A program made the translations under genes and the position numbers. Below the pieces are notes generated by a model that saw only the letters and a list, made by a program, of their open reading frames with translations, had not been told where the DNA came from and ran no database searches. From Rhodospirillaceae bacterium (GTDB lineage Bacteria; Pseudomonadota; Alphaproteobacteria; Reyranellales; Reyranellaceae), in the NCBI GenBank assembly GCA_009772935.1, contig WOUR01000020.1:62001-126000 (forward strand): a stretch of 64,000 bases of DNA, read 5' to 3'. Of this stretch, positions 1-64,000 are shown one piece after another. Within the stretch, counting starts at the first letter, position 1; every line of letters begins with the position of its first letter.

Positions 1-1
1 C

Positions 2-205
2 AGCCACGCCTGGGTGGCGGTCTGGTGCGGCGAGAAGGCAGGCTGGGTCCATCTCGATCCGACCAACGACCTGGTCGCGCACGAGGATCACGTCGCCGTG
101 GCCTGGGGCCGCGACTTCTCGGACGTAAGTCCGCTGCGCGGCGTCATCCTGGGCGGCGACTCCCATTCATACGGCGTCGCTGTCACGCTCGTTCCGACCG
201 GCTGA
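2..205 (+). CDS. Transglutaminase-like protein, C-terminal fragment
   Basis: Only the last 67 codons are inside the window; the reading frame is open to the left edge. It begins with SHAWV and continues GWVHLDPTND, the arrangement around the catalytic histidine and aspartate of bacterial transglutaminase-like (cysteine protease fold) proteins, in which H of HAW and D of DPTN complete the Cys-His-Asp triad. The tail GGDSHSYGVAVTLVPTG is also typical of this family. The catalytic cysteine would lie upstream and is not visible. Function beyond a papain-like amidase or peptidase is not known for most members. The gene ends 21 bases before the convergent gene at 227. Confidence 0.8.
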   Translation, partial: SHAWVAVWCGEKAGWVHLDPTNDLVAHEDHVAVAWGRDFSDVSPLRGVILGGDSHSYGVAVTLVPTG

Positions 206-226
206 CGCGCCGCCGGCCCCCAGCAG

Positions 227-1087
227 TCAGCCGCCGAGAAACTCTTTGGTCCAGCGCGCATAGTCGGCGTCGCGCGTGACCTTCCTCATGAGTTCCGGGC
301 TGGCCACGCCCTGCAGCTTCGAAGGCTGCGTACCGTCGCGCAGCGCCTTGAGCGTGTCGTACACGGCCTTGACCGCCGACGCGAAGGGCTGGTGGCCCTG
401 CAAGGCGATGCGGACACGGCGCGCGCCGAGATAGGCGAGATCGGTGAGATCGCCCGACACGCCGCCCAGAATGATCGGCAGCTTCGTCGCTTCCGAGATC
501 GCGTCGAGTTCGGCGCGGGTGCGCACGCCCACGAAGAACAGCGCGTCGACGCCGGCCGCCTCGTAGGCCTTGCCGCGGGCGATCGCGTCCTCGAGCCCGG
601 TTATGGTGATCGCACTGGTGCGGCCGGCGATGCAAAGGGCCGGGTCCTGCCGCCCGCCGAGCGCAGCCTTCATCTTGGCGACGCCTTCGTCGATCGAGAT
701 CAGGCGCGGCGTGGTGGTGCCGTACGGCGTCGGCAGATCGGTATCCTCGAGACTGAGCCCACAGACACCCGCAGTCTCGAGTTCCTCGACGGTGCGGCGG
801 GCGTTCAGCGCATTGCCGTAGCCATGGTCGGCATCGACCATGAGCGGCAGGCCGCCCGCCCGATTGATGCGGTAGGCCTGGCCTGCGAATTCGCTCAGGG
901 TCAGCACGATCAGGTCGGGCGCGCCCAGCACGGTCATCGAGGCGACGGAACCCGCGAACATGCCGATCTCGAAGCCCAGATCCTCGGCGATGCGGGCGGA
1001 GATCGGATCGAACACCGAACCCGGATGGATGCAGCGCTCACCCGCGAGCAGCGCCCGGAAACGTGTCCGGCGGTCGGTCCAGTGCAT
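227..1087 (-). CDS. Isocitrate lyase/PEP mutase family protein, oxaloacetate decarboxylase-like
   Basis: A 286-residue TIM-barrel protein of the isocitrate lyase/phosphoenolpyruvate mutase superfamily. VDADHGYGN (residues 84-92) supplies the magnesium-binding aspartates and LEDT (113-116) a further conserved acidic segment. Overall it most resembles the cofactor-free bacterial oxaloacetate decarboxylases (PA4872 type) that convert oxaloacetate to pyruvate and CO2; other C-C lyases of the family cannot be excluded. A longer frame exists upstream, but the ATG at 1087 follows a purine-rich GGGGGGAG ribosome site by 7 bases and starts where family members start. It is transcribed away from the acyl-CoA dehydrogenase operon beginning near 1453 and may share its control region. 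Confidence 0.85.
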   Translation of the reverse strand: MHWTDRRTRFRALLAGERCIHPGSVFDPISARIAEDLGFEIGMFAGSVASMTVLGAPDLIVLTLSEFAGQAYRINRAGGLPLMVDADHGYGNALNARRTVEELETAGVCGLSLEDTDLPTPYGTTTPRLISIDEGVAKMKAALGGRQDPALCIAGRTSAITITGLEDAIARGKAYEAAGVDALFFVGVRTRAELDAISEATKLPIILGGVSGDLTDLAYLGARRVRIALQGHQPFASAVKAVYDTLKALRDGTQPSKLQGVASPELMRKVTRDADYARWTKEFLGG

Positions 1088-1211
1088 GGCGATCTCCCCC
1101 CAATGTCCCTTCTCTTTAGCAAAGGAGGGGGCTGCCATGCAGCGATGCATTTCGAAGGGCAAACAGGGTCATGGGAGATGCCACAGTCGGCATTCTCGAC
1201 TGTCGGACCCT

Positions 1212-1430
1212 ATGGACAACCATAAGAAGATCATCGCACCGCGCCGCGTGGCGCTGATCGTCGCGTCGAGCGACCATCTGAAGCCCGACGTACCGCTGCC
1301 CGAGATTCCGACGACCTTTCCTTATGTCGGCTTCTAGTTCCCGGTGGCCGGGGTGGTCTATTATTTCTCCGGGACAAAAACCAAGGGCAAGTCGACCGCT
1401 CAGATCGACAGGAAGCTGGCTCTCGCCTGA
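1212..1430 (+). pseudogene. Small open frame interrupted by TAG, possible decayed gene
   Basis: From ATG 1212 the frame encodes 41 residues beginning MDNHKKIIAPRRVAL and stops at TAG 1335-1337. In the same frame the sequence stays open for another 30 codons to TGA 1428-1430, reading FPVAGVVYYFSGTKTKGK and so on. Both halves keep the strong third-position G/C preference of neighbouring genes, which suggests one former gene of about 72 residues with a nonsense mutation. I do not recognise the product. It fills most of the 365-base gap between the genes at 1087 and 1453. It may equally be a real 41-residue gene or chance. Confidence 0.3.
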
Positions 1431-1452
1431 TGCACACGGACATTCGAGGAGG

Positions 1453-2655
1453 ATGGTCTTGGATACGCTGATCCCGTCCGCCGATCTCGCCGGCGACCCG
1501 GCCGTGATTTCCCGTGCCGAGGCCCTGCGGCCGGCCGTCGAGGCCGCCTCCAACGAGATCGAGGAGACGCGCCGGCTGCCGCCGGCGCTGCTCGACAAGC
1601 TCCACGAAGCACGGATGTTCCGCCTGCTGCTGCCGAGATCGTCGGACGGGATCGAGACTGATCCCGTGACCTTCTTCCATGTGATAGAGACGATCGCCCG
1701 CGGCGACGCCTCGACCGCCTGGTGCCTGAGCCAGGCCGGCGGCTGCGCCATGTCGGCGGCCTATCTCGACCTGCCGGTCGCCCGCGCGATCTTCGGCGAC
1801 GATCCGCGCGCCGTGCTGGCCTGGGGCCCCGGCCCGAAAGTCAAAGCCTTCGAATGCGAAGGCGGGTACCGCGTGACCGGCATCTGGGCCTTCGCGTCTG
1901 GCGGCCGTCACGCCACCTGGCTGGGCGCCCACTGCCCGATCTTCAAGGCAGACGGCTCGCCGCGTCTGGACGAAATCGGCCGGCAGCAGGAGCGCACCAT
2001 GCTGGTCCGCACCGGCGACGTTAAGTGGACAGACATCTGGAACACGGTCGGCCTGCGCGGCACCGCGAGCGACCAGTTCGCGCTCGACGACTTCTTCGTG
2101 CGCGCCGACCATTCGATCACCCGCGACTTCGAGCGCGAATGCCGCGAACTGGGACCGCTCTACAGGATGAGCGCCGGCACCTGCTACCAGATGGGCTTTG
2201 CTGCCGTGGCCTGTGGCATCGCCCGCGGCGCGCTCGACTGCTTCCTCGACGTTGCCCGCAACAAGGTCCCCCGCGGCCTCAAGAGCCCGCTGCGCGACAA
2301 TGCCGTCGTGCAATCCAACCTGGCCCAGGCCGAGGTCAATCTCCGGGCCGCCCGCGCCTTCGTGCTGCAGTCGATGGCCGGCATCTGGAAGGACCTCTCG
2401 GCCGGCAACACGATCACCGTCGAACAGCGCATCACCATCCGCATGGCCGCGACCAATGCCATCCACAAGGCCAAGGACGCCGTCGACTTCGCCTACAATG
2501 CGGCGGGCGCCACGGCGATCTTCGAGAACCATCCGCTGGAGCGGCGGTTCCGCGACATCCATACCGTGACCCAGCAGTTGCAGGGCCGGCTCTCCCATTT
2601 CGAGACCGTGGGCGCCTGGATGATGGGCGCCGACGCCGACCTCACTTTCGTCTGA
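1453..2655 (+). CDS. Acyl-CoA dehydrogenase family protein (HsaA/DszC-like)
   Basis: A 400-residue protein with the three-part acyl-CoA dehydrogenase fold: an N-terminal helical domain (about 20-125) containing ARGDASTAWC, a middle beta domain (about 130-240) with TGIWAFASGG, and a C-terminal four-helix domain ending GAWMMGADADLTFV. The GDASTAW and TGxWxFASG segments are typical of the flavin-dependent monooxygenase-like branch (HsaA, DszC, p-hydroxyphenylacetate hydroxylase large subunit) rather than classical beta-oxidation dehydrogenases, and the usual catalytic glutamate motif YEGT is absent. The start is uncertain: AGGAGG (1447-1452) abuts ATG 1453, so TTG 1459 at a 6-base spacing may be the true start. 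It opens a four-gene operon with a VOC protein, an alpha/beta hydrolase and a reductase, suggesting degradation of an aromatic or alicyclic compound. Substrate unknown. Confidence 0.85.
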   Translation: MVLDTLIPSADLAGDPAVISRAEALRPAVEAASNEIEETRRLPPALLDKLHEARMFRLLLPRSSDGIETDPVTFFHVIETIARGDASTAWCLSQAGGCAMSAAYLDLPVARAIFGDDPRAVLAWGPGPKVKAFECEGGYRVTGIWAFASGGRHATWLGAHCPIFKADGSPRLDEIGRQQERTMLVRTGDVKWTDIWNTVGLRGTASDQFALDDFFVRADHSITRDFERECRELGPLYRMSAGTCYQMGFAAVACGIARGALDCFLDVARNKVPRGLKSPLRDNAVVQSNLAQAEVNLRAARAFVLQSMAGIWKDLSAGNTITVEQRITIRMAATNAIHKAKDAVDFAYNAAGATAIFENHPLERRFRDIHTVTQQLQGRLSHFETVGAWMMGADADLTFV

Positions 2656-2676
2656 CCCGATCCCCGGAGACCGACC

Positions 2677-3102
2677 ATGCCGCTTGGGCCCCTTCAGCAC
2701 TACACGATCGAACCTTCCGACCTCGAAGCGACCAAGGACTTCTATTGCGATGTCCTGGGTCTCGAAAACGGTGACCGTCCGCCGCTGGGCTTCCCCGGCT
2801 ACTGGCTCTATTCCGGCGGCGTCGCCACCGTGCACCTGCTGGGCGAGCGCAAGCCGCGCGAGGGCATCGTCGTGCGCGGCACCGAGAAGAAGTTCGAGGA
2901 CACCGGCCGCTTCGACCACATCGCCTTCGCCGCCAGCGACCTGCCCGGCGTCCGCAAGCGCCTGCAGTCGAAGAAGGTGAAGTTCCGCGAGCAGATCGTG
3001 CCGCGCACCGGCGCCGCCCAGATCTTCCTCTACGATCCCGACGGCGTCGGCGTGGAGCTGAACTTCCCGGCCGAAGAGGTCCAGGCGGAAGCCAGGGCCT
3101 AG
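2677..3102 (+). CDS. VOC-family (glyoxalase/dioxygenase fold) protein
   Basis: A 141-residue single-module vicinal-oxygen-chelate protein. The N-terminal half HYTIEPSDLEATKDFYCDVLGL and the C-terminal half FDHIAFAASDL followed by IFLYDPDGVGVELNF give the paired beta-alpha-beta-beta-beta units and likely metal ligands (His near residue 8, His at FDHIAF, Glu at VELNF). Small VOC proteins include lyases, isomerases and extradiol-type dioxygenases, so the reaction cannot be fixed. It follows the dehydrogenase gene by 21 bases and its stop overlaps the next start by one base (TAGTG), implying translational coupling. Confidence 0.85.
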   Translation: MPLGPLQHYTIEPSDLEATKDFYCDVLGLENGDRPPLGFPGYWLYSGGVATVHLLGERKPREGIVVRGTEKKFEDTGRFDHIAFAASDLPGVRKRLQSKKVKFREQIVPRTGAAQIFLYDPDGVGVELNFPAEEVQAEARA

Positions 3103-4985
3103 TGCTCCTCTCCCTCGAGATCGAGAAGATCGAACCGCTCGCCGACGGCGCCACGTTCGGCGAGGCGGGCGCTTACGAGCGCGTGATCGCCGTCGCCACG
3201 GGCGAAGTCGACCCGTCCTCGCCCGCCAACAGCAGCATCGCGCTGATCGGCAAGGCGCCGCGCAATGCCGGCGGCAAGGTCGAATACGCGACCAGCGTCT
3301 TCATCCTGCGGCCCAGGGATTCTGCGCGCGGCAACGGGCGCATCCTCTACGAGGTCAACAATCGCGGCCGTAAAATGCTGTTCGGCAACATCGCCGACGG
3401 CCCGCAGGGTGTGAACGATCCGAAGACCTTGGCCGATCTCGGCAACGCCTTCCCGTTGCGGCTGGGCTACACGATCGTCTGGTCGGGCTGGGACCCGGAT
3501 GCGCCGCGCGCCAACATGGGCCTCGCATTGACCGCGCCGGTCGCGACCGACAACGGCCAGCCGATCGTGCAGAAGGTTCGCGAGGAATGGGTATCGGGCA
3601 CTCGGGTCGGCCTGCTGGAAACCTTCAAGCTCTCGCACGAAGCCGCCACGATGGAACAACCGCGGGCACGCCTCACCGTGCGCGAGCGCGCCGACGATGA
3701 GCCGCGCGAGCTGCCGCTGAACCAGTGGTCCTTCGTCGACTCACGCTCGATTCGGCTGCGCGAGGGCACGAAGCCGAAGCCGGGCTTCCTGTACGAATTC
3801 CACTACGAGGCGAAGAACCCCAAAGTCCAGGGACTGGGCTTCGCCGCGACGCGCGACCTCGTGAGCTGGCTACGCCATGCGCCGGACGCCGTGAAGGCCA
3901 CCGGCCGGCCGATGACGTATGCGCTGGCCATCGGCTTCTCCCAGGCCGGCCGCTACCTGCGCAACCACATCTCCAAGGGCTTCAACCGCGACGAACAGGG
4001 ACGTCGCGTGTTCGACGGCATCCTGAGCCACATCGCCGGCGCGGGCCGCGTGTTCTTCAACACACCGTTCGCCCAGCCGGCGCGTACGAACACCCAGCAC
4101 GAGGATCACGGCTTCCCCGAGAACGAGTTTCCGTTCTCGACGGCGACGCTCAGCGATCCGCTGACGGGCAGGAGCGGCTCGCTGTTCCGCGGCGACGGCA
4201 GCGACCCGCTGCTGATCGAGACCAATACTTCGACCGAGTACTGGCAGAAGGGCGCCTCGCTCCTGCACACGGATCCGCTCGGCACCACGGACGTGACGCT
4301 GCCCGAGAACTCGCGCGTCTACATGATCGCAGGCACGCAGCATGGCGGCCGCGCCGGCGCCACGACCGATCCCGGCCCGAACTTCAATCCGCGCAATCCG
4401 CACAATCCGATGCCGGCGGTCCGCGCCCTGCTGGCCGCACTCGACGAATGGGTCGTTTCCGGCAAAGCGCCGCCGCCCAGCCTTGTCCCGACCCTATCGG
4501 CCGGGACCCTCGTGGAGCCGGACAAGACCGGCTTTCCCGCCGTGCCGGGCGCCGCGATCGTACGCACCACCAACGTCGTGGCGCCGCCCGGCGACTGGGT
4601 GAAGCCCGCGGTTCCGGACAAGACCTATCGAACCCTGGTGAGCAAGGTCGACGCCGACGGCAACGAGGTCGCGGGCATCCGCCTGCCCGACATCGCCGTG
4701 CCGCTGGCCACCTATACCGGCTGGAACGAGTACAAGCCGCCCTACCCGGCGGGCGAGATCGCCGACCGCGACGGCAGCTGCCTGCCGCTGCCGGTCGACA
4801 GGGCCGCGCGCGAAGCCTCGGGCGATCCGCGGCCCTCGATCGCCGAGCGCTACAGGAGCGGCGCCGACTACGTGGCCAGGGTCCAGGCGGTCGTCACGCA
4901 ACTGATGGCCGACCGGCTGCTGCTGGCCGAGGACGGCGAACGCTATCTCGACCGCGCGCGCGAAGAACCGCGCGTCGCACCTTAA
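3102..4985 (+). CDS. Alpha/beta hydrolase domain-containing protein (Abhydrolase_10 type)
   Basis: A 627-residue protein of the large alpha/beta hydrolase domain family (Pfam Abhydrolase_10 as I recall it). YEVNNRGRK near residue 85, WSGWDPD near 130 and a nucleophile elbow in AIGFSQAGRYLRN near 290 mark the fold; the Ser of GFSQAG is the likely nucleophile, and GTQHGG near 415 may hold the catalytic His. Members are often found beside catabolic oxidoreductases, where they may act as esterases or C-C hydrolases. The start is the GTG at 3102 overlapping the preceding TAG, supported by continuous family-like sequence from the first residues and lack of an earlier stop-free start. No signal peptide is obvious. 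The next gene follows after 24 bases. Confidence 0.75.
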   Translation: MLLSLEIEKIEPLADGATFGEAGAYERVIAVATGEVDPSSPANSSIALIGKAPRNAGGKVEYATSVFILRPRDSARGNGRILYEVNNRGRKMLFGNIADGPQGVNDPKTLADLGNAFPLRLGYTIVWSGWDPDAPRANMGLALTAPVATDNGQPIVQKVREEWVSGTRVGLLETFKLSHEAATMEQPRARLTVRERADDEPRELPLNQWSFVDSRSIRLREGTKPKPGFLYEFHYEAKNPKVQGLGFAATRDLVSWLRHAPDAVKATGRPMTYALAIGFSQAGRYLRNHISKGFNRDEQGRRVFDGILSHIAGAGRVFFNTPFAQPARTNTQHEDHGFPENEFPFSTATLSDPLTGRSGSLFRGDGSDPLLIETNTSTEYWQKGASLLHTDPLGTTDVTLPENSRVYMIAGTQHGGRAGATTDPGPNFNPRNPHNPMPAVRALLAALDEWVVSGKAPPPSLVPTLSAGTLVEPDKTGFPAVPGAAIVRTTNVVAPPGDWVKPAVPDKTYRTLVSKVDADGNEVAGIRLPDIAVPLATYTGWNEYKPPYPAGEIADRDGSCLPLPVDRAAREASGDPRPSIAERYRSGADYVARVQAVVTQLMADRLLLAEDGERYLDRAREEPRVAP

Positions 4986-5009
4986 CAATCAGCCTCGAGG
5001 GAGATCAGG

Positions 5010-6074
5010 ATGGGCAAGCGAATCGCAGTCGTCGGTACGGGAGCATTGGGCGGCTATGTCGGCGGCTATCTCGCCCATGCCGGCCACGACGTCACCCTGA
5101 TCGATTTCTGGCCGGAGAACATCGAGACCATCCGCAGGAACGGGCTCGAACTCGACGGCGTGACGCCGGAAGAGAAGTTCACGGTCACCAAGGCCAAGAC
5201 CATGCATCTCACGGAGATGCAGGACCTGTCGCGCCAGAAGCCGATCGACATCGCGTTCGTGTCGATGAAGTCCTACGACACCGAATGGGCGACCGCGCTG
5301 ATCAAGCAGTATCTGGCGCCGGACGGCTACGTCGTGTCGCTGCAGAACTGCCTGAACGAGGAGCGGATCGCGGGCGTCGTCGGCTGGGGCAAGACCGTCG
5401 GCATGGTCGCCTCGCTGATCTCGGTCGACATGTACGAGGCCGGCAAGATCCGCCGCACCGTTTCCAAGGGCGGCGACAAGCATACCGTCTTCCGCGTCGG
5501 CGAGGTCCATGGCCGCATCACCAAGCGGGTCGAGGAACTGCGCGAGATGGTCGGCATGATCGACAGCGCCAAGACCACGACCAACCTGTGGGGCGAGCGC
5601 TGGTCCAAGCTCTGCCAGAACGGCATGAAGAACGGCGTCTCGGCCGCCACCGGCATGACCGGCACCGACTGCGATCGCAACGACGCGGTGCGCCGCTTCT
5701 CGATCAAGCTGGGTGGCGAGGCCGTGCGGGTGGGCCAGGCGCTGGGCTACCATATCGAGAAGATCGGCAAGTTCGAGCCGGAGTTGCTGGCCCGCGCGTC
5801 GGAGGACGACAAGGCGGCGCTCGACGAGGTTGAGGCGATCCTGCGGCCCGGCTCCAACACCAACCCCAACCCGCGCGCCGACATCCAGCGCCCCTCGATG
5901 GCGCAGGACATCCTCAAGGGCCGCCGCACCGAGATCGAGTTCATGAACGGCTACATCGCCGAGCGCGGCAACTATATCGGCGTGAAGGCACCGACCCACA
6001 CCAAGCTCACCGAGATCGTGAAGAAGGTGGAGCGCAATGAGTTGGCGCCGTCCGCTTCCCTCCTCGGCGGCTGA
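5010..6074 (+). CDS. Ketopantoate reductase-like (ApbA/PanE family) dehydrogenase
   Basis: A 354-residue NAD(P)-dependent reductase. IAVVGTGALGGYVGGYLAHAG at residues 5-25 is the dinucleotide-binding Rossmann motif, SMKSYDT resembles the conserved K-Y/S-D segment, and NGMKNGVSAATG occupies the position of the family substrate-binding N-x-x-x-N region. At 354 residues it is longer than true PanE (about 300), with an insertion near PRADIQRPSMAQDILKGRRTEIEFMNGYI; this group probably reduces a 2-oxo acid other than ketopantoate. GGGAGATCAGG precedes ATG 5010. As last gene of the 1453-6074 operon it probably acts on a product of the pathway. It converges with the regulator gene at 6096. Confidence 0.8.
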   Translation: MGKRIAVVGTGALGGYVGGYLAHAGHDVTLIDFWPENIETIRRNGLELDGVTPEEKFTVTKAKTMHLTEMQDLSRQKPIDIAFVSMKSYDTEWATALIKQYLAPDGYVVSLQNCLNEERIAGVVGWGKTVGMVASLISVDMYEAGKIRRTVSKGGDKHTVFRVGEVHGRITKRVEELREMVGMIDSAKTTTNLWGERWSKLCQNGMKNGVSAATGMTGTDCDRNDAVRRFSIKLGGEAVRVGQALGYHIEKIGKFEPELLARASEDDKAALDEVEAILRPGSNTNPNPRADIQRPSMAQDILKGRRTEIEFMNGYIAERGNYIGVKAPTHTKLTEIVKKVERNELAPSASLLGG

Positions 6075-6095
6075 TTCGGAAAAGCGCTCGAAAGC

Positions 6096-6542
6096 CTATC
6101 GAACCTTCGCCAACATGAGCTTGGATGTCGTTCTCTCGACGCCCGATACGGCGATGATTTCGCCGATCGTGGTGTCGAGGGCAGCGGTGCCGTTACCGTC
6201 GACGATCGCAAGAAAGTCGTCGTTCTCGCCGACCATCTTGTAGAGCTCCCTTATGCCCCGGATCCGGGCTATGCCCCGGGCCACGGCGTCGCGGTTCTTA
6301 AGGTTGGCCTTGATGAAGATACAGGCCGTCACCTGCGCCGCCACTGCCGTGGCGTTCAGCTCGACGGTGAATTTCGAGATGATGCCCCTTCGCTTCAAGC
6401 GATCGATGCGGTCCTGAACCGTCGCCCGCGCAAGGCTCAGCTTCCGAGCAAGCACCGTCACGGGTTCGCGGGAGTTGGCGGCCAGCAATCGCAGGAGTTC
6501 GCGATCGGTATCGTCCAGCCCATCTCCCTTCCTGATGCCCAC
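6096..6542 (-). CDS. Lrp/AsnC family transcriptional regulator
   Basis: A 148-residue protein with an N-terminal winged helix-turn-helix (LDDTDRELLRLLAANSREPVT, then LARATVQDRIDRL as recognition helix) and a C-terminal RAM ligand-sensing domain (VTACIFIKANLKNRD onward, ending TTSKLMLAKVR). The family senses amino acids and binds DNA as octamers. I chose GTG 6542 because GGGGGAG lies 8 bases upstream; a longer reading from 6614 would add 24 residues without family similarity. It is divergent from the argininosuccinate-synthase-like gene at 6677, so arginine, citrulline or a related compound is a reasonable but untested effector. Confidence 0.88.
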   Translation of the reverse strand: MGIRKGDGLDDTDRELLRLLAANSREPVTVLARKLSLARATVQDRIDRLKRRGIISKFTVELNATAVAAQVTACIFIKANLKNRDAVARGIARIRGIRELYKMVGENDDFLAIVDGNGTAALDTTIGEIIAVSGVERTTSKLMLAKVR

Positions 6543-6676
6543 CGACAGATCTCCCCCGGCCAATCGCCGGAAACCTAGCACAATGGCCGATCGATTCGCC
6601 GATGTTCGGCACATTGCACCCTTCAGACCGGCGAAGCGGGCGGATACCCAAGGAAGGAATGAACGCGGAGGCCGCC

Positions 6677-7930
6677 ATGAATGTCGACGATCTCAAGGGC
6701 GAACGCATCGCTTTCGCCGCATCCGGCGGGCTGGACAGTTGCACAATCGTGCACTGGCTCTCCGCCCGGGGCGTGAAAGTCGTCTGCATGACGGCCGATC
6801 TCGGTCAGCCGGATGAAACGAGCTTCGACGACATCAGGAGGCGGATGCGGGCGAGCGGCGCCGACGAGTTCGTTGCCATGCCCCTCCAGGAGACCCTCTC
6901 GGAGATCGGCCTCGCGGTCATCCAGGCGCAAGCTTGCTACGAGGGACGCTACTGGAACACGACCGGCGCCGGACGCCAAGCGATTGTCCAGGGACTGGTC
7001 CAACAGATGCGCAAACTGGACCTCTCGATCATGAGCCATGGGGCGACCGGCCGGGGCAACGACCAGGTCCGCTTCCAGATCGGCGCAAATCTGCTCAACC
7101 CCGACCTGAAGGTCTATGCGCCGTGGCGGGATCCGGCGTTCCTGGACAGCTTCAGCGGCCGGCAACAGATGATCGAGTATTGCGAGCAGCACGCCATTCC
7201 CATCAGGGCCACGCGCGACAAGCCCTATTCGACGGACGCCAACCTGCTCGGCCTAACGCATGAAGGGGGCGCTCTCGAACGTCTGGGGACGCCTGCGGAG
7301 TTCGTGACACCGGCGATGGGTGTCTGGCCGGAGCAGGCGCCGGAATACGCCGAGATCATCGAGCTGCGTTTCGAACACGGCCGACCCATTGCCGTGAATG
7401 GCGGACGCCTGTCCCTGCCCCTTGTCTTTCATCACCTGAACGCCGTTGCCGGACGTCATGGCGTGGGGATCGGCCATCATCTGGTCGAGAATCGCTTCGT
7501 CGGTGTGAAGTCACGCGGCGTCTACGAAGCCCCGGGCATGGAGTTGCTGGGCACCGCCTACGCCCTGCTGGCGCAGACTGTCCTCGATCGACGGGCGACC
7601 GAACTCCTCACGACCCTGTCAGGCGTCGTCGCGCGGCAACTCTACCAAGGCTACTGGGCGGACCTGGCATCGGAGATGGCGCGAGCCGCGATCGCCCGCA
7701 CCGCTGCCCTGATGAGCGGCACCCTGCGCGTATCGCTGTACCGTGGCACGATTCGCTTCGTGTCGGCCGCCGACACGCCGCATTCGCTTTTCACGGCCGA
7801 CGGTTCCATGGAAGCCGAGGGATCGTTCAACCATGCCGATTCCGAGGGTCTGTTGCGAATCCTGAGCCTGAATGCGCGCACGCTCGCGCGTGCGGGTCAG
7901 ATCGCAGATCACTTCGATGCCGGTGGTTAG
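6677..7930 (+). CDS. Argininosuccinate synthase-related ATP-dependent ligase
   Basis: A 417-residue N-type ATP pyrophosphatase of the ArgG family. The P-loop SGGLDS occupies residues 16-21 (canonical ArgG has SGGLDT), HGATGRGNDQVRF 121-133 matches the GKGNDQVRF box, and KPYSTDANL 182-190 matches the citrulline/aspartate-binding region. True ArgG ligates citrulline to aspartate using ATP. The altered P-loop residue, divergence in the C-terminal third and pairing with a dedicated AsnC regulator suggest a specialised paralog that joins another ureido or carboxyl substrate to an amino acid. ATG 6677 is preferred because GGAGG lies 6 bases upstream; ATG 6659 is an alternative. No arginine biosynthesis gene is adjacent. 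Confidence 0.8.
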   Translation: MNVDDLKGERIAFAASGGLDSCTIVHWLSARGVKVVCMTADLGQPDETSFDDIRRRMRASGADEFVAMPLQETLSEIGLAVIQAQACYEGRYWNTTGAGRQAIVQGLVQQMRKLDLSIMSHGATGRGNDQVRFQIGANLLNPDLKVYAPWRDPAFLDSFSGRQQMIEYCEQHAIPIRATRDKPYSTDANLLGLTHEGGALERLGTPAEFVTPAMGVWPEQAPEYAEIIELRFEHGRPIAVNGGRLSLPLVFHHLNAVAGRHGVGIGHHLVENRFVGVKSRGVYEAPGMELLGTAYALLAQTVLDRRATELLTTLSGVVARQLYQGYWADLASEMARAAIARTAALMSGTLRVSLYRGTIRFVSAADTPHSLFTADGSMEAEGSFNHADSEGLLRILSLNARTLARAGQIADHFDAGG

Positions 7931-8104
7931 TTTTTCTGCACGTTCTCCCCCCGGAGCAAATTTTTCTCCAATGGGCCTGTGAAATTGACAGTCTGCTCTG
8001 TGTAATTGCCGGAACCTCGCGGCCATATATCCCTCTCGCACGGCGAGATTCGGCCCAAATTCTGCATGGCCTCTCCCGTGCCCTAAAGGGTCGAGGGGGT
8101 TGTC

Positions 8105-9742
8105 GTGATTCAGGTGAAGTACCAGCGGTTTCTGGCCAGCGCGTTCGCGTCGCTCGCATCCATCGCCATCCTCGCGGGAAGCGCCACGGCGCAGACGGCG
8201 ATCACCAAGGGCGGGACGCTGATCTATCTCGAGCAGCAGCCCCACACCAACCTCTACCCGCCGGCCGGGGGCTTCTATCCCAATGGCGGCGTCCTCAACC
8301 AGATCACCGACAAGCTCACCTACCAGAATCCCAAGACGCTCGAGATCGAGCCGTGGATCGCCGAGAGCTGGACGGTCAACGCCGATGCCACCGAATACAC
8401 GTTCAAGATCCGGCCGGGCGTCACCTTCTCCGACGGCACACCGCTCGACGCCGCCGCCGTGGCCAAGAACTTCGACACCTACGGGCTCGGCAACAAGGCG
8501 CTGAAGCAGCCCGTCTCCGAGGTGATCACCAACTACAAGGGCAGCGAGGTCATCGATCCGCTGACCGTGAAGTTCTTCTTCACCAAGCCGTCGGTCGGCT
8601 TCCTGCAGGGCACCTCGGTGATCGGGTCCGGCCTGGTGTCACTGAAGACGCTGGCGCTGCCGTTCGACGCGCTGGGGGACGCCACCAAGATCATCGGCTC
8701 CGGGCCGTTCGTGGTGAAGAGCGAAGTGCTCGGCCGCGAGCTCGTGATGGAGGCGCGCAAGGACTACACGTGGGGTCCGGCCAAGCTCGCCCACCAAGGC
8801 CGTGCCAATCTCGACGGGATCAAGTATGTCGTAACGCCCGAGGACAGCGTGCGCATCGGCGCGCTGCTGGCCGGCCAGGCCAACGTCATCCGCCAGGTCC
8901 AGGCCTACGACGAGAAGCAGGTCCAGTCGAAGGGCTACATCATCTATGCCGCATCGACGCGCGGCGTGAACAACACGGTGGTGTTCCGGCCCGACAATCC
9001 CCTGGTCTCCGACATCCGCGTGCGCAAGGCGCTGCTGCACGCGACCAACGCCAAAGAGATCGTAGCTACGCTGTTCTCGGCCAACTATCCGCAGGCCAAG
9101 TCGATCATCGCCTCGACAGCGCAGGGTTACGTCGACCAGTCGGCCAGGCTCGCCTACGACCCGGCCCTGGCCGCCAAGCTGCTCGACGAAGCCGGCTGGA
9201 CGATCGGGCCCAAGGGCCTGCGCCAGAAGGATGGCAAGGAGCTGGTGCTCCAAGCCTACGAATCGCCGCCGCAGCCGCAGAACAAGGAGACCCTGCAGCT
9301 CGTCGCCCAGCAATGGGGCAAGGTCGGCGTGAAGCTGAACGTGCTGGCGGGCGATGCCGGCAGCCGCGTCGCCGACAGTCTCGATCCGATGAAGACGCCT
9401 GTCGCGCCGGCCATGGTCGGCCGCGCCGATCCCGACGTGATCCGCAGCCAATACTATCCGACAACCCGCAACGCGCTGCTGCAGAAGGGCGGCGTCAGCA
9501 ATAAGGTCCAGAGCTTCGTCGACGAGAAGCTCAACACGCTGCTCGAGGAGATTGCCGCCGCCACCGATCCCGTGAAGCGCCTGGCGCTGGTGGGAGAGGT
9601 GCAGGCCTATGTGATCGACCAGGGCTATGTGATCCCGATCTTCGAGGAGCCGCAGGCCTTCGCGGCGTCGCCGAAGGTCAAGGACTTCACCTTCGAGGCG
9701 GTCGGTCGTCCCAGCTTCTACGCCACCTGGATCGCGAAATAG
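8105..9742 (+). CDS. Peptide-type ABC transporter substrate-binding protein (family 5)
   Basis: A 545-residue periplasmic receptor of the DppA/OppA class. A signal peptide is clear: positive start, hydrophobic LASAFASLASIAILAG and cleavage after ATAQ near residue 30. The mature protein shows YTFKIRPGVTFSDGTPLDA, the family signature region near residue 125, and VRKALLHATN near 310. The start is GTG 8105, five bases after a GGGGG tract. It leads a seven-gene cassette whose later genes encode a luciferase-like monooxygenase and two AhpD-fold proteins, so the transported compound is probably a substrate for those oxidoreductases, not necessarily a peptide. It resembles the group NCBI calls SBP_KPN_01854 (from memory). 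Confidence 0.9.
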   Translation: MIQVKYQRFLASAFASLASIAILAGSATAQTAITKGGTLIYLEQQPHTNLYPPAGGFYPNGGVLNQITDKLTYQNPKTLEIEPWIAESWTVNADATEYTFKIRPGVTFSDGTPLDAAAVAKNFDTYGLGNKALKQPVSEVITNYKGSEVIDPLTVKFFFTKPSVGFLQGTSVIGSGLVSLKTLALPFDALGDATKIIGSGPFVVKSEVLGRELVMEARKDYTWGPAKLAHQGRANLDGIKYVVTPEDSVRIGALLAGQANVIRQVQAYDEKQVQSKGYIIYAASTRGVNNTVVFRPDNPLVSDIRVRKALLHATNAKEIVATLFSANYPQAKSIIASTAQGYVDQSARLAYDPALAAKLLDEAGWTIGPKGLRQKDGKELVLQAYESPPQPQNKETLQLVAQQWGKVGVKLNVLAGDAGSRVADSLDPMKTPVAPAMVGRADPDVIRSQYYPTTRNALLQKGGVSNKVQSFVDEKLNTLLEEIAAATDPVKRLALVGEVQAYVIDQGYVIPIFEEPQAFAASPKVKDFTFEAVGRPSFYATWIAK

Positions 9743-9756
9743 GCGCAGGACAGGTC

Positions 9757-10701
9757 ATGGCGAGCTACCTCCTGGGGCGGGTCGGCCAGGCGCTGGTCGT
9801 GCTGGCGCTCACCTTCACGGCCGCCTTCCTGCTGCTGCAGGTGCTGCCGGGCGACGCAATCATGATCAAGTTCATGAGCCCCGACATGGGTCTCACGGCC
9901 GACCAGATCGCCGAGATCCGCGCCTCCTACGGCGCGGATCGCCCGCTGTGGGAGCGCTATTTCACCACCGTCGGCAACTTCCTCACCGGCAATTTCGGCA
10001 TCTCGATCCAGGCGGGTGTGCCGGTGAGCCAGCAGCTTGCGACCAACCTGCCTCCAACCCTGCTGCTCGCCTCGCTGGCCTTCGTCGCAGCGCTGATCCT
10101 CACCATCATCCTGGCCACCGCCTCCAACATGGTGGGCATGGAGTGGCTGCGCGCCGGACTGCAGTCGTTGCCGTCGCTGTTCATCTCCGTGCCGGTGTTC
10201 TGGCTGGGCATCATGCTGATCCAGATCTTCTCGTTTCAGCTCGGCCTGGTGTCGGTCATCAGCCCCGGCCCGGTCGAACGGCTGGTCCTGCCTGTGCTGA
10301 CACTCGCCATCCCGATCTCCGCACCGCTGGCGCAGATCCTGATGCGCAACATCGACCAGGTACTGGCACAGCCCTTCGTCGCGGTCGCGCGGGCCAAGGG
10401 CGCCTCGCGCAGCTGGGTCCTGTGGCGGCATGTGGCGCGCAACGCCATCATGCCGACGCTGACCATCGCCGGCGTTCTGTTCGGCGAGCTTCTGGCCGGC
10501 GCGGTCGTCACTGAGGCGGTGTTTGGCCTCAGCGGCCTCGGCGGGCTCACCTACCAGGCCGTGGGCAACCACGACACCGCGGTGCTGCAGGCCATCGTCG
10601 TGATCTCCGCCCTGGCCTTCGTCACCATCAACCTGATCGTCGACCTGCTCTATCCCGTGCTCGATCCCCGGCTCGGTTCCAGATCGGGAGCGCCGGCATG
10701 A
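9757..10701 (+). CDS. ABC transporter permease, DppB-like
   Basis: A 314-residue inner-membrane permease. It has the N-terminal YLLGRVGQALVVLALTF helix and RPLWERYF segment that mark DppB-type subunits, about six transmembrane helices, and the cytoplasmic EAA loop in FVAVARAKGASRSWVLWRHV near residue 215 that contacts the ATPase. It begins 14 bases after the receptor gene and overlaps the next permease gene by four bases (ATGA). Together with the second permease and the fused ATPase it forms a complete importer. Confidence 0.92.
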   Translation: MASYLLGRVGQALVVLALTFTAAFLLLQVLPGDAIMIKFMSPDMGLTADQIAEIRASYGADRPLWERYFTTVGNFLTGNFGISIQAGVPVSQQLATNLPPTLLLASLAFVAALILTIILATASNMVGMEWLRAGLQSLPSLFISVPVFWLGIMLIQIFSFQLGLVSVISPGPVERLVLPVLTLAIPISAPLAQILMRNIDQVLAQPFVAVARAKGASRSWVLWRHVARNAIMPTLTIAGVLFGELLAGAVVTEAVFGLSGLGGLTYQAVGNHDTAVLQAIVVISALAFVTINLIVDLLYPVLDPRLGSRSGAPA

Positions 10702-11555
10702 GCGCGGAAACCGCGAGCGGCACCAGCGCCGACCTCCGGCCCGGCTGGGTCACGCGACTGAAGCGCGTGCCGGTGACGCTCCTCCTCGCCTGGACCATCG
10801 TGTTCATCGTCCTCGCCTGGGCCGCACTGCCGTCGCTCTTCACCGGCTACAGCGGCACCGAGGGCGTGCCGGGTGAGCAGCTGCGCCCGCCCAGCGCCGA
10901 GCATGTGCTGGGCACCGACGGGCTGGGCCGCGACGTCTACGCCCGCATCGTCTATGGCGCGCGGCACTCGCTGTCCGGCGCCTTCGTCGCCGTCACCGTG
11001 GGATTGATATTGGGCACGTTGCTCGGCCTGATCGCCGGCGCGCGCGGTGGCTGGACCGATGTCGTGATCATGCGTGTGGTCGATTCGATGCTGGCCGTGC
11101 CGTCGCTGCTTCTGTCCCTCAGCATCATCGTGCTGCTCGGCTTCGGTACCATCAATGTCGCCATCGCCGTCGGCGCGGTGGCAATCGCCCGATTCGCCCG
11201 GCTGGCGCGCTCCGAGGTCATGCGGGTGCGGCGCAGCGAATATGTCGAGGCCGCGTTCGGCAGCGGCGGCACCTTCTGGGCCGTCCTCTACCGCCATGTC
11301 CTCCCCAACTCGCTCACGTCGGTGATCGCACTGGCGGCGCTGCAGTTCGGCTCGGCCATCCTCGCCATCTCGACGCTCGGCTTCCTTGGCTACGGTGCGC
11401 CGCCGCCGACACCGGAATGGGGCCTGCTGATCGCCGAAGGCCGCAACTACCTGTCACGTGCCTGGTGGCTCACCGCGGCGCCCGGCCTCGTCGTCGTCCT
11501 GGTCGTGCTGTCCGCCGATCGCATCAGCAAGGCGCTGGGAAGGACTGCGCCATGA
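10698..11555 (+). CDS. ABC transporter permease, DppC-like
   Basis: A 285-residue permease of the DppC type. An N-terminal transmembrane helix (TLLLAWTIVFIVLAWAAL) is followed by the periplasmic HVLGTDGLGRDVYARIVYGAR motif near residue 70-90 that distinguishes this subunit, then five further helices and the EAA loop near EYVEAAFGSGG. It overlaps the upstream permease by ATGA and its own stop overlaps the ATPase start by ATGA, indicating tight translational coupling. It pairs with the product of the preceding gene to form the membrane channel. Confidence 0.92.
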   Translation: MSAETASGTSADLRPGWVTRLKRVPVTLLLAWTIVFIVLAWAALPSLFTGYSGTEGVPGEQLRPPSAEHVLGTDGLGRDVYARIVYGARHSLSGAFVAVTVGLILGTLLGLIAGARGGWTDVVIMRVVDSMLAVPSLLLSLSIIVLLGFGTINVAIAVGAVAIARFARLARSEVMRVRRSEYVEAAFGSGGTFWAVLYRHVLPNSLTSVIALAALQFGSAILAISTLGFLGYGAPPPTPEWGLLIAEGRNYLSRAWWLTAAPGLVVVLVVLSADRISKALGRTAP

Positions 11556-13201
11556 CCGTCACGCCCCTTCTCCAGGTCAACGATCTCGCCATTGCCTACA
11601 AAACCGGCGACCACGAGCAGCGCGTCGTGCACGGCGTCTCCTTCAGCGTCGCACCCGGCGAGGTCGTGGCGCTGGTGGGCGAATCCGGCTCCGGCAAGAC
11701 TACGACGGCGCAGGCGACCCTCGGCCTGCTGGCCGGCAACGGGCGGGTCGAGAGCGGCACCATCCAGCTCAACGGCACCGACATCACACGCTGGTCGCAG
11801 AAGCGGCTGGATTCGATCCGCGGCGCCGTCGTCAGCCTGATCCCGCAGGATCCCGGCAGTTCGCTCAACCCGGTGCGCACCATCGGCTCGCAGCTCGCCG
11901 AGGTGCTGCAGATCCACAAGCGCGGCGACCGCAAGGCAATCCAGACCCGCGTCACCGAACTGCTGGAACGTGTCGGGCTGACGCCGGCCGAGATGCGCGC
12001 GCGTCAGTATCCGCACGAACTTTCGGGCGGCATGAAGCAGCGCGTGCTGATCGCCATCGCCGTCGCCCTCAATCCGGCGCTGATCGTGGCCGACGAACCG
12101 ACCAGCGCTCTCGACGTCACGGTGCAGCGGCGCATTCTCGACCTCATCGACGAGTTGCGCCGCGAGAGCGGCACGGCGGTGCTGCTGGTGACGCACGATC
12201 TCGGTGTCGCCGCCGACCGGGCCGATCGCCTCGTCGTGCTGCAGAACGGCCGGATCCAGGAACAGGGACCTGTGAAGGACATGCTGGCGGCGCCGCGCAG
12301 CGCTTATACGCGCCGCCTGCTGGCCGATGCACCGTCGCTCGGCAAACCGCGCCCGGCGCGGCCCGGGATCGAGACCCAGGACTTCGCCATCGAGGTGACC
12401 GGCCTCACGCACGATTTCCCGGTGAGCGGTGGCGAGACCCGATCGTTCCGCGCGGTCGACGACCTGTCCTTCAAGGTCCGGCGCGGCACCACCCACGCCA
12501 TCGTGGGCGAATCGGGTTCGGGCAAGACGACGGCCATCCGCAGCGTCGTCGGCTTCATCAAGCCGACGGGCGGCCGCATCCTGATCGACGGCGTCGATCT
12601 CACGACCCTGAAGGGCGAGAAGCTGCGGCAATTCCGCAAGCACATCCAGCTCGTCTACCAGAACCCCTTTGGCTCGCTCGATCCGCGGCAGACCATCGCC
12701 CGCATCGTCGAGGAGCCACTGCTCAACTTCGAGCCGATTCCCGCCGCCGATCGCGCGCGCAAGGTGCGCGACATGTTGGCCCGCGTCGGCCTCTCCGAGA
12801 GTTTCCTCGAACGCCAGCCGCGCGCTTTGTCGGGCGGCCAACGGCAGCGGGTTGCCATCGCCCGGGCCCTCGTCCTCGACCCGCGCGTGCTGGTACTCGA
12901 CGAGGCGGTCTCCGCCCTCGACGTCACGGTGCAGGCGCAGATCCTGTCGCTGCTCGACGAGCTGCAGAAGACGCTGGGCCTCACCTACCTGTTCGTCTCC
13001 CATGACCTGGCCGTCGTCCGGCAGATTTCCGACACCGTCTCGGTCATGCACAAGGGGCGGCAGGTGGATGGCGGTCCGATCGAGACCGTCTTCGGCCGGC
13101 CCGACAGCGCCTATACGCGCGAGCTGATCGACGCCATTCCCGGCCGCGGCCTTCCGGTCCTTGCCGTTCCACCTGAACTTCCCCCAAGGTTGAGCCCATG
13201 A
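11552..13201 (+). CDS. Fused dipeptide-type ABC ATPase (DppD-DppF in one chain)
   Basis: A 549-residue protein with two complete nucleotide-binding domains in tandem. Domain 1 (about 5-250) has Walker A GESGSGKTT, signature LSGGMKQRV and Walker B VADEPTSALD; domain 2 (about 275-530) has GESGSGKTT, LSGGQRQRV and LVLDEAVSALD. In most peptide importers these are separate DppD and DppF chains, as in the other importer in this window. Some DppF-type linkers with the cysteine-rich C terminus are missing here. The start is ATG 11552, overlapping the preceding stop; open frame upstream is only overlap with the permease gene. The stop overlaps the monooxygenase start by ATGA. Confidence 0.92.
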   Translation: MTVTPLLQVNDLAIAYKTGDHEQRVVHGVSFSVAPGEVVALVGESGSGKTTTAQATLGLLAGNGRVESGTIQLNGTDITRWSQKRLDSIRGAVVSLIPQDPGSSLNPVRTIGSQLAEVLQIHKRGDRKAIQTRVTELLERVGLTPAEMRARQYPHELSGGMKQRVLIAIAVALNPALIVADEPTSALDVTVQRRILDLIDELRRESGTAVLLVTHDLGVAADRADRLVVLQNGRIQEQGPVKDMLAAPRSAYTRRLLADAPSLGKPRPARPGIETQDFAIEVTGLTHDFPVSGGETRSFRAVDDLSFKVRRGTTHAIVGESGSGKTTAIRSVVGFIKPTGGRILIDGVDLTTLKGEKLRQFRKHIQLVYQNPFGSLDPRQTIARIVEEPLLNFEPIPAADRARKVRDMLARVGLSESFLERQPRALSGGQRQRVAIARALVLDPRVLVLDEAVSALDVTVQAQILSLLDELQKTLGLTYLFVSHDLAVVRQISDTVSVMHKGRQVDGGPIETVFGRPDSAYTRELIDAIPGRGLPVLAVPPELPPRLSP

Positions 13202-14232
13202 CGACGTTCCCGATCAAGCGACTCGGTTTCTTCACCCGCCTGCTCGACCAGGTGGACGCAGCCGAACGGTACCGCCTCGCCACCGAGCAGATCCGGCACG
13301 CCGAGAAATTCGGTTTCGATTCCGCCTGGATCGCGCAGCATCACTTCCATGAAGGCGAAGGCGGCTTGCCCGCCCCCTTCGTGTTCCTGGCCCATGCCGC
13401 AGCCCACACATCGCGCATCCGCCTGGGTACCGGCATCGTCACGCTACCGTTGGAACTGCCGATCCGCGTCGCCGAGGATGCCGCCGTTACCGACCTGCTG
13501 AGCGGTGGCCGCCTCGAAGTCGGCGTCGGACCGGGCGGCAACCTGACGGCCTTCACGGCCTTCGGCCTCGACAGCGACCGGCGCCATTCGCTGTTCGACG
13601 ACAACCTCGCCTTGCTGAAGACGGCATGGTCGGGCGGCGCGCTGCCCGGCGGCGACAAGCTCTATCCGTCGAGCCCGACTCTGGTCGACCGCATCTGGCA
13701 GGCGACCTTCACCGTGTCGGGCGCGCGCCGCGCCGGCCTGGCGGGCGACGGGCTGATGCTGTCGCGTACCCAGCCGCGCGCTCCCGAAGCGCCGCAAGCG
13801 TCGCTCGCCGACATCCAGAACCCGATGTTGGACGCGTATCTGGAGGCGCTGCCCAAGGGCCTCGAACCGCGCATCCTCGCCTCCCGGACCATCTTCGTGG
13901 CCGACGACCACAACGAGGCGATGCGGCTCGCGGAGATCGGCCTGTCGCGCCTGCGCCACCGGCTGGCGGCCTCCGGCAACTTCGCCTCGGGCAGTCTGGT
14001 CGGCGACCTGATCCGGGCCATGGACGTTCACATCGGCACACCCGACGAGGTGATCGCCTCGTTGCAGGCCGATTCGACCCTGCGGCGTTCGACCGATCTC
14101 ACGATGCAGGTTCACTCGATCGATCCGCCGCACCCGTATATCCTGCGGTCGATCGAGCTGTTCGCCGGAAAGGTCGCGCCCGCATTGGGCTGGGCGCCGG
14201 AAGTCAAAGCGGGGACGAGACAAATCGCATGA
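13198..14232 (+). CDS. Luciferase-like (LLM) flavin-dependent oxidoreductase
   Basis: A 344-residue TIM-barrel flavoprotein of the bacterial luciferase-like family. FDSAWIAQHHFHEGEGG (about 40-56), RIRLGTGIVTLPLELPIRVAEDAAV (about 75-100) and LEVGVGPGG near 110 are the conserved FMN/F420-binding stretches. Such enzymes use reduced flavin and oxygen to cleave C-S, C-C or C-N bonds or hydroxylate. Its translational coupling to an ABC importer and to two AhpD-fold proteins suggests it oxidises the imported compound. It resembles the putative FMN-dependent monooxygenases NCBI names the KPN_01858 family (from memory). Confidence 0.9.
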   Translation: MTTFPIKRLGFFTRLLDQVDAAERYRLATEQIRHAEKFGFDSAWIAQHHFHEGEGGLPAPFVFLAHAAAHTSRIRLGTGIVTLPLELPIRVAEDAAVTDLLSGGRLEVGVGPGGNLTAFTAFGLDSDRRHSLFDDNLALLKTAWSGGALPGGDKLYPSSPTLVDRIWQATFTVSGARRAGLAGDGLMLSRTQPRAPEAPQASLADIQNPMLDAYLEALPKGLEPRILASRTIFVADDHNEAMRLAEIGLSRLRHRLAASGNFASGSLVGDLIRAMDVHIGTPDEVIASLQADSTLRRSTDLTMQVHSIDPPHPYILRSIELFAGKVAPALGWAPEVKAGTRQIA

Positions 14233-14804
14233 CAGACGTGATCGACAGCCTGGTGGGTATCGGACCGGGCTCCAAACTGGACGCGATTCGCGCCCAGCGC
14301 ACCGAGGCGCGCAAGCACGCGCAGGCGAGCTACACCTCGCTCTTCGAGCCGAAGGACCTGGGTGGGGTCAGCGCCGACGAGCGCCACGCCGTCGCGTCCT
14401 TCGTCGCGGGCCTGCACGGCGAGCCGAAGACGGATGCGTTCTATGCCGCCAAGCTGCCTGCGGCTCTGCGCACTGCCATCGCGACCGAAGTCGCGGCCGC
14501 CAGGACCAAGGGCCCCTATGGCCACTTTCCCAAAGGGCCGCTTTCGGTCGAGGATGCACCGGGCCCGACCTGGAAGGTGAGCGACGCCGGGCGTGCAAGC
14601 CTGGGACCGCGTCTCGCCGCCGCTTTCGAGCACACGCACATGCTGGTGTTCCATCCCCGCGATGCGTCGGCGGCGTCGCTGCAGTCGCTGCTCGATGCCG
14701 GCTGGTCGACCGATGACATCGTGACGGTCTCGCAGCTCGTTTCCTTCCTGTCCTACCAGATCCGGGTCGTTTCCGGCCTGGGCGTCCTCGCGAGCACCCT
14801 ATGA
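14229..14804 (+). CDS. CMD domain protein (Avi_7170-like)
   Basis: A 191-residue helical protein of the carboxymuconolactone-decarboxylase/AhpD fold. The C-terminal stretch LLDAGWSTDDIVTVSQLVSFLSYQIRVVSGL matches the family core helices, but there is no CxxC pair, so it is unlikely to be a peroxidase itself. ATG 14229 overlaps the monooxygenase stop (ATGA) and its own stop overlaps the next gene in the same way. The closest named group I recall is CMD_Avi_7170, always found next to an AhpD-like partner and an LLM enzyme. Reaction unknown; it may be a structural partner of the next gene's product. Confidence 0.82.
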   Translation: MTDVIDSLVGIGPGSKLDAIRAQRTEARKHAQASYTSLFEPKDLGGVSADERHAVASFVAGLHGEPKTDAFYAAKLPAALRTAIATEVAAARTKGPYGHFPKGPLSVEDAPGPTWKVSDAGRASLGPRLAAAFEHTHMLVFHPRDASAASLQSLLDAGWSTDDIVTVSQLVSFLSYQIRVVSGLGVLASTL

Positions 14805-15409
14805 GCACCGACAAGACCCTGACGCCGCCGCCGCACACCGAGCCGGTGGTCTTCACGCGCGACATGCTCGACTGGCTGCCGTGGCTCGAGCCGATGGCCG
14901 AAGCCGACATGACCGAGCACCACATCAGGAGCCTGGTCGACGCGGCGCGCGTGAAGTCGCCGTACTTCCGCCTGCTGGCGCGCGATCCCGACGTGCTGGA
15001 GGCCCGCACGCGGACCGACAAGGACATCTTCTACAATCCCGAGGCGGGGCTGCCGCGCGCCGAGCGCGAACTGGCGGCGGCGGCGACGTCGCGCCTGAAC
15101 GGCTGCATCTACTGCGCCTCCGTCCATGCCCGCTTCGCGGCGACCTATTCGAAGAGGGTCGACGACGTGCAGCGCCTGCTCGACGAAGGCGTGGAGGCCA
15201 AGCTCGACGAGCGCTGGGAGGCGATCGTCGCGGCGTCGGCGGCGCTGACCGCCCTGCCGATGACCTTCGACAAGGACCATGTCGAGCGCCTGCGTGCCGT
15301 CGGCCTCGACGATGCCGCCATCGCCGACCTGATCGGCGCGGCCTCGTTCTTCAACTGGGCCAACCGCCTGATGCTCTCGCTGGGCGTGCCGGCGACGCAG
15401 CCGAAGTAA
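14801..15409 (+). CDS. AhpD-like alkylhydroperoxidase domain protein (Avi_7169-like)
   Basis: A 202-residue AhpD-fold protein with the redox motif CIYCASVH (Cys102, Cys105, His109), matching the CxxCxxxH active site of AhpD-type peroxidases. A preceding segment, AERELAAAATSRLNGC, is typical of the family. It is the last gene of the coupled cassette that starts at 8105 and is the natural disulfide-active partner for the luciferase-like monooxygenase, either scavenging peroxide or using thiols in the pathway. The named group I recall is perox_Avi_7169. A structured repeat element follows 10 bases later. Confidence 0.87.
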   Translation: MSTDKTLTPPPHTEPVVFTRDMLDWLPWLEPMAEADMTEHHIRSLVDAARVKSPYFRLLARDPDVLEARTRTDKDIFYNPEAGLPRAERELAAAATSRLNGCIYCASVHARFAATYSKRVDDVQRLLDEGVEAKLDERWEAIVAASAALTALPMTFDKDHVERLRAVGLDDAAIADLIGAASFFNWANRLMLSLGVPATQPK

Positions 15410-15419
15410 AGCGAGAGAT

Positions 15420-15547
15420 TCCGTCGTCTCGACCGGAGCGCGCAGCGCGGAGCGGAGAGACCTACTCTCCGCCAAGAGCCGGCAAATCGTGGAGAGCAGG
15501 GCTCTCCGCTTCGCCTCGCTTCGCGAGGCTACGGTCGAGACGACGGA
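15420..15547. repeat. Structured palindromic intergenic element with three internal hairpins
   Basis: A perfect 16-base inverted repeat (15420-15435 with 15532-15547, core GTCTCGACC/GGTCGAGAC) encloses three further perfect hairpins: 15452-15459 with 15465-15472, 15491-15497 with 15501-15507, and 15513-15519 with 15523-15529. It lies between the ends of two convergent operons. This layout resembles REP/BIME-type chromosomal repeats or a strong bidirectional transcription barrier. Another element with a GTCTCGAAGG/CCTTCGAGAC stem lies at 30168-30259. Confidence 0.7.
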
Positions 15548-15560
15548 CTTGCTTGAGCCC

Positions 15561-15596
15561 AAAAGAAAAACGCCCGGCGGATCGCTCCGCCAGGCG
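15561..15596 (-). terminator. Intrinsic terminator of the 15.6-23.7 kb minus-strand operon
   Basis: Bases 15571-15596 form a GC-rich hairpin (CGCCTGGCGGA paired with TCCGCCGGGCG on the minus strand, one mismatch, four-base loop). On the minus strand it is followed directly by TTTTTCTTTT (15570-15561). It lies 20 bases beyond the stop of the lipoprotein gene. Confidence 0.9.
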
Positions 15597-15615
15597 TTTC
15601 GATGTCAGACCGCCC

Positions 15616-16053
15616 TCAGTAGGGCAGGCCGTAATAGCCCGGGTTGCCCCAAACGCCCCAATCCATGTCGTTGTCGACGGCATTGTCCATGCCGGTCGGG
15701 CTGTAGGGATCGTCCTGGAAGTTGGCGCGCATCGCAGTGGTCATCATCTGCTTCGACGCCTCCTTGATGTAGGCGTTGTAATTGTCCTGCGTGCCCATGT
15801 AGAGGCAGCCGCACATCGTCGGGTCGGCGTACACCCATACCGGCTTACCGTTGTAGGTCTTCCGCACGAGCTTGTGCGGCGGCAGCTGCTTGAACGAAGC
15901 GGCCTGGCCCGGCGTCTTCAGCGAGACGACCTTGAAGCCGGAGTCCTGCAGCATGTCCCGCTTCGACTCGGTCTTGGGAGTGTAGCCGTGACAGGCCGAC
16001 AACAGGCCTCCGATCGCCAGGATGGCGAGTATGGACCTCACAGGCTTCATCAC
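15616..16053 (-). CDS. Predicted small lipoprotein
   Basis: A 145-residue secreted protein with a lipoprotein signal peptide: a basic start, hydrophobic [10 protein letters not shown] and lipobox LLSAC with the acylated Cys21. The mature part contains CGC near residue 82, a [13 protein letters not shown] helix and an acidic, tyrosine/glycine-rich tail ([15 protein letters not shown]). I recognise no catalytic domain. It follows the GMC oxidoreductase gene by 18 bases and ends at an intrinsic terminator, so it is probably co-transcribed with the importer and oxidoreductase and anchored in the outer or inner membrane. Confidence 0.8.
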
Positions 16054-16071
16054 GATCCCCCACTGTTACCG

Positions 16072-17688
16072 TCAGGCCGCAGCCTTGAGGCCCGCCTTTG
16101 CATCCTCTTTGATCATGTCCGCGCCCTTCTCGGCAACCATGATCGTGGGGGCGTTGGTGTTGCCCGAGGGAACCGTCGGCATGATCGAGGCGTCGATCAC
16201 CCGCAGCCCGGCGATCCCGTGGACCCGCAACCGGTCGTCGACCACGGCCATCGGATCCGAGCCCATCTTGCAGGTCCCGATGACGTGATAGGTCGTCTGG
16301 CCGTTGCCGCGGGCGAAGCTCAGCCATTCGTCATAGGTCTGCACCTTGTCGCCGGGGTTGTTCTCGAAGGCGATGTACTTCGACATCGACGGATGCGAGA
16401 CGATCTTGCGGGCGATCTGCATGCCGGCAACCGTGGCGTCACGATCGGTCTGGGCCGAGAGGAAGTTCGGCCGGATGGCCGGCGCGCTGCCCGGGATCGC
16501 CGACTTGATGTGGATCGAACCGCGCGAGTCGGGCCGGCATTGGCCGATGACCACCGTCATGCCGGGCTCGCGCTCGAGATCGCGCTTCTGCGCCGTATCG
16601 TAGCTGGCATGCGCCATGTGGAACTGCATGTCGGGGGAGTCGAGGCCCGGCCGGGTGCGCACGAAGCCGTAGACGACGCCTGCCGTAAGCGCGAGCGCGC
16701 CGCGGCCGGTCGTGTAGTAGCGTACCACCTCCTTCACGAGGTTGATGCCGCGCGTGCGCTCGTTCAGCGTGATCGGCAGCTTCACGCGCCAGTTCATGCG
16801 CGGCGCGAAGTGGTCGCCGTAATTCTCGCCGACGCCCTTCAGCTCGTGCTTCACCTCGATGCCGTGGCTGCGCAGCAGTTCCGGCTGGCCGATGCCGGAA
16901 TGCTCCAGCACGCCGGGCGACTGCACGGCGCCGCACGAGACGATGACCTCGCGGCCGCAACGCGCCTCCTTCGCCTGGCCGCGCACGCTGTAGGAGACGC
17001 CGACGCAGCGCTTGCCCTCGAGGATCAGCTTGTTGACCAGTGCATCGGTCTCGATGGTCAGGTTGGGACGCGAGCGCACGGGATCGAGAAAGGCGCGCGC
17101 CGTCGACTGGCGCTTGCCGTTCTTCATCGTCACCTGGAAGTAGCCGAAACCCTCCTGGTTGCCGTTGTTGTAGTCGGCGTTCTTCGGAAAGCCGCTAGCT
17201 TCGGCCGCGTCGATGAAGGCGTCGCACAGCTCATGCGTATCACACATCTGCGCGACGTTGAGCGGACCGCCCCGGCCGCGGCTGTCGTCGCCACCGGGCT
17301 CGTAGTTCTCCGACTTCTTGAAGTAGGGCAGAACCTGCGAATAGGACCAGCCGCGGTTGCCGAACTGCGCCCACGTGTCGTAGTCGAGCGGCTGACCGCG
17401 CACGTAAAGCATGCCGTTGATCGAGCTCGAACCGCCGAGCGTGCGGCCGCGCGGACAGGGAATGCTGCGCCCGGCCATGCCCTCTTCCGGCTCCATTTGG
17501 AAGTTCCAGTTGAACTTCTCGTGGTTCAGAAGCTTGGTGAAGCCCGCCGGGATGTCGATCCACATCGACTTGTCGGGCGGCCCGGCCTCCAGCAGCAGCA
17601 CCTTGACGTTGGCATCCTCGGTCAGGCGATTGGCCAGCACGCAGCCGGCGGACCCGCCGCCCACAATGATGTAATCCCAATTGGCCAT
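16072..17688 (-). CDS. GMC-family FAD oxidoreductase (choline/alcohol dehydrogenase-like)
   Basis: A 538-residue glucose-methanol-choline oxidoreductase. [17 protein letters not shown] at the N terminus binds the FAD ADP moiety, [20 protein letters not shown] near residue 80 is GMC signature 1, [16 protein letters not shown] near 255 is signature 2, and [10 protein letters not shown] near 470 carries the catalytic His; [17 protein letters not shown] closes the flavin site. The enzyme oxidises a primary alcohol to an aldehyde. It lies 108 bases downstream of the minus-strand ABC importer genes, so its substrate may be what that importer brings in. A second GMC enzyme is encoded at 27924. Confidence 0.93.
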
Positions 17689-17757
17689 AGCGTTTCTCTC
17701 TCCCTTTTCGGGAGACAGTCTAGCGCGTCTGTGACGCGGCGCGACCCCAGTTCATGC

Positions 17758-17787
17758 TCCTCTCCGTCCACTCGGTGGAGGAGAGGG
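17758..17787. repeat. Intergenic hairpin between importer and GMC genes
   Basis: Bases 17758-17771 pair with 17775-17787 in a 13-pair stem with one bulged G and a three-base loop (TCCAC-TCG-GTGGA at the tip). No U-tract follows on the minus strand, so it is not an obvious terminator for the upstream importer operon; on the plus strand a short TTTTC follows. It may stabilise mRNA ends or be a dispersed palindrome. Confidence 0.5.
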
Positions 17788-17796
17788 ACTTTTCAT

Positions 17797-18771
17797 CTAG
17801 CGCAGATGGCATGAAACCTGATGCCCCGGTGCGATTTCGCGCAGCGGTGGCGCTTCCACCTTGCAGCGCTCCACGGCATAGGGGCAGCGCGTATGGAAAT
17901 GGCAACCCGACGGCGGCTTCACCGGGCTGGGCACGTCGCCCTGGAGCACGATCTTCTTGCGCTTGATGGCGGGATCCGGCACCGGAACGGCAGCCAGCAG
18001 GGCTTCCGTGTAGGGGTGCTGGGCGTTGGTGAAGATCGACCGCGTGTCGGCGTACTCGACGATGCGGCCGAGATACATCACGGCAATCTGGTGGCTGATA
18101 TGCTCGACCACCGCCAGATTGTGCGAGATGAACAGGTACGAGAGCCGGCGCTCCGCCTGCAGTTCCATCAGGAGGTTGATGACCTGCGCCTGGATGGAGA
18201 CGTCGAGCGCCGAGACCGGCTCGTCGCCTACGATCAGCTTCGGGCCCAGCGCCAGGGCGCGGGCGATGCCGATGCGCTGACGCTGTCCGCCCGAGAACTG
18301 GTGCGGGTAGTTGCTCATCTGCGCCGGACGCAGGCCGACACGGGCGAACAGCGCCGACACCTGCTCCTGGCGCTCCTTGGCGTTGGCAACGCCATGGACC
18401 AGCAGCGGCTCACCCACGATGTCGCCCGCGGTCATGCGCGGGTTGAGGGACGAGAACGGGTCCTGGAAGATGATCTGCATCTGCCGCCGGTAGGGCCGCA
18501 GCTCGCTCTTCGACAGGCCAATGATCTCCTTGCCCTCGACCTTGATCGAGCCCGAGGTCGGCTCGACAAGGCGCATGGCGGCGCGGCCGGCCGTGGTCTT
18601 GCCGCAGCCCGACTCGCCCACCAGGCCGAGCGTCTCGCCGGCGCGCACGGTGAAGGTGACACCATCCACAGCATAGACTTGGCCGACCGTACGGCGCAGC
18701 AGGCCCTTCTTTACCGGGAAGTGCTTCTTGAGGTCCTTGACCTCGATGACGGGGGAGTTTGCGCTAACCAT
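17797..18771 (-). CDS. Peptide-type ABC transporter ATP-binding protein, DppF-like
   Basis: A 324-residue ATPase. Walker A is GESGCGKTT, the signature is [15 protein letters not shown], Walker B is [11 protein letters not shown], and [11 protein letters not shown] holds the switch histidine. The C-terminal [19 protein letters not shown] cysteine cluster matches the iron-sulfur-like motif of oligopeptide ABC ATPases. ATG 18771 overlaps the end of the upstream ATPase gene by eight bases; a longer reading upstream only overlaps that gene. It is the last transport gene of the minus-strand importer. Confidence 0.93.
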
Positions 18772-19753
18772 GTGTGTGCCAGCAGGCGGCCCAGTGGCCG
18801 GGCTGCTTCTCCTCATAGGCCGGACGTTCGCCGCGACACTTTTCGTCAGCCCTGCTGCAGCGGGGCGCAAAGGCGCACCCCGGCGGCAGGTCGAACAGTG
18901 GCGGCACGATGCCAGGAATTTCCTGCAGGCGCTCGTTGGTACGATCGGTCTGCCCGCGCATCAGGTCGAGGCGCGGGATCGAGTTCATGAGACCGACCGT
19001 GTAGGGGTGCAGCGGCCTGGCGAACAGCTCGCCCACGGTCGCTTCCTCGACCTTGCGGCCGGCATACATGACGATGACACGGTGCGCGGTCTCGGCCACG
19101 ACGCCAAGATCGTGCGTGATCAGGAGGACCGCCGCGCTGAACTCGCGCTGCAGCTCGACGATCAGCTCCAGGATCTGCGCCTGGATGGTGACGTCGAGCG
19201 CGGTCGTCGGTTCGTCGGCGATCAGCACCTTGGGATTGCAGGCCAGCGCCATCGCGATCATCGCGCGTTGGCGCATGCCGCCCGAGAGCTGGTGTGGAAA
19301 CTCCTTCGCACGCTGCGCCGGCTCGGGGATTCGGACCAGTTCCAGCATCTCGATCGCCCGCTTCATCGCCTGCTTGCGGTCCATGTCGCGGTGCAGGATG
19401 AGCGCCTCGGAGATCTGCTTCCCGATCGTCATCACAGGATTGAGCGACGTCATCGGCTCCTGGAAGATCATCGAGATCTCGTTGCCGCGCACGTCCCGCA
19501 TCTCCTCCTCGGAGATCTTGAGCAGGTCCCGGCCAGCGAGCTTGATCGAGCCGGACACGATGCGCCCGGGTGGATCGGGGATCAGCCGCATCAGCGAGAG
19601 CGCGGTCATGCTCTTGCCGCAGCCGGATTCACCGACGATGGCCAGGGTTTCGCCCGCGGCGACCTCGAAGTCGACGCCGTCAACCGCCTTGACGATTCCC
19701 TGGCGCGTATAGAACCACGTGCCGAGATCCGATACTTCCAGAAGAGTACTCAT
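18764..19753 (-). CDS. Peptide-type ABC transporter ATP-binding protein, DppD-like
   Basis: A 329-residue ATPase with Walker [10 protein letters not shown], signature [15 protein letters not shown], Walker [12 protein letters not shown] and switch [12 protein letters not shown]. The C-terminal [19 protein letters not shown] cysteine cluster is typical of DppD subunits. It overlaps the permease gene upstream (ATGA) and the DppF-like gene downstream (eight bases), so the five importer genes are translated as a coupled set. Confidence 0.93.
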
Positions 19754-20643
19754 GTACGCTGTCTCGGGTCGAGGATGTCACGCAGGGCATCGCCCAGCAG
19801 GTTGGTGCCGAACACCGTGAGGCTGATGGCGACACCGGGGAAGATCACGAGCCACGGCGCCGTGCGAACGTATTCCGCCGCCGATTCCGAAAGCATGCGG
19901 CCCCATGATGGATAGGGCTCCGGGATGCCGAGGCCCAGGAAGGAGAGCGACGCCTCGGTCAGGATCGCCGAGCCGAGCTGGGCTGTGCCGAGCACGATCA
20001 GCGGCGCCAGCGTGTTGGGCAGGACGTGCCGGACGGCGATGCGGATCTCGCCCATACCGATGGCCCGGGCGGCCTCGACGAAAGGCTGCTCGCGCAGGGA
20101 CAGGGTACTCGACCGCACGACGCGGGCCACGCTGGGCACCAGCGGGATCGCGATCGCGATAATCGTATTCTCCAGTGAGGGACCGAGCGATGCCGCCATG
20201 ACCAACGCCATCACCAGGAGCGGCAGCGACTGCATGATGTCCATCAGGCGCTGGGTCGCGAGATCGAGCCAGCCGCCGATGAAGCCTGACATCAGGCCGA
20301 TGACCACGCCCAGGATGCCGCCCAGCAGAGTGGCGCCGACGGCGACGGCGAGCGAGATGCGCGCGCCGTAGACGATGCGGCTGAACATGTCGCGGCCCAT
20401 GAAGTCCGCGCCAAGCCAGTAAGTGCCGCCCGGTGTGGCCAAGGAGGCCCGCGAGTTGGTCGACAACGGGTCGTGCGGCGCGATGACGTTGGCGAACACC
20501 GCCGTCAGCACGAAGAGCAGCACCAGGATCGCTCCCACCGCGCCCAGCGGATAGCGTCGGGCGAGGAATCCGGCCTGGCTCCAGAAGCCCGTTACGTTGG
20601 CGCCGGCCTTGGCCAGCGCGGCATCATGGTCGATGACAGCCAT
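19750..20643 (-). CDS. ABC transporter permease, DppC-like
   Basis: A 297-residue inner-membrane protein. [22 protein letters not shown] forms the first helix, followed by [22 protein letters not shown], the DppC hallmark, and the EAA loop [23 protein letters not shown] near residue 190. Six helices are expected. It starts 8 bases after the DppB-like gene and ends within the start codon of the DppD-like gene. Confidence 0.92.
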
Positions 20644-20651
20644 GGGTGCCC

Positions 20652-21599
20652 TCAGTCCGCGTACTTGATGCGAGGGTCGAGTGCCATATAGGCCATGTCG
20701 ACCAGGAAATTGACGACGACCACGCAGAAGGCGATCAGCATCACCAGGTTCTGCACGATCGGATAGTCACGCCACAGGATGGCCTCGACCAGGAAGCGTG
20801 CCACGCCCGGAATGTTGAACACCGTCTCGGTCACGATCAGGCCGCCGACGAGAAACGCCGCCTCGATGCCGATGATGGTGACGACCGGCAGCAGCGCATT
20901 GCGAAGCGCATGCACGTAGTTGACGGTGGTCTGGGACGCGCCTTTGGAGCGCGCCGTGCGGATATAGTCCTGCCGCAGCACCTCGAGCATGGACGATCTC
21001 GTCAGGCGCATGATCAACGCCGAACTCCGGAATCCCACGGCAGCCGCCGGAATGCTGAGCAACAGCACCTCGTCGATGAAACCTCGTGGCTCGTTCGTGT
21101 AGATCGGGATCATGCCGAACCACTGGACCGACGCCATGAGAATCAGCAGGCCGAGCCAGAAGGAGGGCAGCGACAGTCCGCTCAGGCTGACGATGCGCAG
21201 CAGATAGTCGATCGCCGAATTCTGGCGGACGGCGCTGATGACGCCGAGCGGCACGCCGAGGATGACCGAGAAGAAGAGCGCCAGTCCGGCCAGCTTGGCA
21301 CTGATCGGGATGCGCGGCGCGATCTCCTCGAGGGCCGGCCGCTCCGACACGTAGGCAAAGCCCAGGTCGCCACGCACCAGCCCGCCGATCCACTGCAGGT
21401 ATTGATCGAAGATCGGCCGGTCGAGGCCAAGCTCGGCTGCGATCTTGGCCTTCTCCTTGGGATCGGCGATGCCCGCCGAATCCACCAGTATGTCGGCAAT
21501 GTTGCCGGGCACCAGGCGCAGCATGACGAAGATGAGCACCGACATTCCGAAGAGAGTCAGAACCATCAACAGTACGCGGCGGGTAAGATACGCTCCCAT
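20652..21599 (-). CDS. ABC transporter permease, DppB-like
   Basis: A 315-residue permease with the DppB N terminus YLTRRVLLMVLTLFGMSVLIF, the LVPGN and LGLDRPIFDQYLQWIGGLVRGDLG segments typical of the subunit, and EAA loop DYIRTARSKGASQTTVNYVHALRN near residue 215. It starts 28 bases downstream of the receptor gene and forms the channel with the DppC-like subunit. Confidence 0.92.
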   Translation of the reverse strand: MGAYLTRRVLLMVLTLFGMSVLIFVMLRLVPGNIADILVDSAGIADPKEKAKIAAELGLDRPIFDQYLQWIGGLVRGDLGFAYVSERPALEEIAPRIPISAKLAGLALFFSVILGVPLGVISAVRQNSAIDYLLRIVSLSGLSLPSFWLGLLILMASVQWFGMIPIYTNEPRGFIDEVLLLSIPAAAVGFRSSALIMRLTRSSMLEVLRQDYIRTARSKGASQTTVNYVHALRNALLPVVTIIGIEAAFLVGGLIVTETVFNIPGVARFLVEAILWRDYPIVQNLVMLIAFCVVVVNFLVDMAYMALDPRIKYAD

Positions 21600-21627
21600 C
21601 CTCGTCGTGCCTCCGTACGCTCAGGCG

Positions 21628-23226
21628 CTACTTGTCGAGCCAGACGTCTTCGAGACGCCAGCCGTTGTAGATGCTGTTGTGCTGCAGGACGAGGTTCTTC
21701 ACGGCCGGCGCCCAGCAGGTGTTCGCGACGCCATGCGTGATCGGCGGACGGGCCGCGTCCTTGAGAAGTGCTTGCTCGATCTTCGTCACCATGGCCTTGC
21801 GCTTGTTCACGTCGGTCATGGCGGACTGCTCGTCGATCATCTTGTCGATCTCGGGATTCTTGTATCCCGTGTAGTTGCGGTCCGACGTGCTGTAGAAATT
21901 CTCGTAGAACACGCCGTCCGGATCGTCGAGGCCGGCGCCCGTCAGGTTCATTCCGACCTGATAGTTCTTCTGCTGGACCTTGTTGTACCAGATCGTTGTG
22001 TCGATCGGCTCCAGCTCGGCCTCGATGTAGATCTGCTTCAGCTGGTCGATGAGGATGACGGCCGGATCGCGATAGATGGCAATGTTACGGGTCGACACCT
22101 TGATCTTGAGCGGCTTGTCGGGGCCGTAGCCCAGTTCCTTCATGAGGCCGCGCGCAATCTCGCGGTTCTTCTCGATGTCCGGCCCGAAGCCGGGAAGCTT
22201 CTGCAGCTCGTCCTGCGTCATGCCCCAGACGCCGGCTGGCGGCGGCAGCATCGTCGCGCCGCGCAAGTCGTTGCCCTGGGTCAGGATGTCACTGAACGGC
22301 GCGCGGTCGAGTGAATAAACGAGCGCCTCGCGCAGCTTGGGATTGTCGAACGGCGGGGCGTCGCGATTGACCAGCAGGTTGGTGTGGACGTTGGTTGGGC
22401 GCGCCTCGCAGATCGCGTCCTTCTTCTGGTCCTTCACGTCCTTCAGAAGGGGGAAGGTGATGTCGGAATCGAAGGTGAGATCGTATTCGCCGGCGACGAA
22501 GCCCAGCACGCGGGTGCTGCGGTTCGGTACGATCTTGAATTCGATGGCGTCGAGGTAGGGCCGGCCCTTCTTCCAGTAATCGGGATTGCGCACCAGCTTG
22601 ATGCCCTCGTTGCGCTTGAACTCCGCGACCTTGAACGGGCCGGTTCCGATCGGCTTGGAGCGCATCACCCTCGAGTCGACGTGACACGGATAGACCGGCG
22701 CATAGCCCGCCGCCAGCATCGACAGGAACGACGGCTGCTCCCGCTCCAGGGTGAAGGTCACCTCGTTGTCGCCGTTGGTCGTGACCTCCTTCAGGTTCTT
22801 GTACCACACCTTCCGCGGGTTCTTGCGAATCATCTCTTGCTTGTCGTCACCGCCGCGCAGGGCGTCCCATGTGCACTTCACGTCCTTGGACGAGAACGGC
22901 TTGCCGTCATGCCACTTCACGCCGTTGCGCAGCTTGAAGGTAAGCTTCGTCTTGTTGTCGTTCCACGACCAGCTCTCGGCGAGCTCGGGCACAATCTTGT
23001 CGGGACTATTGATCTTCTCCTTCGGGTCGAAGAACACGAGGTTGTTGAAGACGGACATGAACGGCATGTTCACTGAAATCGTCGCTTCCTCGTGGATCGA
23101 GGCACTCGGCGGATTGTCACGGTGCGACACACGAAGTGTCCCGCCCTGCTTCTGCGCAAAGGCAGGTGCGGATATGACGACGGCGGCCGCCAGGCCGCCG
23201 GCAATGATTGCCAGGCGATTTCTCAT
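21628..23226 (-). CDS. Peptide-type ABC transporter substrate-binding protein (family 5)
   Basis: A 532-residue periplasmic receptor. The signal peptide is NRLAIIAGGLAAAVVISAPAFAQ, cleaved near residue 25. LTFKLRNGVKWHDGKPFSSKDV near residue 100 is the family-5 signature region and LREALVYSLDR near 300 the conserved hinge helix. The early SHRDNPPSASIHEEATISVN sequence is seen in receptors annotated for opines, peptides or nickel chelates, so ligand assignment is open. It heads the five-gene importer on the minus strand, 86 bases after a VOC-protein gene that may be co-transcribed. Confidence 0.9.
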   Translation of the reverse strand: MRNRLAIIAGGLAAAVVISAPAFAQKQGGTLRVSHRDNPPSASIHEEATISVNMPFMSVFNNLVFFDPKEKINSPDKIVPELAESWSWNDNKTKLTFKLRNGVKWHDGKPFSSKDVKCTWDALRGGDDKQEMIRKNPRKVWYKNLKEVTTNGDNEVTFTLEREQPSFLSMLAAGYAPVYPCHVDSRVMRSKPIGTGPFKVAEFKRNEGIKLVRNPDYWKKGRPYLDAIEFKIVPNRSTRVLGFVAGEYDLTFDSDITFPLLKDVKDQKKDAICEARPTNVHTNLLVNRDAPPFDNPKLREALVYSLDRAPFSDILTQGNDLRGATMLPPPAGVWGMTQDELQKLPGFGPDIEKNREIARGLMKELGYGPDKPLKIKVSTRNIAIYRDPAVILIDQLKQIYIEAELEPIDTTIWYNKVQQKNYQVGMNLTGAGLDDPDGVFYENFYSTSDRNYTGYKNPEIDKMIDEQSAMTDVNKRKAMVTKIEQALLKDAARPPITHGVANTCWAPAVKNLVLQHNSIYNGWRLEDVWLDK

Positions 23227-23312
23227 TTCATCCTCCCAGAGTCACGCTCGTTGGCGTGTTTGTTCTTCCCCGTTGTCCGGCAGGCTATCACATCATGTGA
23301 GTTGGCCAAGCC

Positions 23313-23693
23313 TTAAAGCGCCGGACCTTTGAGTTCTATCTGGTTCCCTTCCGGATCATGGAAATAGACCGAGGGTCCGGTGCCTTCGGCGCCGTAGCGC
23401 TCGACCGTTTCGCCGACCGATATCTCGAACGGGGCGAGCTGGGTGACGATGGCGTCACGATCGAAGGGCTCGATGCGAAAGCAGAGGTGATCCATGTTCG
23501 GAACGACAGGGCCCTGCGTGTCGCTGCGCACGAGATCGAGCATCGAGGCCCCGGCGCGCATCTGAACGAGGTTCAGCCGCTCGATGCGCCGCTCCTCGCG
23601 GAACCCCAGCGCCTGTTCGTAGAAACGCACCATACCGGCCAGATCGCGCACACGCAGCACGACATGGTCGATCCGTTCGACTTTGAAGGTCAT
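23313..23693 (-). CDS. VOC-family protein
   Basis: A 126-residue vicinal-oxygen-chelate protein. IDHVVLRVRDLAGMVRFYEQALGF (about 8-31) and MDHLCFRIEPFDRD (about 67-80) with YFHDPEGNQIELKG at the end give two half-modules and likely metal ligands His10, His69 and Glu120. It resembles lactoylglutathione lyase-like and extradiol-like small proteins of unknown reaction. ATG 23693 has GGAGG about 9 bases upstream. It is divergent from the aldolase gene at 23739 and precedes the ABC receptor gene in the same direction. Confidence 0.85.
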   Translation of the reverse strand: MTFKVERIDHVVLRVRDLAGMVRFYEQALGFREERRIERLNLVQMRAGASMLDLVRSDTQGPVVPNMDHLCFRIEPFDRDAIVTQLAPFEISVGETVERYGAEGTGPSVYFHDPEGNQIELKGPAL

Positions 23694-23738
23694 GACGAAT
23701 AGCCTCCACCGGGCAAGAACGAAGCAATGGAGGAGAGA

Positions 23739-24524
23739 ATGGCGTTTGCAGTCAATGCCGCCAAGGCGCGTCTGAAGAAGAACGAGCTGTCGATCGGCAT
23801 CGGCATCCGGCTGGTCCGCAATGTCGACATCGTGAAGGTCATGAAGGCGGCGGGCTTCGACTGGCTGTTCATCGACCTCGAACACGGATCCATGTCGATC
23901 GAGACGGCCTGCGAGATCGCCATCGCCGCGCAGGACTCGGGCATCGCCCCGATCGTCCGCGTGCCGTACGGCGAACTCACAATGGCGACGCGGGTGCTCG
24001 ACGGCGGCGCGCTGGGAATCGTCGTCCCGCATGTCGATACGCCGGAGGAGGCGAAGGAGATCGCCGACAAGCTGCGCTACCCGCCGCGCGGCCATCGTTC
24101 CGTGGGCGGCGGCCAGGCGCAATTCGACTACGAACCGATGCCACTCGGCGAGATGACGACGAAGTCTGACGAGAACACGCTGATCGTGGTGATGATCGAG
24201 ACGCCCAAGGCGGTCGAGAATGCCGAGGCGATCGCGGCGGTCCCGGGCATCGACTGCCTGCTCGTCGGCTCCAGCGATCTCTCGATGGAAATGGGCATCC
24301 CCGGCGACACCGGCAATCCCAAGGTCCAGGCCGCCGTCGACAAGGTCGTCGCCGCCTGCCGCAAGCACGGCAAGTGGCCGGGCATGGGCGGCGCCTATAC
24401 CGAGGAGTTGCTCAAGCTCTACACCGACAAGGGCATGAAGTTCCTGCTGTCCGGCAACGACCTGCCGATGCTGACGGGCGCCGCCCGTGCGCACCAGGCC
24501 AAGGTCCGCGCGTTTCAGAAGTGA
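23739..24524 (+). CDS. HpcH/HpaI-type aldolase/citrate lyase family protein
   Basis: A 261-residue class II (metal-dependent) aldolase-fold protein. GFDWLFIDLEHGSMSIE (about 35-50) carries the catalytic His, IVVMIETPKAVENAEAI the metal-binding Glu, and LLVGSSDLSMEMG the metal-binding Asp. Relatives cleave 4-hydroxy-2-oxo acids to pyruvate or oxaloacetate and an aldehyde in aromatic catabolism. ATG 23739 is preferred over 23727 because the GGAGGAGA ribosome site lies at the proper distance. Together with the facing TPP-dependent decarboxylase gene it suggests breakdown of a 2-oxo acid intermediate. Confidence 0.88.
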   Translation: MAFAVNAAKARLKKNELSIGIGIRLVRNVDIVKVMKAAGFDWLFIDLEHGSMSIETACEIAIAAQDSGIAPIVRVPYGELTMATRVLDGGALGIVVPHVDTPEEAKEIADKLRYPPRGHRSVGGGQAQFDYEPMPLGEMTTKSDENTLIVVMIETPKAVENAEAIAAVPGIDCLLVGSSDLSMEMGIPGDTGNPKVQAAVDKVVAACRKHGKWPGMGGAYTEELLKLYTDKGMKFLLSGNDLPMLTGAARAHQAKVRAFQK

Positions 24525-24532
24525 GCTGCTGA

Positions 24533-24557
24533 GGGCGCGCCATCGAGTGGCGCGCCC
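24533..24557 (+). terminator. Hairpin between convergent genes, probable terminator
   Basis: GGGCGCGCC (24533-24541) pairs perfectly with GGCGCGCCC (24549-24557) across a seven-base loop. It lies 9 bases after the aldolase stop and 8 bases before the end of the convergent TPP-enzyme gene. A weak T-rich run (CTTTTTC) follows only about 14 bases later on the plus strand, so termination strength is uncertain. Confidence 0.55.
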
Positions 24558-24564
24558 AAGCGCT

Positions 24565-26217
24565 CTATCTTTTTCCCTCGATCTCGATCTCGACGAGATG
24601 CGGCTTGCCGGACTTGAAGGCGGCCTCGATGGCAGCCTTGATGTCGTCAGCCTTCGAGACATAGGTGCCGGCGACGCCCATGCCCTTGGCCAGATCGACG
24701 AAGCCCATGGTCGGGCCCGTCAAGTCCATGTGCATATAGGGCTTGTTCGACTTCACGTCGAAGCGTGCGCGATAGGCATCGATATTGTGCTTGAGCACGC
24801 GGTACTCGCGGTTCGCCAGGATGACGAACAAGATCGGCAGGTCGTGATGCGCCGCCGTCCACAGCGCCTGGATCGAGTACATCGACGAGCCGTCGCCCGA
24901 CACGCAGAGAATCGGCCGCTTGGCCTGCGCGACCGCCACGCCGATGGCGCCCGCAAGGCCTTGGCCGATGCCGCCGCCGCGACCGCTGTAATAGTCGCCC
25001 GGCCCCTTGAAGGTGAAGGTCTTGAAGAGATCGAGATTGGCCGTGATCGTCTCGTCGACCACGACGACGTCCTGGGGTGAGCCCGCGCGGATCTCCGCCA
25101 TGGCACGCGCCATCGACGTCGGCGCGCGCGACCAGGCCTTCTCGACACGCGCCTTCTGGGCGGCATCGTCATCCGCCTTGCGCGCCTTCATCGCCTCGTT
25201 GCGCTTGGAAGCCGCCGCCGCATCGACGCCGGTCAGCGCCGCATCGAGTGCCTCAAGCGCCGCACCGGCATCCGCGACCACGCCGGCATCGAGCGCGAAA
25301 TTGTAGGCGAGCCGCGAGGCGCCCGCCTCGATCTGCAGCACCTTGGTGCCGGCCGCGAAGGGCGAGCCCGCCGCATACCAGACTTCCTCGAAGAATGGCC
25401 CGCCGACCATCAGCACGAGGTCGTTGCCCGTGAGCTGCTTGGCCAAACCGGCCGCATCGAAGGCCAGCGTGCCGCAATAGGCCGGATGATCGGTCGGGAA
25501 GGAGTTCTGCCCGCGCAGACCCTCGAACCACACCGAGGCACCGAGCTTTTCGACCAGCTTGACCAGAATCTTGTCCGCACCGGCCCGCGCAATGTCGTCA
25601 CCGGCCACGATGGCCGGGCTCTTGGCCCCGGCCAGCAGCTTCGCCATGGCGGCGATGCCCGCCGGGTCGGGACGGGTCGCGGTGTAGGAATGGCCGGGCC
25701 GGCCGGCCGGTATGGAGGTCTCCTGCTCCATCACGTCGATGGGCAGCGCCACGAACACCGGGCCGGCCGGCGCCTCGTTGGCGATCTTGAAAGCGCGCTG
25801 GAGGATCGGCCCCAGCTCGTCGGCGCGCTCGACCTGGACGCTCCACTTCGTCACGGGCGCGGCGATGGCCGCCAGGTCGTGGCCCAGGATCGGATCGCGC
25901 AGGCGCATGCGCGTATCCTGCTGGCCCGCCGTCACCACCATCGGCGAACTGTTCTTCAGCGCGCTGTAGATCGCGCCGATCGCATTGCCGAGGCCCGGCG
26001 CCACGTGGAGGTTCACGAAGGCGGTCTTGCCACTGGCCTGGGCGTAGAAATTGGCCGCACCGGTCGCGACGCCCTCGTGAAGATGGACGATGTATTCAAG
26101 CTGCGGATAGTCGGGCAGCGAATCGAGCAGCGGACTCTCGGTCGTGCCGGGATTGCCGAAGATACGGTCGACCCCGTGATTGATCAGCGTCTCCAACAGA
26201 ACCTGACGTCCGCGCAT
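24565..26217 (-). CDS. Thiamine diphosphate-dependent decarboxylase, benzoylformate decarboxylase-like
   Basis: A 550-residue three-domain TPP enzyme. The N-terminal Pyr domain has HLHEGVATGAANFYAQ with the activating Glu48; the middle domain lacks an obvious FAD-type signature; the C-terminal PP domain has GDGSSMYSIQALWTAAHH and, about 28 residues after GDG, the Asn that complete the diphosphate/magnesium motif. The ALWTAAHHDLPILFVILAN stretch is closest to benzoylformate decarboxylase (phenylglyoxylate to benzaldehyde and CO2). Start ATG 26217 has GGGAGAG upstream; an upstream extension to 26442 lacks family similarity. It is divergent from the flavin monooxygenase gene. Confidence 0.88.
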   Translation of the reverse strand: MRGRQVLLETLINHGVDRIFGNPGTTESPLLDSLPDYPQLEYIVHLHEGVATGAANFYAQASGKTAFVNLHVAPGLGNAIGAIYSALKNSSPMVVTAGQQDTRMRLRDPILGHDLAAIAAPVTKWSVQVERADELGPILQRAFKIANEAPAGPVFVALPIDVMEQETSIPAGRPGHSYTATRPDPAGIAAMAKLLAGAKSPAIVAGDDIARAGADKILVKLVEKLGASVWFEGLRGQNSFPTDHPAYCGTLAFDAAGLAKQLTGNDLVLMVGGPFFEEVWYAAGSPFAAGTKVLQIEAGASRLAYNFALDAGVVADAGAALEALDAALTGVDAAAASKRNEAMKARKADDDAAQKARVEKAWSRAPTSMARAMAEIRAGSPQDVVVVDETITANLDLFKTFTFKGPGDYYSGRGGGIGQGLAGAIGVAVAQAKRPILCVSGDGSSMYSIQALWTAAHHDLPILFVILANREYRVLKHNIDAYRARFDVKSNKPYMHMDLTGPTMGFVDLAKGMGVAGTYVSKADDIKAAIEAAFKSGKPHLVEIEIEGKR

Positions 26218-26440
26218 TCCATACTCTCCCTTTGACGTTCCCTGTTCCGGCACGGCCTTGCCCGGCCGTCCGGATCGGCGACTTCCCGCATAGTACCGGG
26301 GCAGAAGCGCCCGTGGCATCCGGAGATGGCCTCCGGCGGCCGTCCAGTTCCTCCCCGTGATACGACAGGCCGCAGAGGCATGCAGTTCAATCACCGGGGC
26401 GGCCCTGCTAAGAAAATACATGGAGGGTCGGAAGCACGGC

Positions 26441-27910
26441 ATGGATGGAATTGTCGAGCGTCATTCGGCGGGCCTGGACGAACTCGAGACGGTCGCGCGC
26501 CACGACCTGGCGCGGTTGAACTATCCTCCGGCCAATTGGGTGCCGGCTAAGACCGGGCCCGACGGTCGCCCCGTGCTCGACGTTCTGATCGTCGGCGCCG
26601 GCATGTGCGGTCAGACCGCGGGCTGGGGCCTGCTGCGCGAAGGCATCCGCAATATCCGTGTGATCGAGCGCAACAGCCACGGCCATGAAGGGCCGTGGAA
26701 CACCACGGCGCGCATGCCGATCCTGCGCTCGCCCAAGCACCTCACCGGCCCCGACCTCGGCGTGCCGTCCCTCACCTTTCGCGCCTGGTACGAGGCGCAA
26801 CACGGCGCGGAGGGCTGGGAGAAGCTCTACAAGATCCCGCGCCTCGACTGGCTCTCCTATCTCCTGTGGGTGCGAAAGGTCGTCGACCTGAAGGTCGAGA
26901 ACGGGGTGTCGCTGCTCGCGGTCGAGCCCGCCGGTGATTTCCTGCAGGCGAGCCTGTCGACTGGCGAGACGCTTCTGGTTCGCAAGCTGGTGCTGGCCAA
27001 CGGCCGCGACGGATCGGGCGGCTTCCGCTGGCCATCCTTCCCGTCGTTCGACCCCGAGGATCCCGCCCGCGCTGGCCGCGTCTATCACACGCTGGAAGAG
27101 ATCGACTTCACCAAACTCAAGGGCAAGCGTCTCGGCATCCTGGGCGTGCTGGCGACGGCGATCGACAATGCGTGCACGGCGCTGGAAGCCGGCGCACGCG
27201 AGGCGATCTGCTACGCGCGGCGGTCGCACCTGCCCCAGGTCAACAAGTCGAAGGGCGTCTCCTTCCCCGGCTTCCAGCGTGGCCAGGGCATGCTGGACGA
27301 CGACTGGCGCTGGAAGATCTACACTTACATGCTGGCGGCCGGCTCCCCGCCGCCCCACGAATCGGTGCTGCGGGCGCAGAAGCTGCCGGGCTTCGCCTTC
27401 CGCTTCGCCGAACCGTGGCTCGACATGATCGTCGACGCGGACGGCGTCACCGTGAAGACGACCAAGGCCACGGAGCACTTCGATGCGGTCCTGCTCGGCA
27501 CCGGCTTTGATGTCGATCTTGTGCGGCGCCCGGAACTGGGAGCGTTCGCCGCCAATGCGACCCTTTGGGGCGACCGCCGCACGCCGGCGGATGCCAGCGC
27601 CAACGCCGAGGCCGCGCGCTATCCCTATCTCGGTCCGGGTTTCGAGCTGATCGAGAAGGTGCCGGGTCGCACGCCGCACATGGGCGACATCCACCTGTTC
27701 AACTGGGGCAGCATCCTGAGCCACGGCGCGCTCGCCGGGGACATTCCCGGCCTGTTCGTCGGCTCGACGCGCCTCGTGCAGTCGATTTCGCACGCGCTGT
27801 TCCGCGAAGATGTCGAGACGCACGTCCAGAACATGTACGCTCAGGAAGATCCGGAGCTCGCGCCGACCGACTATTTCGTGCCGCGCGACAGAAGATCCGG
27901 CACGCTCTGA
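26441..27910 (+). CDS. Flavin-containing monooxygenase-like FAD/NAD(P)-binding protein
   Basis: A 489-residue two-dinucleotide-binding-domain flavoprotein. LIVGAGMCGQTAGWGLLREGI near residue 52 binds FAD, and KRLGILGVLATAIDNACTALEAGA near 225 is a second Rossmann-like motif in which the canonical GxGxS/A is altered to GVLATA. GPWNTTARMPILRSPKHLTGPDLG corresponds to the substrate-facing segment of Baeyer-Villiger/N-hydroxylating enzymes. Start choice is uncertain: ATG 26441 has GGAAG six bases away, ATG 26420 and 26357 are alternatives. The gene is followed within 13 bases by a GMC oxidoreductase, suggesting consecutive oxidations of one substrate. Confidence 0.82.
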   Translation: MDGIVERHSAGLDELETVARHDLARLNYPPANWVPAKTGPDGRPVLDVLIVGAGMCGQTAGWGLLREGIRNIRVIERNSHGHEGPWNTTARMPILRSPKHLTGPDLGVPSLTFRAWYEAQHGAEGWEKLYKIPRLDWLSYLLWVRKVVDLKVENGVSLLAVEPAGDFLQASLSTGETLLVRKLVLANGRDGSGGFRWPSFPSFDPEDPARAGRVYHTLEEIDFTKLKGKRLGILGVLATAIDNACTALEAGAREAICYARRSHLPQVNKSKGVSFPGFQRGQGMLDDDWRWKIYTYMLAAGSPPPHESVLRAQKLPGFAFRFAEPWLDMIVDADGVTVKTTKATEHFDAVLLGTGFDVDLVRRPELGAFAANATLWGDRRTPADASANAEAARYPYLGPGFELIEKVPGRTPHMGDIHLFNWGSILSHGALAGDIPGLFVGSTRLVQSISHALFREDVETHVQNMYAQEDPELAPTDYFVPRDRRSGTL

Positions 27911-27923
27911 GGGGGAACGAAAC

Positions 27924-29519
27924 ATGCAGGCGGACTATGTCGTCGTCGGCGCGGGATCGGCCGGCTGCACGGTCGCTGCGCGCCTCAGCGAGACCGGCGC
28001 GTCGGTGATCCTCCTGGAGGCCGGCCCCAGCGACTGGCACCCGATGATCCATATCCCGGCCGGCATCCGCTCGCTGATCCGCAATCCGCTGGTGAACTGG
28101 AACTACACGACCGAGCCGGAAAAGGGTTCGGGCGATCGCCGCATCGAGTGGCCGCGCGGCCGCACTCTGGGCGGCTCGAGTTCGATCAACGGCATGCTCT
28201 ATGTGCGCGGTGCGCCAGCCGACTTCGACAATTGGGCGCAGATGGGCTGCCGCGGCTGGAGCTACGACGACGTGCTGCCCTACTTCATGAAGTCCGAGCA
28301 ATACGTGCAGGGCGGCGACAAGGAAGTGCGCGGCCAGGACGGCCCCCTCAAGGTCGAGGACTACCGCACCATCCTGCCCCTCACCCATCGCTTCGTCGAA
28401 GGCGCCCAGCAGGCCGGCTTCCCGTTCAATCCCGACCTCAACGGCAAGACGCGACACGGCGTCGGCTATTCGCAGATGACACGTCGCGGCCGCTGGCGCG
28501 GCTCGACAGCCCAGACTTATCTCCGCGAGGCGCGCCGCCGCCCCAACCTGCGGGTCGAGACGAACGCCCAGGGCGGCAAGCTGGTGTTCGAGGGCAAGCG
28601 CTGCGTCGGCGTCACCTTCCAGCGTGGTGGCAAGTTCACCGAAGTGCGGGCCGGGCGCGAGGTCATCGTCTCCGGCGGCGCCGTCAACTCACCGCACATC
28701 CTGCAGATTTCCGGCATCGGGCCCGCGGCGCACCTGCAGTCGCTCGGTATTCCGGTCGTGCACGACCTGCCCAGCGTCGGCGCCAACCTGATCGACCATT
28801 ATGTCGTTCGCGTCGTGCATCGTGTGAAGGGTCTCGAAACGGTCAACGAGGTCTCGCGCTTCCCGCGCGTGCTACCGGAGATCCTGCGCTTCGCCTTCAC
28901 CGGCCGCGGCGCGCTCACCTTCGGCGTGACGACGGCGCAGGTCTTCTGCGACAGCCGCGAGGGCCTGGCCTCGCCCGACCTGCAGCTGCTGTTCACGCCC
29001 GGCAGCTCGCATCCCCTGAAGTTCGGGCAGCTCGACGAGCAGCCCGGCATGAGCTGCGTCGTCTGCGTCGTGAAGCCCGACAGCCGCGGCACCATCATGG
29101 CGGCTTCGCCCGATCCCTTCGCCCGGCCGCACATCAGGCCGAACTATCTCACCACGCACACCGACGAGCTGGCGCTGCTGGGCGGATTTCGGCACACCCG
29201 TCGCATCTTCGCGGCCGCGGCGCTCTCCCAGCACAGTGAAGGCGAGATACAGCCCGGGCCTGATGTGCAGACCGATGCAGACCTGCTGGCCTATGCCCGC
29301 CGCGCCGGTAACACGCTCTATCACCCAGTCGGCACCTGCAAGATGGGCGAGGACCCGCGCGCCGTCGTCGACTCGCGCCTGCGCGTGAACGGCATCCAGG
29401 GGCTGCGGGTGATCGATGCCTCGGTGATGCCGACGCTGACGACCGGCAACACCAACGCGCCTACCATCATGATCGGCGAGAAGGGCGCGGCGATGATCCG
29501 CGAGGATGCGGCCGCTTGA
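27924..29519 (+). CDS. GMC-family FAD oxidoreductase (choline/alcohol dehydrogenase-like)
   Basis: A 531-residue paralog of the enzyme at 16072. YVVVGAGSAGCTVAARL binds [23 protein letters not shown] near residue 72 is signature 1, GGAVNSPHILQISGIG near 250 signature 2, and LYHPVGTCKMG near 465 contains the catalytic His. A GGGGGAACGA ribosome site precedes ATG 27924. It is the middle gene of a three-gene operon (monooxygenase, GMC, GyrI-like) and overlaps the last gene by four bases. Likely reaction: FAD-dependent oxidation of a primary alcohol. Confidence 0.93.
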   Translation: MQADYVVVGAGSAGCTVAARLSETGASVILLEAGPSDWHPMIHIPAGIRSLIRNPLVNWNYTTEPEKGSGDRRIEWPRGRTLGGSSSINGMLYVRGAPADFDNWAQMGCRGWSYDDVLPYFMKSEQYVQGGDKEVRGQDGPLKVEDYRTILPLTHRFVEGAQQAGFPFNPDLNGKTRHGVGYSQMTRRGRWRGSTAQTYLREARRRPNLRVETNAQGGKLVFEGKRCVGVTFQRGGKFTEVRAGREVIVSGGAVNSPHILQISGIGPAAHLQSLGIPVVHDLPSVGANLIDHYVVRVVHRVKGLETVNEVSRFPRVLPEILRFAFTGRGALTFGVTTAQVFCDSREGLASPDLQLLFTPGSSHPLKFGQLDEQPGMSCVVCVVKPDSRGTIMAASPDPFARPHIRPNYLTTHTDELALLGGFRHTRRIFAAAALSQHSEGEIQPGPDVQTDADLLAYARRAGNTLYHPVGTCKMGEDPRAVVDSRLRVNGIQGLRVIDASVMPTLTTGNTNAPTIMIGEKGAAMIREDAAA

Positions 29520-30127
29520 TCAAGATCGACTTCAAGAAGTCGCTCGCAAATCTCTACACGGCGCCGGCTGGCCGGTTCGTCGAGATCGACGTGCCGGCGC
29601 TCGGCTTCGTGAAGATCGATGGCAAAGGCAATCCCAATACATCGTCGGCCTACCGGCAGGCCATCGAATGGCTCTATCCGGTGAGCTACGCGCTGAAGTT
29701 CGCGGCCAAGGACATTGGCAGGGACTATGTAGTGCCACCACTGGAAGGCCTGTGGTGGGCCGACGATCCGACGGATTTCGCGGCCAGGCGCAAGGACCGC
29801 TGGCGCTGGACCATGATGATCATGGCGCCCGACTTCATCGCGCCGCCGCTCTTCGAAGCCGCTGTCGCGAAAACGAGACGGAAGCTCGGCGACGCCCCAT
29901 CAAGCCTGAGGCTCGAACCGCTCGCCGAAGGCCGCTCGCTGCAGACCCTGCATGTCGGCAGCTATGACGAAGAGGGGCCGGCACTTGCCCACCTGCACAA
30001 TGAGATCATGCCCGCACAGGGCCTGACCTTCGCTGGTCCTCATCATGAGATCTACCTGAGTGACCCGCGCAAGACCGCGCTGGCCAAGCTCAAGACCATC
30101 CTGCGCCAGCCGGTGAAGCCGCGCTGA
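29516..30127 (+). CDS. GyrI-like small-molecule-binding protein
   Basis: A 203-residue protein starting with TTG at 29516, overlapping the GMC stop as TTGA. DVPALGFVKIDGKGNPNTSSAY, LYPVSYALKF and YVVPPLEGLWW match the standalone GyrI-like domain proteins, and HVGSYDEEGPALAHLHNEI near residue 145 is the second half of the ligand-binding SOUL-like fold. Such proteins bind, and some hydrolyse, small hydrophobic molecules. There is no DNA-binding domain. Its place at the end of an oxidation operon suggests binding or clearance of a pathway intermediate. Confidence 0.85.
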   Translation: MIKIDFKKSLANLYTAPAGRFVEIDVPALGFVKIDGKGNPNTSSAYRQAIEWLYPVSYALKFAAKDIGRDYVVPPLEGLWWADDPTDFAARRKDRWRWTMMIMAPDFIAPPLFEAAVAKTRRKLGDAPSSLRLEPLAEGRSLQTLHVGSYDEEGPALAHLHNEIMPAQGLTFAGPHHEIYLSDPRKTALAKLKTILRQPVKPR

Positions 30128-30167
30128 CGCAAGGATCTTATCGACGCCCCACCAACGTCCTCCCCCT

Positions 30168-30259
30168 GAGGAGCGAGCGCAATGAGCGTCTCGAAGGGGG
30201 GGGGCACGCACACCCCGCCTGTTGCTCATCCTTCGAGACGCGGCCTGCGGCCGCTCCTC
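30168..30259. repeat. Palindromic intergenic element
   Basis: Two nested inverted repeats lie between the GyrI-like gene and the broken receptor gene: GAGGAGCG (30168-30175) with CGCTCCTC (30252-30259), and GCGTCTCGAAGG (30186-30197) with its exact complement at 30230-30241. A run of eight to nine G follows the left arm. The GTCTCGA stem sequence is shared with the element at 15420, hinting at a dispersed chromosomal repeat family. Confidence 0.65.
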
Positions 30260-30277
30260 GGGCGGAGGTGATGCTGT

Positions 30278-31284
30278 TCACCGGATCGGCGGGGCGTATT
30301 GGAGGCCGCCCTGGGTCCATAGCGCATTCTGGCCGCGTGGGATCTTGAGAAGCGAACCCGCGCCGACGTTGCGGTCGAAGACCTCGCCGTAGTTACCGAC
30401 CTGCTTGACGATGCTGTAGACCCACTTCTCGTCGACCCCGAGCGCCTTGCCCATGCCCGGCGTGACGCCGAGGATGCGCTTTTCAGCATCTCGTCGACGT
30501 TCTTCGAGGAGATGCCGTGCTCCTCGGCCTCGATCATCGCATACTGGGTCCAGCGCACGATGTCCTCGAACTGGTTGTCACCGTGGCGCACGACCGGCCC
30601 CAGCGGCTCCTTCGATATGACCTCGGGCAGGACGACGTAGTCGTCGGGATTGGGCGCATTGGCGATGCGTGTCGCATACAGCCGTGCCTGGTCGCCTGAG
30701 TAGGCGTCGCAGCGGCCGTTGAAAAACGCGCTGCGGCTCTGGTCGGGATCCTCGAACAGAACCGGCTTGAAGGTCATCTTGTTGGCGCGGAAATAGTCGG
30801 CGATGTTGAGTTCGGAAGTGCTACCGGTCAGCACGCAGATCGAGGCGCCGTTCAGCTCCTTGGCGCTTTTCACGCCGAGCTTCTTCGGCACCATGAAGCC
30901 TTGGCCGTCATAGTAGGTGATGCCCACGAAATCGAGCCCGAGCGCGGTATCCCGAGTAAGCGTCCAGGTCGAGTTGTTCGACAGCATGTCGACTTCGCCC
31001 GCCTGCAGCGCCGTGAAGCGCTGCTGGCCCGAAAGCGGCACGTACTTCACCTTCTCGGACTCGCCGAACAGAGCGGCGGAGACGGCGCGGCAGATGTCGA
31101 CATTCATGCCGGTCCACTTGCCCTGGTTGTCGACCACCATGAAGCCGGCGATGCCGCCCACCGCCACGCCGCAGACGAGCTGGCCCCGCGCCCTGACGGC
31201 ATCGAGGTCCTTGCCGGCCATAGCGTGGCCCGCCGGGAGGATCAGGGCCGCGCCGAGCGCCATCGCCGCAAACATCTTCTTCAT
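30278..31284 (-). pseudogene. Amino-acid ABC receptor (AapJ-like), frameshifted
   Basis: The gene starts at ATG 31284 (AAGGAG seven bases upstream) with a signal peptide FAAMALGAALILPAGHAMA and reads as a general L-amino-acid receptor: RGQLVCGVAVGGIAGF, GKWTGMNVDICRAV, STWTLTRD. After NVDEMLK the frame changes near 30476-30484; the remainder (KRILGVTPGMGKALG, VKQVGNYGEVFDRNVG, GGLQYAPPIR) continues in another frame to TGA 30278-30280. About five codons expected between the halves are missing, so a small deletion is more likely than a one-base error. Without the shift the frame runs to 30226 in unrelated sequence. No permease or ATPase gene is adjacent, so this was probably an orphan receptor. 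Confidence 0.8.
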
Positions 31285-31310
31285 CGAAAGACTCCTTCTG
31301 ACCGCTGCGA

Positions 31311-32288
31311 TCATTCGATCTTGGCGCCGACCGCTTTCACCACCTCGGCCCACTTGGCGCGATCGCGTGTGACTGTCGCCTGGAACTGCTCGATCGTCTC
31401 ATAGCGGGGCGTGTTGCCGAGCTCGACCAGCTTCTTCTGCACTTCGGGATCGGCGAGCGCCGCCTTGATCGCCAGGTTCATCTTCCGTGCGATGGCCGGA
31501 TCAAGCCCCTTCGGCCCGAACAGGCCGAACCAGGTGTAGCTCTCGAAGCCCGGCAGTCCCGCCTCGTCGATCGTCGGCACGTCGGGAATGGCCGGCACGC
31601 GCTTCTTGGTCGAGACGCCGAGCAGCCTCATCCTGCCCGCCGCCGCCTGCGGCATTGCGATCTGCACCTGGGCGAAGATGCAGCACGTGTCGCCGTTCAG
31701 CACCGACTGGATGGCATCGGGAGAGCCCTTGTACGGCACGTGAACCATGTCGAGACCGGCCTTGGCCGCGAACTCGGCAAAGGCCAAGTGCGTGCCGGCA
31801 CCGTTGCCGGTCGACGCATAGTTGTACTTGCCGGGTGCAGCCTTCACCTTGGCGATGAAGTCCTTCACGTCCTTCGCATCGATCGCCTTGGGATTGATCG
31901 CCAGCACGTTCGAAACGTCGACCAGGGTCGAGATCGGCGTGAAGTCCTTCTCGACCTCGAACGGCAGCTTGCTGTAAAGCGCCGCATTGATGCCGTGCGT
32001 ACCGGCCGTCCCCAGCAGGAAGGTGTAGCCGTCGGGCTTGGCTTTGGCGACGAAGTCGGACGCCACGTTGCCGCCGGCACCTGCCTTGTAATCGATCACG
32101 ATGCGCTGGCCGAGCGCCTTGTCGAGCAGGGGCTGCAGGATCCGGGCGACCACGTCGGTGCCGGAACCCGGGGGGAAGCCCATGACGATCGTGATGGGCC
32201 GGGTCGGCCAATCCTGTGCCGCCGCTGGAAAAACGGCCGATGCCGCATAGAGAAAAAGCGCCGTAGCGCCGAGCAGGATTCTGCGCAC
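31311..32288 (-). CDS. Tripartite tricarboxylate transporter receptor (Bug family)
   Basis: A 325-residue periplasmic binding protein. Start GTG 32288 has AAGGAG seven bases upstream, and the signal peptide RILLGATALFLYAASAVFPAAA is cleaved near residue 24. WPTRPITIVMGFPPGSGTDVVAR, AGAGGNVASDFVAKAKPDGYT and VPYKGSPDAIQSVLNGD are the Bug/TctC hallmarks. These receptors bind carboxylates such as citrate, glutarate or aromatic acids with few contacts. No TctA/TctB membrane genes are present here; many alphaproteobacteria have orphan receptors. It is divergent from the acyl-CoA dehydrogenase gene at 32343, suggesting a carboxylate that is activated to a CoA ester. Confidence 0.92.
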   Translation of the reverse strand: MRRILLGATALFLYAASAVFPAAAQDWPTRPITIVMGFPPGSGTDVVARILQPLLDKALGQRIVIDYKAGAGGNVASDFVAKAKPDGYTFLLGTAGTHGINAALYSKLPFEVEKDFTPISTLVDVSNVLAINPKAIDAKDVKDFIAKVKAAPGKYNYASTGNGAGTHLAFAEFAAKAGLDMVHVPYKGSPDAIQSVLNGDTCCIFAQVQIAMPQAAAGRMRLLGVSTKKRVPAIPDVPTIDEAGLPGFESYTWFGLFGPKGLDPAIARKMNLAIKAALADPEVQKKLVELGNTPRYETIEQFQATVTRDRAKWAEVVKAVGAKIE

Positions 32289-32342
32289 TGTGATCTCCTT
32301 CGAGTCCGATACTATGCTGATGCAAGAAACGGGGAAAAGACC

Positions 32343-33506
32343 ATGGGTTACATGACCGACGAGCGCCGCATGATCCAGGAGACGGCGCGCGCCTTCGTCA
32401 TGAAGGAAGTGCTGCCGGTCGCGAACAAGCTCGATCCCGAGAAGGGCGACATCCCGCCCGAGCTGATCCAGAAGCTGGCCGATATGGGCTATTTCGGCAT
32501 CGTCATCCCCGAGCAGTATGGCGGCCTGGGCCTCGGCGTCTTCGAATATTGCCTGATCACCGAGGAGTTGGCGCGCGGCTGGATGAGCGTGGCCTCGATC
32601 ATCGCCCGCGGCAATGGTCTCAGCGCCGGACGCGGCATGACCGAGGAACAGCGGGCCGTCTTCCTGCCCCGCGCCGCCCGCGGCGAGTTTCTGGGCGCCG
32701 CCGCGATGTCGGAGCCCAATGTCGGCTCCGACCTCGGCAGCATCGCCTGCCGGGCGCGCCGGGACGGCGACGACTGGGTGGTCACCGGCAATAAGTACTG
32801 GTGCACCTTTGCGGACGGCGCGGACTACATCATGCTGGTGGCCCGCACCTCCGACGCGCCCGATCCCAAGCGCAAGCATGTCGGCCTCTCCTCCTTCCTG
32901 ATCGAAAAGCCCCGCGGCACGCTGCCGCCGGGCGTGAAGGGCGCGCCCATTCCCAAGATCGGCTACTTCGGCTGGAAGACCTGGGAGCTGGCCTTCGACG
33001 AATGCCGGCTGCCCGGCTCGGCGTTGATCGGCGAGGAAGGCCGCGCCTTCTACTACATCTCGGCGGGACTGGAGCGCGCCCGTGCCCACACGGCCGCCCG
33101 CGCCATCGGCCTTGCCCGCGGCGCGCTGGAGGATGCCACCGCCTATGCGCAGGAGCGCCGCCAGTTCGGCCAGGCGATCGGCGATTTCCAGAACACGCGC
33201 TTCCGCCTGGCTCGCATGGCGACCGAGATCGAGGCCTCGCGTCAGCTCATGTATTTCGTCTGCGACGAGATCGACCAAAAGCGCCGCTGCGACAAGGAAG
33301 CCGCGATGGTGAAGTTTCATGCCTCCGAAATGGCCGAGAGGGTGACCTCCGAGGCGCTGCAGGTGTTTGGCGGCGCGGGCTACACAACGCTCCATGCCGT
33401 GGAACGCTACTGGCGCGACGCACGCCTCACCAAGATCTTCGAAGGCACCTCGGAAATCCAGCAGCGCATCATCTCCGATCACCTGCTCGGCAAGCAGAAG
33501 GCCTGA
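32343..33506 (+). CDS. Acyl-CoA dehydrogenase
   Basis: A 387-residue classical FAD-dependent acyl-CoA dehydrogenase. AAMSEPNVGSDLGSIACRA (about 118-136) and WVVTGNKYWCTFADGADY line the flavin site, ARGALEDATAYAQERRQFGQAIGDFQ (about 255-285) is the dimer/flavin helix, and IFEGTSEIQQRIISDHLLG at the C terminus carries the catalytic Glu of the YEGT-type motif. It introduces a 2,3-double bond in an acyl-CoA; chain length is unknown. It is followed after one base by a DUF3237 gene and is divergent from a Bug receptor. Confidence 0.93.
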   Translation: MGYMTDERRMIQETARAFVMKEVLPVANKLDPEKGDIPPELIQKLADMGYFGIVIPEQYGGLGLGVFEYCLITEELARGWMSVASIIARGNGLSAGRGMTEEQRAVFLPRAARGEFLGAAAMSEPNVGSDLGSIACRARRDGDDWVVTGNKYWCTFADGADYIMLVARTSDAPDPKRKHVGLSSFLIEKPRGTLPPGVKGAPIPKIGYFGWKTWELAFDECRLPGSALIGEEGRAFYYISAGLERARAHTAARAIGLARGALEDATAYAQERRQFGQAIGDFQNTRFRLARMATEIEASRQLMYFVCDEIDQKRRCDKEAAMVKFHASEMAERVTSEALQVFGGAGYTTLHAVERYWRDARLTKIFEGTSEIQQRIISDHLLGKQKA

Positions 33507-33507
33507 C

Positions 33508-33987
33508 ATGGACGTGGACACCTTCATCCGGACCGCACCTGCCCTGCGCTTCGCCTTCTCCATCAAGGCGCAGGTCGGGCCGATCCAGGATCTCGGCCAG
33601 ACCGCGCGCGGCCATCGCCGCATCATCGACATCCTGGGCGGGGAGGTGCGCGGCCCCCGGCTGGAGGGTGAGATCCTGCCGGGCGGCGCGGACTGGCAGA
33701 TCGTGCGGCCGGACGGCACGATCGAGGTTGTGGCGCGCTACACGATCCGCAGCGGCGGCGGCGCCCTGATCTACGTCCAGAACGAGGGGCTGAGGATCGC
33801 GAGCCCCGAGATCCTGGAACGCATGGCCAGGGGCGAGCTGCTGCCGCCCGGCAGCTACCACTTCCGCACGGCGCCGCGCTTCGAGACATCGGAGCCGACC
33901 CTCAAGTGGCTGGAGCGCGCGACCTTCGTCGGCGTCGCCACCCGCGCGCCGGACCGTGTCGCGATCGGCTTCCACGAGGTTCTCTAG
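33508..33987 (+). CDS. DUF3237 domain protein
   Basis: A 159-residue protein, complete from ATG 33508, matching the DUF3237 beta-barrel family: LRFAFSIKAQVG at the start, GEVRGPRLEGEILPGGADWQIVRPDGT (about 40-66), ARYTIRSGGGALIYVQNEGLR and YHFRTAPRFETSEPTLKWLER near the end. The family has no settled function and often sits beside CoA-ester or aromatic degradation genes, as here directly after an acyl-CoA dehydrogenase. Its stop overlaps the stop of the convergent SGNH gene by four bases. Confidence 0.87.
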   Translation: MDVDTFIRTAPALRFAFSIKAQVGPIQDLGQTARGHRRIIDILGGEVRGPRLEGEILPGGADWQIVRPDGTIEVVARYTIRSGGGALIYVQNEGLRIASPEILERMARGELLPPGSYHFRTAPRFETSEPTLKWLERATFVGVATRAPDRVAIGFHEVL

Positions 33988-35264
33988 CGACGCTCCCGCT
34001 TGCGGCAGGCCTCCGCAACGCGAGGCGCGATCATCGCGGCGAACCTGGCAGAGCCGGTCGGCGAGAAGTGCTCGCCATCCCAGAAGTCCGTGGCCTCGAA
34101 CTGCGTCTCGTCGACGGGGATGTAGGTGTCCCCTAGCGAAGCGGCTTCGCGCCGCAGGATCGCCGTCAACCGCGCGAGCAGCGCCCGCAGATCGCCGAGC
34201 CTGACGAAGGGCGCCCACAGGCTGCCGCGCCAGTTCGCCGCTTCGAGCGAGGCGTGATCGAACACCTCGCCGATCCAGACGGACGCGATGCCGCGCTGAC
34301 GGTTGATGGCCGAGATCGTCCTGACATTGCGCGCGAAGATCGCCTCGAGGACGGGATCGTGATCGCCGCTTACCTGCCCGTCCGGCCGAGGCGGGCGGGC
34401 GGTGTCGAAGGCGAAGGCCGCCAGCCTGCCGAGAAGACGCAGCAGAGGCGAGGCCGGTGGAAGCAGCCGTTCCACGCGCCGCACTTCAAGGGCATCGATC
34501 AGCAGTGGCGTCTGGTAGTCAGCAAAGCCCGGGTCGAGGTCGCGGATATGCGCGCTGGTGACGTCCCCTCCTCCGACGAGATAGACGGCACAATCGGGCT
34601 GGACGCCATAGGCCGGCTGATAGAACGCCGTCCGGATAACGATCTGGACCGTGCTGTTGGACGTAACGCCATGGTTCAGCACCGCGAACCGCTCGCCACC
34701 CAACTGAGTCTCCAGCCGTTCGGGCCAGGTCTCGCCGTCGCGAACGGCCAGATCCTCAGTCGTCGAGCCGCCGAACACGGCAACGACCGTCTTGTCGCGC
34801 AGCTCCCCGGCCGAGCGTTCCCGTCCGCGAAGTCCCTGCGAATCGACATGGTATCTTCCGGAGGCTCCTGCCGAGGTCGGCACGTTGGCGGCCTGCAGGA
34901 GGGGATGCCAGGTCCTGATCACCTCACGCGGCCGGTCGGACGGCAGCAGGTCACTCTTCGCCAGATCGTGACGGGTCAGGGCGACCGATCCGAGGCCCAG
35001 GCCCAATTCGATCGCCGCGAGCGACAGCGCCACCATCGTGATGCGCGGCCAGCGCGTGCAGACGATGCCAAGCCCGAGCAGGATCGCGACATAGGCGAAA
35101 TACCAGCTGCGCGGCGAGCCCGGCACCAGCTCCGCCGCCAGCCGGTAACGCCACACCACAGCACCCGCCACCACCGCCAGCAAAAGCGACACAAGGATCG
35201 CGATCGTCCGCTCGAAGCGATAGGGCTTCGCCAACCCGACGTGATGTGAGACCCAGCGGAGCAT
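33984..35264 (-). CDS. Membrane-anchored SGNH/GDSL hydrolase-like protein
   Basis: A 426-residue protein with three N-terminal transmembrane helices (about 20-40, 52-70, 76-95) and an extracytoplasmic SGNH domain. VFGGSTTED (block I, Ser167), NHGVTSNST (block II, Gly/Asn) and DGEHFSPTGSARF (block V, Asp396 and His399) form the catalytic pattern of SGNH esterases and acyltransferases. Such proteins with a membrane anchor often modify cell-surface polysaccharides. No polysaccharide genes are adjacent. It is transcribed alone on the minus strand, 50 bases downstream of the ABC exporter gene. Confidence 0.8.
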   Translation of the reverse strand: MLRWVSHHVGLAKPYRFERTIAILVSLLLAVVAGAVVWRYRLAAELVPGSPRSWYFAYVAILLGLGIVCTRWPRITMVALSLAAIELGLGLGSVALTRHDLAKSDLLPSDRPREVIRTWHPLLQAANVPTSAGASGRYHVDSQGLRGRERSAGELRDKTVVAVFGGSTTEDLAVRDGETWPERLETQLGGERFAVLNHGVTSNSTVQIVIRTAFYQPAYGVQPDCAVYLVGGGDVTSAHIRDLDPGFADYQTPLLIDALEVRRVERLLPPASPLLRLLGRLAAFAFDTARPPRPDGQVSGDHDPVLEAIFARNVRTISAINRQRGIASVWIGEVFDHASLEAANWRGSLWAPFVRLGDLRALLARLTAILRREAASLGDTYIPVDETQFEATDFWDGEHFSPTGSARFAAMIAPRVAEACRKRERR

Positions 35265-35314
35265 CTGCCCGCGGGAAATATCACGCCGCCGCGGGCCTCA
35301 CAAAAGGCGGCGGT

Positions 35315-37162
35315 TCAGCGGCCCAGCAGATTGGCCCGGACTTTCGTCCAGAACCCGGGGTCGCGCGGCGCCGACCGGCTGGCCGCCGCCACCTTGCGGT
35401 AGAGGTCGCCCAGCGACCGCTGGCTTGCGTCGGCCCGGAGCCGGGTGCCGTCGGGCCCGGGTTCCAGGGTCAGCTCGCGCGTATGGAAGACCTCGAGCCC
35501 CGGCCGGTGGCCGATGCTGACGACCGAGGTTTCCGGCAACTCCTCGATCAGGAGCTTCATGACGTTCTCCTGGCCGGCCTCGTCGAGTGCCGACGTCGCC
35601 TCGTCCATGAAGATCCAGGCGGGCTTGTGGACCAGCACACGGGCAAACGCCACGCGCTGCTGCTCGCCGCCGGACAGGATGTGGTCCCAGCGCTCGGTTT
35701 CGTCGAGTCGGTCGCGGAGGTGATCAAGGCCGACCTTGTGCAGCATGTCCTGCAACACCTCGTCACTTATGCCCTCCTCCGGTTCGGCCGGATAGAGCAT
35801 CGCGTCGCGCAGGGTGCCCAGCGGGAAATAGGGCTTCTGCGGCATGAAGGTGATGCTGCCGGTGGGCAGATGGATGGCGCCGCGGCCCCACGGCCAAACG
35901 CCGGCCACGGCGCGCATGATCGTGCTCTTGCCGCTGCCGGATTTTCCGCGGATCAGTACCCGCTCGGCGCGCTCGATCTCGACCTCGGCTTCCGCTACCA
36001 GCATCTCGCCGCTCGGGCGGGCCACGCCCAGATCGCGCATGACCAGCTTGTCGGACTCGCCCGCCGGATGCACGACGATGCGTGCCTCGTCGGGCGCCTC
36101 GCTGCTGTCCTCGAGGTCGGTCAGTGCCACGTGCAGGTGCACCACGCGATCGGTCGAGGCGCGCCACTCGGCGAACTTCGGGAAATTGTCGATCAGCCAC
36201 GACAACGCCCACTGCACGCTGGAGAAGGCCTGCGCCGTCTGCATCAGGCCGCCCAGCGCTATCTCACCGCCGAGATAGCGCGGCAGGGCGACGATCAGGG
36301 GTACGATGGGTGCGAGATAGGCCAGCGAGCTGGTGAGCAAGGAGAGGCTTCCCTGGCCGCGCGTCTGGACATTCCAGGCAGAACGCAGGTCTAAGAGCGA
36401 GCTACGCAAGCGTTCGCGCTCGTCCTCCTCGCCGCGCATAAGGGCGATGCCCTCGGCATGCTCCCGCGCCCGCGTCAGGCCGGACCGGAAGTCCGCCTCT
36501 CGGCCTTGGCGGATGTTGCCGGCATGGATCAGGCCGCGGCCCAGGAAATAGGTGAACAGCGAGCCGACCAGGGCATAGGCCACGGCCGCCCACACCATGT
36601 AGCCCGGCAGATCGAACTCCCGACCGAACAGCCTGATCGGCATCGTGCCGGACAGGACCCACAGCACGCTTAGAAACGTGACCAGCTGCAGCACGCACTG
36701 AAGGATACTCTGCGCGAACTCGACAGCGAGTTCGGTCGAGACGCGGATGTCCTCGGCGATACGCCCGTCGGGATTGTCGACTTCGTCGGCCAGCATGCCG
36801 AGCTGGTACTGGCGGCCGGCGTTCAGCCAGCGCAGCACCGTGACGTGCGACAGCCAGGAGCGCCAGTTGATCTGCAGCCGTCGCTTGACATGGAGCTGGA
36901 TCGCCACCGCGACGCCCGCGGAGGCAACGATGGCCGCCAGTATCCAGAGCAGCCGCATGAGTTCGACGACGTCACGCTTGTCGAGCGCGTTGAAGAAGTC
37001 CCTGTTCCAGATGTTCAGCCACAGCGCGATGCCGACATTTGCGACGCCGAGCAGCACGAGGCCGCCGGTGAGCATCCACGCGACGGCGCGGTACCCCGGC
37101 GCCGTCCAGTATCCACTGGCGACGGCGGCGAACGCGCGCAGGGAGCTGTGCGGTGTTTCCAA
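35315..37162 (-). CDS. ABC transporter permease/ATPase of the SbmA/BacA-like (BclA, YddA) family
   Basis: A 615-residue half-transporter. The membrane part (about 25-340) has the SbmA/BacA hallmarks NIWNRDFFNALDKRD and QLHVKRRLQINWRSWL with NPDGRIAEDIR near residue 130; the ATPase part has Walker A GKSGSGKST near 420, signature LSGGEQQRVAFAR near 515 and Walker B WIFMDEATSALD. Homologs take up antimicrobial peptides, bleomycin or vitamin B12, and BclA of Bradyrhizobium imports plant NCR peptides. The start is TTG 37162, immediately after the TGA of the class II aldolase gene; no good ribosome site is visible, so translation probably depends on coupling. Confidence 0.88.
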   Translation of the reverse strand: METPHSSLRAFAAVASGYWTAPGYRAVAWMLTGGLVLLGVANVGIALWLNIWNRDFFNALDKRDVVELMRLLWILAAIVASAGVAVAIQLHVKRRLQINWRSWLSHVTVLRWLNAGRQYQLGMLADEVDNPDGRIAEDIRVSTELAVEFAQSILQCVLQLVTFLSVLWVLSGTMPIRLFGREFDLPGYMVWAAVAYALVGSLFTYFLGRGLIHAGNIRQGREADFRSGLTRAREHAEGIALMRGEEDERERLRSSLLDLRSAWNVQTRGQGSLSLLTSSLAYLAPIVPLIVALPRYLGGEIALGGLMQTAQAFSSVQWALSWLIDNFPKFAEWRASTDRVVHLHVALTDLEDSSEAPDEARIVVHPAGESDKLVMRDLGVARPSGEMLVAEAEVEIERAERVLIRGKSGSGKSTIMRAVAGVWPWGRGAIHLPTGSITFMPQKPYFPLGTLRDAMLYPAEPEEGISDEVLQDMLHKVGLDHLRDRLDETERWDHILSGGEQQRVAFARVLVHKPAWIFMDEATSALDEAGQENVMKLLIEELPETSVVSIGHRPGLEVFHTRELTLEPGPDGTRLRADASQRSLGDLYRKVAAASRSAPRDPGFWTKVRANLLGR

Positions 37163-37960
37163 TCAGTCGCGGAAGCCCGGATCGATCCGGTCGAGCTTCC
37201 GCAGGAGTGCCGGCCAGTCCAGCAGGCCGAACGGCCGCCGGGTCTTCGGCTGGTAATTCATGTAGGTTGCCTCGACCACATCGGCCGGGACGTCGATCAG
37301 CTTGGTGTTGCACGACATGGCCGCGATCTGCGTCTTGCAGCTCAGCTCCAGCCGATGCATGGCGTTGAACGCCTCAGGGATCGTCGCTCCGGTCGTCAGC
37401 AGACCGTGGTTGCGCAGGATCATCGCGTTGTTGTCGCCCAGGCTCTTCACCAGCGCCTCACGCGCGGCGAGGTCGAGGACCACGCCGTCGAAATCGTGAT
37501 AGCTGATCCTGGCGAAGCGCATCGAGGTCTGCGTATTCGGCAGCAGGCCGCATTCCATGGTGGAGACCGCCATGCCCGGCCACGTGTGGGTGTGGATCAC
37601 GCAGGCCACCTCAGGCTTGGCCATGTGAATGGCGCTGTGGATCACGAATCCGGCACGGTTGACACCATACTCCAGCCCACCGTTGAACTCCGGCTTTGCG
37701 AGGATGTTGCCCTCATGATCGATCTTCAGGAGGCTCGAGGCGGTGATTTCTTCGTAGAGGAGGCCGTAGGCGTTGATCAGGAAGGCGTTATGCTCGCCCG
37801 GCACGCGCACCGAGATGTGGTTCGCGATCAGGTCGGACATGCCATACAGGTCGATCAACCGGTAGCAGGCCGCGAGGTCGACGCGCGCCTGCCATTCCTC
37901 CGGTGAGACGTTGGACCGAAGGTTGGCAACCTTTGAAGACTTGAGGGCGTGCACGGCCAT
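37163..37960 (-). CDS. Class II aldolase/adducin family protein
   Basis: A 265-residue protein of the fuculose-1-phosphate aldolase/adducin superfamily. NHISVRVPG near residue 47, VNRAGFVIHSAIHM near 100, VIHTHTWPGMAVS with the His-x-His zinc pair near 124 and ILRNHGLLTTG near 180 with a third His give the metal site. Bacterial members with this layout are often annotated only as class II aldolase/adducin domain proteins; their substrates are not known. Its stop is directly abutted by the start of the ABC exporter gene. Confidence 0.88.
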   Translation of the reverse strand: MAVHALKSSKVANLRSNVSPEEWQARVDLAACYRLIDLYGMSDLIANHISVRVPGEHNAFLINAYGLLYEEITASSLLKIDHEGNILAKPEFNGGLEYGVNRAGFVIHSAIHMAKPEVACVIHTHTWPGMAVSTMECGLLPNTQTSMRFARISYHDFDGVVLDLAAREALVKSLGDNNAMILRNHGLLTTGATIPEAFNAMHRLELSCKTQIAAMSCNTKLIDVPADVVEATYMNYQPKTRRPFGLLDWPALLRKLDRIDPGFRD

Positions 37961-38027
37961 GGAAACGCTCCGGGAATGAATCGGTTCCTGAAGCTAGACC
38001 CGACCTCCGCAATCGTCCATCGACGGC

Positions 38028-38768
38028 TCAGATCAGACCGCGCGCTGCGAGATAGGCGCCCAATGCCAGAAGGCCCGAGAAGAACCACAACCGGAATGTC
38101 GCGGGCGCCAGCCCCGCCCGCACTGCCTGCCCAAGCCGCATGCCCGCCAGCGCCACCACGACGCCTGCCGCGGACGGCCAGGCCAACCCGGGGCCGAGCC
38201 CCGTACTGCCCGCCAAGGTCGCCGCCAGCGCCAGGGTTGACACGGTGAATGACAGACCCAGCGCCTGCACCAGTTCGTCCTTGGTGAGGCCGATCGCCTG
38301 GAGATAGGGCACCGCAGGAATCACGAAGACTCCCGTGGCGGCCGTGATCGCGCCCGTGATCGCCCCGGCCAACGGACCCACCCAGCGTTCGGCGGACGCG
38401 GGGACGGCTGGCCTAAGCGCAGCCAGTCCGGAGACGGCATAGACCATGAGCGCGATGCCCAGCGCCGAGGCGCCGTACGGCCCGCCGAGCCCCGTCAGGA
38501 AGACCGCGCCCGCCCACGTCCCGAGACAAACGCCGACGTTGAGGGCCCAGAGCCGTCGCAGGAGGCCCTTGAGATGAGGGCCGTCCAGCATCTGCCAAGC
38601 GTTGGTGACCAGCGACGGCAGGATCAGCAGCGCCGCCGACTCCACGGGCGTCAGGATCACGGCCAGCAGGCCCATTGAGATGGTGGGAAGCCCCAGCCCG
38701 ATGACCCCCTTGGCGAAGCCGGCCAGGGCGAAGACCGCGAGGACGATAGCCAGGATCGACAGCTCCAT
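38028..38768 (-). CDS. TauE/SafE-family membrane permease
   Basis: A 246-residue membrane protein with seven to eight hydrophobic segments. The N-terminal AGFAKGVIGLGLPTISMGLLA and the mirrored ATGVFVIPAVPYLQAIG in the second half are the two internal repeats of the TauE/SafE fold. Family members export sulfite, sulfoacetate or other organosulfonates and organic anions. ATG 38768 begins with MELSILAIVL; an upstream extension to 38834 lacks family features. It is divergent from a LysR regulator at 38858, which probably controls it. Confidence 0.88.
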   Translation of the reverse strand: MELSILAIVLAVFALAGFAKGVIGLGLPTISMGLLAVILTPVESAALLILPSLVTNAWQMLDGPHLKGLLRRLWALNVGVCLGTWAGAVFLTGLGGPYGASALGIALMVYAVSGLAALRPAVPASAERWVGPLAGAITGAITAATGVFVIPAVPYLQAIGLTKDELVQALGLSFTVSTLALAATLAGSTGLGPGLAWPSAAGVVVALAGMRLGQAVRAGLAPATFRLWFFSGLLALGAYLAARGLI

Positions 38769-38857
38769 GGCCCAACCTCGCCGGCCGCCAGGACCTTCGC
38801 AATGCGAAGAATACGGAGTATGCCTTTGGACCAAACGAAGGCTGATGGAGTTGCCCC

Positions 38858-39829
38858 TTGCGCTTCGACTTCACCGACCTGCGGCTCTTCCTGCATGTTG
38901 CGCAAGCCGGCAGCATCACACGCGGCGCCGAACGGGCGCACCTGGCCCTTGCGTCGGCCAGCGCGCGCATCCGCGGCATGGAGGAGCTGCTCGGCGTTCC
39001 CCTGCTGAAGCGCGGCCGGCGGGGCGTCGAACCGACCGATGCCGGGCGCAGCCTGCTCGATCATGCCCGCATCGTGCTGCAGCAGATCGAGACCATGCGC
39101 GGCGATCTCGGGGCCTATTCTCGCGGCCTGAAAGGCGGCGTCCGGATCCTGGCCAACACCTCCGCTCTCTCGGAGCATCTGCCGTCACTGCTGGCGGCCT
39201 TCCTCGCCGCCAACCCGGCGATCGACATCGATCTCGAGGATCGCGAGAGTCCGGCGATCGGCGCCGCAATTGCCGCCGGCGACGCCGATATCGGCATCGG
39301 ATCGCAGGCCGCGCTGGTACCGGGATTGGAAAGCCATCCCTTCCGGATCGACCGGCTGGTGCTGGCAGTGCCGGCTGGCCATCGGCTCGCGGGCAAGCGA
39401 CAGACCGGCTTTGCCGAACTGCTCGATCTCGATTTCGTGGGCCTGCCGCGCGGAACCGCGCTCAACGACCACCTCGCCATGCAGGCCGCCCGCCTCGGCC
39501 GTGCGCTGCGGCTGCGCGTGCGGGTCAACAGCCTCGACACCGTTTGCACCATGGTGGCGGCGGGCGTCGGCGTCGGAATCGTTCCGGAGGCGACCGCCCT
39601 GCGCCACCGTCGCGCCCTGCCGCTCGCCATGTTGCGCCTCACGGAGGCCTGGTCGATGCGCGAGCTCGCCCTTTATGTGCGCGACTCTCGGCGGCTCCCA
39701 AAGCCGGCGCGGCGTCTTTTCGAAGCCCTGCGCGGAGCGGGCGAACCGTCCGCTACCAGCTCAACAGACGGCGCCCGACGGCAGCGCCCACGAGAACGAC
39801 CGGGATCGCCGCCAGCGGATACCAGGTGA
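38858..39829 (+). CDS. LysR-family transcriptional regulator
   Basis: A 323-residue regulator. Residues 3-60 form the winged helix-turn-helix (LRLFLHVAQAGSITRGAERAHLALASASARIRGMEE with LGVPLLKRGRRG), then a linker helix and a periplasmic-binding-like effector domain from about 90 (GVRILANTSALSEHLPSLLAAF). Start is TTG 38858 with GGAG eight bases upstream. It lies divergent from the TauE-type permease, the usual arrangement for a regulator and its target. The last 77 bases overlap the 3-prime end of the convergent nrsF gene; the proline/arginine-rich tail is therefore probably not functionally constrained. Confidence 0.9.
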   Translation: MRFDFTDLRLFLHVAQAGSITRGAERAHLALASASARIRGMEELLGVPLLKRGRRGVEPTDAGRSLLDHARIVLQQIETMRGDLGAYSRGLKGGVRILANTSALSEHLPSLLAAFLAANPAIDIDLEDRESPAIGAAIAAGDADIGIGSQAALVPGLESHPFRIDRLVLAVPAGHRLAGKRQTGFAELLDLDFVGLPRGTALNDHLAMQAARLGRALRLRVRVNSLDTVCTMVAAGVGVGIVPEATALRHRRALPLAMLRLTEAWSMRELALYVRDSRRLPKPARRLFEALRGAGEPSATSSTDGARRQRPRERPGSPPADTR

Positions 39830-40388
39830 GGACGAAAAGCGGCGAGTCGTCGAAGCAATGGAAAGCATAGATGACCGCAGCGGCCGCGGCCGCCAGTGCG
39901 CCGCAGGCTGCGCCGGCAAGGGCGGGAAAGGCCGGCGCCGCGCGGCGCAAGGCCAGCAGCAGAGCCGCCAGAGGCGCGAGCGCAAACAGCGGGATGGCCG
40001 TCAGGCACACCAGTGCATTGCTGCCAACCAGCCGCGCCTCCCAGGTTCCGGCAGGGAGCACGACGAGCTCGGTCCCCAGCGCCGCCGCCGCGATGAGGAG
40101 AACCGGCAACACGGCCCACCGCCACTGCATGGTGGCCACCGGCCGCGCCATCGCAAGGCACGCGACGGAGGCGGCCGTCAGCGCCGCCAGCACCAGCACA
40201 AGCTTGAGATCGAAGCGCCAGGTCGCAAAGGCCGACGCGAGATCGACACGCGGCCCGAACTCCAGTGCGAAGACCACGAGCGACACCAGCGCGCCCGCCA
40301 GGAGGGCCCGCCCCACGGAGCGTCCGAGCGGCCTCGCCGACGCGGCCCGGTCGGCGACCAGGGATGCCACGAGCTGTTCGGTCTTCAT
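39753..40388 (-). CDS. nrsF: NrsF-family (DUF1109) anti-sigma factor
   Basis: A 211-residue inner-membrane protein with six predicted helices (first near [18 protein letters not shown]). Four cysteines sit near membrane edges, and the conserved [18 protein letters not shown] segment near residue 180 is the DUF1109 hallmark. In Caulobacter, NrsF holds sigma factor SigF at the membrane and releases it under metal or redox stress. Here its ATG overlaps the stop of the sigma gene (ATGA), the expected pairing of sigma and anti-sigma. Metal or chromate/copper sensing through the cysteines is an inference from the family. Confidence 0.9.
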
Positions 40389-40942
40389 GTCCTGTCCTTG
40401 CGATAGGCATCGGCCAACGCGCGAAGGGCGCGGTGCAGCATGACCCGAACGGCGCCCTCGCTCATCCCCATCCTCGCTCCGACGTCTCGTGCGCTCTGCC
40501 CTTCGATGGAAATTCCTTCCACGATCCGGCGCTGGCGCTCGGGCAGGCTGGCCAGCATCTGGCGTGCATCGAAGGCACTTCCCTCCTCCGCAGACGCGGG
40601 CGCGGCGAGCATGTCGGAATGGTCGTCGATGTCGACATGATCGGTGAAGCCGCGGCGCCGCAGATGGTCGACCAGTTTGTGACGCGCGATGGCTCGCAGC
40701 CAGGGCTGCAACGGCTGCGTCTCGTCCCAGGTGTCGCGCTTCAGATGCATGGCCAGCAAGGTCTCCTGGACGATGTCTTCGCAATCCGCATTCGGCCGAC
40801 CCGCCGCCGCCAGCCCGCGCGACGCCACCGCACGGAGCCAGGACGCGACGAGAAGCAACAGGCGCCGGTATGCCTCGTCGTCCCCCTGCCGGGCTGCCCG
40901 CATGAGCGCGGAGAGATCTTCCGGATCGGACAACGAGCTCAC
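40385..40942 (-). CDS. ECF sigma factor, SigF-like
   Basis: A 185-residue ECF-type sigma-70 factor. Region 2 spans about 15-90 ([43 protein letters not shown]) and region 4 about 125-180 ([44 protein letters not shown]). It is coupled to nrsF. The start GTG 40942 lies only a few bases after the expected transcription start of its own SigF-type promoter, so the mRNA would be leaderless or nearly so; ATG 40903 is a shorter alternative. The mirrored promoter on the other strand drives the bufferin operon, so this factor probably controls that operon and itself. Confidence 0.92.
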
Positions 40943-40952
40943 TCTTCACGTG

Positions 40953-40978
40953 TTCGTGTTGGATGGAGAGAACATTAC
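40953..40978 (-). promoter_or_regulatory. SigF-type promoter of the sigma/nrsF operon
   Basis: On the minus strand GTAATG (40978-40973) is followed after exactly 16 bases by CGAA (40956-40953). This fits the GTAACC-N16-CGAA consensus I recall for Caulobacter SigF. Transcription would begin about 40945-40947, a few bases before the sigma gene's GTG at 40942. Confidence 0.7.
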
Positions 40979-41016
40979 AGGCGCTTTGGCGAAAAAAGAA
41001 AGCGGTGCGCCTGTAA
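40976..41016. repeat. Perfect inverted repeat spanning both -35 elements
   Basis: TTACAGGCGC (40976-40985) is the exact inverted complement of GCGCCTGTAA (41007-41016). The two arms contain the -35 elements of the divergent SigF-type promoters and flank an A-rich spacer (GAAAAAAGAAA). This makes the two promoters mirror images and could bind a dimeric regulator or simply reflect conserved ECF promoter sequence. Confidence 0.65.
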
Positions 41017-41038
41017 CGACGACGTGCACGTCTCCGAA
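41013..41038 (+). promoter_or_regulatory. SigF-type promoter of the bufferin operon
   Basis: GTAACG (41013-41018) is followed after exactly 16 bases by CGAA (41035-41038). It matches the same consensus as the mirrored promoter of the sigma gene. The predicted leader is about 40 bases and contains AGGAGG (41073-41078) eight bases before ATG 41087. Confidence 0.75.
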
Positions 41039-41086
41039 AGACCTCCTGCGAGCCGAGATTGGCTCGAGACCCAGGAGGACTTTTCC

Positions 41087-41377
41087 ATGATCAATCGTAC
41101 CACCACGGCCGCCCTTGCCGCCGCCGTCGCCGCTGCGGCCCTGATGTCGTCCGGCGCCAACGCCCAGACCGCCAACGCCGACAAGGAGCGGTGCTACGGC
41201 ATCTCGATGGCGGGCAAGAACGACTGTGCCGCGACCGGCAACAATTCATGCGCCGGCCAGTCAAAGGCCGACTACGACGCCAAGGCCTGGAAGTACGTCG
41301 CCAAGGGGTCCTGCGCCACGATGGAAGTGACCCTCAAGGACGGCAAGAAGCGCATGGGCACGCTCGCCCCAATGTAA
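41087..41377 (+). CDS. bufA: Bufferin precursor (DUF2282, BufA)
   Basis: A 96-residue precursor: signal peptide [18 protein letters not shown] to about ANAQ (residue 27), then a short mature part with four cysteines (36, 47, 55, 76) in [20 protein letters not shown] and KGSCATME. This is the bufferin (DUF2282) pattern. Bufferins are ribosomal peptides whose cysteines are converted to thiooxazoles by a DUF692 enzyme and which bind copper in the periplasm. The strong ribosome site and SigF-type promoter lie upstream, and the maturation genes bufB and bufC follow at once. Confidence 0.92.
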
Positions 41378-41389
41378 GGAAGACGCGTC

Positions 41390-42244
41390 GTGACGGCGGA
41401 CCGCCTGCCTCGTGCCGGTGCCGGGCTGAAGCCCGAACACCAGCGACACATCCTCGACGCCCGGCCCGACGTCGGCTGGTTCGAGGTGCATGCCGAGAAC
41501 TACATGGGAGCCGGCGGTCCGCCGCATCACTTCCTGGAGCGCGTACGCGCGCTCTATCCGTTGTCGGTGCATGGCGTCGGCCTGTCGATCGGATCGGCCG
41601 GCGGCATGGCGCCCGGTCATCTCAGCCGCCTGAAGGCGGTGGTGAACCGCTATCAGCCTTTCATCGTGTCGGAGCATCTCGCCTGGTCGACGCATGAGGG
41701 AACTTTCCTGAACGACCTGCTGCCCCTGCCATATACCGAAGCCACCCTGTCGCTGGTGGCACGCCACGTCGACGAGGCCCAGATGGTGCTCGGAAGACGC
41801 ATCCTCATCGAGAATCCCTCGACCTATCTGCTCTTCGACGGGGAGGAAATGCCGGAGACGGATTTCCTGCGGGCGCTCGCCCGACGGAGCGGCTGCGGCC
41901 TGCTGCTCGACATCAACAACGTCGTCGTCTCCGCGGCCAATCACGGCTTCGATCCGCGCGCCTATCTCGAGAGCTTCCCGCATGAGCATGTCGGCGAGAT
42001 CCACCTCGCCGGTCATGCCGTGCTGGAGAACGACGGCGACGCCCTGTTCGTCGATACGCACGACCGGACCATCGCTCCGGAGGTCTGGTCGCTCTTTCGG
42101 GATGTGATCGCGCGCCGGGGTGTCCGCCCCACGCTGATCGAATGGGACAGCGACGTGCCTGCCTGGCCCGACCTCGAGGCCGAAGTCCACCAGGCCCGAT
42201 CGATTATGCAGATGGCCGGAGGCCTCGATGCCCGCGCAGCCTGA
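41390..42244 (+). CDS. bufB: Bufferin maturase, DUF692 multinuclear iron oxidase (BufB)
   Basis: A 284-residue TIM-barrel protein of the DUF692/MNIO family. GWFEVHAENYMGAGGPPHHFLE (about 24-45), LSVHGVGLSIGSA, SEHLAWSTH, LIENPSTYL, LLLDINNVVVSAANHG and GEIHLAGH supply the His, Glu, Asp and Asn ligands for two or three iron ions. In characterised systems the enzyme oxidises core cysteines of the precursor to thiooxazoles or related groups with the help of BufC. Start GTG 41390 lies 12 bases after bufA with AAGGAAG upstream. It overlaps bufC by 17 bases. Confidence 0.93.
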   Translation: MTADRLPRAGAGLKPEHQRHILDARPDVGWFEVHAENYMGAGGPPHHFLERVRALYPLSVHGVGLSIGSAGGMAPGHLSRLKAVVNRYQPFIVSEHLAWSTHEGTFLNDLLPLPYTEATLSLVARHVDEAQMVLGRRILIENPSTYLLFDGEEMPETDFLRALARRSGCGLLLDINNVVVSAANHGFDPRAYLESFPHEHVGEIHLAGHAVLENDGDALFVDTHDRTIAPEVWSLFRDVIARRGVRPTLIEWDSDVPAWPDLEAEVHQARSIMQMAGGLDARAA

Positions 42245-43025
42245 CGGCAATGGTCTCACGGACCTGCAGCACCGCTTTGCCCATGCCGTGCTTCAGGCCC
42301 CTCTGGCGGTGCCCAGCGGCATCCGTCACGACGTCCGGCCGACGCGCGAGCGACGATTCGGCGTCTACCGCAACAACGTGAAGGCCAGCTTGGCCGCCGC
42401 CTTGGCGGCACGGTTTCCGGTGGTGGCGCGTCTGGTCGGCGATGAATTCTTCACCGCCATGGCGCTGGTCTTCATCGAGCGGCATCCGCCGCACTCGCCC
42501 GTCCTCGCCGAGTATGGCGCCGCTTTCGCGAACTTTCTGGAGGGATTCGATCCCGCGGCAGACCTGCCCTATCTGCCCGACATCGCCCGGCTGGAATGGT
42601 CGCACCATGTCGCATTCCACAGCGCCGATGCCAGCGCTGCCGATATCGGCCGGCTCGCGGAGCTGCCGCCGGAAGCGCTTGGCTCCGTCAGGCTTGGCCT
42701 GCATCCCGCCATGGCCGTCATCGCCTCGCCGTGGCCCATCGTCTCCGTCTGGGCCACCAACACGCATGACGCCACGCCCGAGGCGCCGGCCGCCGGCTGG
42801 ACGGGCGAGACGGCACTGGTCACGCGGCCGCATCTCGACGTTCTCGTCCAACGGCTTCCGCCGGGCACCGACCGGCTGGTGGCCAAACTGGCGCAAGGGA
42901 TTGCGCTGGGCGCCGCCGCAGAGGCGGTGTCGCGCGCCCACGACAGTTTCGATCTCGCAACGGCGCTGTCGACGCTGTTCGGTGCCGGCGCCATCACCAC
43001 CCTGTCCCAAGGATCGTCTTCATGA
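42228..43025 (+). CDS. bufC: Bufferin maturation partner protein (BufC, DUF2063/HvfC-like)
   Basis: A 265-residue protein with the DUF2063-type N-terminal domain: LQHRFAHAVLQAPLAVPSGI, then RRFGVYRNNVKASLAAALAARFPVVARLVGDEFF (about 44-77) and the helical stretch ADLPYLPDIARLEWSHHVAFHS (about 112-133). In MNIO systems this subunit recruits the precursor peptide to the DUF692 enzyme. The C-terminal half (WPIVSVWATNTHD, RPHLDVLVQRLPPG) is the less conserved second domain. The gene overlaps bufB and doxX, consistent with fixed stoichiometry. Confidence 0.9.
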   Translation: MPAQPDGNGLTDLQHRFAHAVLQAPLAVPSGIRHDVRPTRERRFGVYRNNVKASLAAALAARFPVVARLVGDEFFTAMALVFIERHPPHSPVLAEYGAAFANFLEGFDPAADLPYLPDIARLEWSHHVAFHSADASAADIGRLAELPPEALGSVRLGLHPAMAVIASPWPIVSVWATNTHDATPEAPAAGWTGETALVTRPHLDVLVQRLPPGTDRLVAKLAQGIALGAAAEAVSRAHDSFDLATALSTLFGAGAITTLSQGSSS

Positions 43026-43471
43026 TCGCTATGCTCTCGCGTCTCGACACGCTGCTGGCCCGTATCCCGCACGAGCTGCTGGCGCTCCTCGCCCGCCTGT
43101 CCGTCGGCACGATCTTCCTGCGCTCGGGTCTGCTGAAGCTCGACGGCTGGGCCGACGGCACCACCCTCACGCTGTTTCGCGAGGAGTACAGGCTGCCGCT
43201 CCTCTCGCCCGAGCTCGCCTCCTACCTCGCGACCGCAGCGGAACTCAGCCTGCCGGTTCTGCTTTTCCTCGGCCTGTTCACGAGGCCGGCGGCGCTCGCC
43301 CTGCTGGGCATGACCCTCGTGATCGAAATCTTCGTCTATCCCAACGCCTTCGACACGCATGGTGTCTGGGCGGTGGCGCTGCTCTATCTCGCCAAGTTCG
43401 GGCCGGGCAGCCTGGCGCTCGACCGGCTGCTCTTCCCGCCGGCCCGTCCTAGCGTTTACGCACGGGCTTGA
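43022..43471 (+). CDS. DoxX-family membrane protein
   Basis: A 149-residue protein with four transmembrane helices. LARLSVGTIFLRSGLLKLDGWADG near residue 25-48 and LATAAELSLPVLLFLGLFTRPAALALL near 75-100 are the DoxX signature. DoxX proteins are common last genes of bufferin operons and may link maturation to a membrane electron carrier. Its start overlaps bufC by four bases. Its 3-prime end overlaps the convergent AsnC-type gene by 23 bases. Confidence 0.9.
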   Translation: MIAMLSRLDTLLARIPHELLALLARLSVGTIFLRSGLLKLDGWADGTTLTLFREEYRLPLLSPELASYLATAAELSLPVLLFLGLFTRPAALALLGMTLVIEIFVYPNAFDTHGVWAVALLYLAKFGPGSLALDRLLFPPARPSVYARA

Positions 43472-43934
43472 GATCGGAGACGATCGGATAGGCCGTCGTC
43501 GACTTCACGCGCTCCATGGAGAAGCGCGACGTCACGTTCTTGAGCGGCATCGTGTCGATCAGCTTCTTGTAGAACGTGTCGTAGGCCTGCATGTCGGGAA
43601 CCGCGACCCTCAGCATGTAATCGATGTCGCCCGCCATGCGGTGGAACTCCATCACCTCGGGCATGGCCGTGACGGTGCTGGCGAACTTGGACAACCAGGC
43701 CGAGGAATGGTCGCCGGTCTCAATCGACACGAAGACGGTCAGCCCGACGCCGATCGACTCGGGCGAGATCAGCGCCACCCGCTTCAGGATGACGCCGGAC
43801 TTCTCCAGCCGCTGGATGCGCTTCCAGCAGGGGCTTTGCGAGAGCCCGACGCGGTGGGCGATTTGCGCCAGCGAAAGGCTCGCATCCTCCTGCAGGAGTG
43901 CGACGATCTTCTTGTCGATGGCATCCATGTTCAT
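43449..43934 (-). CDS. Lrp/AsnC family transcriptional regulator
   Basis: A 161-residue regulator: helix-turn-helix MDAIDKKIVALLQEDASLSLAQIAHRVGLSQSPCWKRIQRLEKSGVI and RAM domain (VGLTVFVSIETGDHSSAWL, GDIDYMLRVAVPDMQAY, STTAYPIVSDLKPV). This subtype often activates amino-acid export or degradation genes. It is the last gene of the long minus-strand run that includes the Sox genes, 26 bases after a small unknown gene; whether it regulates them is unknown. ATG 43928 is an alternative start. Confidence 0.9.
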   Translation of the reverse strand: MNMDAIDKKIVALLQEDASLSLAQIAHRVGLSQSPCWKRIQRLEKSGVILKRVALISPESIGVGLTVFVSIETGDHSSAWLSKFASTVTAMPEVMEFHRMAGDIDYMLRVAVPDMQAYDTFYKKLIDTMPLKNVTSRFSMERVKSTTAYPIVSDLKPVRKR

Positions 43935-43960
43935 CAATCCGTCAACGCGATGCGGCCAGT

Positions 43961-44233
43961 CTAGACCGGAAGCGACTCCAGGCGCACCGGGGTGCCCAGC
44001 CGATCGGTGAGCAGGAGGGCGAGCGCCTCGACGTCGCCATCCACCTGCCCTGCATAGTTCACGAGCCTCGGCGGGGCGCCATCGAACCAGGAGAGCCGCC
44101 ATGCGCCCGCCTCGCGCACCAAAGAACCAACCACCTGCCCCTGCACGGAGACCGTCCAGAGGGCGGGCTCGTTGTATGTCGCCTGGATCAGGCGCGTGGC
44201 CCGGGCAACCAAGGTGTTGGCAAGGCTGAGCAT
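43961..44233 (-). CDS. Hypothetical protein, 90 residues
   Basis: A 90-residue open frame starting MLSLANTLVARATRLIQATYNEPALW and ending RLGTPVRLESLPV. Third-position G/C is high and the sequence WTVSVQGQVVGSL followed by GAWRLSWFDGAPPRLVNYAG looks like a small beta-rich domain. No signal peptide, membrane helix or known motif is seen. It lies between soxA (122 bases away) and the AsnC regulator gene on the same strand. I do not recognise the family. Confidence 0.6.
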   Translation of the reverse strand: MLSLANTLVARATRLIQATYNEPALWTVSVQGQVVGSLVREAGAWRLSWFDGAPPRLVNYAGQVDGDVEALALLLTDRLGTPVRLESLPV

Positions 44234-44355
44234 GCGAGGACTCTACGAGGACGCTCGCTCCTGCAGCAATGAAACGGTCGGTCGAAGAATGCGATGGCTG
44301 CAGCAGAATGAACTCCGGCGTCGGCTGCCGGGAGCATTTTCGCCTCTCCGGTCGC

Positions 44356-45132
44356 CTACGGTCGGACTGCCGGAGTTTCCAGCTTCATACCTTTCGCCCG
44401 CTCCATCAGGTAGAGTTCAAGGGCCGTGTATTCCGGCGCATCGAGCGGCCAGGCGTCGGCACGGATGCCGACGAGGCAGTTACGCAGCCGGCGCTTCAGG
44501 GAGCCAAGCGCCTGCCACTCCAGGCGGTAGATCGGATAGCCGGTGGGATGCGCCTCCGGAATAACGATGCCGGCGAGCTTCTTGCCGGCATTGTCGTCAT
44601 GGCAGATCGCGCAGGAGAGGTTGAGCTGGCCCTGACGGCGGCGATAGATTTCGGCACCCTCCCGGCGGAAGGCATCGAGGCGGGGGTCATAGGGCGGCGC
44701 GATCCGCAGGTCGCGAGACTGGTGTGCGACATAGGCGGAAAGCGCAAGCAGGTCGCGGTTCTCGGGCGGCAGTGGCTCGGCCTTCTGGTTCTCGGTGCGG
44801 CAGAGGTTGATGCGGCCCTCGAGATCGACCGGGCGGTCACCGCCCGTCGGGATTGCGGGATAGCGTGCGGCCACGCCCTTCATGCTGGCTGGAGCAGCGT
44901 CGTGGCAGTCGGCGCAGGACTTGTCAGCTGCACCGACCGCCCTTTTCCAGAGCTGGCCGCCGAGCTGGACGTACAGCATGCCGGGGTTGGCCGTATCGTC
45001 GTCCTGCATTTTCTGCAGGGCCTCGCCCATGTCCTGATAGCCGGAGCGCCGCTTGTCCGCGCCAACTTGCGCGGCCGCATAGGATGCGACGAACACCAGC
45101 GCGAGGCCGAGCGCGAGCAGCCGCCCGGTCAT
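44356..45132 (-). CDS. soxA: SoxA, diheme c-type cytochrome subunit of the SoxAX complex
   Basis: A 258-residue periplasmic cytochrome with signal peptide LLALGLALVFVASYAAAQ. Two heme-binding sites are present, CADCH (73-77) and CAICH (174-178); Cys111 in NLCRT and Cys219 in RNCLVGIRAD are the other conserved cysteines, Cys219 being the persulfurated active-site heme ligand. SoxAX couples thiosulfate, or another reduced sulfur donor, oxidatively to the SoxY cysteine. The start overlaps the soxZ stop (ATGA). It is the last of four sox genes in the order X-Y-Z-A. Confidence 0.95.
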   Translation of the reverse strand: MTGRLLALGLALVFVASYAAAQVGADKRRSGYQDMGEALQKMQDDDTANPGMLYVQLGGQLWKRAVGAADKSCADCHDAAPASMKGVAARYPAIPTGGDRPVDLEGRINLCRTENQKAEPLPPENRDLLALSAYVAHQSRDLRIAPPYDPRLDAFRREGAEIYRRRQGQLNLSCAICHDDNAGKKLAGIVIPEAHPTGYPIYRLEWQALGSLKRRLRNCLVGIRADAWPLDAPEYTALELYLMERAKGMKLETPAVRP

Positions 45133-45449
45133 TCGACGGCGATGTCGACCCGCTGCTCGGCGGCGAAGCCTTCGTCGCCGGTCCAGCGCAGCACCACCGT
45201 GCCGCTCTCCTTCGCCTCCGCGAAGAAGGACACGAAGGGATTGGCGGCGATCGCCGGCGACATGTCCATCGCGAAGATATCGGCGCCGTTCCAGGTCGCG
45301 GTGAATCGCTCGATGATGTTGCGCGGGATGATGCGGCCGTTAGGACCGGGCCGGAAGCCGGTCTCCATGGGATGCATGATCAGCGCCTTGATCTCGACGA
45401 CATCGCCGCGCCTGGCGGTCTTCGGTGCATTCACCAGGATGTTCGACAT
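45129..45449 (-). CDS. soxZ: SoxZ, partner of the sulfur carrier
   Basis: A 106-residue immunoglobulin-like protein without a signal peptide. RRGDVVEIKALIMHPMETGFR at the N terminus, PRNIIERFTATWNGADIF and FAEAKESGTVVLRWTGDEG at the C terminus match SoxZ. SoxZ forms a heterodimer with SoxY, which carries the sulfur-substrate adduct, and is exported as the complex. It overlaps soxY (TGATG) and soxA (ATGA). Confidence 0.95.
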   Translation of the reverse strand: MSNILVNAPKTARRGDVVEIKALIMHPMETGFRPGPNGRIIPRNIIERFTATWNGADIFAMDMSPAIAANPFVSFFAEAKESGTVVLRWTGDEGFAAEQRVDIAVE

Positions 45450-45892
45450 CAGGGCGACTCCTCGAGGCAGGCCGCCAGGGTCACGATCACGTCGGCACCG
45501 GCGCTCCAGAACCTTCCGTCGCTGGTCTCGGCAATGGCGACGATCCGCTGGCTGTCACCGAGCTTGATGCGCGTGCCCACGACCGCCTTGCCGCTGCGCG
45601 GCCCGAGCCGGGCAGAGAAGACGTTGGGTTGTGGGTTCTTCTCGTTGAAGACATGGATCGCCTTCACGTGGTCGGAGTCGGTCATCGGGCTCTCGACCGA
45701 AACGTTGAGCGGCACCGTGCTGCCGTTCTCGACCAGCGGCGGCACCTCGAGCTTCACCCTGCCTTCGGTCGGCGTTGCATTACCGATGACCTTCTTGATG
45801 GCCTCGGTCATGGCATCGGGCGTCGCGGCTGCAGGGCCAAGCGGCAGGACGATGATCGCGGCGGTGCCCGCAAGGAAGAGGCGTCGATCCAT
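45449..45892 (-). CDS. soxY: SoxY, sulfur-carrier protein with an atypical C terminus
   Basis: A 147-residue protein with a Tat-like signal (DRRLFLAGTAAIIVLPLG), then the SoxY core ATPTEGRVKLEVPPLVENGSTVPLNVSVESPMTDSDHVK and FSARLGPRSGKAVVGTRIKL. The sulfur-carrying cysteine is Cys142, but the canonical ending GGCGG is replaced by AACLEESP: the glycines flanking the cysteine are lost and the chain runs five residues past it. That could reduce swinging-arm flexibility or change the partner enzyme. The gene lies one base from soxX and overlaps soxZ. Confidence 0.92.
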   Translation of the reverse strand: MDRRLFLAGTAAIIVLPLGPAAATPDAMTEAIKKVIGNATPTEGRVKLEVPPLVENGSTVPLNVSVESPMTDSDHVKAIHVFNEKNPQPNVFSARLGPRSGKAVVGTRIKLGDSQRIVAIAETSDGRFWSAGADVIVTLAACLEESP

Positions 45893-46339
45893 TCAATCCT
45901 TCAACGTGACGAGATAGGCCACGACATCCTCGACCTGGGAAGCGGTGAGGATCGTCCTGCCTTCGAAGTTGCGGGCCACCCGGTGAAGGCCCTGGGCTCG
46001 ATAGTAGGCCGGCATGATCGTGTCGGCATTGAGACGCGACCCGTCGACGATACGCAGGCGCAGCTGTCCCTCCGACCAGCGCGAGCCCGCGCCGGCGAGG
46101 CTGGGCGCCAGATCGCCCTGGAAGCGCTCCTCGGCGATCGGTCCGGAATGGCAGAGCAGGCAGAGGCCGATACTGCGGTTGGCCACGATCGCCCGGCCGC
46201 GCGCCGCATCCCCCGGCCGGCCGGTGAGCGACTGGGGGATCGAATCGTCGATGACCTGCGGCACGACAGGAGGAGCGGGCTGCTGGGCCGCCGCCGAGCC
46301 GGCGACGAGTGCGAGAACGAGGAGGATCGGAAGCCGCAT
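45893..46339 (-). CDS. soxX: SoxX, monoheme c-type cytochrome
   Basis: A 148-residue periplasmic cytochrome. The signal peptide is RLPILLVLALVAGSAAAQ; the heme site is CLLCH (60-64), and PSLAGAGSRWSEGQLRLRIVDGSRLNADTIMPAYY contains the distal Met ligand. SoxX accepts electrons from SoxA. ATG 46339 follows the soxF stop by four bases; an upstream extension to 46510 lies inside soxF and is not supported. Its stop abuts the soxY start. Confidence 0.94.
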   Translation of the reverse strand: MRLPILLVLALVAGSAAAQQPAPPVVPQVIDDSIPQSLTGRPGDAARGRAIVANRSIGLCLLCHSGPIAEERFQGDLAPSLAGAGSRWSEGQLRLRIVDGSRLNADTIMPAYYRAQGLHRVARNFEGRTILTASQVEDVVAYLVTLKD

Positions 46340-46343
46340 CGCA

Positions 46344-47600
46344 TCAGCCGAAGGTTTCGGCGGTGATGGTGCGGAACCAGCTCGACGCATAGAGCGCCTC
46401 CTGCCCCCGCAGGCCCCCCACGGCTTCGAGCGGGCTGGCGCCACCGGCACCGGGAATGTCCGTGAGCTGTCTCCCGTCCGGACGATAGACGCCGGCGATC
46501 GAGATTCCATAATCGGCTGCGAGGAGGCTGTAACAAGTGTTGATCACGATCGGATCCTGCGGCTTCTCACCGGCCAGCAGCTTCACGATGGCGGCGGCAC
46601 AGACCTTGGCCTGCGCGTTGGCCGCAAAGGCCGACTTGGGCATGCCGCCCATGATCGCCGCATCGCCAAGGATATGGATGTTCGGCCGCAGCGTCGATTC
46701 GAAGGCGACCGGCTCGACCGGACACCAGCCGGTCCGGTCGGCGACGCCGGCCTGCACCGCGATGGCGCCGGCCTTCTGCGGCGGAATCACGTTGGCGACC
46801 GCGGCCTTGTGCGACCCGAACTCCGTCGTCAGGGTGAGCGTCGCGGGGTCGACCGCCGTCACCTTGCCGCCCTGGCTCAGCGGCACCCATTCGATCATGC
46901 CGGGGTAGAGCTCGGCCCAGCCGTTCTGGAACAGGCGCTGCTTGGAGAAGGCATCCTTGGAATCGAGCAGCAGCAGCTTCGACTTCGGCTTCCAGATCTT
47001 GAGCCAGTAGGCAATCAGGCTGGCGCGCTCGTATGGGCCGGGCGGGCATCGAAAAGGGTTGGCCGGCGACGACAGGACGACCAGCCCGCCATCATCCATC
47101 GCCTGCAGCTGCCGGCGCAACAGCACGGTTTGCGCGCCCGCCTTCCAGGCATGCGGCATCTTCTCAGTCGCGGCCTCGTCGTAGCCCTGGATGGCGTTCC
47201 AGGTGAAATCGATGCCGGGAGACATGACCAGCCGGTCGTAGGGAAGCCTGCTCCCGTCGACCAGGGTCACGGTCTTCGCCTCGGCATCGACTGCGGTCGC
47301 GCTCGTCTCCGCCACCGTGACGCCCGCAGCCTTGATGCCGTCGTAACGGAACTGCTGCTGGCCGATCTCGCGCAAGCTGGCCAGCACCGAATTGCTGAAG
47401 GGGCACGAGGTGTAGACGGGGTTCGGCTCGACCAGGGTGACGTCGAGCAACGGCTGCGTCGCCTTCAGGGTGCGCGCCGCCGTGGCGCCACCGAAGCCGC
47501 CACCGATCACCACGACCCTGGCCCTGCCCTGCGCCGAAACGACGGCAGGCGCAAGGCCGGCGGCCGCGCTGATCTTCAGGAAATGACGGCGCGTCGCCAT
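46344..47600 (-). CDS. soxF: SoxF/FccB, flavoprotein subunit of sulfide dehydrogenase
   Basis: A 418-residue flavoprotein of the flavocytochrome c sulfide dehydrogenase group with a Tat-type signal (ATRRHFLKISAAAG). RVVVIGGGFGGATAARTL (28-45) binds FAD, Cys66 in YTSCPFSNS and Cys356 in INTCYSLL form the redox-active pair next to the flavin, and CPPGPYERASL near 185 is conserved in FccB. It oxidises sulfide and passes electrons to a small cytochrome c, whose gene lies 13 bases upstream. The pair heads the sox genes here. Confidence 0.92.
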   Translation of the reverse strand: MATRRHFLKISAAAGLAPAVVSAQGRARVVVIGGGFGGATAARTLKATQPLLDVTLVEPNPVYTSCPFSNSVLASLREIGQQQFRYDGIKAAGVTVAETSATAVDAEAKTVTLVDGSRLPYDRLVMSPGIDFTWNAIQGYDEAATEKMPHAWKAGAQTVLLRRQLQAMDDGGLVVLSSPANPFRCPPGPYERASLIAYWLKIWKPKSKLLLLDSKDAFSKQRLFQNGWAELYPGMIEWVPLSQGGKVTAVDPATLTLTTEFGSHKAAVANVIPPQKAGAIAVQAGVADRTGWCPVEPVAFESTLRPNIHILGDAAIMGGMPKSAFAANAQAKVCAAAIVKLLAGEKPQDPIVINTCYSLLAADYGISIAGVYRPDGRQLTDIPGAGGASPLEAVGGLRGQEALYASSWFRTITAETFG

Positions 47601-47613
47601 GCCTGCTGTGTCC

Positions 47614-47907
47614 CTACTCCGGCTGCGCGGCAAACCAGGCTGCGATGGCCTCGGTCTGCTGGTCGTCGAATCCCTTGGCGATACGGCCCATCAAGCTCGA
47701 GGGCCAAGCGCCGCTGCGATAGTCACGCATGAAGGTGACGATGTCCTCGGCCTTGCGGCCGGCAAGGCGCGGGATCACCGAATCCGCCACCTTCTTCGGG
47801 GCATGGCAGCCGGTGCACGAGCTGGCGCCCGGCGGCGCATCCGCCGCCGTTGCCGGACCAGCCAGCAGGATCATGCTGGCCAAGCCCGGCAGCAGCGCTC
47901 GATGCAT
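47614..47907 (-). CDS. Small periplasmic cytochrome c (FccA/SoxE-like)
   Basis: A 97-residue class I cytochrome c. The signal peptide is HRALLPGLASMILLAGPATA; heme binds at CTGCH (31-35) and the distal Met is probably in SSLMGRIAKG. Its size and position directly upstream of soxF fit the electron-accepting partner of the sulfide dehydrogenase flavoprotein, though the molybdenum hydroxylase encoded just upstream could also donate to it. Its start overlaps the end of the hydroxylase large-subunit gene by one base. Confidence 0.9.
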   Translation of the reverse strand: MHRALLPGLASMILLAGPATAADAPPGASSCTGCHAPKKVADSVIPRLAGRKAEDIVTFMRDYRSGAWPSSLMGRIAKGFDDQQTEAIAAWFAAQPE

Positions 47908-50078
47908 CAGGCGCCCTTCTTCAGGTCGTTGTTCATCAGCGGCAGGTTGCGCACCCTCTTGCCCGTTGCCTTGGCGATCGCGTTTAGCACGGCGGGCGCC
48001 GCGACGGCGATGGTTGGCTCACCGACACCGCCCCAGAAGTCGTTGGTCGGCACGAGCACCGTTTCGACGTCGGGCATCTCGTCGATGCGCATTACGTTGT
48101 AGGTGTCGAAGTTGGTTTGCTCGACCGCACCGTCCTTGACGGTGATCTCGCCGTACAGGGCGGCCGACAGGCCGTAGACGAACGAGCCGGCGACCTGGCG
48201 GTCGATCTGCGCCGGATTGACCACGTGGCCGGGATTGGTGGCTGCCGTGATCTTGTGGATCTTGAGCTGGCCGTCGGCACTCACCGAGACCTCGGCGACA
48301 CCGGCGACGTAGCTGCCATAGCCCATGACCTGCGCGATGCCGTGGAAGCGGCCCTCGGGCAGCGGCTTGCCGTAGCCGGCCTTGTCGCAAGCGGCCTTCA
48401 GCACCGCCGCCCACTTGGGCTTCAGGTACTTGAGGCGGTAGGCCAGCGGATCCTGTCCAGCCGCCGCCGCCAGCTCGTCCATGAAGCATTCCATGTAGAC
48501 GGCGTTCTGGTTCACGTTCACACCGCGCCAGAAGCCCGCCGTGATGTGCGGGTTGCGCATGGCGTGGTCGATCATCAGGTTCGGGACGTCGTAGCCATAA
48601 GCGGCTTCGACGCCGGACTGCATGAGACCCTGAAAGGCGATCGGATCCATGCCGTTCACCAGGTTCTGCGGCAGCAGCGAGGCCAGGATCGACTGGCCGG
48701 AGAGGCGAATCTGCAGGCTGATCAGGTTGCCTTGGGCGTCGAGGCCCGCCGTCAGCTTGGCCATCGTCGTCGGATGGTACTGGCAGTGCGTCATGTCCTC
48801 TTCGCGCGACCAGATGAGCTTGATCGGCGTGCCGGGCATTTCCTTGGCAGCCAGCACCGCCTGCCGCACATAATCCGAGCGGCCGCGACGGCCGAAGCCG
48901 CCGCCCAGCATCAGCTTGTAGACCTCGCACTTGGCAACCGGCAGGCCGGCCGCTTCCGAAGCCGCGGCGAGCGCCGCCTCGCCGTTCTGAGTACCGCACC
49001 AGACCTCGCACTTGTCGGCCGTGTAGCGCGCCGTGGCATTCATCGGCTCCATCGTGACGTGGTGCTGATAGGGAAAACTATAGGTGGCCTCGACCTTCTT
49101 GGCCGCGCCGTCGATCGCCTTCTGGGCGTCGCCCGTCTTGTTGCCGACGAAGGCCTCCTTGGCCTCGAGTCCTTCCTTCAGCATGGCGTTGATCGTCTCG
49201 GTCGAGACCTTGCCGAGCTCTCCAATGTCCCAGTTGGTGTTGACGGCATCGAGCGCCGTCTTGGCCTGCCAGTAGGTATCGGCCACGACCACGACGGCAT
49301 TGCCGTCGATGGCGAAGATCTTCTTCACACCCGGCATCTTCTCGGCCTTGGCGGCGTCGAAGTCCTTGAGCTTGCCGCCGATCACCGGGCAGGCGCGCAC
49401 GGTCGCGTTGAGCAGGCCCGGCATCGTGTAGTCCATGCCATAGATCTGCTTGCCCGTGACCTTGTCGATCGTGTCGAGCCGCTTGAGCGGCTTGCCGGCG
49501 ATCTTCCAGTCCTTGGGGTCCTTGAGCTTCACGTCCTTGGGCGGCTCGAGCTGGGCCGCCGCCGCGGCGACCGCGCCGTAGGTCACAGTCTTGCCCGACG
49601 TCTTGTGCGTGATCTTGCTGTCGGCCGCGCTGCATTCGGCGACCGGCACGTTCCATTGCTTCGCCGCGGCGGCGATCAGCATCTCGCGCGCGATCGCGCC
49701 GCCCTCGCGGACATACTGCTGGCTCTCGCGGATGCCGCGGCTGCCACCGGTCGAGAAGTTCCTCCAGACGCGGTTACGCTTCAGGTTCTCGCCGGGCGTC
49801 GGATACTCCCAGGAAACCTTGTTCCAGTCGCACTCCAGTTCCTCGGCCACGAGCTGGCAGAGGCCGGTGAGCGTGCCCTGACCCATTTCGGAGCGAGCGA
49901 TGCGGATCACCACCTTGTCGTCGGGATGGATGACCACCCAGGCATTCAGCTCCTTGACCGACTGGGCGTGCGCCACGCTTTCGCCGAAGGGCAGGCGGAA
50001 GCCGAGCGAGAAGCCGCCGGCGACGGCGGCGCCGCCGACCACGAAGCCGCGACGGCCGAGAGATGTCTGGATCGTCAT
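47907..50078 (-). CDS. Molybdopterin-dependent hydroxylase large subunit (isoquinoline 1-oxidoreductase beta type)
   Basis: A 723-residue xanthine-oxidase-family protein. A Tat signal (SLGRRGFVVGGAAVAGG) places it in the periplasm. RSEMGQGTLTGLCQLVAEEL near residue 65, GGGFGRRGRSDYV near 395, PHITAGFWRGVNVNQNAVY near 515 and GGVGEPTIAVAAPAV near 685 line the Mo site; Glu687 is the catalytic base. Members hydroxylate N-heterocycles or oxidise aldehydes. This type has no FAD subunit and passes electrons through a (2Fe-2S) subunit to a cytochrome c. The small subunit gene lies 15 bases upstream and a cytochrome c gene overlaps the end. Confidence 0.9.
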   Translation of the reverse strand: MTIQTSLGRRGFVVGGAAVAGGFSLGFRLPFGESVAHAQSVKELNAWVVIHPDDKVVIRIARSEMGQGTLTGLCQLVAEELECDWNKVSWEYPTPGENLKRNRVWRNFSTGGSRGIRESQQYVREGGAIAREMLIAAAAKQWNVPVAECSAADSKITHKTSGKTVTYGAVAAAAAQLEPPKDVKLKDPKDWKIAGKPLKRLDTIDKVTGKQIYGMDYTMPGLLNATVRACPVIGGKLKDFDAAKAEKMPGVKKIFAIDGNAVVVVADTYWQAKTALDAVNTNWDIGELGKVSTETINAMLKEGLEAKEAFVGNKTGDAQKAIDGAAKKVEATYSFPYQHHVTMEPMNATARYTADKCEVWCGTQNGEAALAAASEAAGLPVAKCEVYKLMLGGGFGRRGRSDYVRQAVLAAKEMPGTPIKLIWSREEDMTHCQYHPTTMAKLTAGLDAQGNLISLQIRLSGQSILASLLPQNLVNGMDPIAFQGLMQSGVEAAYGYDVPNLMIDHAMRNPHITAGFWRGVNVNQNAVYMECFMDELAAAAGQDPLAYRLKYLKPKWAAVLKAACDKAGYGKPLPEGRFHGIAQVMGYGSYVAGVAEVSVSADGQLKIHKITAATNPGHVVNPAQIDRQVAGSFVYGLSAALYGEITVKDGAVEQTNFDTYNVMRIDEMPDVETVLVPTNDFWGGVGEPTIAVAAPAVLNAIAKATGKRVRNLPLMNNDLKKGA

Positions 50079-50093
50079 GATGCGTCCCTCCTC

Positions 50094-50543
50094 TTAGGCC
50101 TTGGCGGCGGCGTGGATGGCGGCGCGGACCTGCTGGTAGGTGCCGCAACGGCAGATGTTGGTCATCGCCTCGTCGATATCCTTATCCGTCGGATTGGCCT
50201 TGGCGGCGAGCAGCGCCGTCGCCGCCATCACCATGCCGCTCTGACAGTAGCCGCACTGAGGCACGTCGAGTTCGACCCAGGCCTTCTGGATCTTGTTCAG
50301 CATGCCGTTCTCGGCCAGCGCCTCGATGGTGACGACCTTCTGCGTACCGACGGCATTCACCGGCACGCTGCACGAACGCACCGGCGAACCATCGATATGA
50401 ACCGTGCAGGACCCGCATTGCGCGATCCCGCAGCCATACTTGGTGCCGGTCAGGCCCAGTTGTTCACGCAGCACCCAGAGTAGCGGCGTTTCCGGATCGG
50501 CAGTGTAGTCGACTGCCTTGCCGTTGACGTTGAGGACAGCCAT
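50094..50543 (-). CDS. Molybdenum hydroxylase (2Fe-2S) subunit, IorA-like
   Basis: A 149-residue iron-sulfur protein with two clusters: plant-ferredoxin type (Cys38, 43, 46, 58 in YGCGIAQCGSCTVHIDG and RSCSVP) and the C-terminal four-helix type (Cys97, 100, 131, 133 in CGYCQSGM and CRCGTY). It transfers electrons from the molybdenum subunit encoded next to it. ATG 50543 starts at the usual family position; upstream frame is unsupported. It has no own signal peptide and would travel with the Tat-exported large subunit. Confidence 0.93.
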   Translation of the reverse strand: MAVLNVNGKAVDYTADPETPLLWVLREQLGLTGTKYGCGIAQCGSCTVHIDGSPVRSCSVPVNAVGTQKVVTIEALAENGMLNKIQKAWVELDVPQCGYCQSGMVMAATALLAAKANPTDKDIDEAMTNICRCGTYQQVRAAIHAAAKA

Positions 50544-50684
50544 CCCAGTCTCCCGTTGTTCAGGAAATATGGGAAGAGCGTAGCCCAGCGAGCGCGCGGC
50601 CGCCTGAGCAACCGTCCCGCTCTCACGGAGGTGTGATGGCCGCGCAAACCAACCACCCACTGTGGCGGTTCCGTGGCTCGCGAA

Positions 50685-51743
50685 TTACAGTTTGGGCGGC
50701 GGATAGTACGGACGATCGCCGAGCGCCTGCACGCGCTTCCAAAACTCCGGACCCGAGGCCTTTCCGACCTCGTCGAGATCGGCCGCCTGGCGCCACAGGC
50801 TCCACGAGTCGGGATGCAGCCGACTCGCCTCCGCCAGTTGCAGATCGCCTTCGGCGGCGCGGCCGTTCGCGCGCAGCCAAAGCCCCAGCCGGAAACGTGC
50901 CCGCGCCTCCGCGATCTCGGGCGTGACCTTCGGCATCTCTGCGCGCACCTCGTCACCCGGCAACGCATGCGCGCCGGCGGCGACCCAGGCGCGAACCGCG
51001 TCGAGATAGGCCTGCCGTGCCGCTAGACGTTCGGCCTGGTCCTGCGGAGTCATCGTGCGCGTCGCGAGATCCATGCGCCGGAAATGATCGGTCGAGCCGG
51101 CCGTCTCGGGTGGGCGGGCGATCCGGCCCTGCTCGTCGATCCAGATCGATTGCGGCACGTTCACGAGATTATAGAGATCCTCGAGGCGATGCTCGACATC
51201 GATCAGCTGCCAATAGGACGACTTCGCCTGTTCGATCCATGGGCGGGCATGCTCGCCGCCGCGGCTTTCCTGCGCCACGGCCACGACCATGAACCCCTTG
51301 TCCTTCAGTTCTTCGTAGAGGGCCTGCCACACGGGCAAGTCGAAACGACAGCCTCACCAACTGGCCCATGTAGCAAGGAACACCTTGCGGCCGCGCAGCT
51401 GCGACAGCGAGCGCGGCACGCCTTCGAGGTCCGGCAAGGTGAAGTCGGGCGCCTCCAGCCCTTCGAGCGCGGCGTTGCGCTCCCCGGCCGACGCCCCCAA
51501 CGCCCACACGTCGCGCGTCGCGCTGCCGACGACCGGACCGCCGAGCTTCTCCCAGAAGGCCTCGAGGTCGACTTCGTTGGAACCCAGGGCGGAAGCCGGC
51601 AACGGCACGCATAGATCGTCACGGCACATGCCTTCGGGCTTCAGGGTCCAGCCGGTGATCCTCTCGGCATCGACCGGACTCATCCAGAGGCCATCATGCG
51701 CGGCGACGTCGTATTCCCCCGTAGGCGTCAGGATCTTCGTCAT
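50685..51743 (-). CDS. ResA-like thioredoxin-fold protein with in-frame TGA (probable selenoprotein, WAxxUGC type)
   Basis: Read through TGA 51354-51356, this is one frame of 353 codons from ATG 51743 (AAGGAGG nine bases upstream) to 50685, giving 352 residues with selenocysteine 130. The N part ends APDFTLPDLEGVPRSLSQLRGRKVFLATWASW and the C part starts GCRFDLPVWQALYEELKDKGFMVVAVAQE, together a thioredoxin/TlpA fold with the active site WASW-U-GC where relatives have WASWCGC. Codon use is the same on both sides and there is no second ribosome site. I recall an NCBI selenoprotein family called ResA-like WAxxUGC motif-containing protein, which fits exactly. The C-terminal third looks TPR-like. 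A SECIS-like hairpin follows the TGA. No selA, selB or selC is in the window. The alternative is a Cys-to-stop mutation. Confidence 0.8.
51323..51339 (-). promoter_or_regulatory. SECIS-like hairpin after the in-frame TGA
   Basis: On the minus strand CTTGCC (51339-51334) pairs with GGCAGG (51328-51323) around loop CGTGT; one pair is G-U. The stem begins 14 bases and the loop 20 bases after the TGA. A short stem with a small loop carrying G within its first two bases at 16-37 bases past UGA is the bacterial SECIS pattern I recall. SelB binding is inferred. Confidence 0.6.
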
Positions 51744-51765
51744 CGCGGTGGCCTCCTTCTGCGAC

Positions 51766-53400
51766 CTATTTCGGTGTCGAGATCGTCACTTCCTTCGAGG
51801 TGATGAACTCCAGCAGCACCGGCACACCTTTCTGGGTCTGCTCGATGCCGCGCTTGATCGCCGGGATGATGTCCTCCGGCTTGGTGATGCGCTCGCCATA
51901 GCCGCCGAAGGCGCGCGCCATGGCGGCATAGTCGCCGGAGATGTCGGTCGAACGGTACTTCTCCGTCGACACCTTCATGATGTGCAGCTCGATCGCCATC
52001 GAGAAGTTGTTGAGCAGGATCGACATGATCGGAATGCGCTCGCGCACCGCCGTCTCGAAATCCATGCCGGTGAAGCCGATGGCTGCATCGCCCCACACGT
52101 TGATGCAGAGCTTGCCGGGGCAGGCGAGCTTGGCGCCCATGGCGAGGCCGAGCCCGTAGCCCAGCTGCGTGGTCTTGCCCCAGCCGATATAGGTGTGCGG
52201 CGCCGTCGTCTTCCAGAACGGCGACAGCTGGTCGCGAGGGCTGCCCGCGTCGTGGGTGATGATCGTGTTGGCCTTGTCGACCGTGTGCTGGAGATCCCAG
52301 AGCACGCGATAGGGATTGAGCGGCGCCTCGTCGTTGGTGAGCTTGGGCATCCACTCCTTGAGCCACGCGTCGGCGATCGGCTTGATCTCCGCCACGACCG
52401 GCGCGGCATCGCGTTTCTTGCCCCCGACCAGCTTGCTGCATTCATCGATCATGGCGCGGAGCGCCAACTTCGCATCGCCGATCAGGCCGTATTGGCAGCG
52501 CACGTCCTTGTTGAGATGGTTTGGATCGAGCGTGGTGTGGATCACCGTCTTGCCCTTCGGCATCGAGATGCCGAAGTTCGTCTCGGTGAATGAGCAGCCG
52601 ACCCCGAACAGCACGTCGCACGTGTCGAGGAAGTGCCGGACCTGCCGCGGATAGGCACGACCGCCCGAGCCCAGCGACAGCGGATGGGTCTCGTCGAAGC
52701 TGCTCTTGCCCTGCAGCGAGGTGCACACGGGAATGGCCAGCAGCTCGGCAAGTTCCTTCAGCTCGTCATAGGCCTCGGCCCAGTGCACGCCGTGGCCGGC
52801 GTAGATGACGGGGCGCTTGGCCTCGACCAGCACCTTGGCGGCTTCCTTCACGGCGGCCGGATCGGGACCGTAGCGCGTCGGCTTGATCGGCTCGTAGGTC
52901 AGCGGATCGGGCGCGTCCTCGCCGTTGGCCTCCGCCGGGAACTCGATGATGACCGGCGAGCCGCGACCGTTGCGCAGCAGGCTGAAGGCCCGGCGCATGA
53001 CGTTCTCGATGTCGGCGCCCGAGGTGATCGGCTCGGCGTGCTTGGCGACATGCGCCATGGTGATGGTCGAGTTGAAGTTCGGCGGCACGTGCGCGATGCG
53101 GCGCGGATAGCCCGCCGGGATGACCAGTAGCGGTACCGATTCGCCGTAGGCCTGGGCGACGCCGCCATAGGCGTTCTCCGAGCCCGGGCCGCTCTGCATG
53201 CAGAACACGCCCATCTTGCGGCCCTTAGTCATGCGCGACATGGCGTCGGCCATGTGCAGGCCGATACGCTCCTGGCGTACGATGATCGGCCGGATGTCGA
53301 TCGCGGCGCAGTGCTCGATCAGGTGGTTGACGGGATAAGCGAAGAGATACTCGACCCCCTCGCGCTTCAGGATTTCGGCGACGGCCGGGCCGGTCTTCAT
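51766..53400 (-). CDS. Thiamine diphosphate-requiring enzyme, acetolactate synthase-like
   Basis: A 544-residue three-domain TPP enzyme. Glu44 in VRQERIGLHMADAMSR is the cofactor-activating residue; GPGSENAYGGVAQAYGESVPLLVI is the Pyr-domain core; the middle domain has VIYAGHGVHWAEA; and VWGDAAIGFTGMDFETAVRERIPIMSILLNN near 440-470 is the GDG-N (here GDA) diphosphate motif. The group is related to acetolactate synthase, glyoxylate carboligase and oxalyl-CoA decarboxylase but is usually annotated only as a TPP-requiring enzyme. Its gene lies 22 bases upstream of the selenoprotein gene in the minus-strand run. Confidence 0.88.
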   Translation of the reverse strand: MKTGPAVAEILKREGVEYLFAYPVNHLIEHCAAIDIRPIIVRQERIGLHMADAMSRMTKGRKMGVFCMQSGPGSENAYGGVAQAYGESVPLLVIPAGYPRRIAHVPPNFNSTITMAHVAKHAEPITSGADIENVMRRAFSLLRNGRGSPVIIEFPAEANGEDAPDPLTYEPIKPTRYGPDPAAVKEAAKVLVEAKRPVIYAGHGVHWAEAYDELKELAELLAIPVCTSLQGKSSFDETHPLSLGSGGRAYPRQVRHFLDTCDVLFGVGCSFTETNFGISMPKGKTVIHTTLDPNHLNKDVRCQYGLIGDAKLALRAMIDECSKLVGGKKRDAAPVVAEIKPIADAWLKEWMPKLTNDEAPLNPYRVLWDLQHTVDKANTIITHDAGSPRDQLSPFWKTTAPHTYIGWGKTTQLGYGLGLAMGAKLACPGKLCINVWGDAAIGFTGMDFETAVRERIPIMSILLNNFSMAIELHIMKVSTEKYRSTDISGDYAAMARAFGGYGERITKPEDIIPAIKRGIEQTQKGVPVLLEFITSKEVTISTPK

Positions 53401-53459
53401 TCTGATCTCTCCCTTCTTGTGGACCGCCTCGGTGGCGTTCCCGCTCCGCCCTTCGGATA

Positions 53460-53482
53460 CCTCCCCCGTCTGACGGGGGAGG
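53460..53482. repeat. Intergenic perfect hairpin
   Basis: CCTCCCCCG (53460-53468) pairs perfectly with CGGGGGAGG (53474-53482) around loop TCTGA, followed by CAGGGAGGGGG. It lies in the 111-base gap between the CoxE-like and TPP-enzyme genes. There is no U-tract on either side, so it looks like a dispersed palindrome or mRNA-processing/stabilising hairpin. Confidence 0.55.
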
Positions 53483-53511
53483 CAGGGAGGGGGCTCGCCG
53501 CGGACGCGGTC

Positions 53512-54693
53512 CTACTTGTTCAGTTCCTTCATCGCGCTGTCGAGGCCGCCCAGGGTGAGCGGGAACATGCGGTTGCTGGTCAGCTGCTGCAGCAGCTGGA
53601 TCGACGGGGTGTAGCTCCAGTGCCGTTCCGGCACCGGGTTCAGCCACGCCATGCTGCGATAGGTGTCGGCCACGCGCTGGATCCAGACCTGACCCGCTTC
53701 CTCGTTCCAGTGCTCCACCGAGCCGCCGGGATAGGCGATCTCGTAGGGGCTCATCGACGCGTCACCGACGAACAGCACCTTGTAGTCGGGCGGGTAGGTG
53801 TGGAGCATCTGCGCCGTCGAGAAGGTGTCGACGTGACGGCGGCGGTTGTCCTTCCACAGCTTCTCGTAGAGGCAGTTGTGGAAGTAGAAGAACTCGAGGT
53901 GCTTGAATTCCGAACGGGCCGCCGAGAACAGCTCCTCGCAGACCCGGATGTGCGCGTCCATCGAGCCGCCGATGTCGAACAGGATCAGCAGCTTCACCTT
54001 GTTGCGCCGCTCCGGCACCATCTTGATGTCGAGATAGCCCGCATTGCGCGCCGTCGAGCGGATCGTGTCCGGCATGTCGAGTTCGACCTCGGCACCTTCT
54101 CGCGCGAACTTGCGCAGGCGGCGCAGCGCGATCTTGATGTTGCGCGTGCCGATCTCGACCGTGTCGTCGAGGTTCTTGTACTCGCGCTTGTCCCACACCT
54201 TGACGGCGCGGCCCTCGCGGCCCTTGTCCTGGCCGATGCGCACGCCCTCGGGATTGAACCCGTAGGCGCCGAAAGGCGAGGTCCCGGCCGTGCCAATCCA
54301 CTTGCTGCCGCCCTGGTGACGCTTCTGCTGCTCCTCAAGCCGCTTCTTGAGCGTCTCCATGAGTTTTTCCCAGCCGCCCATCGACTCGATCTGCTTCTTC
54401 TCCTCCTCGGTGAGAAGCTTCTCGGCCAGCTTGCGCAGCCATTCCTCGGGAATCTCGGCGGAGACGCCTTCGGCCGGCAGCGCTTCGAGCCCCTTGAAGA
54501 CGGTGCCGAAAACGCGGTCGAACTTGTCGAGGTTGCGCTCGTCCTTCACCAGCGCGGCGCGCGACAGATAGTAGAAGTCGTCGACGCTGTAGTCGGCGAC
54601 ACCCTTGTCCATCGCCTCCATCAGGGCGAGATATTCCTTGATGGAGACCGGCAGCTTGGCGTTACGCAGTTCGAGGAAGAAATTCACGAACAT
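53512..54693 (-). CDS. VWA domain protein, CoxE-like
   Basis: A 393-residue cytoplasmic protein. The N-terminal half (LRNAKLPVSIKEYLALMEAM, EEWLRKLAEKLLTEEEKKQIESMGG) is the CoxE-like helical region; the C-terminal half is a von Willebrand A domain with MIDAS motif DIGGSMDAH near residue 240 and LFVGDASMSPYE near 325. In carbon monoxide dehydrogenase systems CoxE works with the CoxD AAA ATPase to mature the molybdenum centre. The CoxD/MoxR-like gene lies 22 bases upstream and a molybdenum hydroxylase is encoded further down the same strand, so a maturation role is a fair inference. Confidence 0.9.
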   Translation of the reverse strand: MFVNFFLELRNAKLPVSIKEYLALMEAMDKGVADYSVDDFYYLSRAALVKDERNLDKFDRVFGTVFKGLEALPAEGVSAEIPEEWLRKLAEKLLTEEEKKQIESMGGWEKLMETLKKRLEEQQKRHQGGSKWIGTAGTSPFGAYGFNPEGVRIGQDKGREGRAVKVWDKREYKNLDDTVEIGTRNIKIALRRLRKFAREGAEVELDMPDTIRSTARNAGYLDIKMVPERRNKVKLLILFDIGGSMDAHIRVCEELFSAARSEFKHLEFFYFHNCLYEKLWKDNRRRHVDTFSTAQMLHTYPPDYKVLFVGDASMSPYEIAYPGGSVEHWNEEAGQVWIQRVADTYRSMAWLNPVPERHWSYTPSIQLLQQLTSNRMFPLTLGGLDSAMKELNK

Positions 54694-54715
54694 CGCGTTC
54701 TCCTCTTCGCAGACG

Positions 54716-55564
54716 TTACTGGCGCTGCTCCCGCCGCGCCATGAAGGCCAGACGCTCGAACAGGTGCACGTCCTGCTCGTTCTTCAGCAGCGCGCCGTGG
54801 AGCGGCGGAATGAGCTGCTTGGAGTCCTTGGAGCGCAGCGATTCCGGCGACATGTCCTCGACCATCAGGAGCTTCAGCCAGTCGAGCAGCTCGGAGGTCG
54901 ACGGCTTCTTCTTGAGGCCGGGGACTTCGCGGATGTCATAGAACACGTTCAGCGCCTCGCGCAGCAGGTTGCGCTGCAGGTCGGGGAAGTGGACGTCGAC
55001 GATCTGCGTCATCGTCTCGCGGTCGGGGAAGCGGATGTAGTGGAAAAAGCAGCGGCGCAGGAAGGCGTCCGGCAGTTCCTTCTCGTTGTTCGAGGTGATC
55101 ATCACGATCGGGCGCTGCTCCGCCTTGATCGTCTGCTGCGTCTCGTAGACGTAGAACTGCATGCGATCGAGTTCGAGCAGCAGGTCGTTCGGGAACTCGA
55201 TGTCGGCCTTGTCGATCTCGTCGATCAGCAGGATCGGCCGCGTCTCGGCGGTGAAGGCCTCCCACATCTTGCCGCGCTTGATGTAGTTGCCGATGTCCTT
55301 CACGCGCTCGTCGCCCAGCTGGCTGTCGCGCAGACGCGAGACCGCGTCGTACTCGTACAGGCCCTGCTGCGCCTTGGTGGTCGACTTGATGTGCCACTCG
55401 ATGATCGGGGCGTTGAGCGCCTTGGCGACTTCATGCGCCAAGACCGTCTTACCGGTGCCGGGCTCACCCTTGATCAGCAGCGGACGCTGCAGCGCGATGG
55501 ACGCATTCACCGCCACGCGCAGGTCGTCGCTGGCAACATAGGAGTCGGTACCGGTAAATTTCAT
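54716..55564 (-). CDS. MoxR-family AAA+ ATPase, CoxD-like
   Basis: A 282-residue AAA ATPase. Walker A is GEPGTGKT near residue 35, Walker B LLIDEIDKAD near 110, sensor 1 ITSNNEKELPDAF near 155 and the arginine finger FLRRCFFHYIRFPD; the C-terminal lid continues to ARREQRQ. ATG 55564 (KFTGTDSYVASDDL) is chosen over an upstream extension that has no homology. MoxR proteins act with VWA partners as chaperones for metal enzyme assembly. Paired here with the CoxE-like gene. Confidence 0.92.
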   Translation of the reverse strand: MKFTGTDSYVASDDLRVAVNASIALQRPLLIKGEPGTGKTVLAHEVAKALNAPIIEWHIKSTTKAQQGLYEYDAVSRLRDSQLGDERVKDIGNYIKRGKMWEAFTAETRPILLIDEIDKADIEFPNDLLLELDRMQFYVYETQQTIKAEQRPIVMITSNNEKELPDAFLRRCFFHYIRFPDRETMTQIVDVHFPDLQRNLLREALNVFYDIREVPGLKKKPSTSELLDWLKLLMVEDMSPESLRSKDSKQLIPPLHGALLKNEQDVHLFERLAFMARREQRQ

Positions 55565-55642
55565 GGTGCAAAATCCAAATTTCACTGTGGTTAACGTCAC
55601 CCTAGAGGGGCGATTTCGGGCCAGCAAGGCCGCGCGGGCAGT

Positions 55643-56338
55643 TCAGCCGCCCGCGCGGACGATGAAATAGACCAAAGCCGCACAGGCGAGCAGGATAGAC
55701 ATCGCAAGGCGGCTCGACGCGAAGGCGAGCCGCGGTGAGGGCGCACCCGGCTCGACCGCCTGGTCGATGCGTTTGCGGCCGGTGATCATGGGGCCAATCA
55801 GGTTGCGCCTCTTCCAGACGAGGTAGAGCACCACGGCGGCAATATGGACCGCCACCAGGACGAGCAGGACGTTGATCCACCAGGTATGAAAATCGGTGGC
55901 CCGCTCGACCCACTTGTCGGCGACCTTGAGGGCAAGCGGCCCGTTGACCATGCCGGTGTCGGTGTCGGCCGTGAACAATCCGGTCACGACCTGGGCAAGA
56001 ACGGCGAATATCAGGACGAGGACCATCACGCCCCCGAGCGGATTGTGCCCCACGTCGCGCGGACCTTCCTTGCGGAACAAGTGTGCGACATGGGTGAACG
56101 CCGCCGCTGGGTCCTTGAGGAAGCTGGCGAAGCGCGCGGTGGTGCTGCCGACGAAGCCCCAGGCGAGGCGGAAGAGCAGCAGGGTCAGGATGCCGTAGCC
56201 CGACCAGAAATGGAGCTGCATCCAGTCGCCGCCTGCCCGCCCGCTAAAGTACGAGGTCGCCATCAGGGCAACCAGCACCCAGTGAAACAGGCGGACGGGC
56301 ACGTCCCAGACGAGCATCTTGTCGTTCTTGCCGGCCAT
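55643..56338 (-). CDS. Cytochrome b561/b6-domain membrane protein
   Basis: A 231-residue diheme b-type cytochrome. VWDVPVRLFHWVLVALM begins the first helix with a heme-ligating His, HFWSGYGILTLLLFRLAWGFVG contains the second, and HTWWINVLLVLVAVHIAAVVLYLVWKRRNLIGPMITGRK a further pair. About five transmembrane helices, the last near AMSILLACAALVYFIVRAGG. Such proteins move electrons between quinones and periplasmic cytochromes. A cytochrome c-prime gene lies divergent 201 bases away and is a common genomic partner. Confidence 0.9.
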   Translation of the reverse strand: MAGKNDKMLVWDVPVRLFHWVLVALMATSYFSGRAGGDWMQLHFWSGYGILTLLLFRLAWGFVGSTTARFASFLKDPAAAFTHVAHLFRKEGPRDVGHNPLGGVMVLVLIFAVLAQVVTGLFTADTDTGMVNGPLALKVADKWVERATDFHTWWINVLLVLVAVHIAAVVLYLVWKRRNLIGPMITGRKRIDQAVEPGAPSPRLAFASSRLAMSILLACAALVYFIVRAGG

Positions 56339-56539
56339 CGGTCATCATCTCCCTGCGAGGCCCCAGAATAGTCGAGTCACCATGGCTGTAGGCAAGGACC
56401 TGGCCGAAGGCACCACACGCAGTCGTGATGGATCGTGGCCCACCTGCCCGTTCGCTTTCCGCGCCAACCTCTGCAACATAGCCGACGTTGGCGAGGCATA
56501 AATTGCCAGTCGACCGTTAGAATCAAAGGGGATGGGCCT

Positions 56540-56995
56540 ATGAGGAAGACTTTGGTGGTGGCGTTGGTCGGCGCGTTGGCGGCCGGTGCAATGGTGGGCG
56601 GCGCGACGATCGCGATGGCCCAGGGTGACGTGATCGCCCAGCGCAAGGACAACCGCAAGCAGACCGCCGCCGCGATGCGCGCCATCAAGGCGATCGTCGA
56701 TGCCAAGGGCCCGACCGCCCCTGCCGTCGAGCAGGCCGCAAAGCTCAAGACGCTCGAAGCGTCCTTCGTGAAGATGTTCCCGGCCGGCTCCGACAAGGGC
56801 GAGACCCGTGCCCTTCCGGCCGTGTGGACCGACTGGGCAGGCTTCGAAGCCGCCAGCAAGGCTGCGGATGCCGCTTACGACAAGCTCGCGGTGGCAGCCG
56901 GTTCGGGCAATGCCGAAGCGCTCGCGACAGCCTTTGCCGATACCGGCAAGACCTGCGGCGCCTGCCACCAGAAGTTCCAGGCAAAGGCCAACTAG
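56540..56995 (+). CDS. Cytochrome c-prime (class II cytochrome c)
   Basis: A 151-residue periplasmic four-helix-bundle cytochrome. Signal peptide RKTLVVALVGALAAGAMVGG to about AMAQ; heme motif CGACH at 139-143 near the C terminus, as in cytochromes c-prime; early QRKDNRKQTAAAMRAIKAIV helix and FPAGSDKGETRALPAVWTDWAGFEAA are typical. It binds NO or CO or carries electrons, often from the b561-type partner encoded divergently. ATG 56540 follows AAAGGGG. A hairpin terminator follows the stop. Confidence 0.93.
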   Translation: MRKTLVVALVGALAAGAMVGGATIAMAQGDVIAQRKDNRKQTAAAMRAIKAIVDAKGPTAPAVEQAAKLKTLEASFVKMFPAGSDKGETRALPAVWTDWAGFEAASKAADAAYDKLAVAAGSGNAEALATAFADTGKTCGACHQKFQAKAN

Positions 56996-57016
56996 CCTAT
57001 CCGCTCCAACCGACGT

Positions 57017-57044
57017 GAAGGGAGACGCACTTCCGTCTCCCTTT
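57017..57044. terminator. Hairpin terminator between convergent genes
   Basis: GAAGGGAGACG (57017-57027) pairs with CGTCTCCCTTT (57034-57044), ten Watson-Crick pairs plus one G-T, loop CACTTC. It sits between the cytochrome c-prime stop (56995) and the convergent TetR stop (57052). T residues at the end of the right arm give a short U-tract on the plus strand. Confidence 0.6.
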
Positions 57045-57051
57045 CATGGGC

Positions 57052-57702
57052 TCAGGCGGCCGCCGGAGACGGGCCGGGTCCGGTGAGCGCCTGCTGCACG
57101 ATCGCCTCGGCCGTGAAGCGCCAGGCCCGCGACGCGTGCATCGGCGATAGACGCTGGCGCTCGCGCATGTTCATCCAGCTATCGAGACCGAAGGTGCGAT
57201 CGAGCGAATCGAGCGCATGATCGCGCGAGTCTGGATCGAGCGCTTCGAGTTCAACTGCGAACCACGCAGCGATTCGCTCGCGCAGAATGCCGCGCAGATG
57301 CGCCAGACCGGCACCAACAGCCGGTGCCGCACGCCGGACCCGCTCGGCGAAGTGCCAGACCGGCAGCCATTCCTCAAACAGTTGAGCACGATCCGAAACC
57401 AGAAGCGCGATGCGGCTGGCAAGCGGTGCCGCGCTGTCCACCTGCCGGTCCGGCCCGAAGGCGCGGCTGACAGCGAGCTCGAAGGCGGCGGCATAGAGAT
57501 CGGAAAGGCGGATGAAATGCTGGAAGAGCGTCCGGCTCGAGAGGCCGGCGATGGTTGCAATGGCACCGGACGTCGGCTCTGCATCGCCTGCCTGGATAAG
57601 ATCCAGGGTCGCCTGGATCAGGGATCGACGAACTCGCTGGCTTTGCACGATGCGCTCGTCCCGTGAGCGCGACACATCAACCGCGAATCCGACGATCTTC
57701 AT
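57052..57702 (-). CDS. TetR/AcrR family transcriptional regulator
   Basis: A 216-residue regulator. The N-terminal helix-turn-helix spans about 22-70 (RVRRSLIQATLDLIQAGDAEPTSGAIATIAGLSSRTLFQHFIRLSDLYAAAF), where SSRTLFQHF is the recognition helix. The C-terminal all-helical part binds an unknown ligand. The unusually AT-rich gap upstream holds related TGCAAAAATGCA/TGCATTTTTCATGC sequences that could be operators. The likely target is not clear; it is separated from both neighbours. Confidence 0.88.
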   Translation of the reverse strand: MKIVGFAVDVSRSRDERIVQSQRVRRSLIQATLDLIQAGDAEPTSGAIATIAGLSSRTLFQHFIRLSDLYAAAFELAVSRAFGPDRQVDSAAPLASRIALLVSDRAQLFEEWLPVWHFAERVRRAAPAVGAGLAHLRGILRERIAAWFAVELEALDPDSRDHALDSLDRTFGLDSWMNMRERQRLSPMHASRAWRFTAEAIVQQALTGPGPSPAAA

Positions 57703-57769
57703 TGGAAACCAACAGAAAGAGATTTGCTTCAGTTAATCAACTCTAACATCCGCAGATTATCGTGTAACT

Positions 57770-57825
57770 TGCAAAAATGCATATCACAAAAATTGTAGAT
57801 CCAAGAATCACTGCATTTTTCATGC
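57770..57825. repeat. AT-rich inverted repeats upstream of the TetR gene
   Basis: AAAAATGCA (57773-57781) is the exact inverted complement of TGCATTTTT (57812-57820). The left copy lies in the small palindrome TGCAAAAATGCA (57770-57781) and the right in GCATTTTTCATGC (57813-57825). The copies are centred about 90 bases upstream of the TetR start, a possible autoregulatory operator. Confidence 0.4.
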
Positions 57826-57942
57826 TTTAGATAGGCATTTTTGGGTGATCTGAAATTGCAGACATCCAGCAATTATGCCTCTCCCACAGCCCGCACCGGC
57901 GCTGTGCTACACGCATTTCGACAAGACGCCCTGTGAAACTTG

Positions 57943-58080
57943 AAAATACGAAAGGCCGATCGCTTGGGGAACGACCGGCCTTCCTTATAAGCCCGCCTGG
58001 GTGTGGGGTAATCGAAGCCCTAGGGTGTGTGGGAAGGGGCTTCGATTGAGCGGCTTGGGAGGCCGCCGGCGGGCTGTCTG
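57943..58080 (-). ncRNA. Candidate structured small RNA with intrinsic terminator
   Basis: Three helices nest perfectly: P1 57990-57997 with 58068-58075 (AGCCCGCC/GGCGGGCT), P2 58010-58020 with 58037-58047 (11 pairs, AATCGAAGCCC arm) and P3 58050-58054 with 58062-58066. P2 and P3 sit side by side inside P1, a three-way junction. Just beyond, 57952-57962 and 57972-57982 form a hairpin (one mismatch) which on the minus strand is followed by TTTCGTATTTT, an intrinsic terminator. This favours a minus-strand transcript of about 130 bases starting upstream of 58080. I could not match it to 6S, SRP, tmRNA or RNase P. Promoter not identified. Confidence 0.5.
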
Positions 58081-58262
58081 CATTTCCGTAAAATCACTCT
58101 AACACGGCTTTAAGACCCGGTTAGTTGCAATATTGCATATCTCCTTTCGACCCCTCCGTCAAAAGACCAACATTTCTTGAACACCAGCGTTCTCAGATAA
58201 TCAAAAAAGGGGATGCAGGTCACGCAACGACAGGTGCGGCGACGATGCTCCCTGAGCTTCAA

Positions 58263-59126
58263 TCACCCGGACCTTCGGGCCAGATCCTCAATTTCCGAAA
58301 GAACCGGTCGCAAATGCTCGCGAAAGCGCTCGGGATCTTCACTCATCGGAAAGTGCCCAAGGCCCGGCATAATCGTGCATCTGGCGCCCGGCACCAGAGC
58401 GGCAACCTCCTCAGTCTCGGCGGGCGAGCAGGAATAGTCATATTCACCCGTCAGCAGGAACAGCGGACAACGACGGGCATCGATTGTAGCGACGCGCTGG
58501 CGAAGGTCGCCGTCGACCTTGTAGAAATGAAGATCGCCTTTAAACACGCCCGGGCCGCCCTGCATGTAATGCCAGAGAGTTTCCCAGCGATGAACAGCCG
58601 GCGCGTCGGGCCCGACGAGCCCCGACACGATGCCGGCACACACTTCGCCACCGTGGACATCGGCATGATGCAGCCAGTCAGTATCGTAGTAGGGCGCAAC
58701 ATGCGCCGACGCCTGCAGGCCGATCAGCGCGCGGAAACGATCGGCATGCGTTGCGGCGAGGTTGAGGACGACGCGACCGCCGATCGAACAGCCCATCACC
58801 ACCGGACGCTGCAACGACATCGCGTCGGCGAAGGCCACAACGAACCCGGTATAGAAATCCCGTGTCAGCCGGTATTCCTCGCGCTCGAACCCTGGCGGCG
58901 GCGAGGATTTGCCATGCCAGGGCATGTCGAAGGCGATGACGCGAAAGCGCCTGGTGACCTCGGCGTCGTTCAGCACGCCGCGATACTGCCGGCCGTCGGC
59001 GCCGGCCGTGTGGAGGCAGATCAGCGGAATCCCCTCACCGGCCTCCTCGAAGTAGACGCGATAGCGCCTGCCGTCGAAATCGAGCGACAGGTATCGGCCG
59101 ACGATCGGCTCGATCCCCGCGGTCAT
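58263..59126 (-). CDS. Alpha/beta hydrolase
   Basis: A 287-residue alpha/beta-fold hydrolase. The oxyanion segment is LHTAGADGRQYR near residue 39, AFDMPWHGKS near 65-74, nucleophile Ser114 in MGCSIGGRV, Asp229 in TGEYDYSC and His257 in GLGHFPMSE complete the triad. The fold and motif spacing resemble haloperoxidase/ester or C-C bond hydrolases. It overlaps the upstream SCP2-like gene by four bases, so the two act together; a sterol-like or acyl substrate is possible. It may be transcribed into the RNA-bearing gap downstream. Confidence 0.9.
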   Translation of the reverse strand: MTAGIEPIVGRYLSLDFDGRRYRVYFEEAGEGIPLICLHTAGADGRQYRGVLNDAEVTRRFRVIAFDMPWHGKSSPPPGFEREEYRLTRDFYTGFVVAFADAMSLQRPVVMGCSIGGRVVLNLAATHADRFRALIGLQASAHVAPYYDTDWLHHADVHGGEVCAGIVSGLVGPDAPAVHRWETLWHYMQGGPGVFKGDLHFYKVDGDLRQRVATIDARRCPLFLLTGEYDYSCSPAETEEVAALVPGARCTIMPGLGHFPMSEDPERFREHLRPVLSEIEDLARRSG

Positions 59127-59503
59127 CGTGCCGCTCCCTTCGGCTGGGCCACCGCACGCGGCGCTTCGAGCACGCCCTTGATGTAAAGCAAGTTCGCCAT
59201 GAGCGGCTGGAGGTCCCCTTCGAATTTCAGGAGCCCGCGGCGGACCAGGGCGAGCAGGTCATGGTCGCCCGGCGCCGGCCGCTTCTGCCAGAACCGCTGC
59301 CAGCTTGCCTCATCGGCACGCAGGGCGAATCGCCAGGACGGCATGACGAAGGGCCCCTCCTCGACCTTTTCGATCCGGCCACGCAGCACATGGACCAGCC
59401 ATGACCGCGGGCGGGCCTCCACCAGGAAGGCAGCCGTCAGATGCCGGCCGCGCCGCACCAGAGCCGCGTCGTCATTCACGAAGCCCGCAAGTTGTTCGAG
59501 CAT
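59123..59503 (-). CDS. SCP2-like small protein
   Basis: A 126-residue protein without a signal peptide. The segments HLTAAFLVEARPRSWLVHVLRGRIEKVEEGPF and LKFEGDLQPLMANLLYIKGVLEAPR resemble the strands and last helix of SCP2 sterol-transfer domains, which bind hydrophobic ligands. The similarity is moderate and by eye. Its stop overlaps the start of the hydrolase gene by four bases (ATGA), suggesting a ligand-binding partner for that hydrolase. Divergent from the Sel1-repeat gene at 59614. Confidence 0.65.
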   Translation of the reverse strand: MLEQLAGFVNDDAALVRRGRHLTAAFLVEARPRSWLVHVLRGRIEKVEEGPFVMPSWRFALRADEASWQRFWQKRPAPGDHDLLALVRRGLLKFEGDLQPLMANLLYIKGVLEAPRAVAQPKGAAR

Positions 59504-59613
59504 GAGTTCCTCCCTCGTTTGCGAGACCTTCGGGTTTCGTGTTTCGGCCTCAATTCCATGCTAGACGAAGCGCCGTCCTGCCAATACCGCCGTGCTTCCC
59601 GGAGGCTTCTTCC

Positions 59614-60105
59614 GTGCATCTCACTCGTTCCGTCCGCGCCGCCCTGCCCCTCGCCATGGCCGCCCTCTTGCTCGCCGCCCAGCCCGCCGCCGCCGGCATG
59701 GAGGAAGCGGTCAAGGCCCTGCAGGCAGGCGATCCCGTGACGGCAGAAAAGGAACTCCAGCTCCTTGCCAAGGAGCGCGACCCGCGCGCCCAGTTCCTGC
59801 TCGGCCTCTACGTCTACGGCAATGCCGAATCGAAGCTGTTCGACATCAACAAGGCGACGCCGCTCCTGCTCGACGCCTCCGAGCGTGGCTATCTGCCGGC
59901 GATGGTGCCGCTGGCCGGCGCCTATGCCGAGGGCAAGGGCGTGCCGAAGAGCCTCTTCGAAGCCTACAAGTGGTGTGCGATCGCCGACCGCTGGAACGTA
60001 CCCAACGCCAACCTGGCGCTTGAGCAGGCAGCCCGCGAACTGCCGGCCGCCGAAGCCGAGAAGGCCAAGGCGGCCGCTCTCGCCTACACGTTCAAGACGA
60101 AATGA
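59614..60105 (+). CDS. Secreted Sel1-repeat protein (short)
   Basis: A 163-residue protein. Start GTG 59614 with GGAGG eight bases upstream gives a clean signal peptide (RAALPLAMAALLLAAQPAAAG). The mature part has two to three Sel1-like repeats, for example PRAQFLLGLYVYGN, ATPLLLDASERGYLPAMVPLAGAYAEGKGVPKS and LFEAYKWCAIADRWN. Sel1 repeats mediate protein-protein contacts, often in envelope stress or assembly. It overlaps the following Sel1-repeat gene by four bases. Confidence 0.85.
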   Translation: MHLTRSVRAALPLAMAALLLAAQPAAAGMEEAVKALQAGDPVTAEKELQLLAKERDPRAQFLLGLYVYGNAESKLFDINKATPLLLDASERGYLPAMVPLAGAYAEGKGVPKSLFEAYKWCAIADRWNVPNANLALEQAARELPAAEAEKAKAAALAYTFKTK

Positions 60106-61307
60106 CCGTGGCGCGATCGGTGCTCGCCGCGGCCCTGATCGCCGCCAGCGCCGTCGCGCACGCCCAGCAGCCAGCCGACGCCTCGGACGTCGCGGCTCCG
60201 CTGCGCCCCGGCGTCGTCGCCTATCGCCAGGGCGATACGGCCACCGCCGAGCGTGCGCTTCGTTCGCTCGGTTCGCCGAGCGCCGATGCGGATGCCTGGC
60301 TGGGCGCCGTCCTGCTCGACCGCGGCGCCAAGGCTGAAGGCCTCAAGCTGATCCAGCGCGCCGCCGACGCGGGCTCGGCCGAAGGCCAGCATCGACTGGC
60401 GCTTGTCTTGATCAACGGCGACGCCGGTATCCCGCCCAATCCGACCCGCGCCATCGAGCTCTTCGAGAAGGCCGCGGCGCAGGGCCACGGCCGGGCTCAG
60501 CTCAATCTCGGCACGCTCTACTTCCGCGGTCAGGGCGTTCAACGCGACCTGATCCAGGCCCGCGCCTGGCTGGAGCAAGCGGCCGCTGGCGGCGACGTCT
60601 ACGCGACCTATGCGCTGGGGCGTGCGATGTCGGAAAGCGCGCCACCGGCATCCGCCGATCCGACCCGCGCCGCCGACCTCTTCCGCCGGGCCGCCGAGAA
60701 GGGCCACATGCTTGCAGCCCTGCGCTACGGCATGGCCCTGGCCGAAGGTTCGGGCGTCAAGCAGGATATTCCCGCGGCGCAACGCTGGCTGATCCAGGCG
60801 CAGCAGAACGGCGTGCCCGAAGCTGCGCTCGCGCTGGGCGACATGGCGGTCCGCACACCCGCGACGCGCGACAAGTCAGCCAACGAGAAGATCCTGCAGT
60901 CGGCGATCAGCTGGTACCAGGCCGCCGCCAATGCCGGCGTGCCGTCCGCCCAGTTCAAGCTGGCCAATGCCTATCTCGCGGGCTCGGGTGTGCCGCGCGA
61001 TCCGGCGCAGGCTCAGCTCTGGTACTCGCGCGCCGCCCAGCAGGGACTGACGGGGGCACAGCAGGCGCTGGGCGTCATGCTGCTGACCGGCACAGCCGGC
61101 GCGACCGACCCGGTCGAAGCCTTCAAGTGGCTGATTCTCGCTGAGCGCGGCGGCCATCCGGAGGCCCGCGCGGTTCGCGAGAAGGTCGGTGACAAGGTAT
61201 CCGATCGCGACCGCAAGCGCGGTGAAGCTCTGGCCCAGGCCTTCAAGGCGACCTACGAGCTGCCGCGCGACGAGGGCCCGCCGCGCCTCGTGCCGGTGCG
61301 ACGCTGA
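60102..61307 (+). CDS. Secreted Sel1-repeat protein (long)
   Basis: A 401-residue periplasmic protein with signal peptide ARSVLAAALIAASAVAHAQ. At least seven Sel1 repeats follow, including GSAEGQHRLALVLINGDAGIPPN, GRAQLNLGTLYFRGQGVQRD, GHMLAALRYGMALAEGSGVKQD, PSAQFKLANAYLAGSGVPRD and LTGAQQALGVMLLTG. The architecture gives a curved alpha-alpha scaffold. It is translationally coupled to the short Sel1 protein, so the two may form a complex. Specific partners are unknown. Confidence 0.88.
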   Translation: MTVARSVLAAALIAASAVAHAQQPADASDVAAPLRPGVVAYRQGDTATAERALRSLGSPSADADAWLGAVLLDRGAKAEGLKLIQRAADAGSAEGQHRLALVLINGDAGIPPNPTRAIELFEKAAAQGHGRAQLNLGTLYFRGQGVQRDLIQARAWLEQAAAGGDVYATYALGRAMSESAPPASADPTRAADLFRRAAEKGHMLAALRYGMALAEGSGVKQDIPAAQRWLIQAQQNGVPEAALALGDMAVRTPATRDKSANEKILQSAISWYQAAANAGVPSAQFKLANAYLAGSGVPRDPAQAQLWYSRAAQQGLTGAQQALGVMLLTGTAGATDPVEAFKWLILAERGGHPEARAVREKVGDKVSDRDRKRGEALAQAFKATYELPRDEGPPRLVPVRR

Positions 61308-61318
61308 CGTGAACGACG

Positions 61319-61786
61319 GTGGATACGCCGCGGAGCGCTGCGCGCCAGACGCGCCCTGACATCACACTCGCGGTGTGCCGGGGCGCCTGCCGCCTGATGC
61401 GCCAGTCGGGCCGCTCCGTCCTGCGCGAGCTGCCGCTGCCCGACGGACGGCGCGCCGACATCATGGGGATCACGGCAAGGGGCGAACTCACGATCGTCGA
61501 GGTGAAATCGTCGATCGAGGATTGGCGGGTCGACCAGAAGTGGCCCGACTATCTCGCCTGGTGCGACCTGCTCTACTTTGCGGTACCGGTCGATTTCCCG
61601 CAGTCGCTGATTGCCGAGGATGTGGGCCTCATCGTCGCCGATGCCTATGGCGGCGAAATCCTGCGCCATCCGCCACGCCGGCCGGTCGCGGCGACGCGCC
61701 GCAAGGCGCTCCTCATCGATTGCGCGCGGCTCGCTTCGGAACGCTTGGCGCGCCTCGAAGATCCCGAGTTCGTCGATTTCGCCTGA
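61319..61786 (+). CDS. mmcB: MmcB-family DNA repair protein
   Basis: A 155-residue protein with a PD-(D/E)xK nuclease-like core: GRRADIMGITARGELTIVEVKSSIEDWRVDQKWPDY contains the D..ExK pattern (Asp in RADIMG, Glu and Lys in VEVKSS). It matches MmcB of Caulobacter, a LexA-regulated protein needed for mitomycin resistance and for recruiting ImuB. The start GTG 61319 lies 11 bases after the Sel1 gene; it has no good ribosome site and a nearby GTG could also serve. No LexA box was identified upstream. Confidence 0.88.
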   Translation: MDTPRSAARQTRPDITLAVCRGACRLMRQSGRSVLRELPLPDGRRADIMGITARGELTIVEVKSSIEDWRVDQKWPDYLAWCDLLYFAVPVDFPQSLIAEDVGLIVADAYGGEILRHPPRRPVAATRRKALLIDCARLASERLARLEDPEFVDFA

Positions 61787-61789
61787 GCC

Positions 61790-63964
61790 TCAGCCGGACA
61801 TCGGGCGTGCAGCCCCACGACTGGCCTCGGCCATGCGGATGCGGGCATAGGCCATAACTTCGGTTGGCGGGCCGATCCGCTCGATCCTGCCCTCCATCAC
61901 CAGCGCCACGCGGTCGGCAATGGCAAGCGGGGCCAACCGATGGGTGATCATGATGACGGTCCGCCCCCGCGTATTGGCCTTGAGCTGGCGCAGCAGCTGC
62001 TCCTCGGTGGCCGGATCCAGCGCGCTGGTCGCCTCGTCGAGGATGAGAATGCGCGGATTGCGGATCAGCGCGCGGGCAATACAGAGAAGCTGGCGCTGGC
62101 CCGTCGACAGCCCCTGCCCGCGTTCGCCCAGTATGGTGTTGTAGCCCTGCGGCAGGCGCTGGATGAAATCGTGTGCGCCGACGAACTTCGCAACGGCGAC
62201 GACCCGGCCGGGATCCTTGTCCACGACGCCCATCGCGATGTTCTCGCGCACCGAGCCGGTGAAGAGCTGGACGTCCTGCGGCACCGCGCCGATCTGCGCC
62301 CGGAGCTGGGCAGGCGAGATGTGCGCGATGTCGGTGCCGTCCACCAGCACACGGCCATCGCTCGGGCTCACGAGGCCCTGCACCAGGTTGGCGATGGTGG
62401 TCTTGCCCGAGCCCGAGGGCCCCACGATGCCGACGATCTCTCCCGCCGCCACCGTCAGATCGGCTTCGCGCAGGATCGGCGCACCGCGCTCCTGGGCACG
62501 GTAGGTCACGCGTTCGAGCGCGATCTCGCCGGACAGCGCCGGCATGGGCGCGAACTCCCCTGGCGGCGCTTCGGGCGTTTCGCGCATCAGATCGTCGACG
62601 CGCTTGAAAGCGGCGCTCACCGCCTGGAGCTGATGCCACGCTCCCGCGAGCTGGCGCATCGGCTGCAGCGCTCGCGCCGCCAGCATGTTGGCGGCGATCA
62701 AGCCGCCGATCGTCAGGCGATAATCGGCGATCTCGGTGACCCCGATCATCACGATGACTAGCGACGCCACGAGCTGCAGCGTGCCCGAGGCGCTTGCGGA
62801 GAGGTTGGCAAGGTTGTTGGCCCGCAGGCTGCTGCGCGCCGACTGCTCGACGCGCGCCTGCCAGCGCCTTTCGACTTCGCCCTCTAGCCCGAGCGCCTTG
62901 ATGGTGGCGGCGTTGGCCACGGTCTCGGTGAGAGTGGAGCTCTTCGCGGCCAATGCCTGGAAATTCTCGTCGGCCAGCCGACGCTGCGCACGATGGCTGG
63001 CGAGCGACACGCCGACCAGTACGGGAATGGCGAGAGCGGTGACGATGCCCAGTGGCGTGCTGATCACGAAAGTCGCGATCAGGAAAAGCGCGACGAACAG
63101 CAGGTCGATGGCCAGAACCGGCAATTGTCCGGTGAAGAAGCCGCGCAATACGTCGAGCTGGCGCAACCGCTCTGCAATGACACCCGATGGCGTGCGCTCG
63201 AAATGCCGGTACGGCAAGGCCATCAGGTGATGCAACACTTCGGCGCTCATCAGCGCGTCGAGGCGCGCACCTGTGCTCGCCGACAGCCAGCCGCGCGCGA
63301 GGCGCAGGCCGAAGTCGGCAGCATAGGCGAGGAGCATGCCTACACACAGCAGCAGCAGCATCGACGAGAGGCCGTCCGGCGGGGGGTAGCGCCCGACCAC
63401 GATGTTGACGACCAGCATCATGAAAAGCGGTGTGAGAAGACCGAGCAGGTTGATGACGAACGACGTGGCGGCCAGCTTCAAGACGACTGGTCGCACGCGC
63501 ACCCAGAGCGGTGCGTACCATGGCTCGGTGGGAAGCGATCCCAGCGGCGGGCGCAACAAGAGCGCCCGCGCGCCCAGCATGCCGACTTCCTTCGCCGTCG
63601 CCTGCCAGACGCGGCCCTCGACGACATCGAGCACCGTCCAGTCGTTGGCGCGCCCCGAAACGACGACGTGGACCTGCCCAGCAGCGGCGAGGAGAGCGAA
63701 GGGAAGCGGCAGTTCATCGAGCAGACGGAAATCGAGATCGACCGCCTCGCTTTCCAGGCCGAGTCGCGTGGCCGCCGTCAGGAAGGCGGCTTCGTCGAGG
63801 CCCGCCGCCGGAACCGCAGTGAGGCGACGGATATCGGCCTCGCTGACGGGCCGACCCACCTGCTGGGCGATGTAGAGCAGGGCCCTCATCAGGCAATCGA
63901 CGCGGTGACGGCCCGCTTCGTCCCATACGGACGGCTGAAAACTTCCGTTCTCGAGGGGAGCCAT
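61790..63964 (-). CDS. Type I secretion system permease/ATPase with degenerate C39-like domain
   Basis: A 724-residue ABC exporter. Residues about 20-150 are a peptidase-C39-like domain in which the catalytic Cys is replaced (DCLMRALLYIAQQVG at the usual QxDCG(A/P)A site), so it recognises rather than cleaves its substrate, as in LapB/HlyB. The membrane part spans about 165-450; the ATPase has Walker A GPSGSGKTT near 520, signature LSTGQRQLLCIARAL (LSGGQ altered to LSTGQ) and Walker B ILILDEATSALD. It exports a large RTX-type protein with HlyD-type and TolC partners, which are not in this window but could lie beyond 64000. The gene converges with mmcB. Confidence 0.88.
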   Translation of the reverse strand: MAPLENGSFQPSVWDEAGRHRVDCLMRALLYIAQQVGRPVSEADIRRLTAVPAAGLDEAAFLTAATRLGLESEAVDLDFRLLDELPLPFALLAAAGQVHVVVSGRANDWTVLDVVEGRVWQATAKEVGMLGARALLLRPPLGSLPTEPWYAPLWVRVRPVVLKLAATSFVINLLGLLTPLFMMLVVNIVVGRYPPPDGLSSMLLLLCVGMLLAYAADFGLRLARGWLSASTGARLDALMSAEVLHHLMALPYRHFERTPSGVIAERLRQLDVLRGFFTGQLPVLAIDLLFVALFLIATFVISTPLGIVTALAIPVLVGVSLASHRAQRRLADENFQALAAKSSTLTETVANAATIKALGLEGEVERRWQARVEQSARSSLRANNLANLSASASGTLQLVASLVIVMIGVTEIADYRLTIGGLIAANMLAARALQPMRQLAGAWHQLQAVSAAFKRVDDLMRETPEAPPGEFAPMPALSGEIALERVTYRAQERGAPILREADLTVAAGEIVGIVGPSGSGKTTIANLVQGLVSPSDGRVLVDGTDIAHISPAQLRAQIGAVPQDVQLFTGSVRENIAMGVVDKDPGRVVAVAKFVGAHDFIQRLPQGYNTILGERGQGLSTGQRQLLCIARALIRNPRILILDEATSALDPATEEQLLRQLKANTRGRTVIMITHRLAPLAIADRVALVMEGRIERIGPPTEVMAYARIRMAEASRGAARPMSG

Positions 63965-64000
63965 GACTCAAGGGTACCAGAAATACCCCTTTATTCAACG

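Follow-up and report, generated by a model that had tools for sequence, protein, structure and literature searches.

Does the TGA codon that interrupts a thioredoxin-like gene in the window, the whole 64,000-nucleotide stretch of DNA analysed here, end translation, or does it encode selenocysteine (Sec)? We conclude that this codon is almost certainly read as selenocysteine at a thioredoxin-like active site. The gene occupies positions 50685 to 51743 on the minus strand, as identified by translation with TGA read as Sec (U) and by TGA-bearing homologues. It starts at ATG 51743, with a strong ribosome-binding site (AGAAGGAGG) just 5' of the start, and runs for 352 codons to a TAA stop; its sole interruption is the TGA at residue 130 (51354 to 51356, minus strand), which gives the motif WASWUGCR. 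The initial annotation had described a frame open on both sides of this TGA with the sequence FLATWASW-U-GCRFDLP across it, and both observations were borne out, on the minus strand. Residues 1–129 (51357 to 51743, minus strand) comprise an N-terminal domain, in which Cys40 and Cys45 are invariant, plus the start of the thioredoxin fold, as seen in an alignment of 21 sequences (alignment A1) and in a search with the N-terminal domain. The thioredoxin/AhpC-TSA domain spans approximately residues 94–211 (51111 to 51464, minus strand) and was recognized by Pfam PF00578 and by Foldseek similarity to ResA. It is plausible that ordinary gene callers would truncate this gene.

Nearly all genomes in this bacterial group carry the gene, with the special codon in every copy checked at the site. 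Among the 385 class genomes, matches at E ≤ 1e-40 occurred at 25 places, spread over 22 genomes, and all 25 contained one TGA. Within the order, the gene was found in 71 of 76 genomes, including all 51 with a rated completeness of 90% or more and contamination of 5% or less, and the five genomes lacking it were one from another family (G745, 81% complete) and four others that were 60% to 85% complete. One TGA was present in 78 of the 79 places in the order, a count that did not involve reading each position one by one, and the 79th was a fragment starting past the site. TGA was also present in all 80 loci examined from named genomes (the best 80 of 472 matches), with record titles including Reyranella, Vineibacter, Desertibaculum, Acetobacteraceae, Rhodospirillaceae, Burkholderiales, and Gammaproteobacteria. 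When the motif position was read directly in 22 class loci and the 80 named loci, the codon was TGA, never TAA or TAG, at the identical place in 102 of 102 sequences (97 distinct 105-base stretches, as some class and named loci share genomes). The initial annotation had listed TGC or TGT in close relatives as grounds for abandoning a Sec reading; the relatives read at the site have TGA.

Several copies departed from the common pattern in other ways. One of the 25 class places and one of the 78 TGA-bearing places in the order also contain a TAG. The homologues with a TAG besides the Sec TGA are L069 (10001–11068), G313:C22, and G811:C18, and these may be assembly errors or decay. Two family copies occur in three class genomes (G091, G123, and G227) and in six genomes of the order (G746, G750, G758, G787, G788, and G800). 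A more divergent type (361–370 bits), with one TGA each, accounts for the second copy in both G758 and G788 and for the sole copy in G791.

Substitution patterns also indicate that the sequence past the TGA is maintained. The dN/dS ratio past the codon ranged from 0.06 to 0.26 and was below the pre-TGA value in eight of eight pairwise comparisons, which argues for purifying selection on both sides. Since the place of the TGA is kept in all sequences read and dN/dS is lower beyond it, the open frame is not a product of chance. A nonsense mutation, sequencing error, or pseudogene, with the TGA as a genuine stop and the downstream half in decay, would fit a single TGA in an otherwise open frame and a source assembly (6.0 Mb, 98.45% complete) of 124 contigs with another frame break in selB, but its probability is negligible given that all relatives read at the site share the TGA, that dN/dS past it is low, and that conservation across many genomes already refutes this reading for the family. 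We likewise consider it highly improbable that the locus encodes two proteins, a 129-residue product ending at the UGA and a 217-residue protein restarting at TTG 51338. Both open frames exist mechanically, but such a division would sever the thioredoxin fold right at the active site, the spacing between WASW and GCR is kept, and neither TAA nor TAG ever replaces the TGA.

The initial annotation placed the TGA where relatives have the first Cys of a WAxxCGC site. The assignment to the first catalytic Cys stood, whereas WAxxCGC relatives were not found. The best Cys-bearing relative of known structure, a DsbE-like protein, aligns so that WASWCG-CR of our frame faces WASWCGPCR, and UGC thus looks like CGPC minus one residue. 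By this alignment, Sec takes the place of the first catalytic Cys and C132 that of the second, with the loop shorter by one residue. The Cys-bearing relatives that we saw were generic TlpA/ResA-type proteins. We found no full-length Cys form in the class (385 genomes, at most five candidates scored per genome), in the order (76 genomes), among the best 80 of 472 named relatives, or in the order of G091 (five genomes). The same was true of the phylum (398 genomes, 22 of which had matches at E ≤ 1e-20), where two matches from the window's genus were full length with TGA and the other 20 were generic domain matches without stops. Plasmids gave no match at E ≤ 1e-15. Cys forms may exist among the weaker named relatives beyond the best 80 of 472.

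The N-terminal domain searched alone returned the same 25 class places, besides two marginal matches (G196 and G384, E 0.005–0.007) that we took as chance. A stretch resembling this domain beside a CGPC protein (L051, genome G099) was also dropped as chance; the domain search did not return that genome.

Downstream of the TGA lies the six-pair hairpin that the initial annotation reported, with a CGTGT loop, a start 14 bases past the codon, and bacterial SECIS geometry, and each of these features was confirmed. The hairpin, CUUGCC-CGUGU-GGCAGG (51323 to 51339, minus strand), has a 6-bp stem with a 5-bp conserved core, and its CGUGU loop (51329–51333, minus strand) is separated from the TGA by 20 bases. 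A figure legend in a 2026 source (PMC13188914) gives limits for bacterial SECIS elements of a 3–9 base loop, a 4–16 bp stem, a spacing of 16–37, a G among the first two loop positions, and a folding energy of −7.5 kcal/mol or lower. Checked by hand, the window hairpin falls within these limits, with a loop of 5, a stem of 6, G second and then U, a spacing of 20, and an energy of −7.7 kcal/mol for the isolated 21 bases. We rejected hairpin stability as evidence, however, because its stability does not exceed that of synonymous sequences (mean z of +0.40 over 48 bases and −0.59 over 21 bases, 30 sequences). The peptide LPVWQ by itself favours the stem, which makes the energy unremarkable: all five core pairs were retained in 44% of synonymous randomizations. 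The presence of a hairpin alone therefore proves little.

What is special about the hairpin is its codon choice, rather than its energy. Among 152 conserved columns in 90 related sequences (Met and Trp excluded), the lowest codon entropies past the UGA column itself were those of Val138, Pro137, and Gln140, and Leu136 had the lowest entropy of 18 leucines. Pro137 never used CCG (0 of 75), compared with 604 of 1018 at 12 other conserved prolines, and Leu136 used TTG in 71 of 89 sequences, compared with 165 of 1459 at 17 other leucines. Val138 was GTG in 88 of 89. Kinship among these sequences makes p-values for such contrasts look stronger than they are. The loop read CGUGU in 94 of 96 distinct related sequences, and its second base was G in all 96. 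The outer core pair was UG in 71 of the 96, CG in 20, UA in four, and unpaired in one, and covariation across the hairpin was weak, nearly absent.

The gene also co-occurs with Sec machinery. In the class, SelA was present in all 22 gene-bearing genomes and in 34 of the 363 without the gene (Fisher p = 6e-21, uncorrected for kinship). Within the order, a SelA match was found in 66 of the 71 genomes that carry the gene, that of G774 being partial and below the cut-off, and five (G750, G760, G770, G785, and G794) had the TGA gene without a SelA match; these five assemblies comprise 140–770 contigs each, and three are rated high quality. Three genomes of the order, 71% to 85% complete, had SelA without the gene. 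Near the gene itself, the sole SelA, SelB, or SelD match in the 80 named loci (best 80 of 472) was a fused pyridine reductase–SelD gene 131 bases 3' of the selenoprotein gene, in a locus titled Gammaproteobacteria (L130:11229–13457).

The initial annotation had proposed a search of the genome for the Sec genes, and the source genome yielded tRNA-Sec (selC), selA, and selD, whereas selB was found with its frame broken. The tRNA-Sec scored 71.5 bits and was confirmed by ARAGORN as tRNA-SeC, and the SelA (564.7 bits), SelD (287.9 bits), and SelB (387.9 bits) matches were above their cut-offs. The first 20 model positions of SelB lie in a different frame, and the gene (G000:C61, approximately 164480–166340; locus L159, approximately 8980–10840) has an out-of-frame gap in the GTPase domain and is spread over two frames. 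Contig C61 holds selA, selB, and selC together, with selC outside selB. Lying 5' of these three genes, from approximately G000:C61 156641 (locus L159 from approximately 1142), is a formate-dehydrogenase-like frame with an in-frame TGA in RIUHGPTVASL, apparently a second gene that relies on Sec insertion; elsewhere in the genome, a formate dehydrogenase match that scores higher (936 bits) is without an in-frame stop.

These observations bear on which residue the UGA would specify. Sequence by itself does not name the inserted residue, and UGA could be decoded as Trp or Cys by readthrough or a change of code. The Sec genes in the genome, the co-occurrence with SelA, and the freezing of codons at a SECIS-type loop all argue against such decoding, as does the ordinary use of TGA as a stop by neighbours (it terminates five of the 12 genes examined around the selenoprotein gene, the gene itself counted among the 12). 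We therefore regard Trp or Cys as a very remote prospect.

A more serious alternative is that the family encodes a selenoprotein but that the source strain has just lost Sec insertion through the broken selB, so that the UGA now acts as a stop. In relatives, selB was intact in eight of eight stretches fetched (six from the same genus and two from the same family), all taken beside selA, and ARAGORN found tRNA-Sec in seven of the eight; the eighth stretch is 3 kb and may end short. Since selB is whole in all of these relatives, the break is either an assembly error or a loss in the source strain. Assembly errors are common, dN/dS past the TGA was 0.13 against the nearest relative (L054), and the matches to tRNA-Sec, SelA, SelD, and the Sec-type formate dehydrogenase had no further break that we could see. 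We thus think it unlikely that the strain has lost the ability to insert Sec.

Taken as a whole, we hold with high confidence that this is a selenoprotein gene whose UGA130 is decoded as Sec by means of SelB and the hairpin, and whose product is a thioredoxin-like redox enzyme. The initial annotation's central proposal is thus well supported by the conserved TGA, the SECIS-like hairpin with its frozen codons, and the presence of tRNA-Sec, SelA, and SelD. At UGA130, SelB carrying Sec-tRNA would bind the hairpin just 3' through its CGUGU loop, and insertion of selenocysteine would give the 352-residue protein. A ResA/TlpA-like thioredoxin domain would sit between a family-specific N-terminal domain bearing C40 and C45 and a helical C-terminal domain. 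U130 would attack a disulfide substrate, or perhaps a peroxide one, C132 would resolve the intermediate via a selenenylsulfide, and C40 and C45 may relay electrons.

The predicted structure is consistent with this architecture. PF00578 (AhpC-TSA) matched residues 96–209 with 58.2 bits, and an AlphaFold model built from 21 sequences had a pLDDT of 92.4 and a pTM of 0.90. The best Foldseek match to ResA covered 115 columns at an rmsd of 1.3 Å with a TM-score of 0.31 by query length, and thus leaves out the N- and C-terminal domains. Columns invariant across the 21 sequences of alignment A1 include C40, C45, U130, C132, and P197. Inspection of the translation by eye found no hydrophobic N-terminal stretch or signal peptide, and on this basis the protein is probably soluble and cytosolic, unlike ResA.

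The gene neighbourhood says little about function. A TPP-dependent enzyme (51766 to 53400, minus strand; NF004807, 857.9 bits, cut-off 607) lies 22 bases 5' of the selenoprotein gene, followed upstream by a CoxE-like VWA protein, an AAA ATPase, and cytochrome b561. Downstream is a two-subunit Mo hydroxylase, with a [2Fe-2S] subunit (50094 to 50543, minus strand, start chosen by inspection; Pfam Fer2/Fer2_2) and a Mo-cofactor subunit (47907 to 50078, minus strand; Pfam MoCoBD_1/MoCoBD_2), and then a cytochrome-like protein, a flavocytochrome-c-like protein, SoxX, a SoxY relative, and SoxA. The sulfur-oxidation genes, including the flavocytochrome-c-like flavoprotein, lie at 44356–47633; SoxX scored 75.3 bits (cut-off 61), SoxA 205.5 (cut-off 110), and the SoxY-related AACIE arm protein 194.1 against TIGR04487 (cut-off 172), compared with 103.1 of the required 125 for the true SoxY model.

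The initial annotation suggested that selenium might serve a step of the TPP enzyme or Mo hydroxylase, and this idea was not supported. When 12 window genes were searched in the 80 named loci (best 80 of 472, some of them short contigs), TPP matches were found in 53 loci, with identity of only 27%–30% in three of these, and the Mo subunit in 43. Gene order was largely kept in Reyranella relatives, often with intervening genes, and lost elsewhere; because the neighbours are kept only in Reyranella and its close relatives, a functional link is unsupported. We clustered open reading frames over 30 loci (28 of the 31 loci L103–L133, plus L058 and L107), and the clusters present in at least four loci were pieces or the opposite strand of the selenoprotein gene itself and two protein groups (five and four loci) at scattered distances, 1 to 9 kb from the gene. 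No direct neighbour recurred in these 30 loci, and neither they nor the 80 named loci revealed a conserved partner gene pointing to a reaction. Of the genes directly flanking the selenoprotein gene in 26 distant loci, 10 were scanned with Pfam, which gave a TPP enzyme (two), NAD synthase, ketopantoate reductase, LysE, CoA transferase, hemerythrin, the pyridine reductase–SelD fusion, and two genes without a match.

A selenoprotein devoted to the redox chemistry or maturation of the adjacent TPP enzyme or Mo hydroxylase/Sox cluster would accord with the presence of TPP, VWA (CoxE-like), and AAA genes upstream in Reyranella relatives, and of genes for Mo hydroxylase, flavocytochrome, and SoxX on the downstream side in roughly half the 80 named loci. 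A TPP-type gene also lies 64–170 bases upstream in L116 and L122 (titled Acetobacteraceae) and L118 (titled Asaia), as named by Pfam for two of the three. However, these genes are only 27%–30% identical to that of the window, the one assigned to a subfamily falls in a different one (PRK08266), and the selenoproteins of the three loci resemble each other. Nothing recurs directly beside the gene in distant loci; L066 and L097 lack the Mo genes, and in L071 they lie 9 kb away. Such a dedicated role is therefore improbable.

Somewhat less doubtful, though still unlikely, is a stronger version of our selenoprotein reading, in which the gene is a core gene of Reyranellaceae that is obligately Sec and never Cys, has its own CxxxxC N-terminal domain confined to the selenoprotein, and performs a neighbour-independent reaction beyond the reach of Cys. 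With only the Sec codon seen in it here, and with 71 of 76 genomes in a single order carrying it, this family is well suited to studying what selenium can achieve that is beyond sulfur.

Compared with known systems, the window protein shares a thioredoxin fold and the WASW active-site context with the ResA/TlpA/DsbE oxidoreductases. ResA has a CxxC active site and an N-terminal membrane anchor; in the window protein, UGC replaces CxxC, the anchor is missing, and there are extra N- and C-terminal domains. The label "ResA-like" in the initial annotation was thus apt for the fold, as the thioredoxin domain matches ResA structures, but not for the CxxC, the membrane segment, or the ResA model NF002854 (67.5 bits, cut-off 170). 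The best family match by far was NCBIfam NF041054 (WAxxUGC_long, ResA-like WAxxUGC motif-containing protein), which aligned residues 23–351 with model positions 10–353 of 354 and has the WAxxUGC motif in common with our protein. The model matched all 21 members of alignment A1 at E ≤ 0.001, and the window protein scored 294.2 bits, under the curated cut-off of 300. Ten relatives scored from 275.4 to 464.2, with five over the cut-off (L028, L029, L030, L033, and L044) and five under, and two same-genus relatives scored 295.2 and 295.9 bits. The cut-off therefore runs through the group, and public genomes may still contain copies that are divided at the UGA. Our literature search found no mention of "WAxxUGC", and one for Reyranella with selenocysteine returned nothing related, judged by title. 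Under other names, a 2008 Global Ocean Sampling study lists a "Prx-like (UGC-containing)" selenoprotein with 855 Cys homologues in its table (PMC2398784), in contrast to the lack of a full-length Cys form in our searches, and later sources name a "UGC-containing Prx-like protein" (2022, PMC9312934) and a "UGC-containing TlpA disulfide reductase family protein" (2026, PMC13188914). Likened by domain and motif names, these entries combine an AhpC-TSA/TlpA domain with a UGC Sec motif, as here. The window protein is thus of a selenoprotein kind already described, as UGC-containing Prx-like/TlpA proteins and as NF041054, and is a borderline member of the latter by cut-off.
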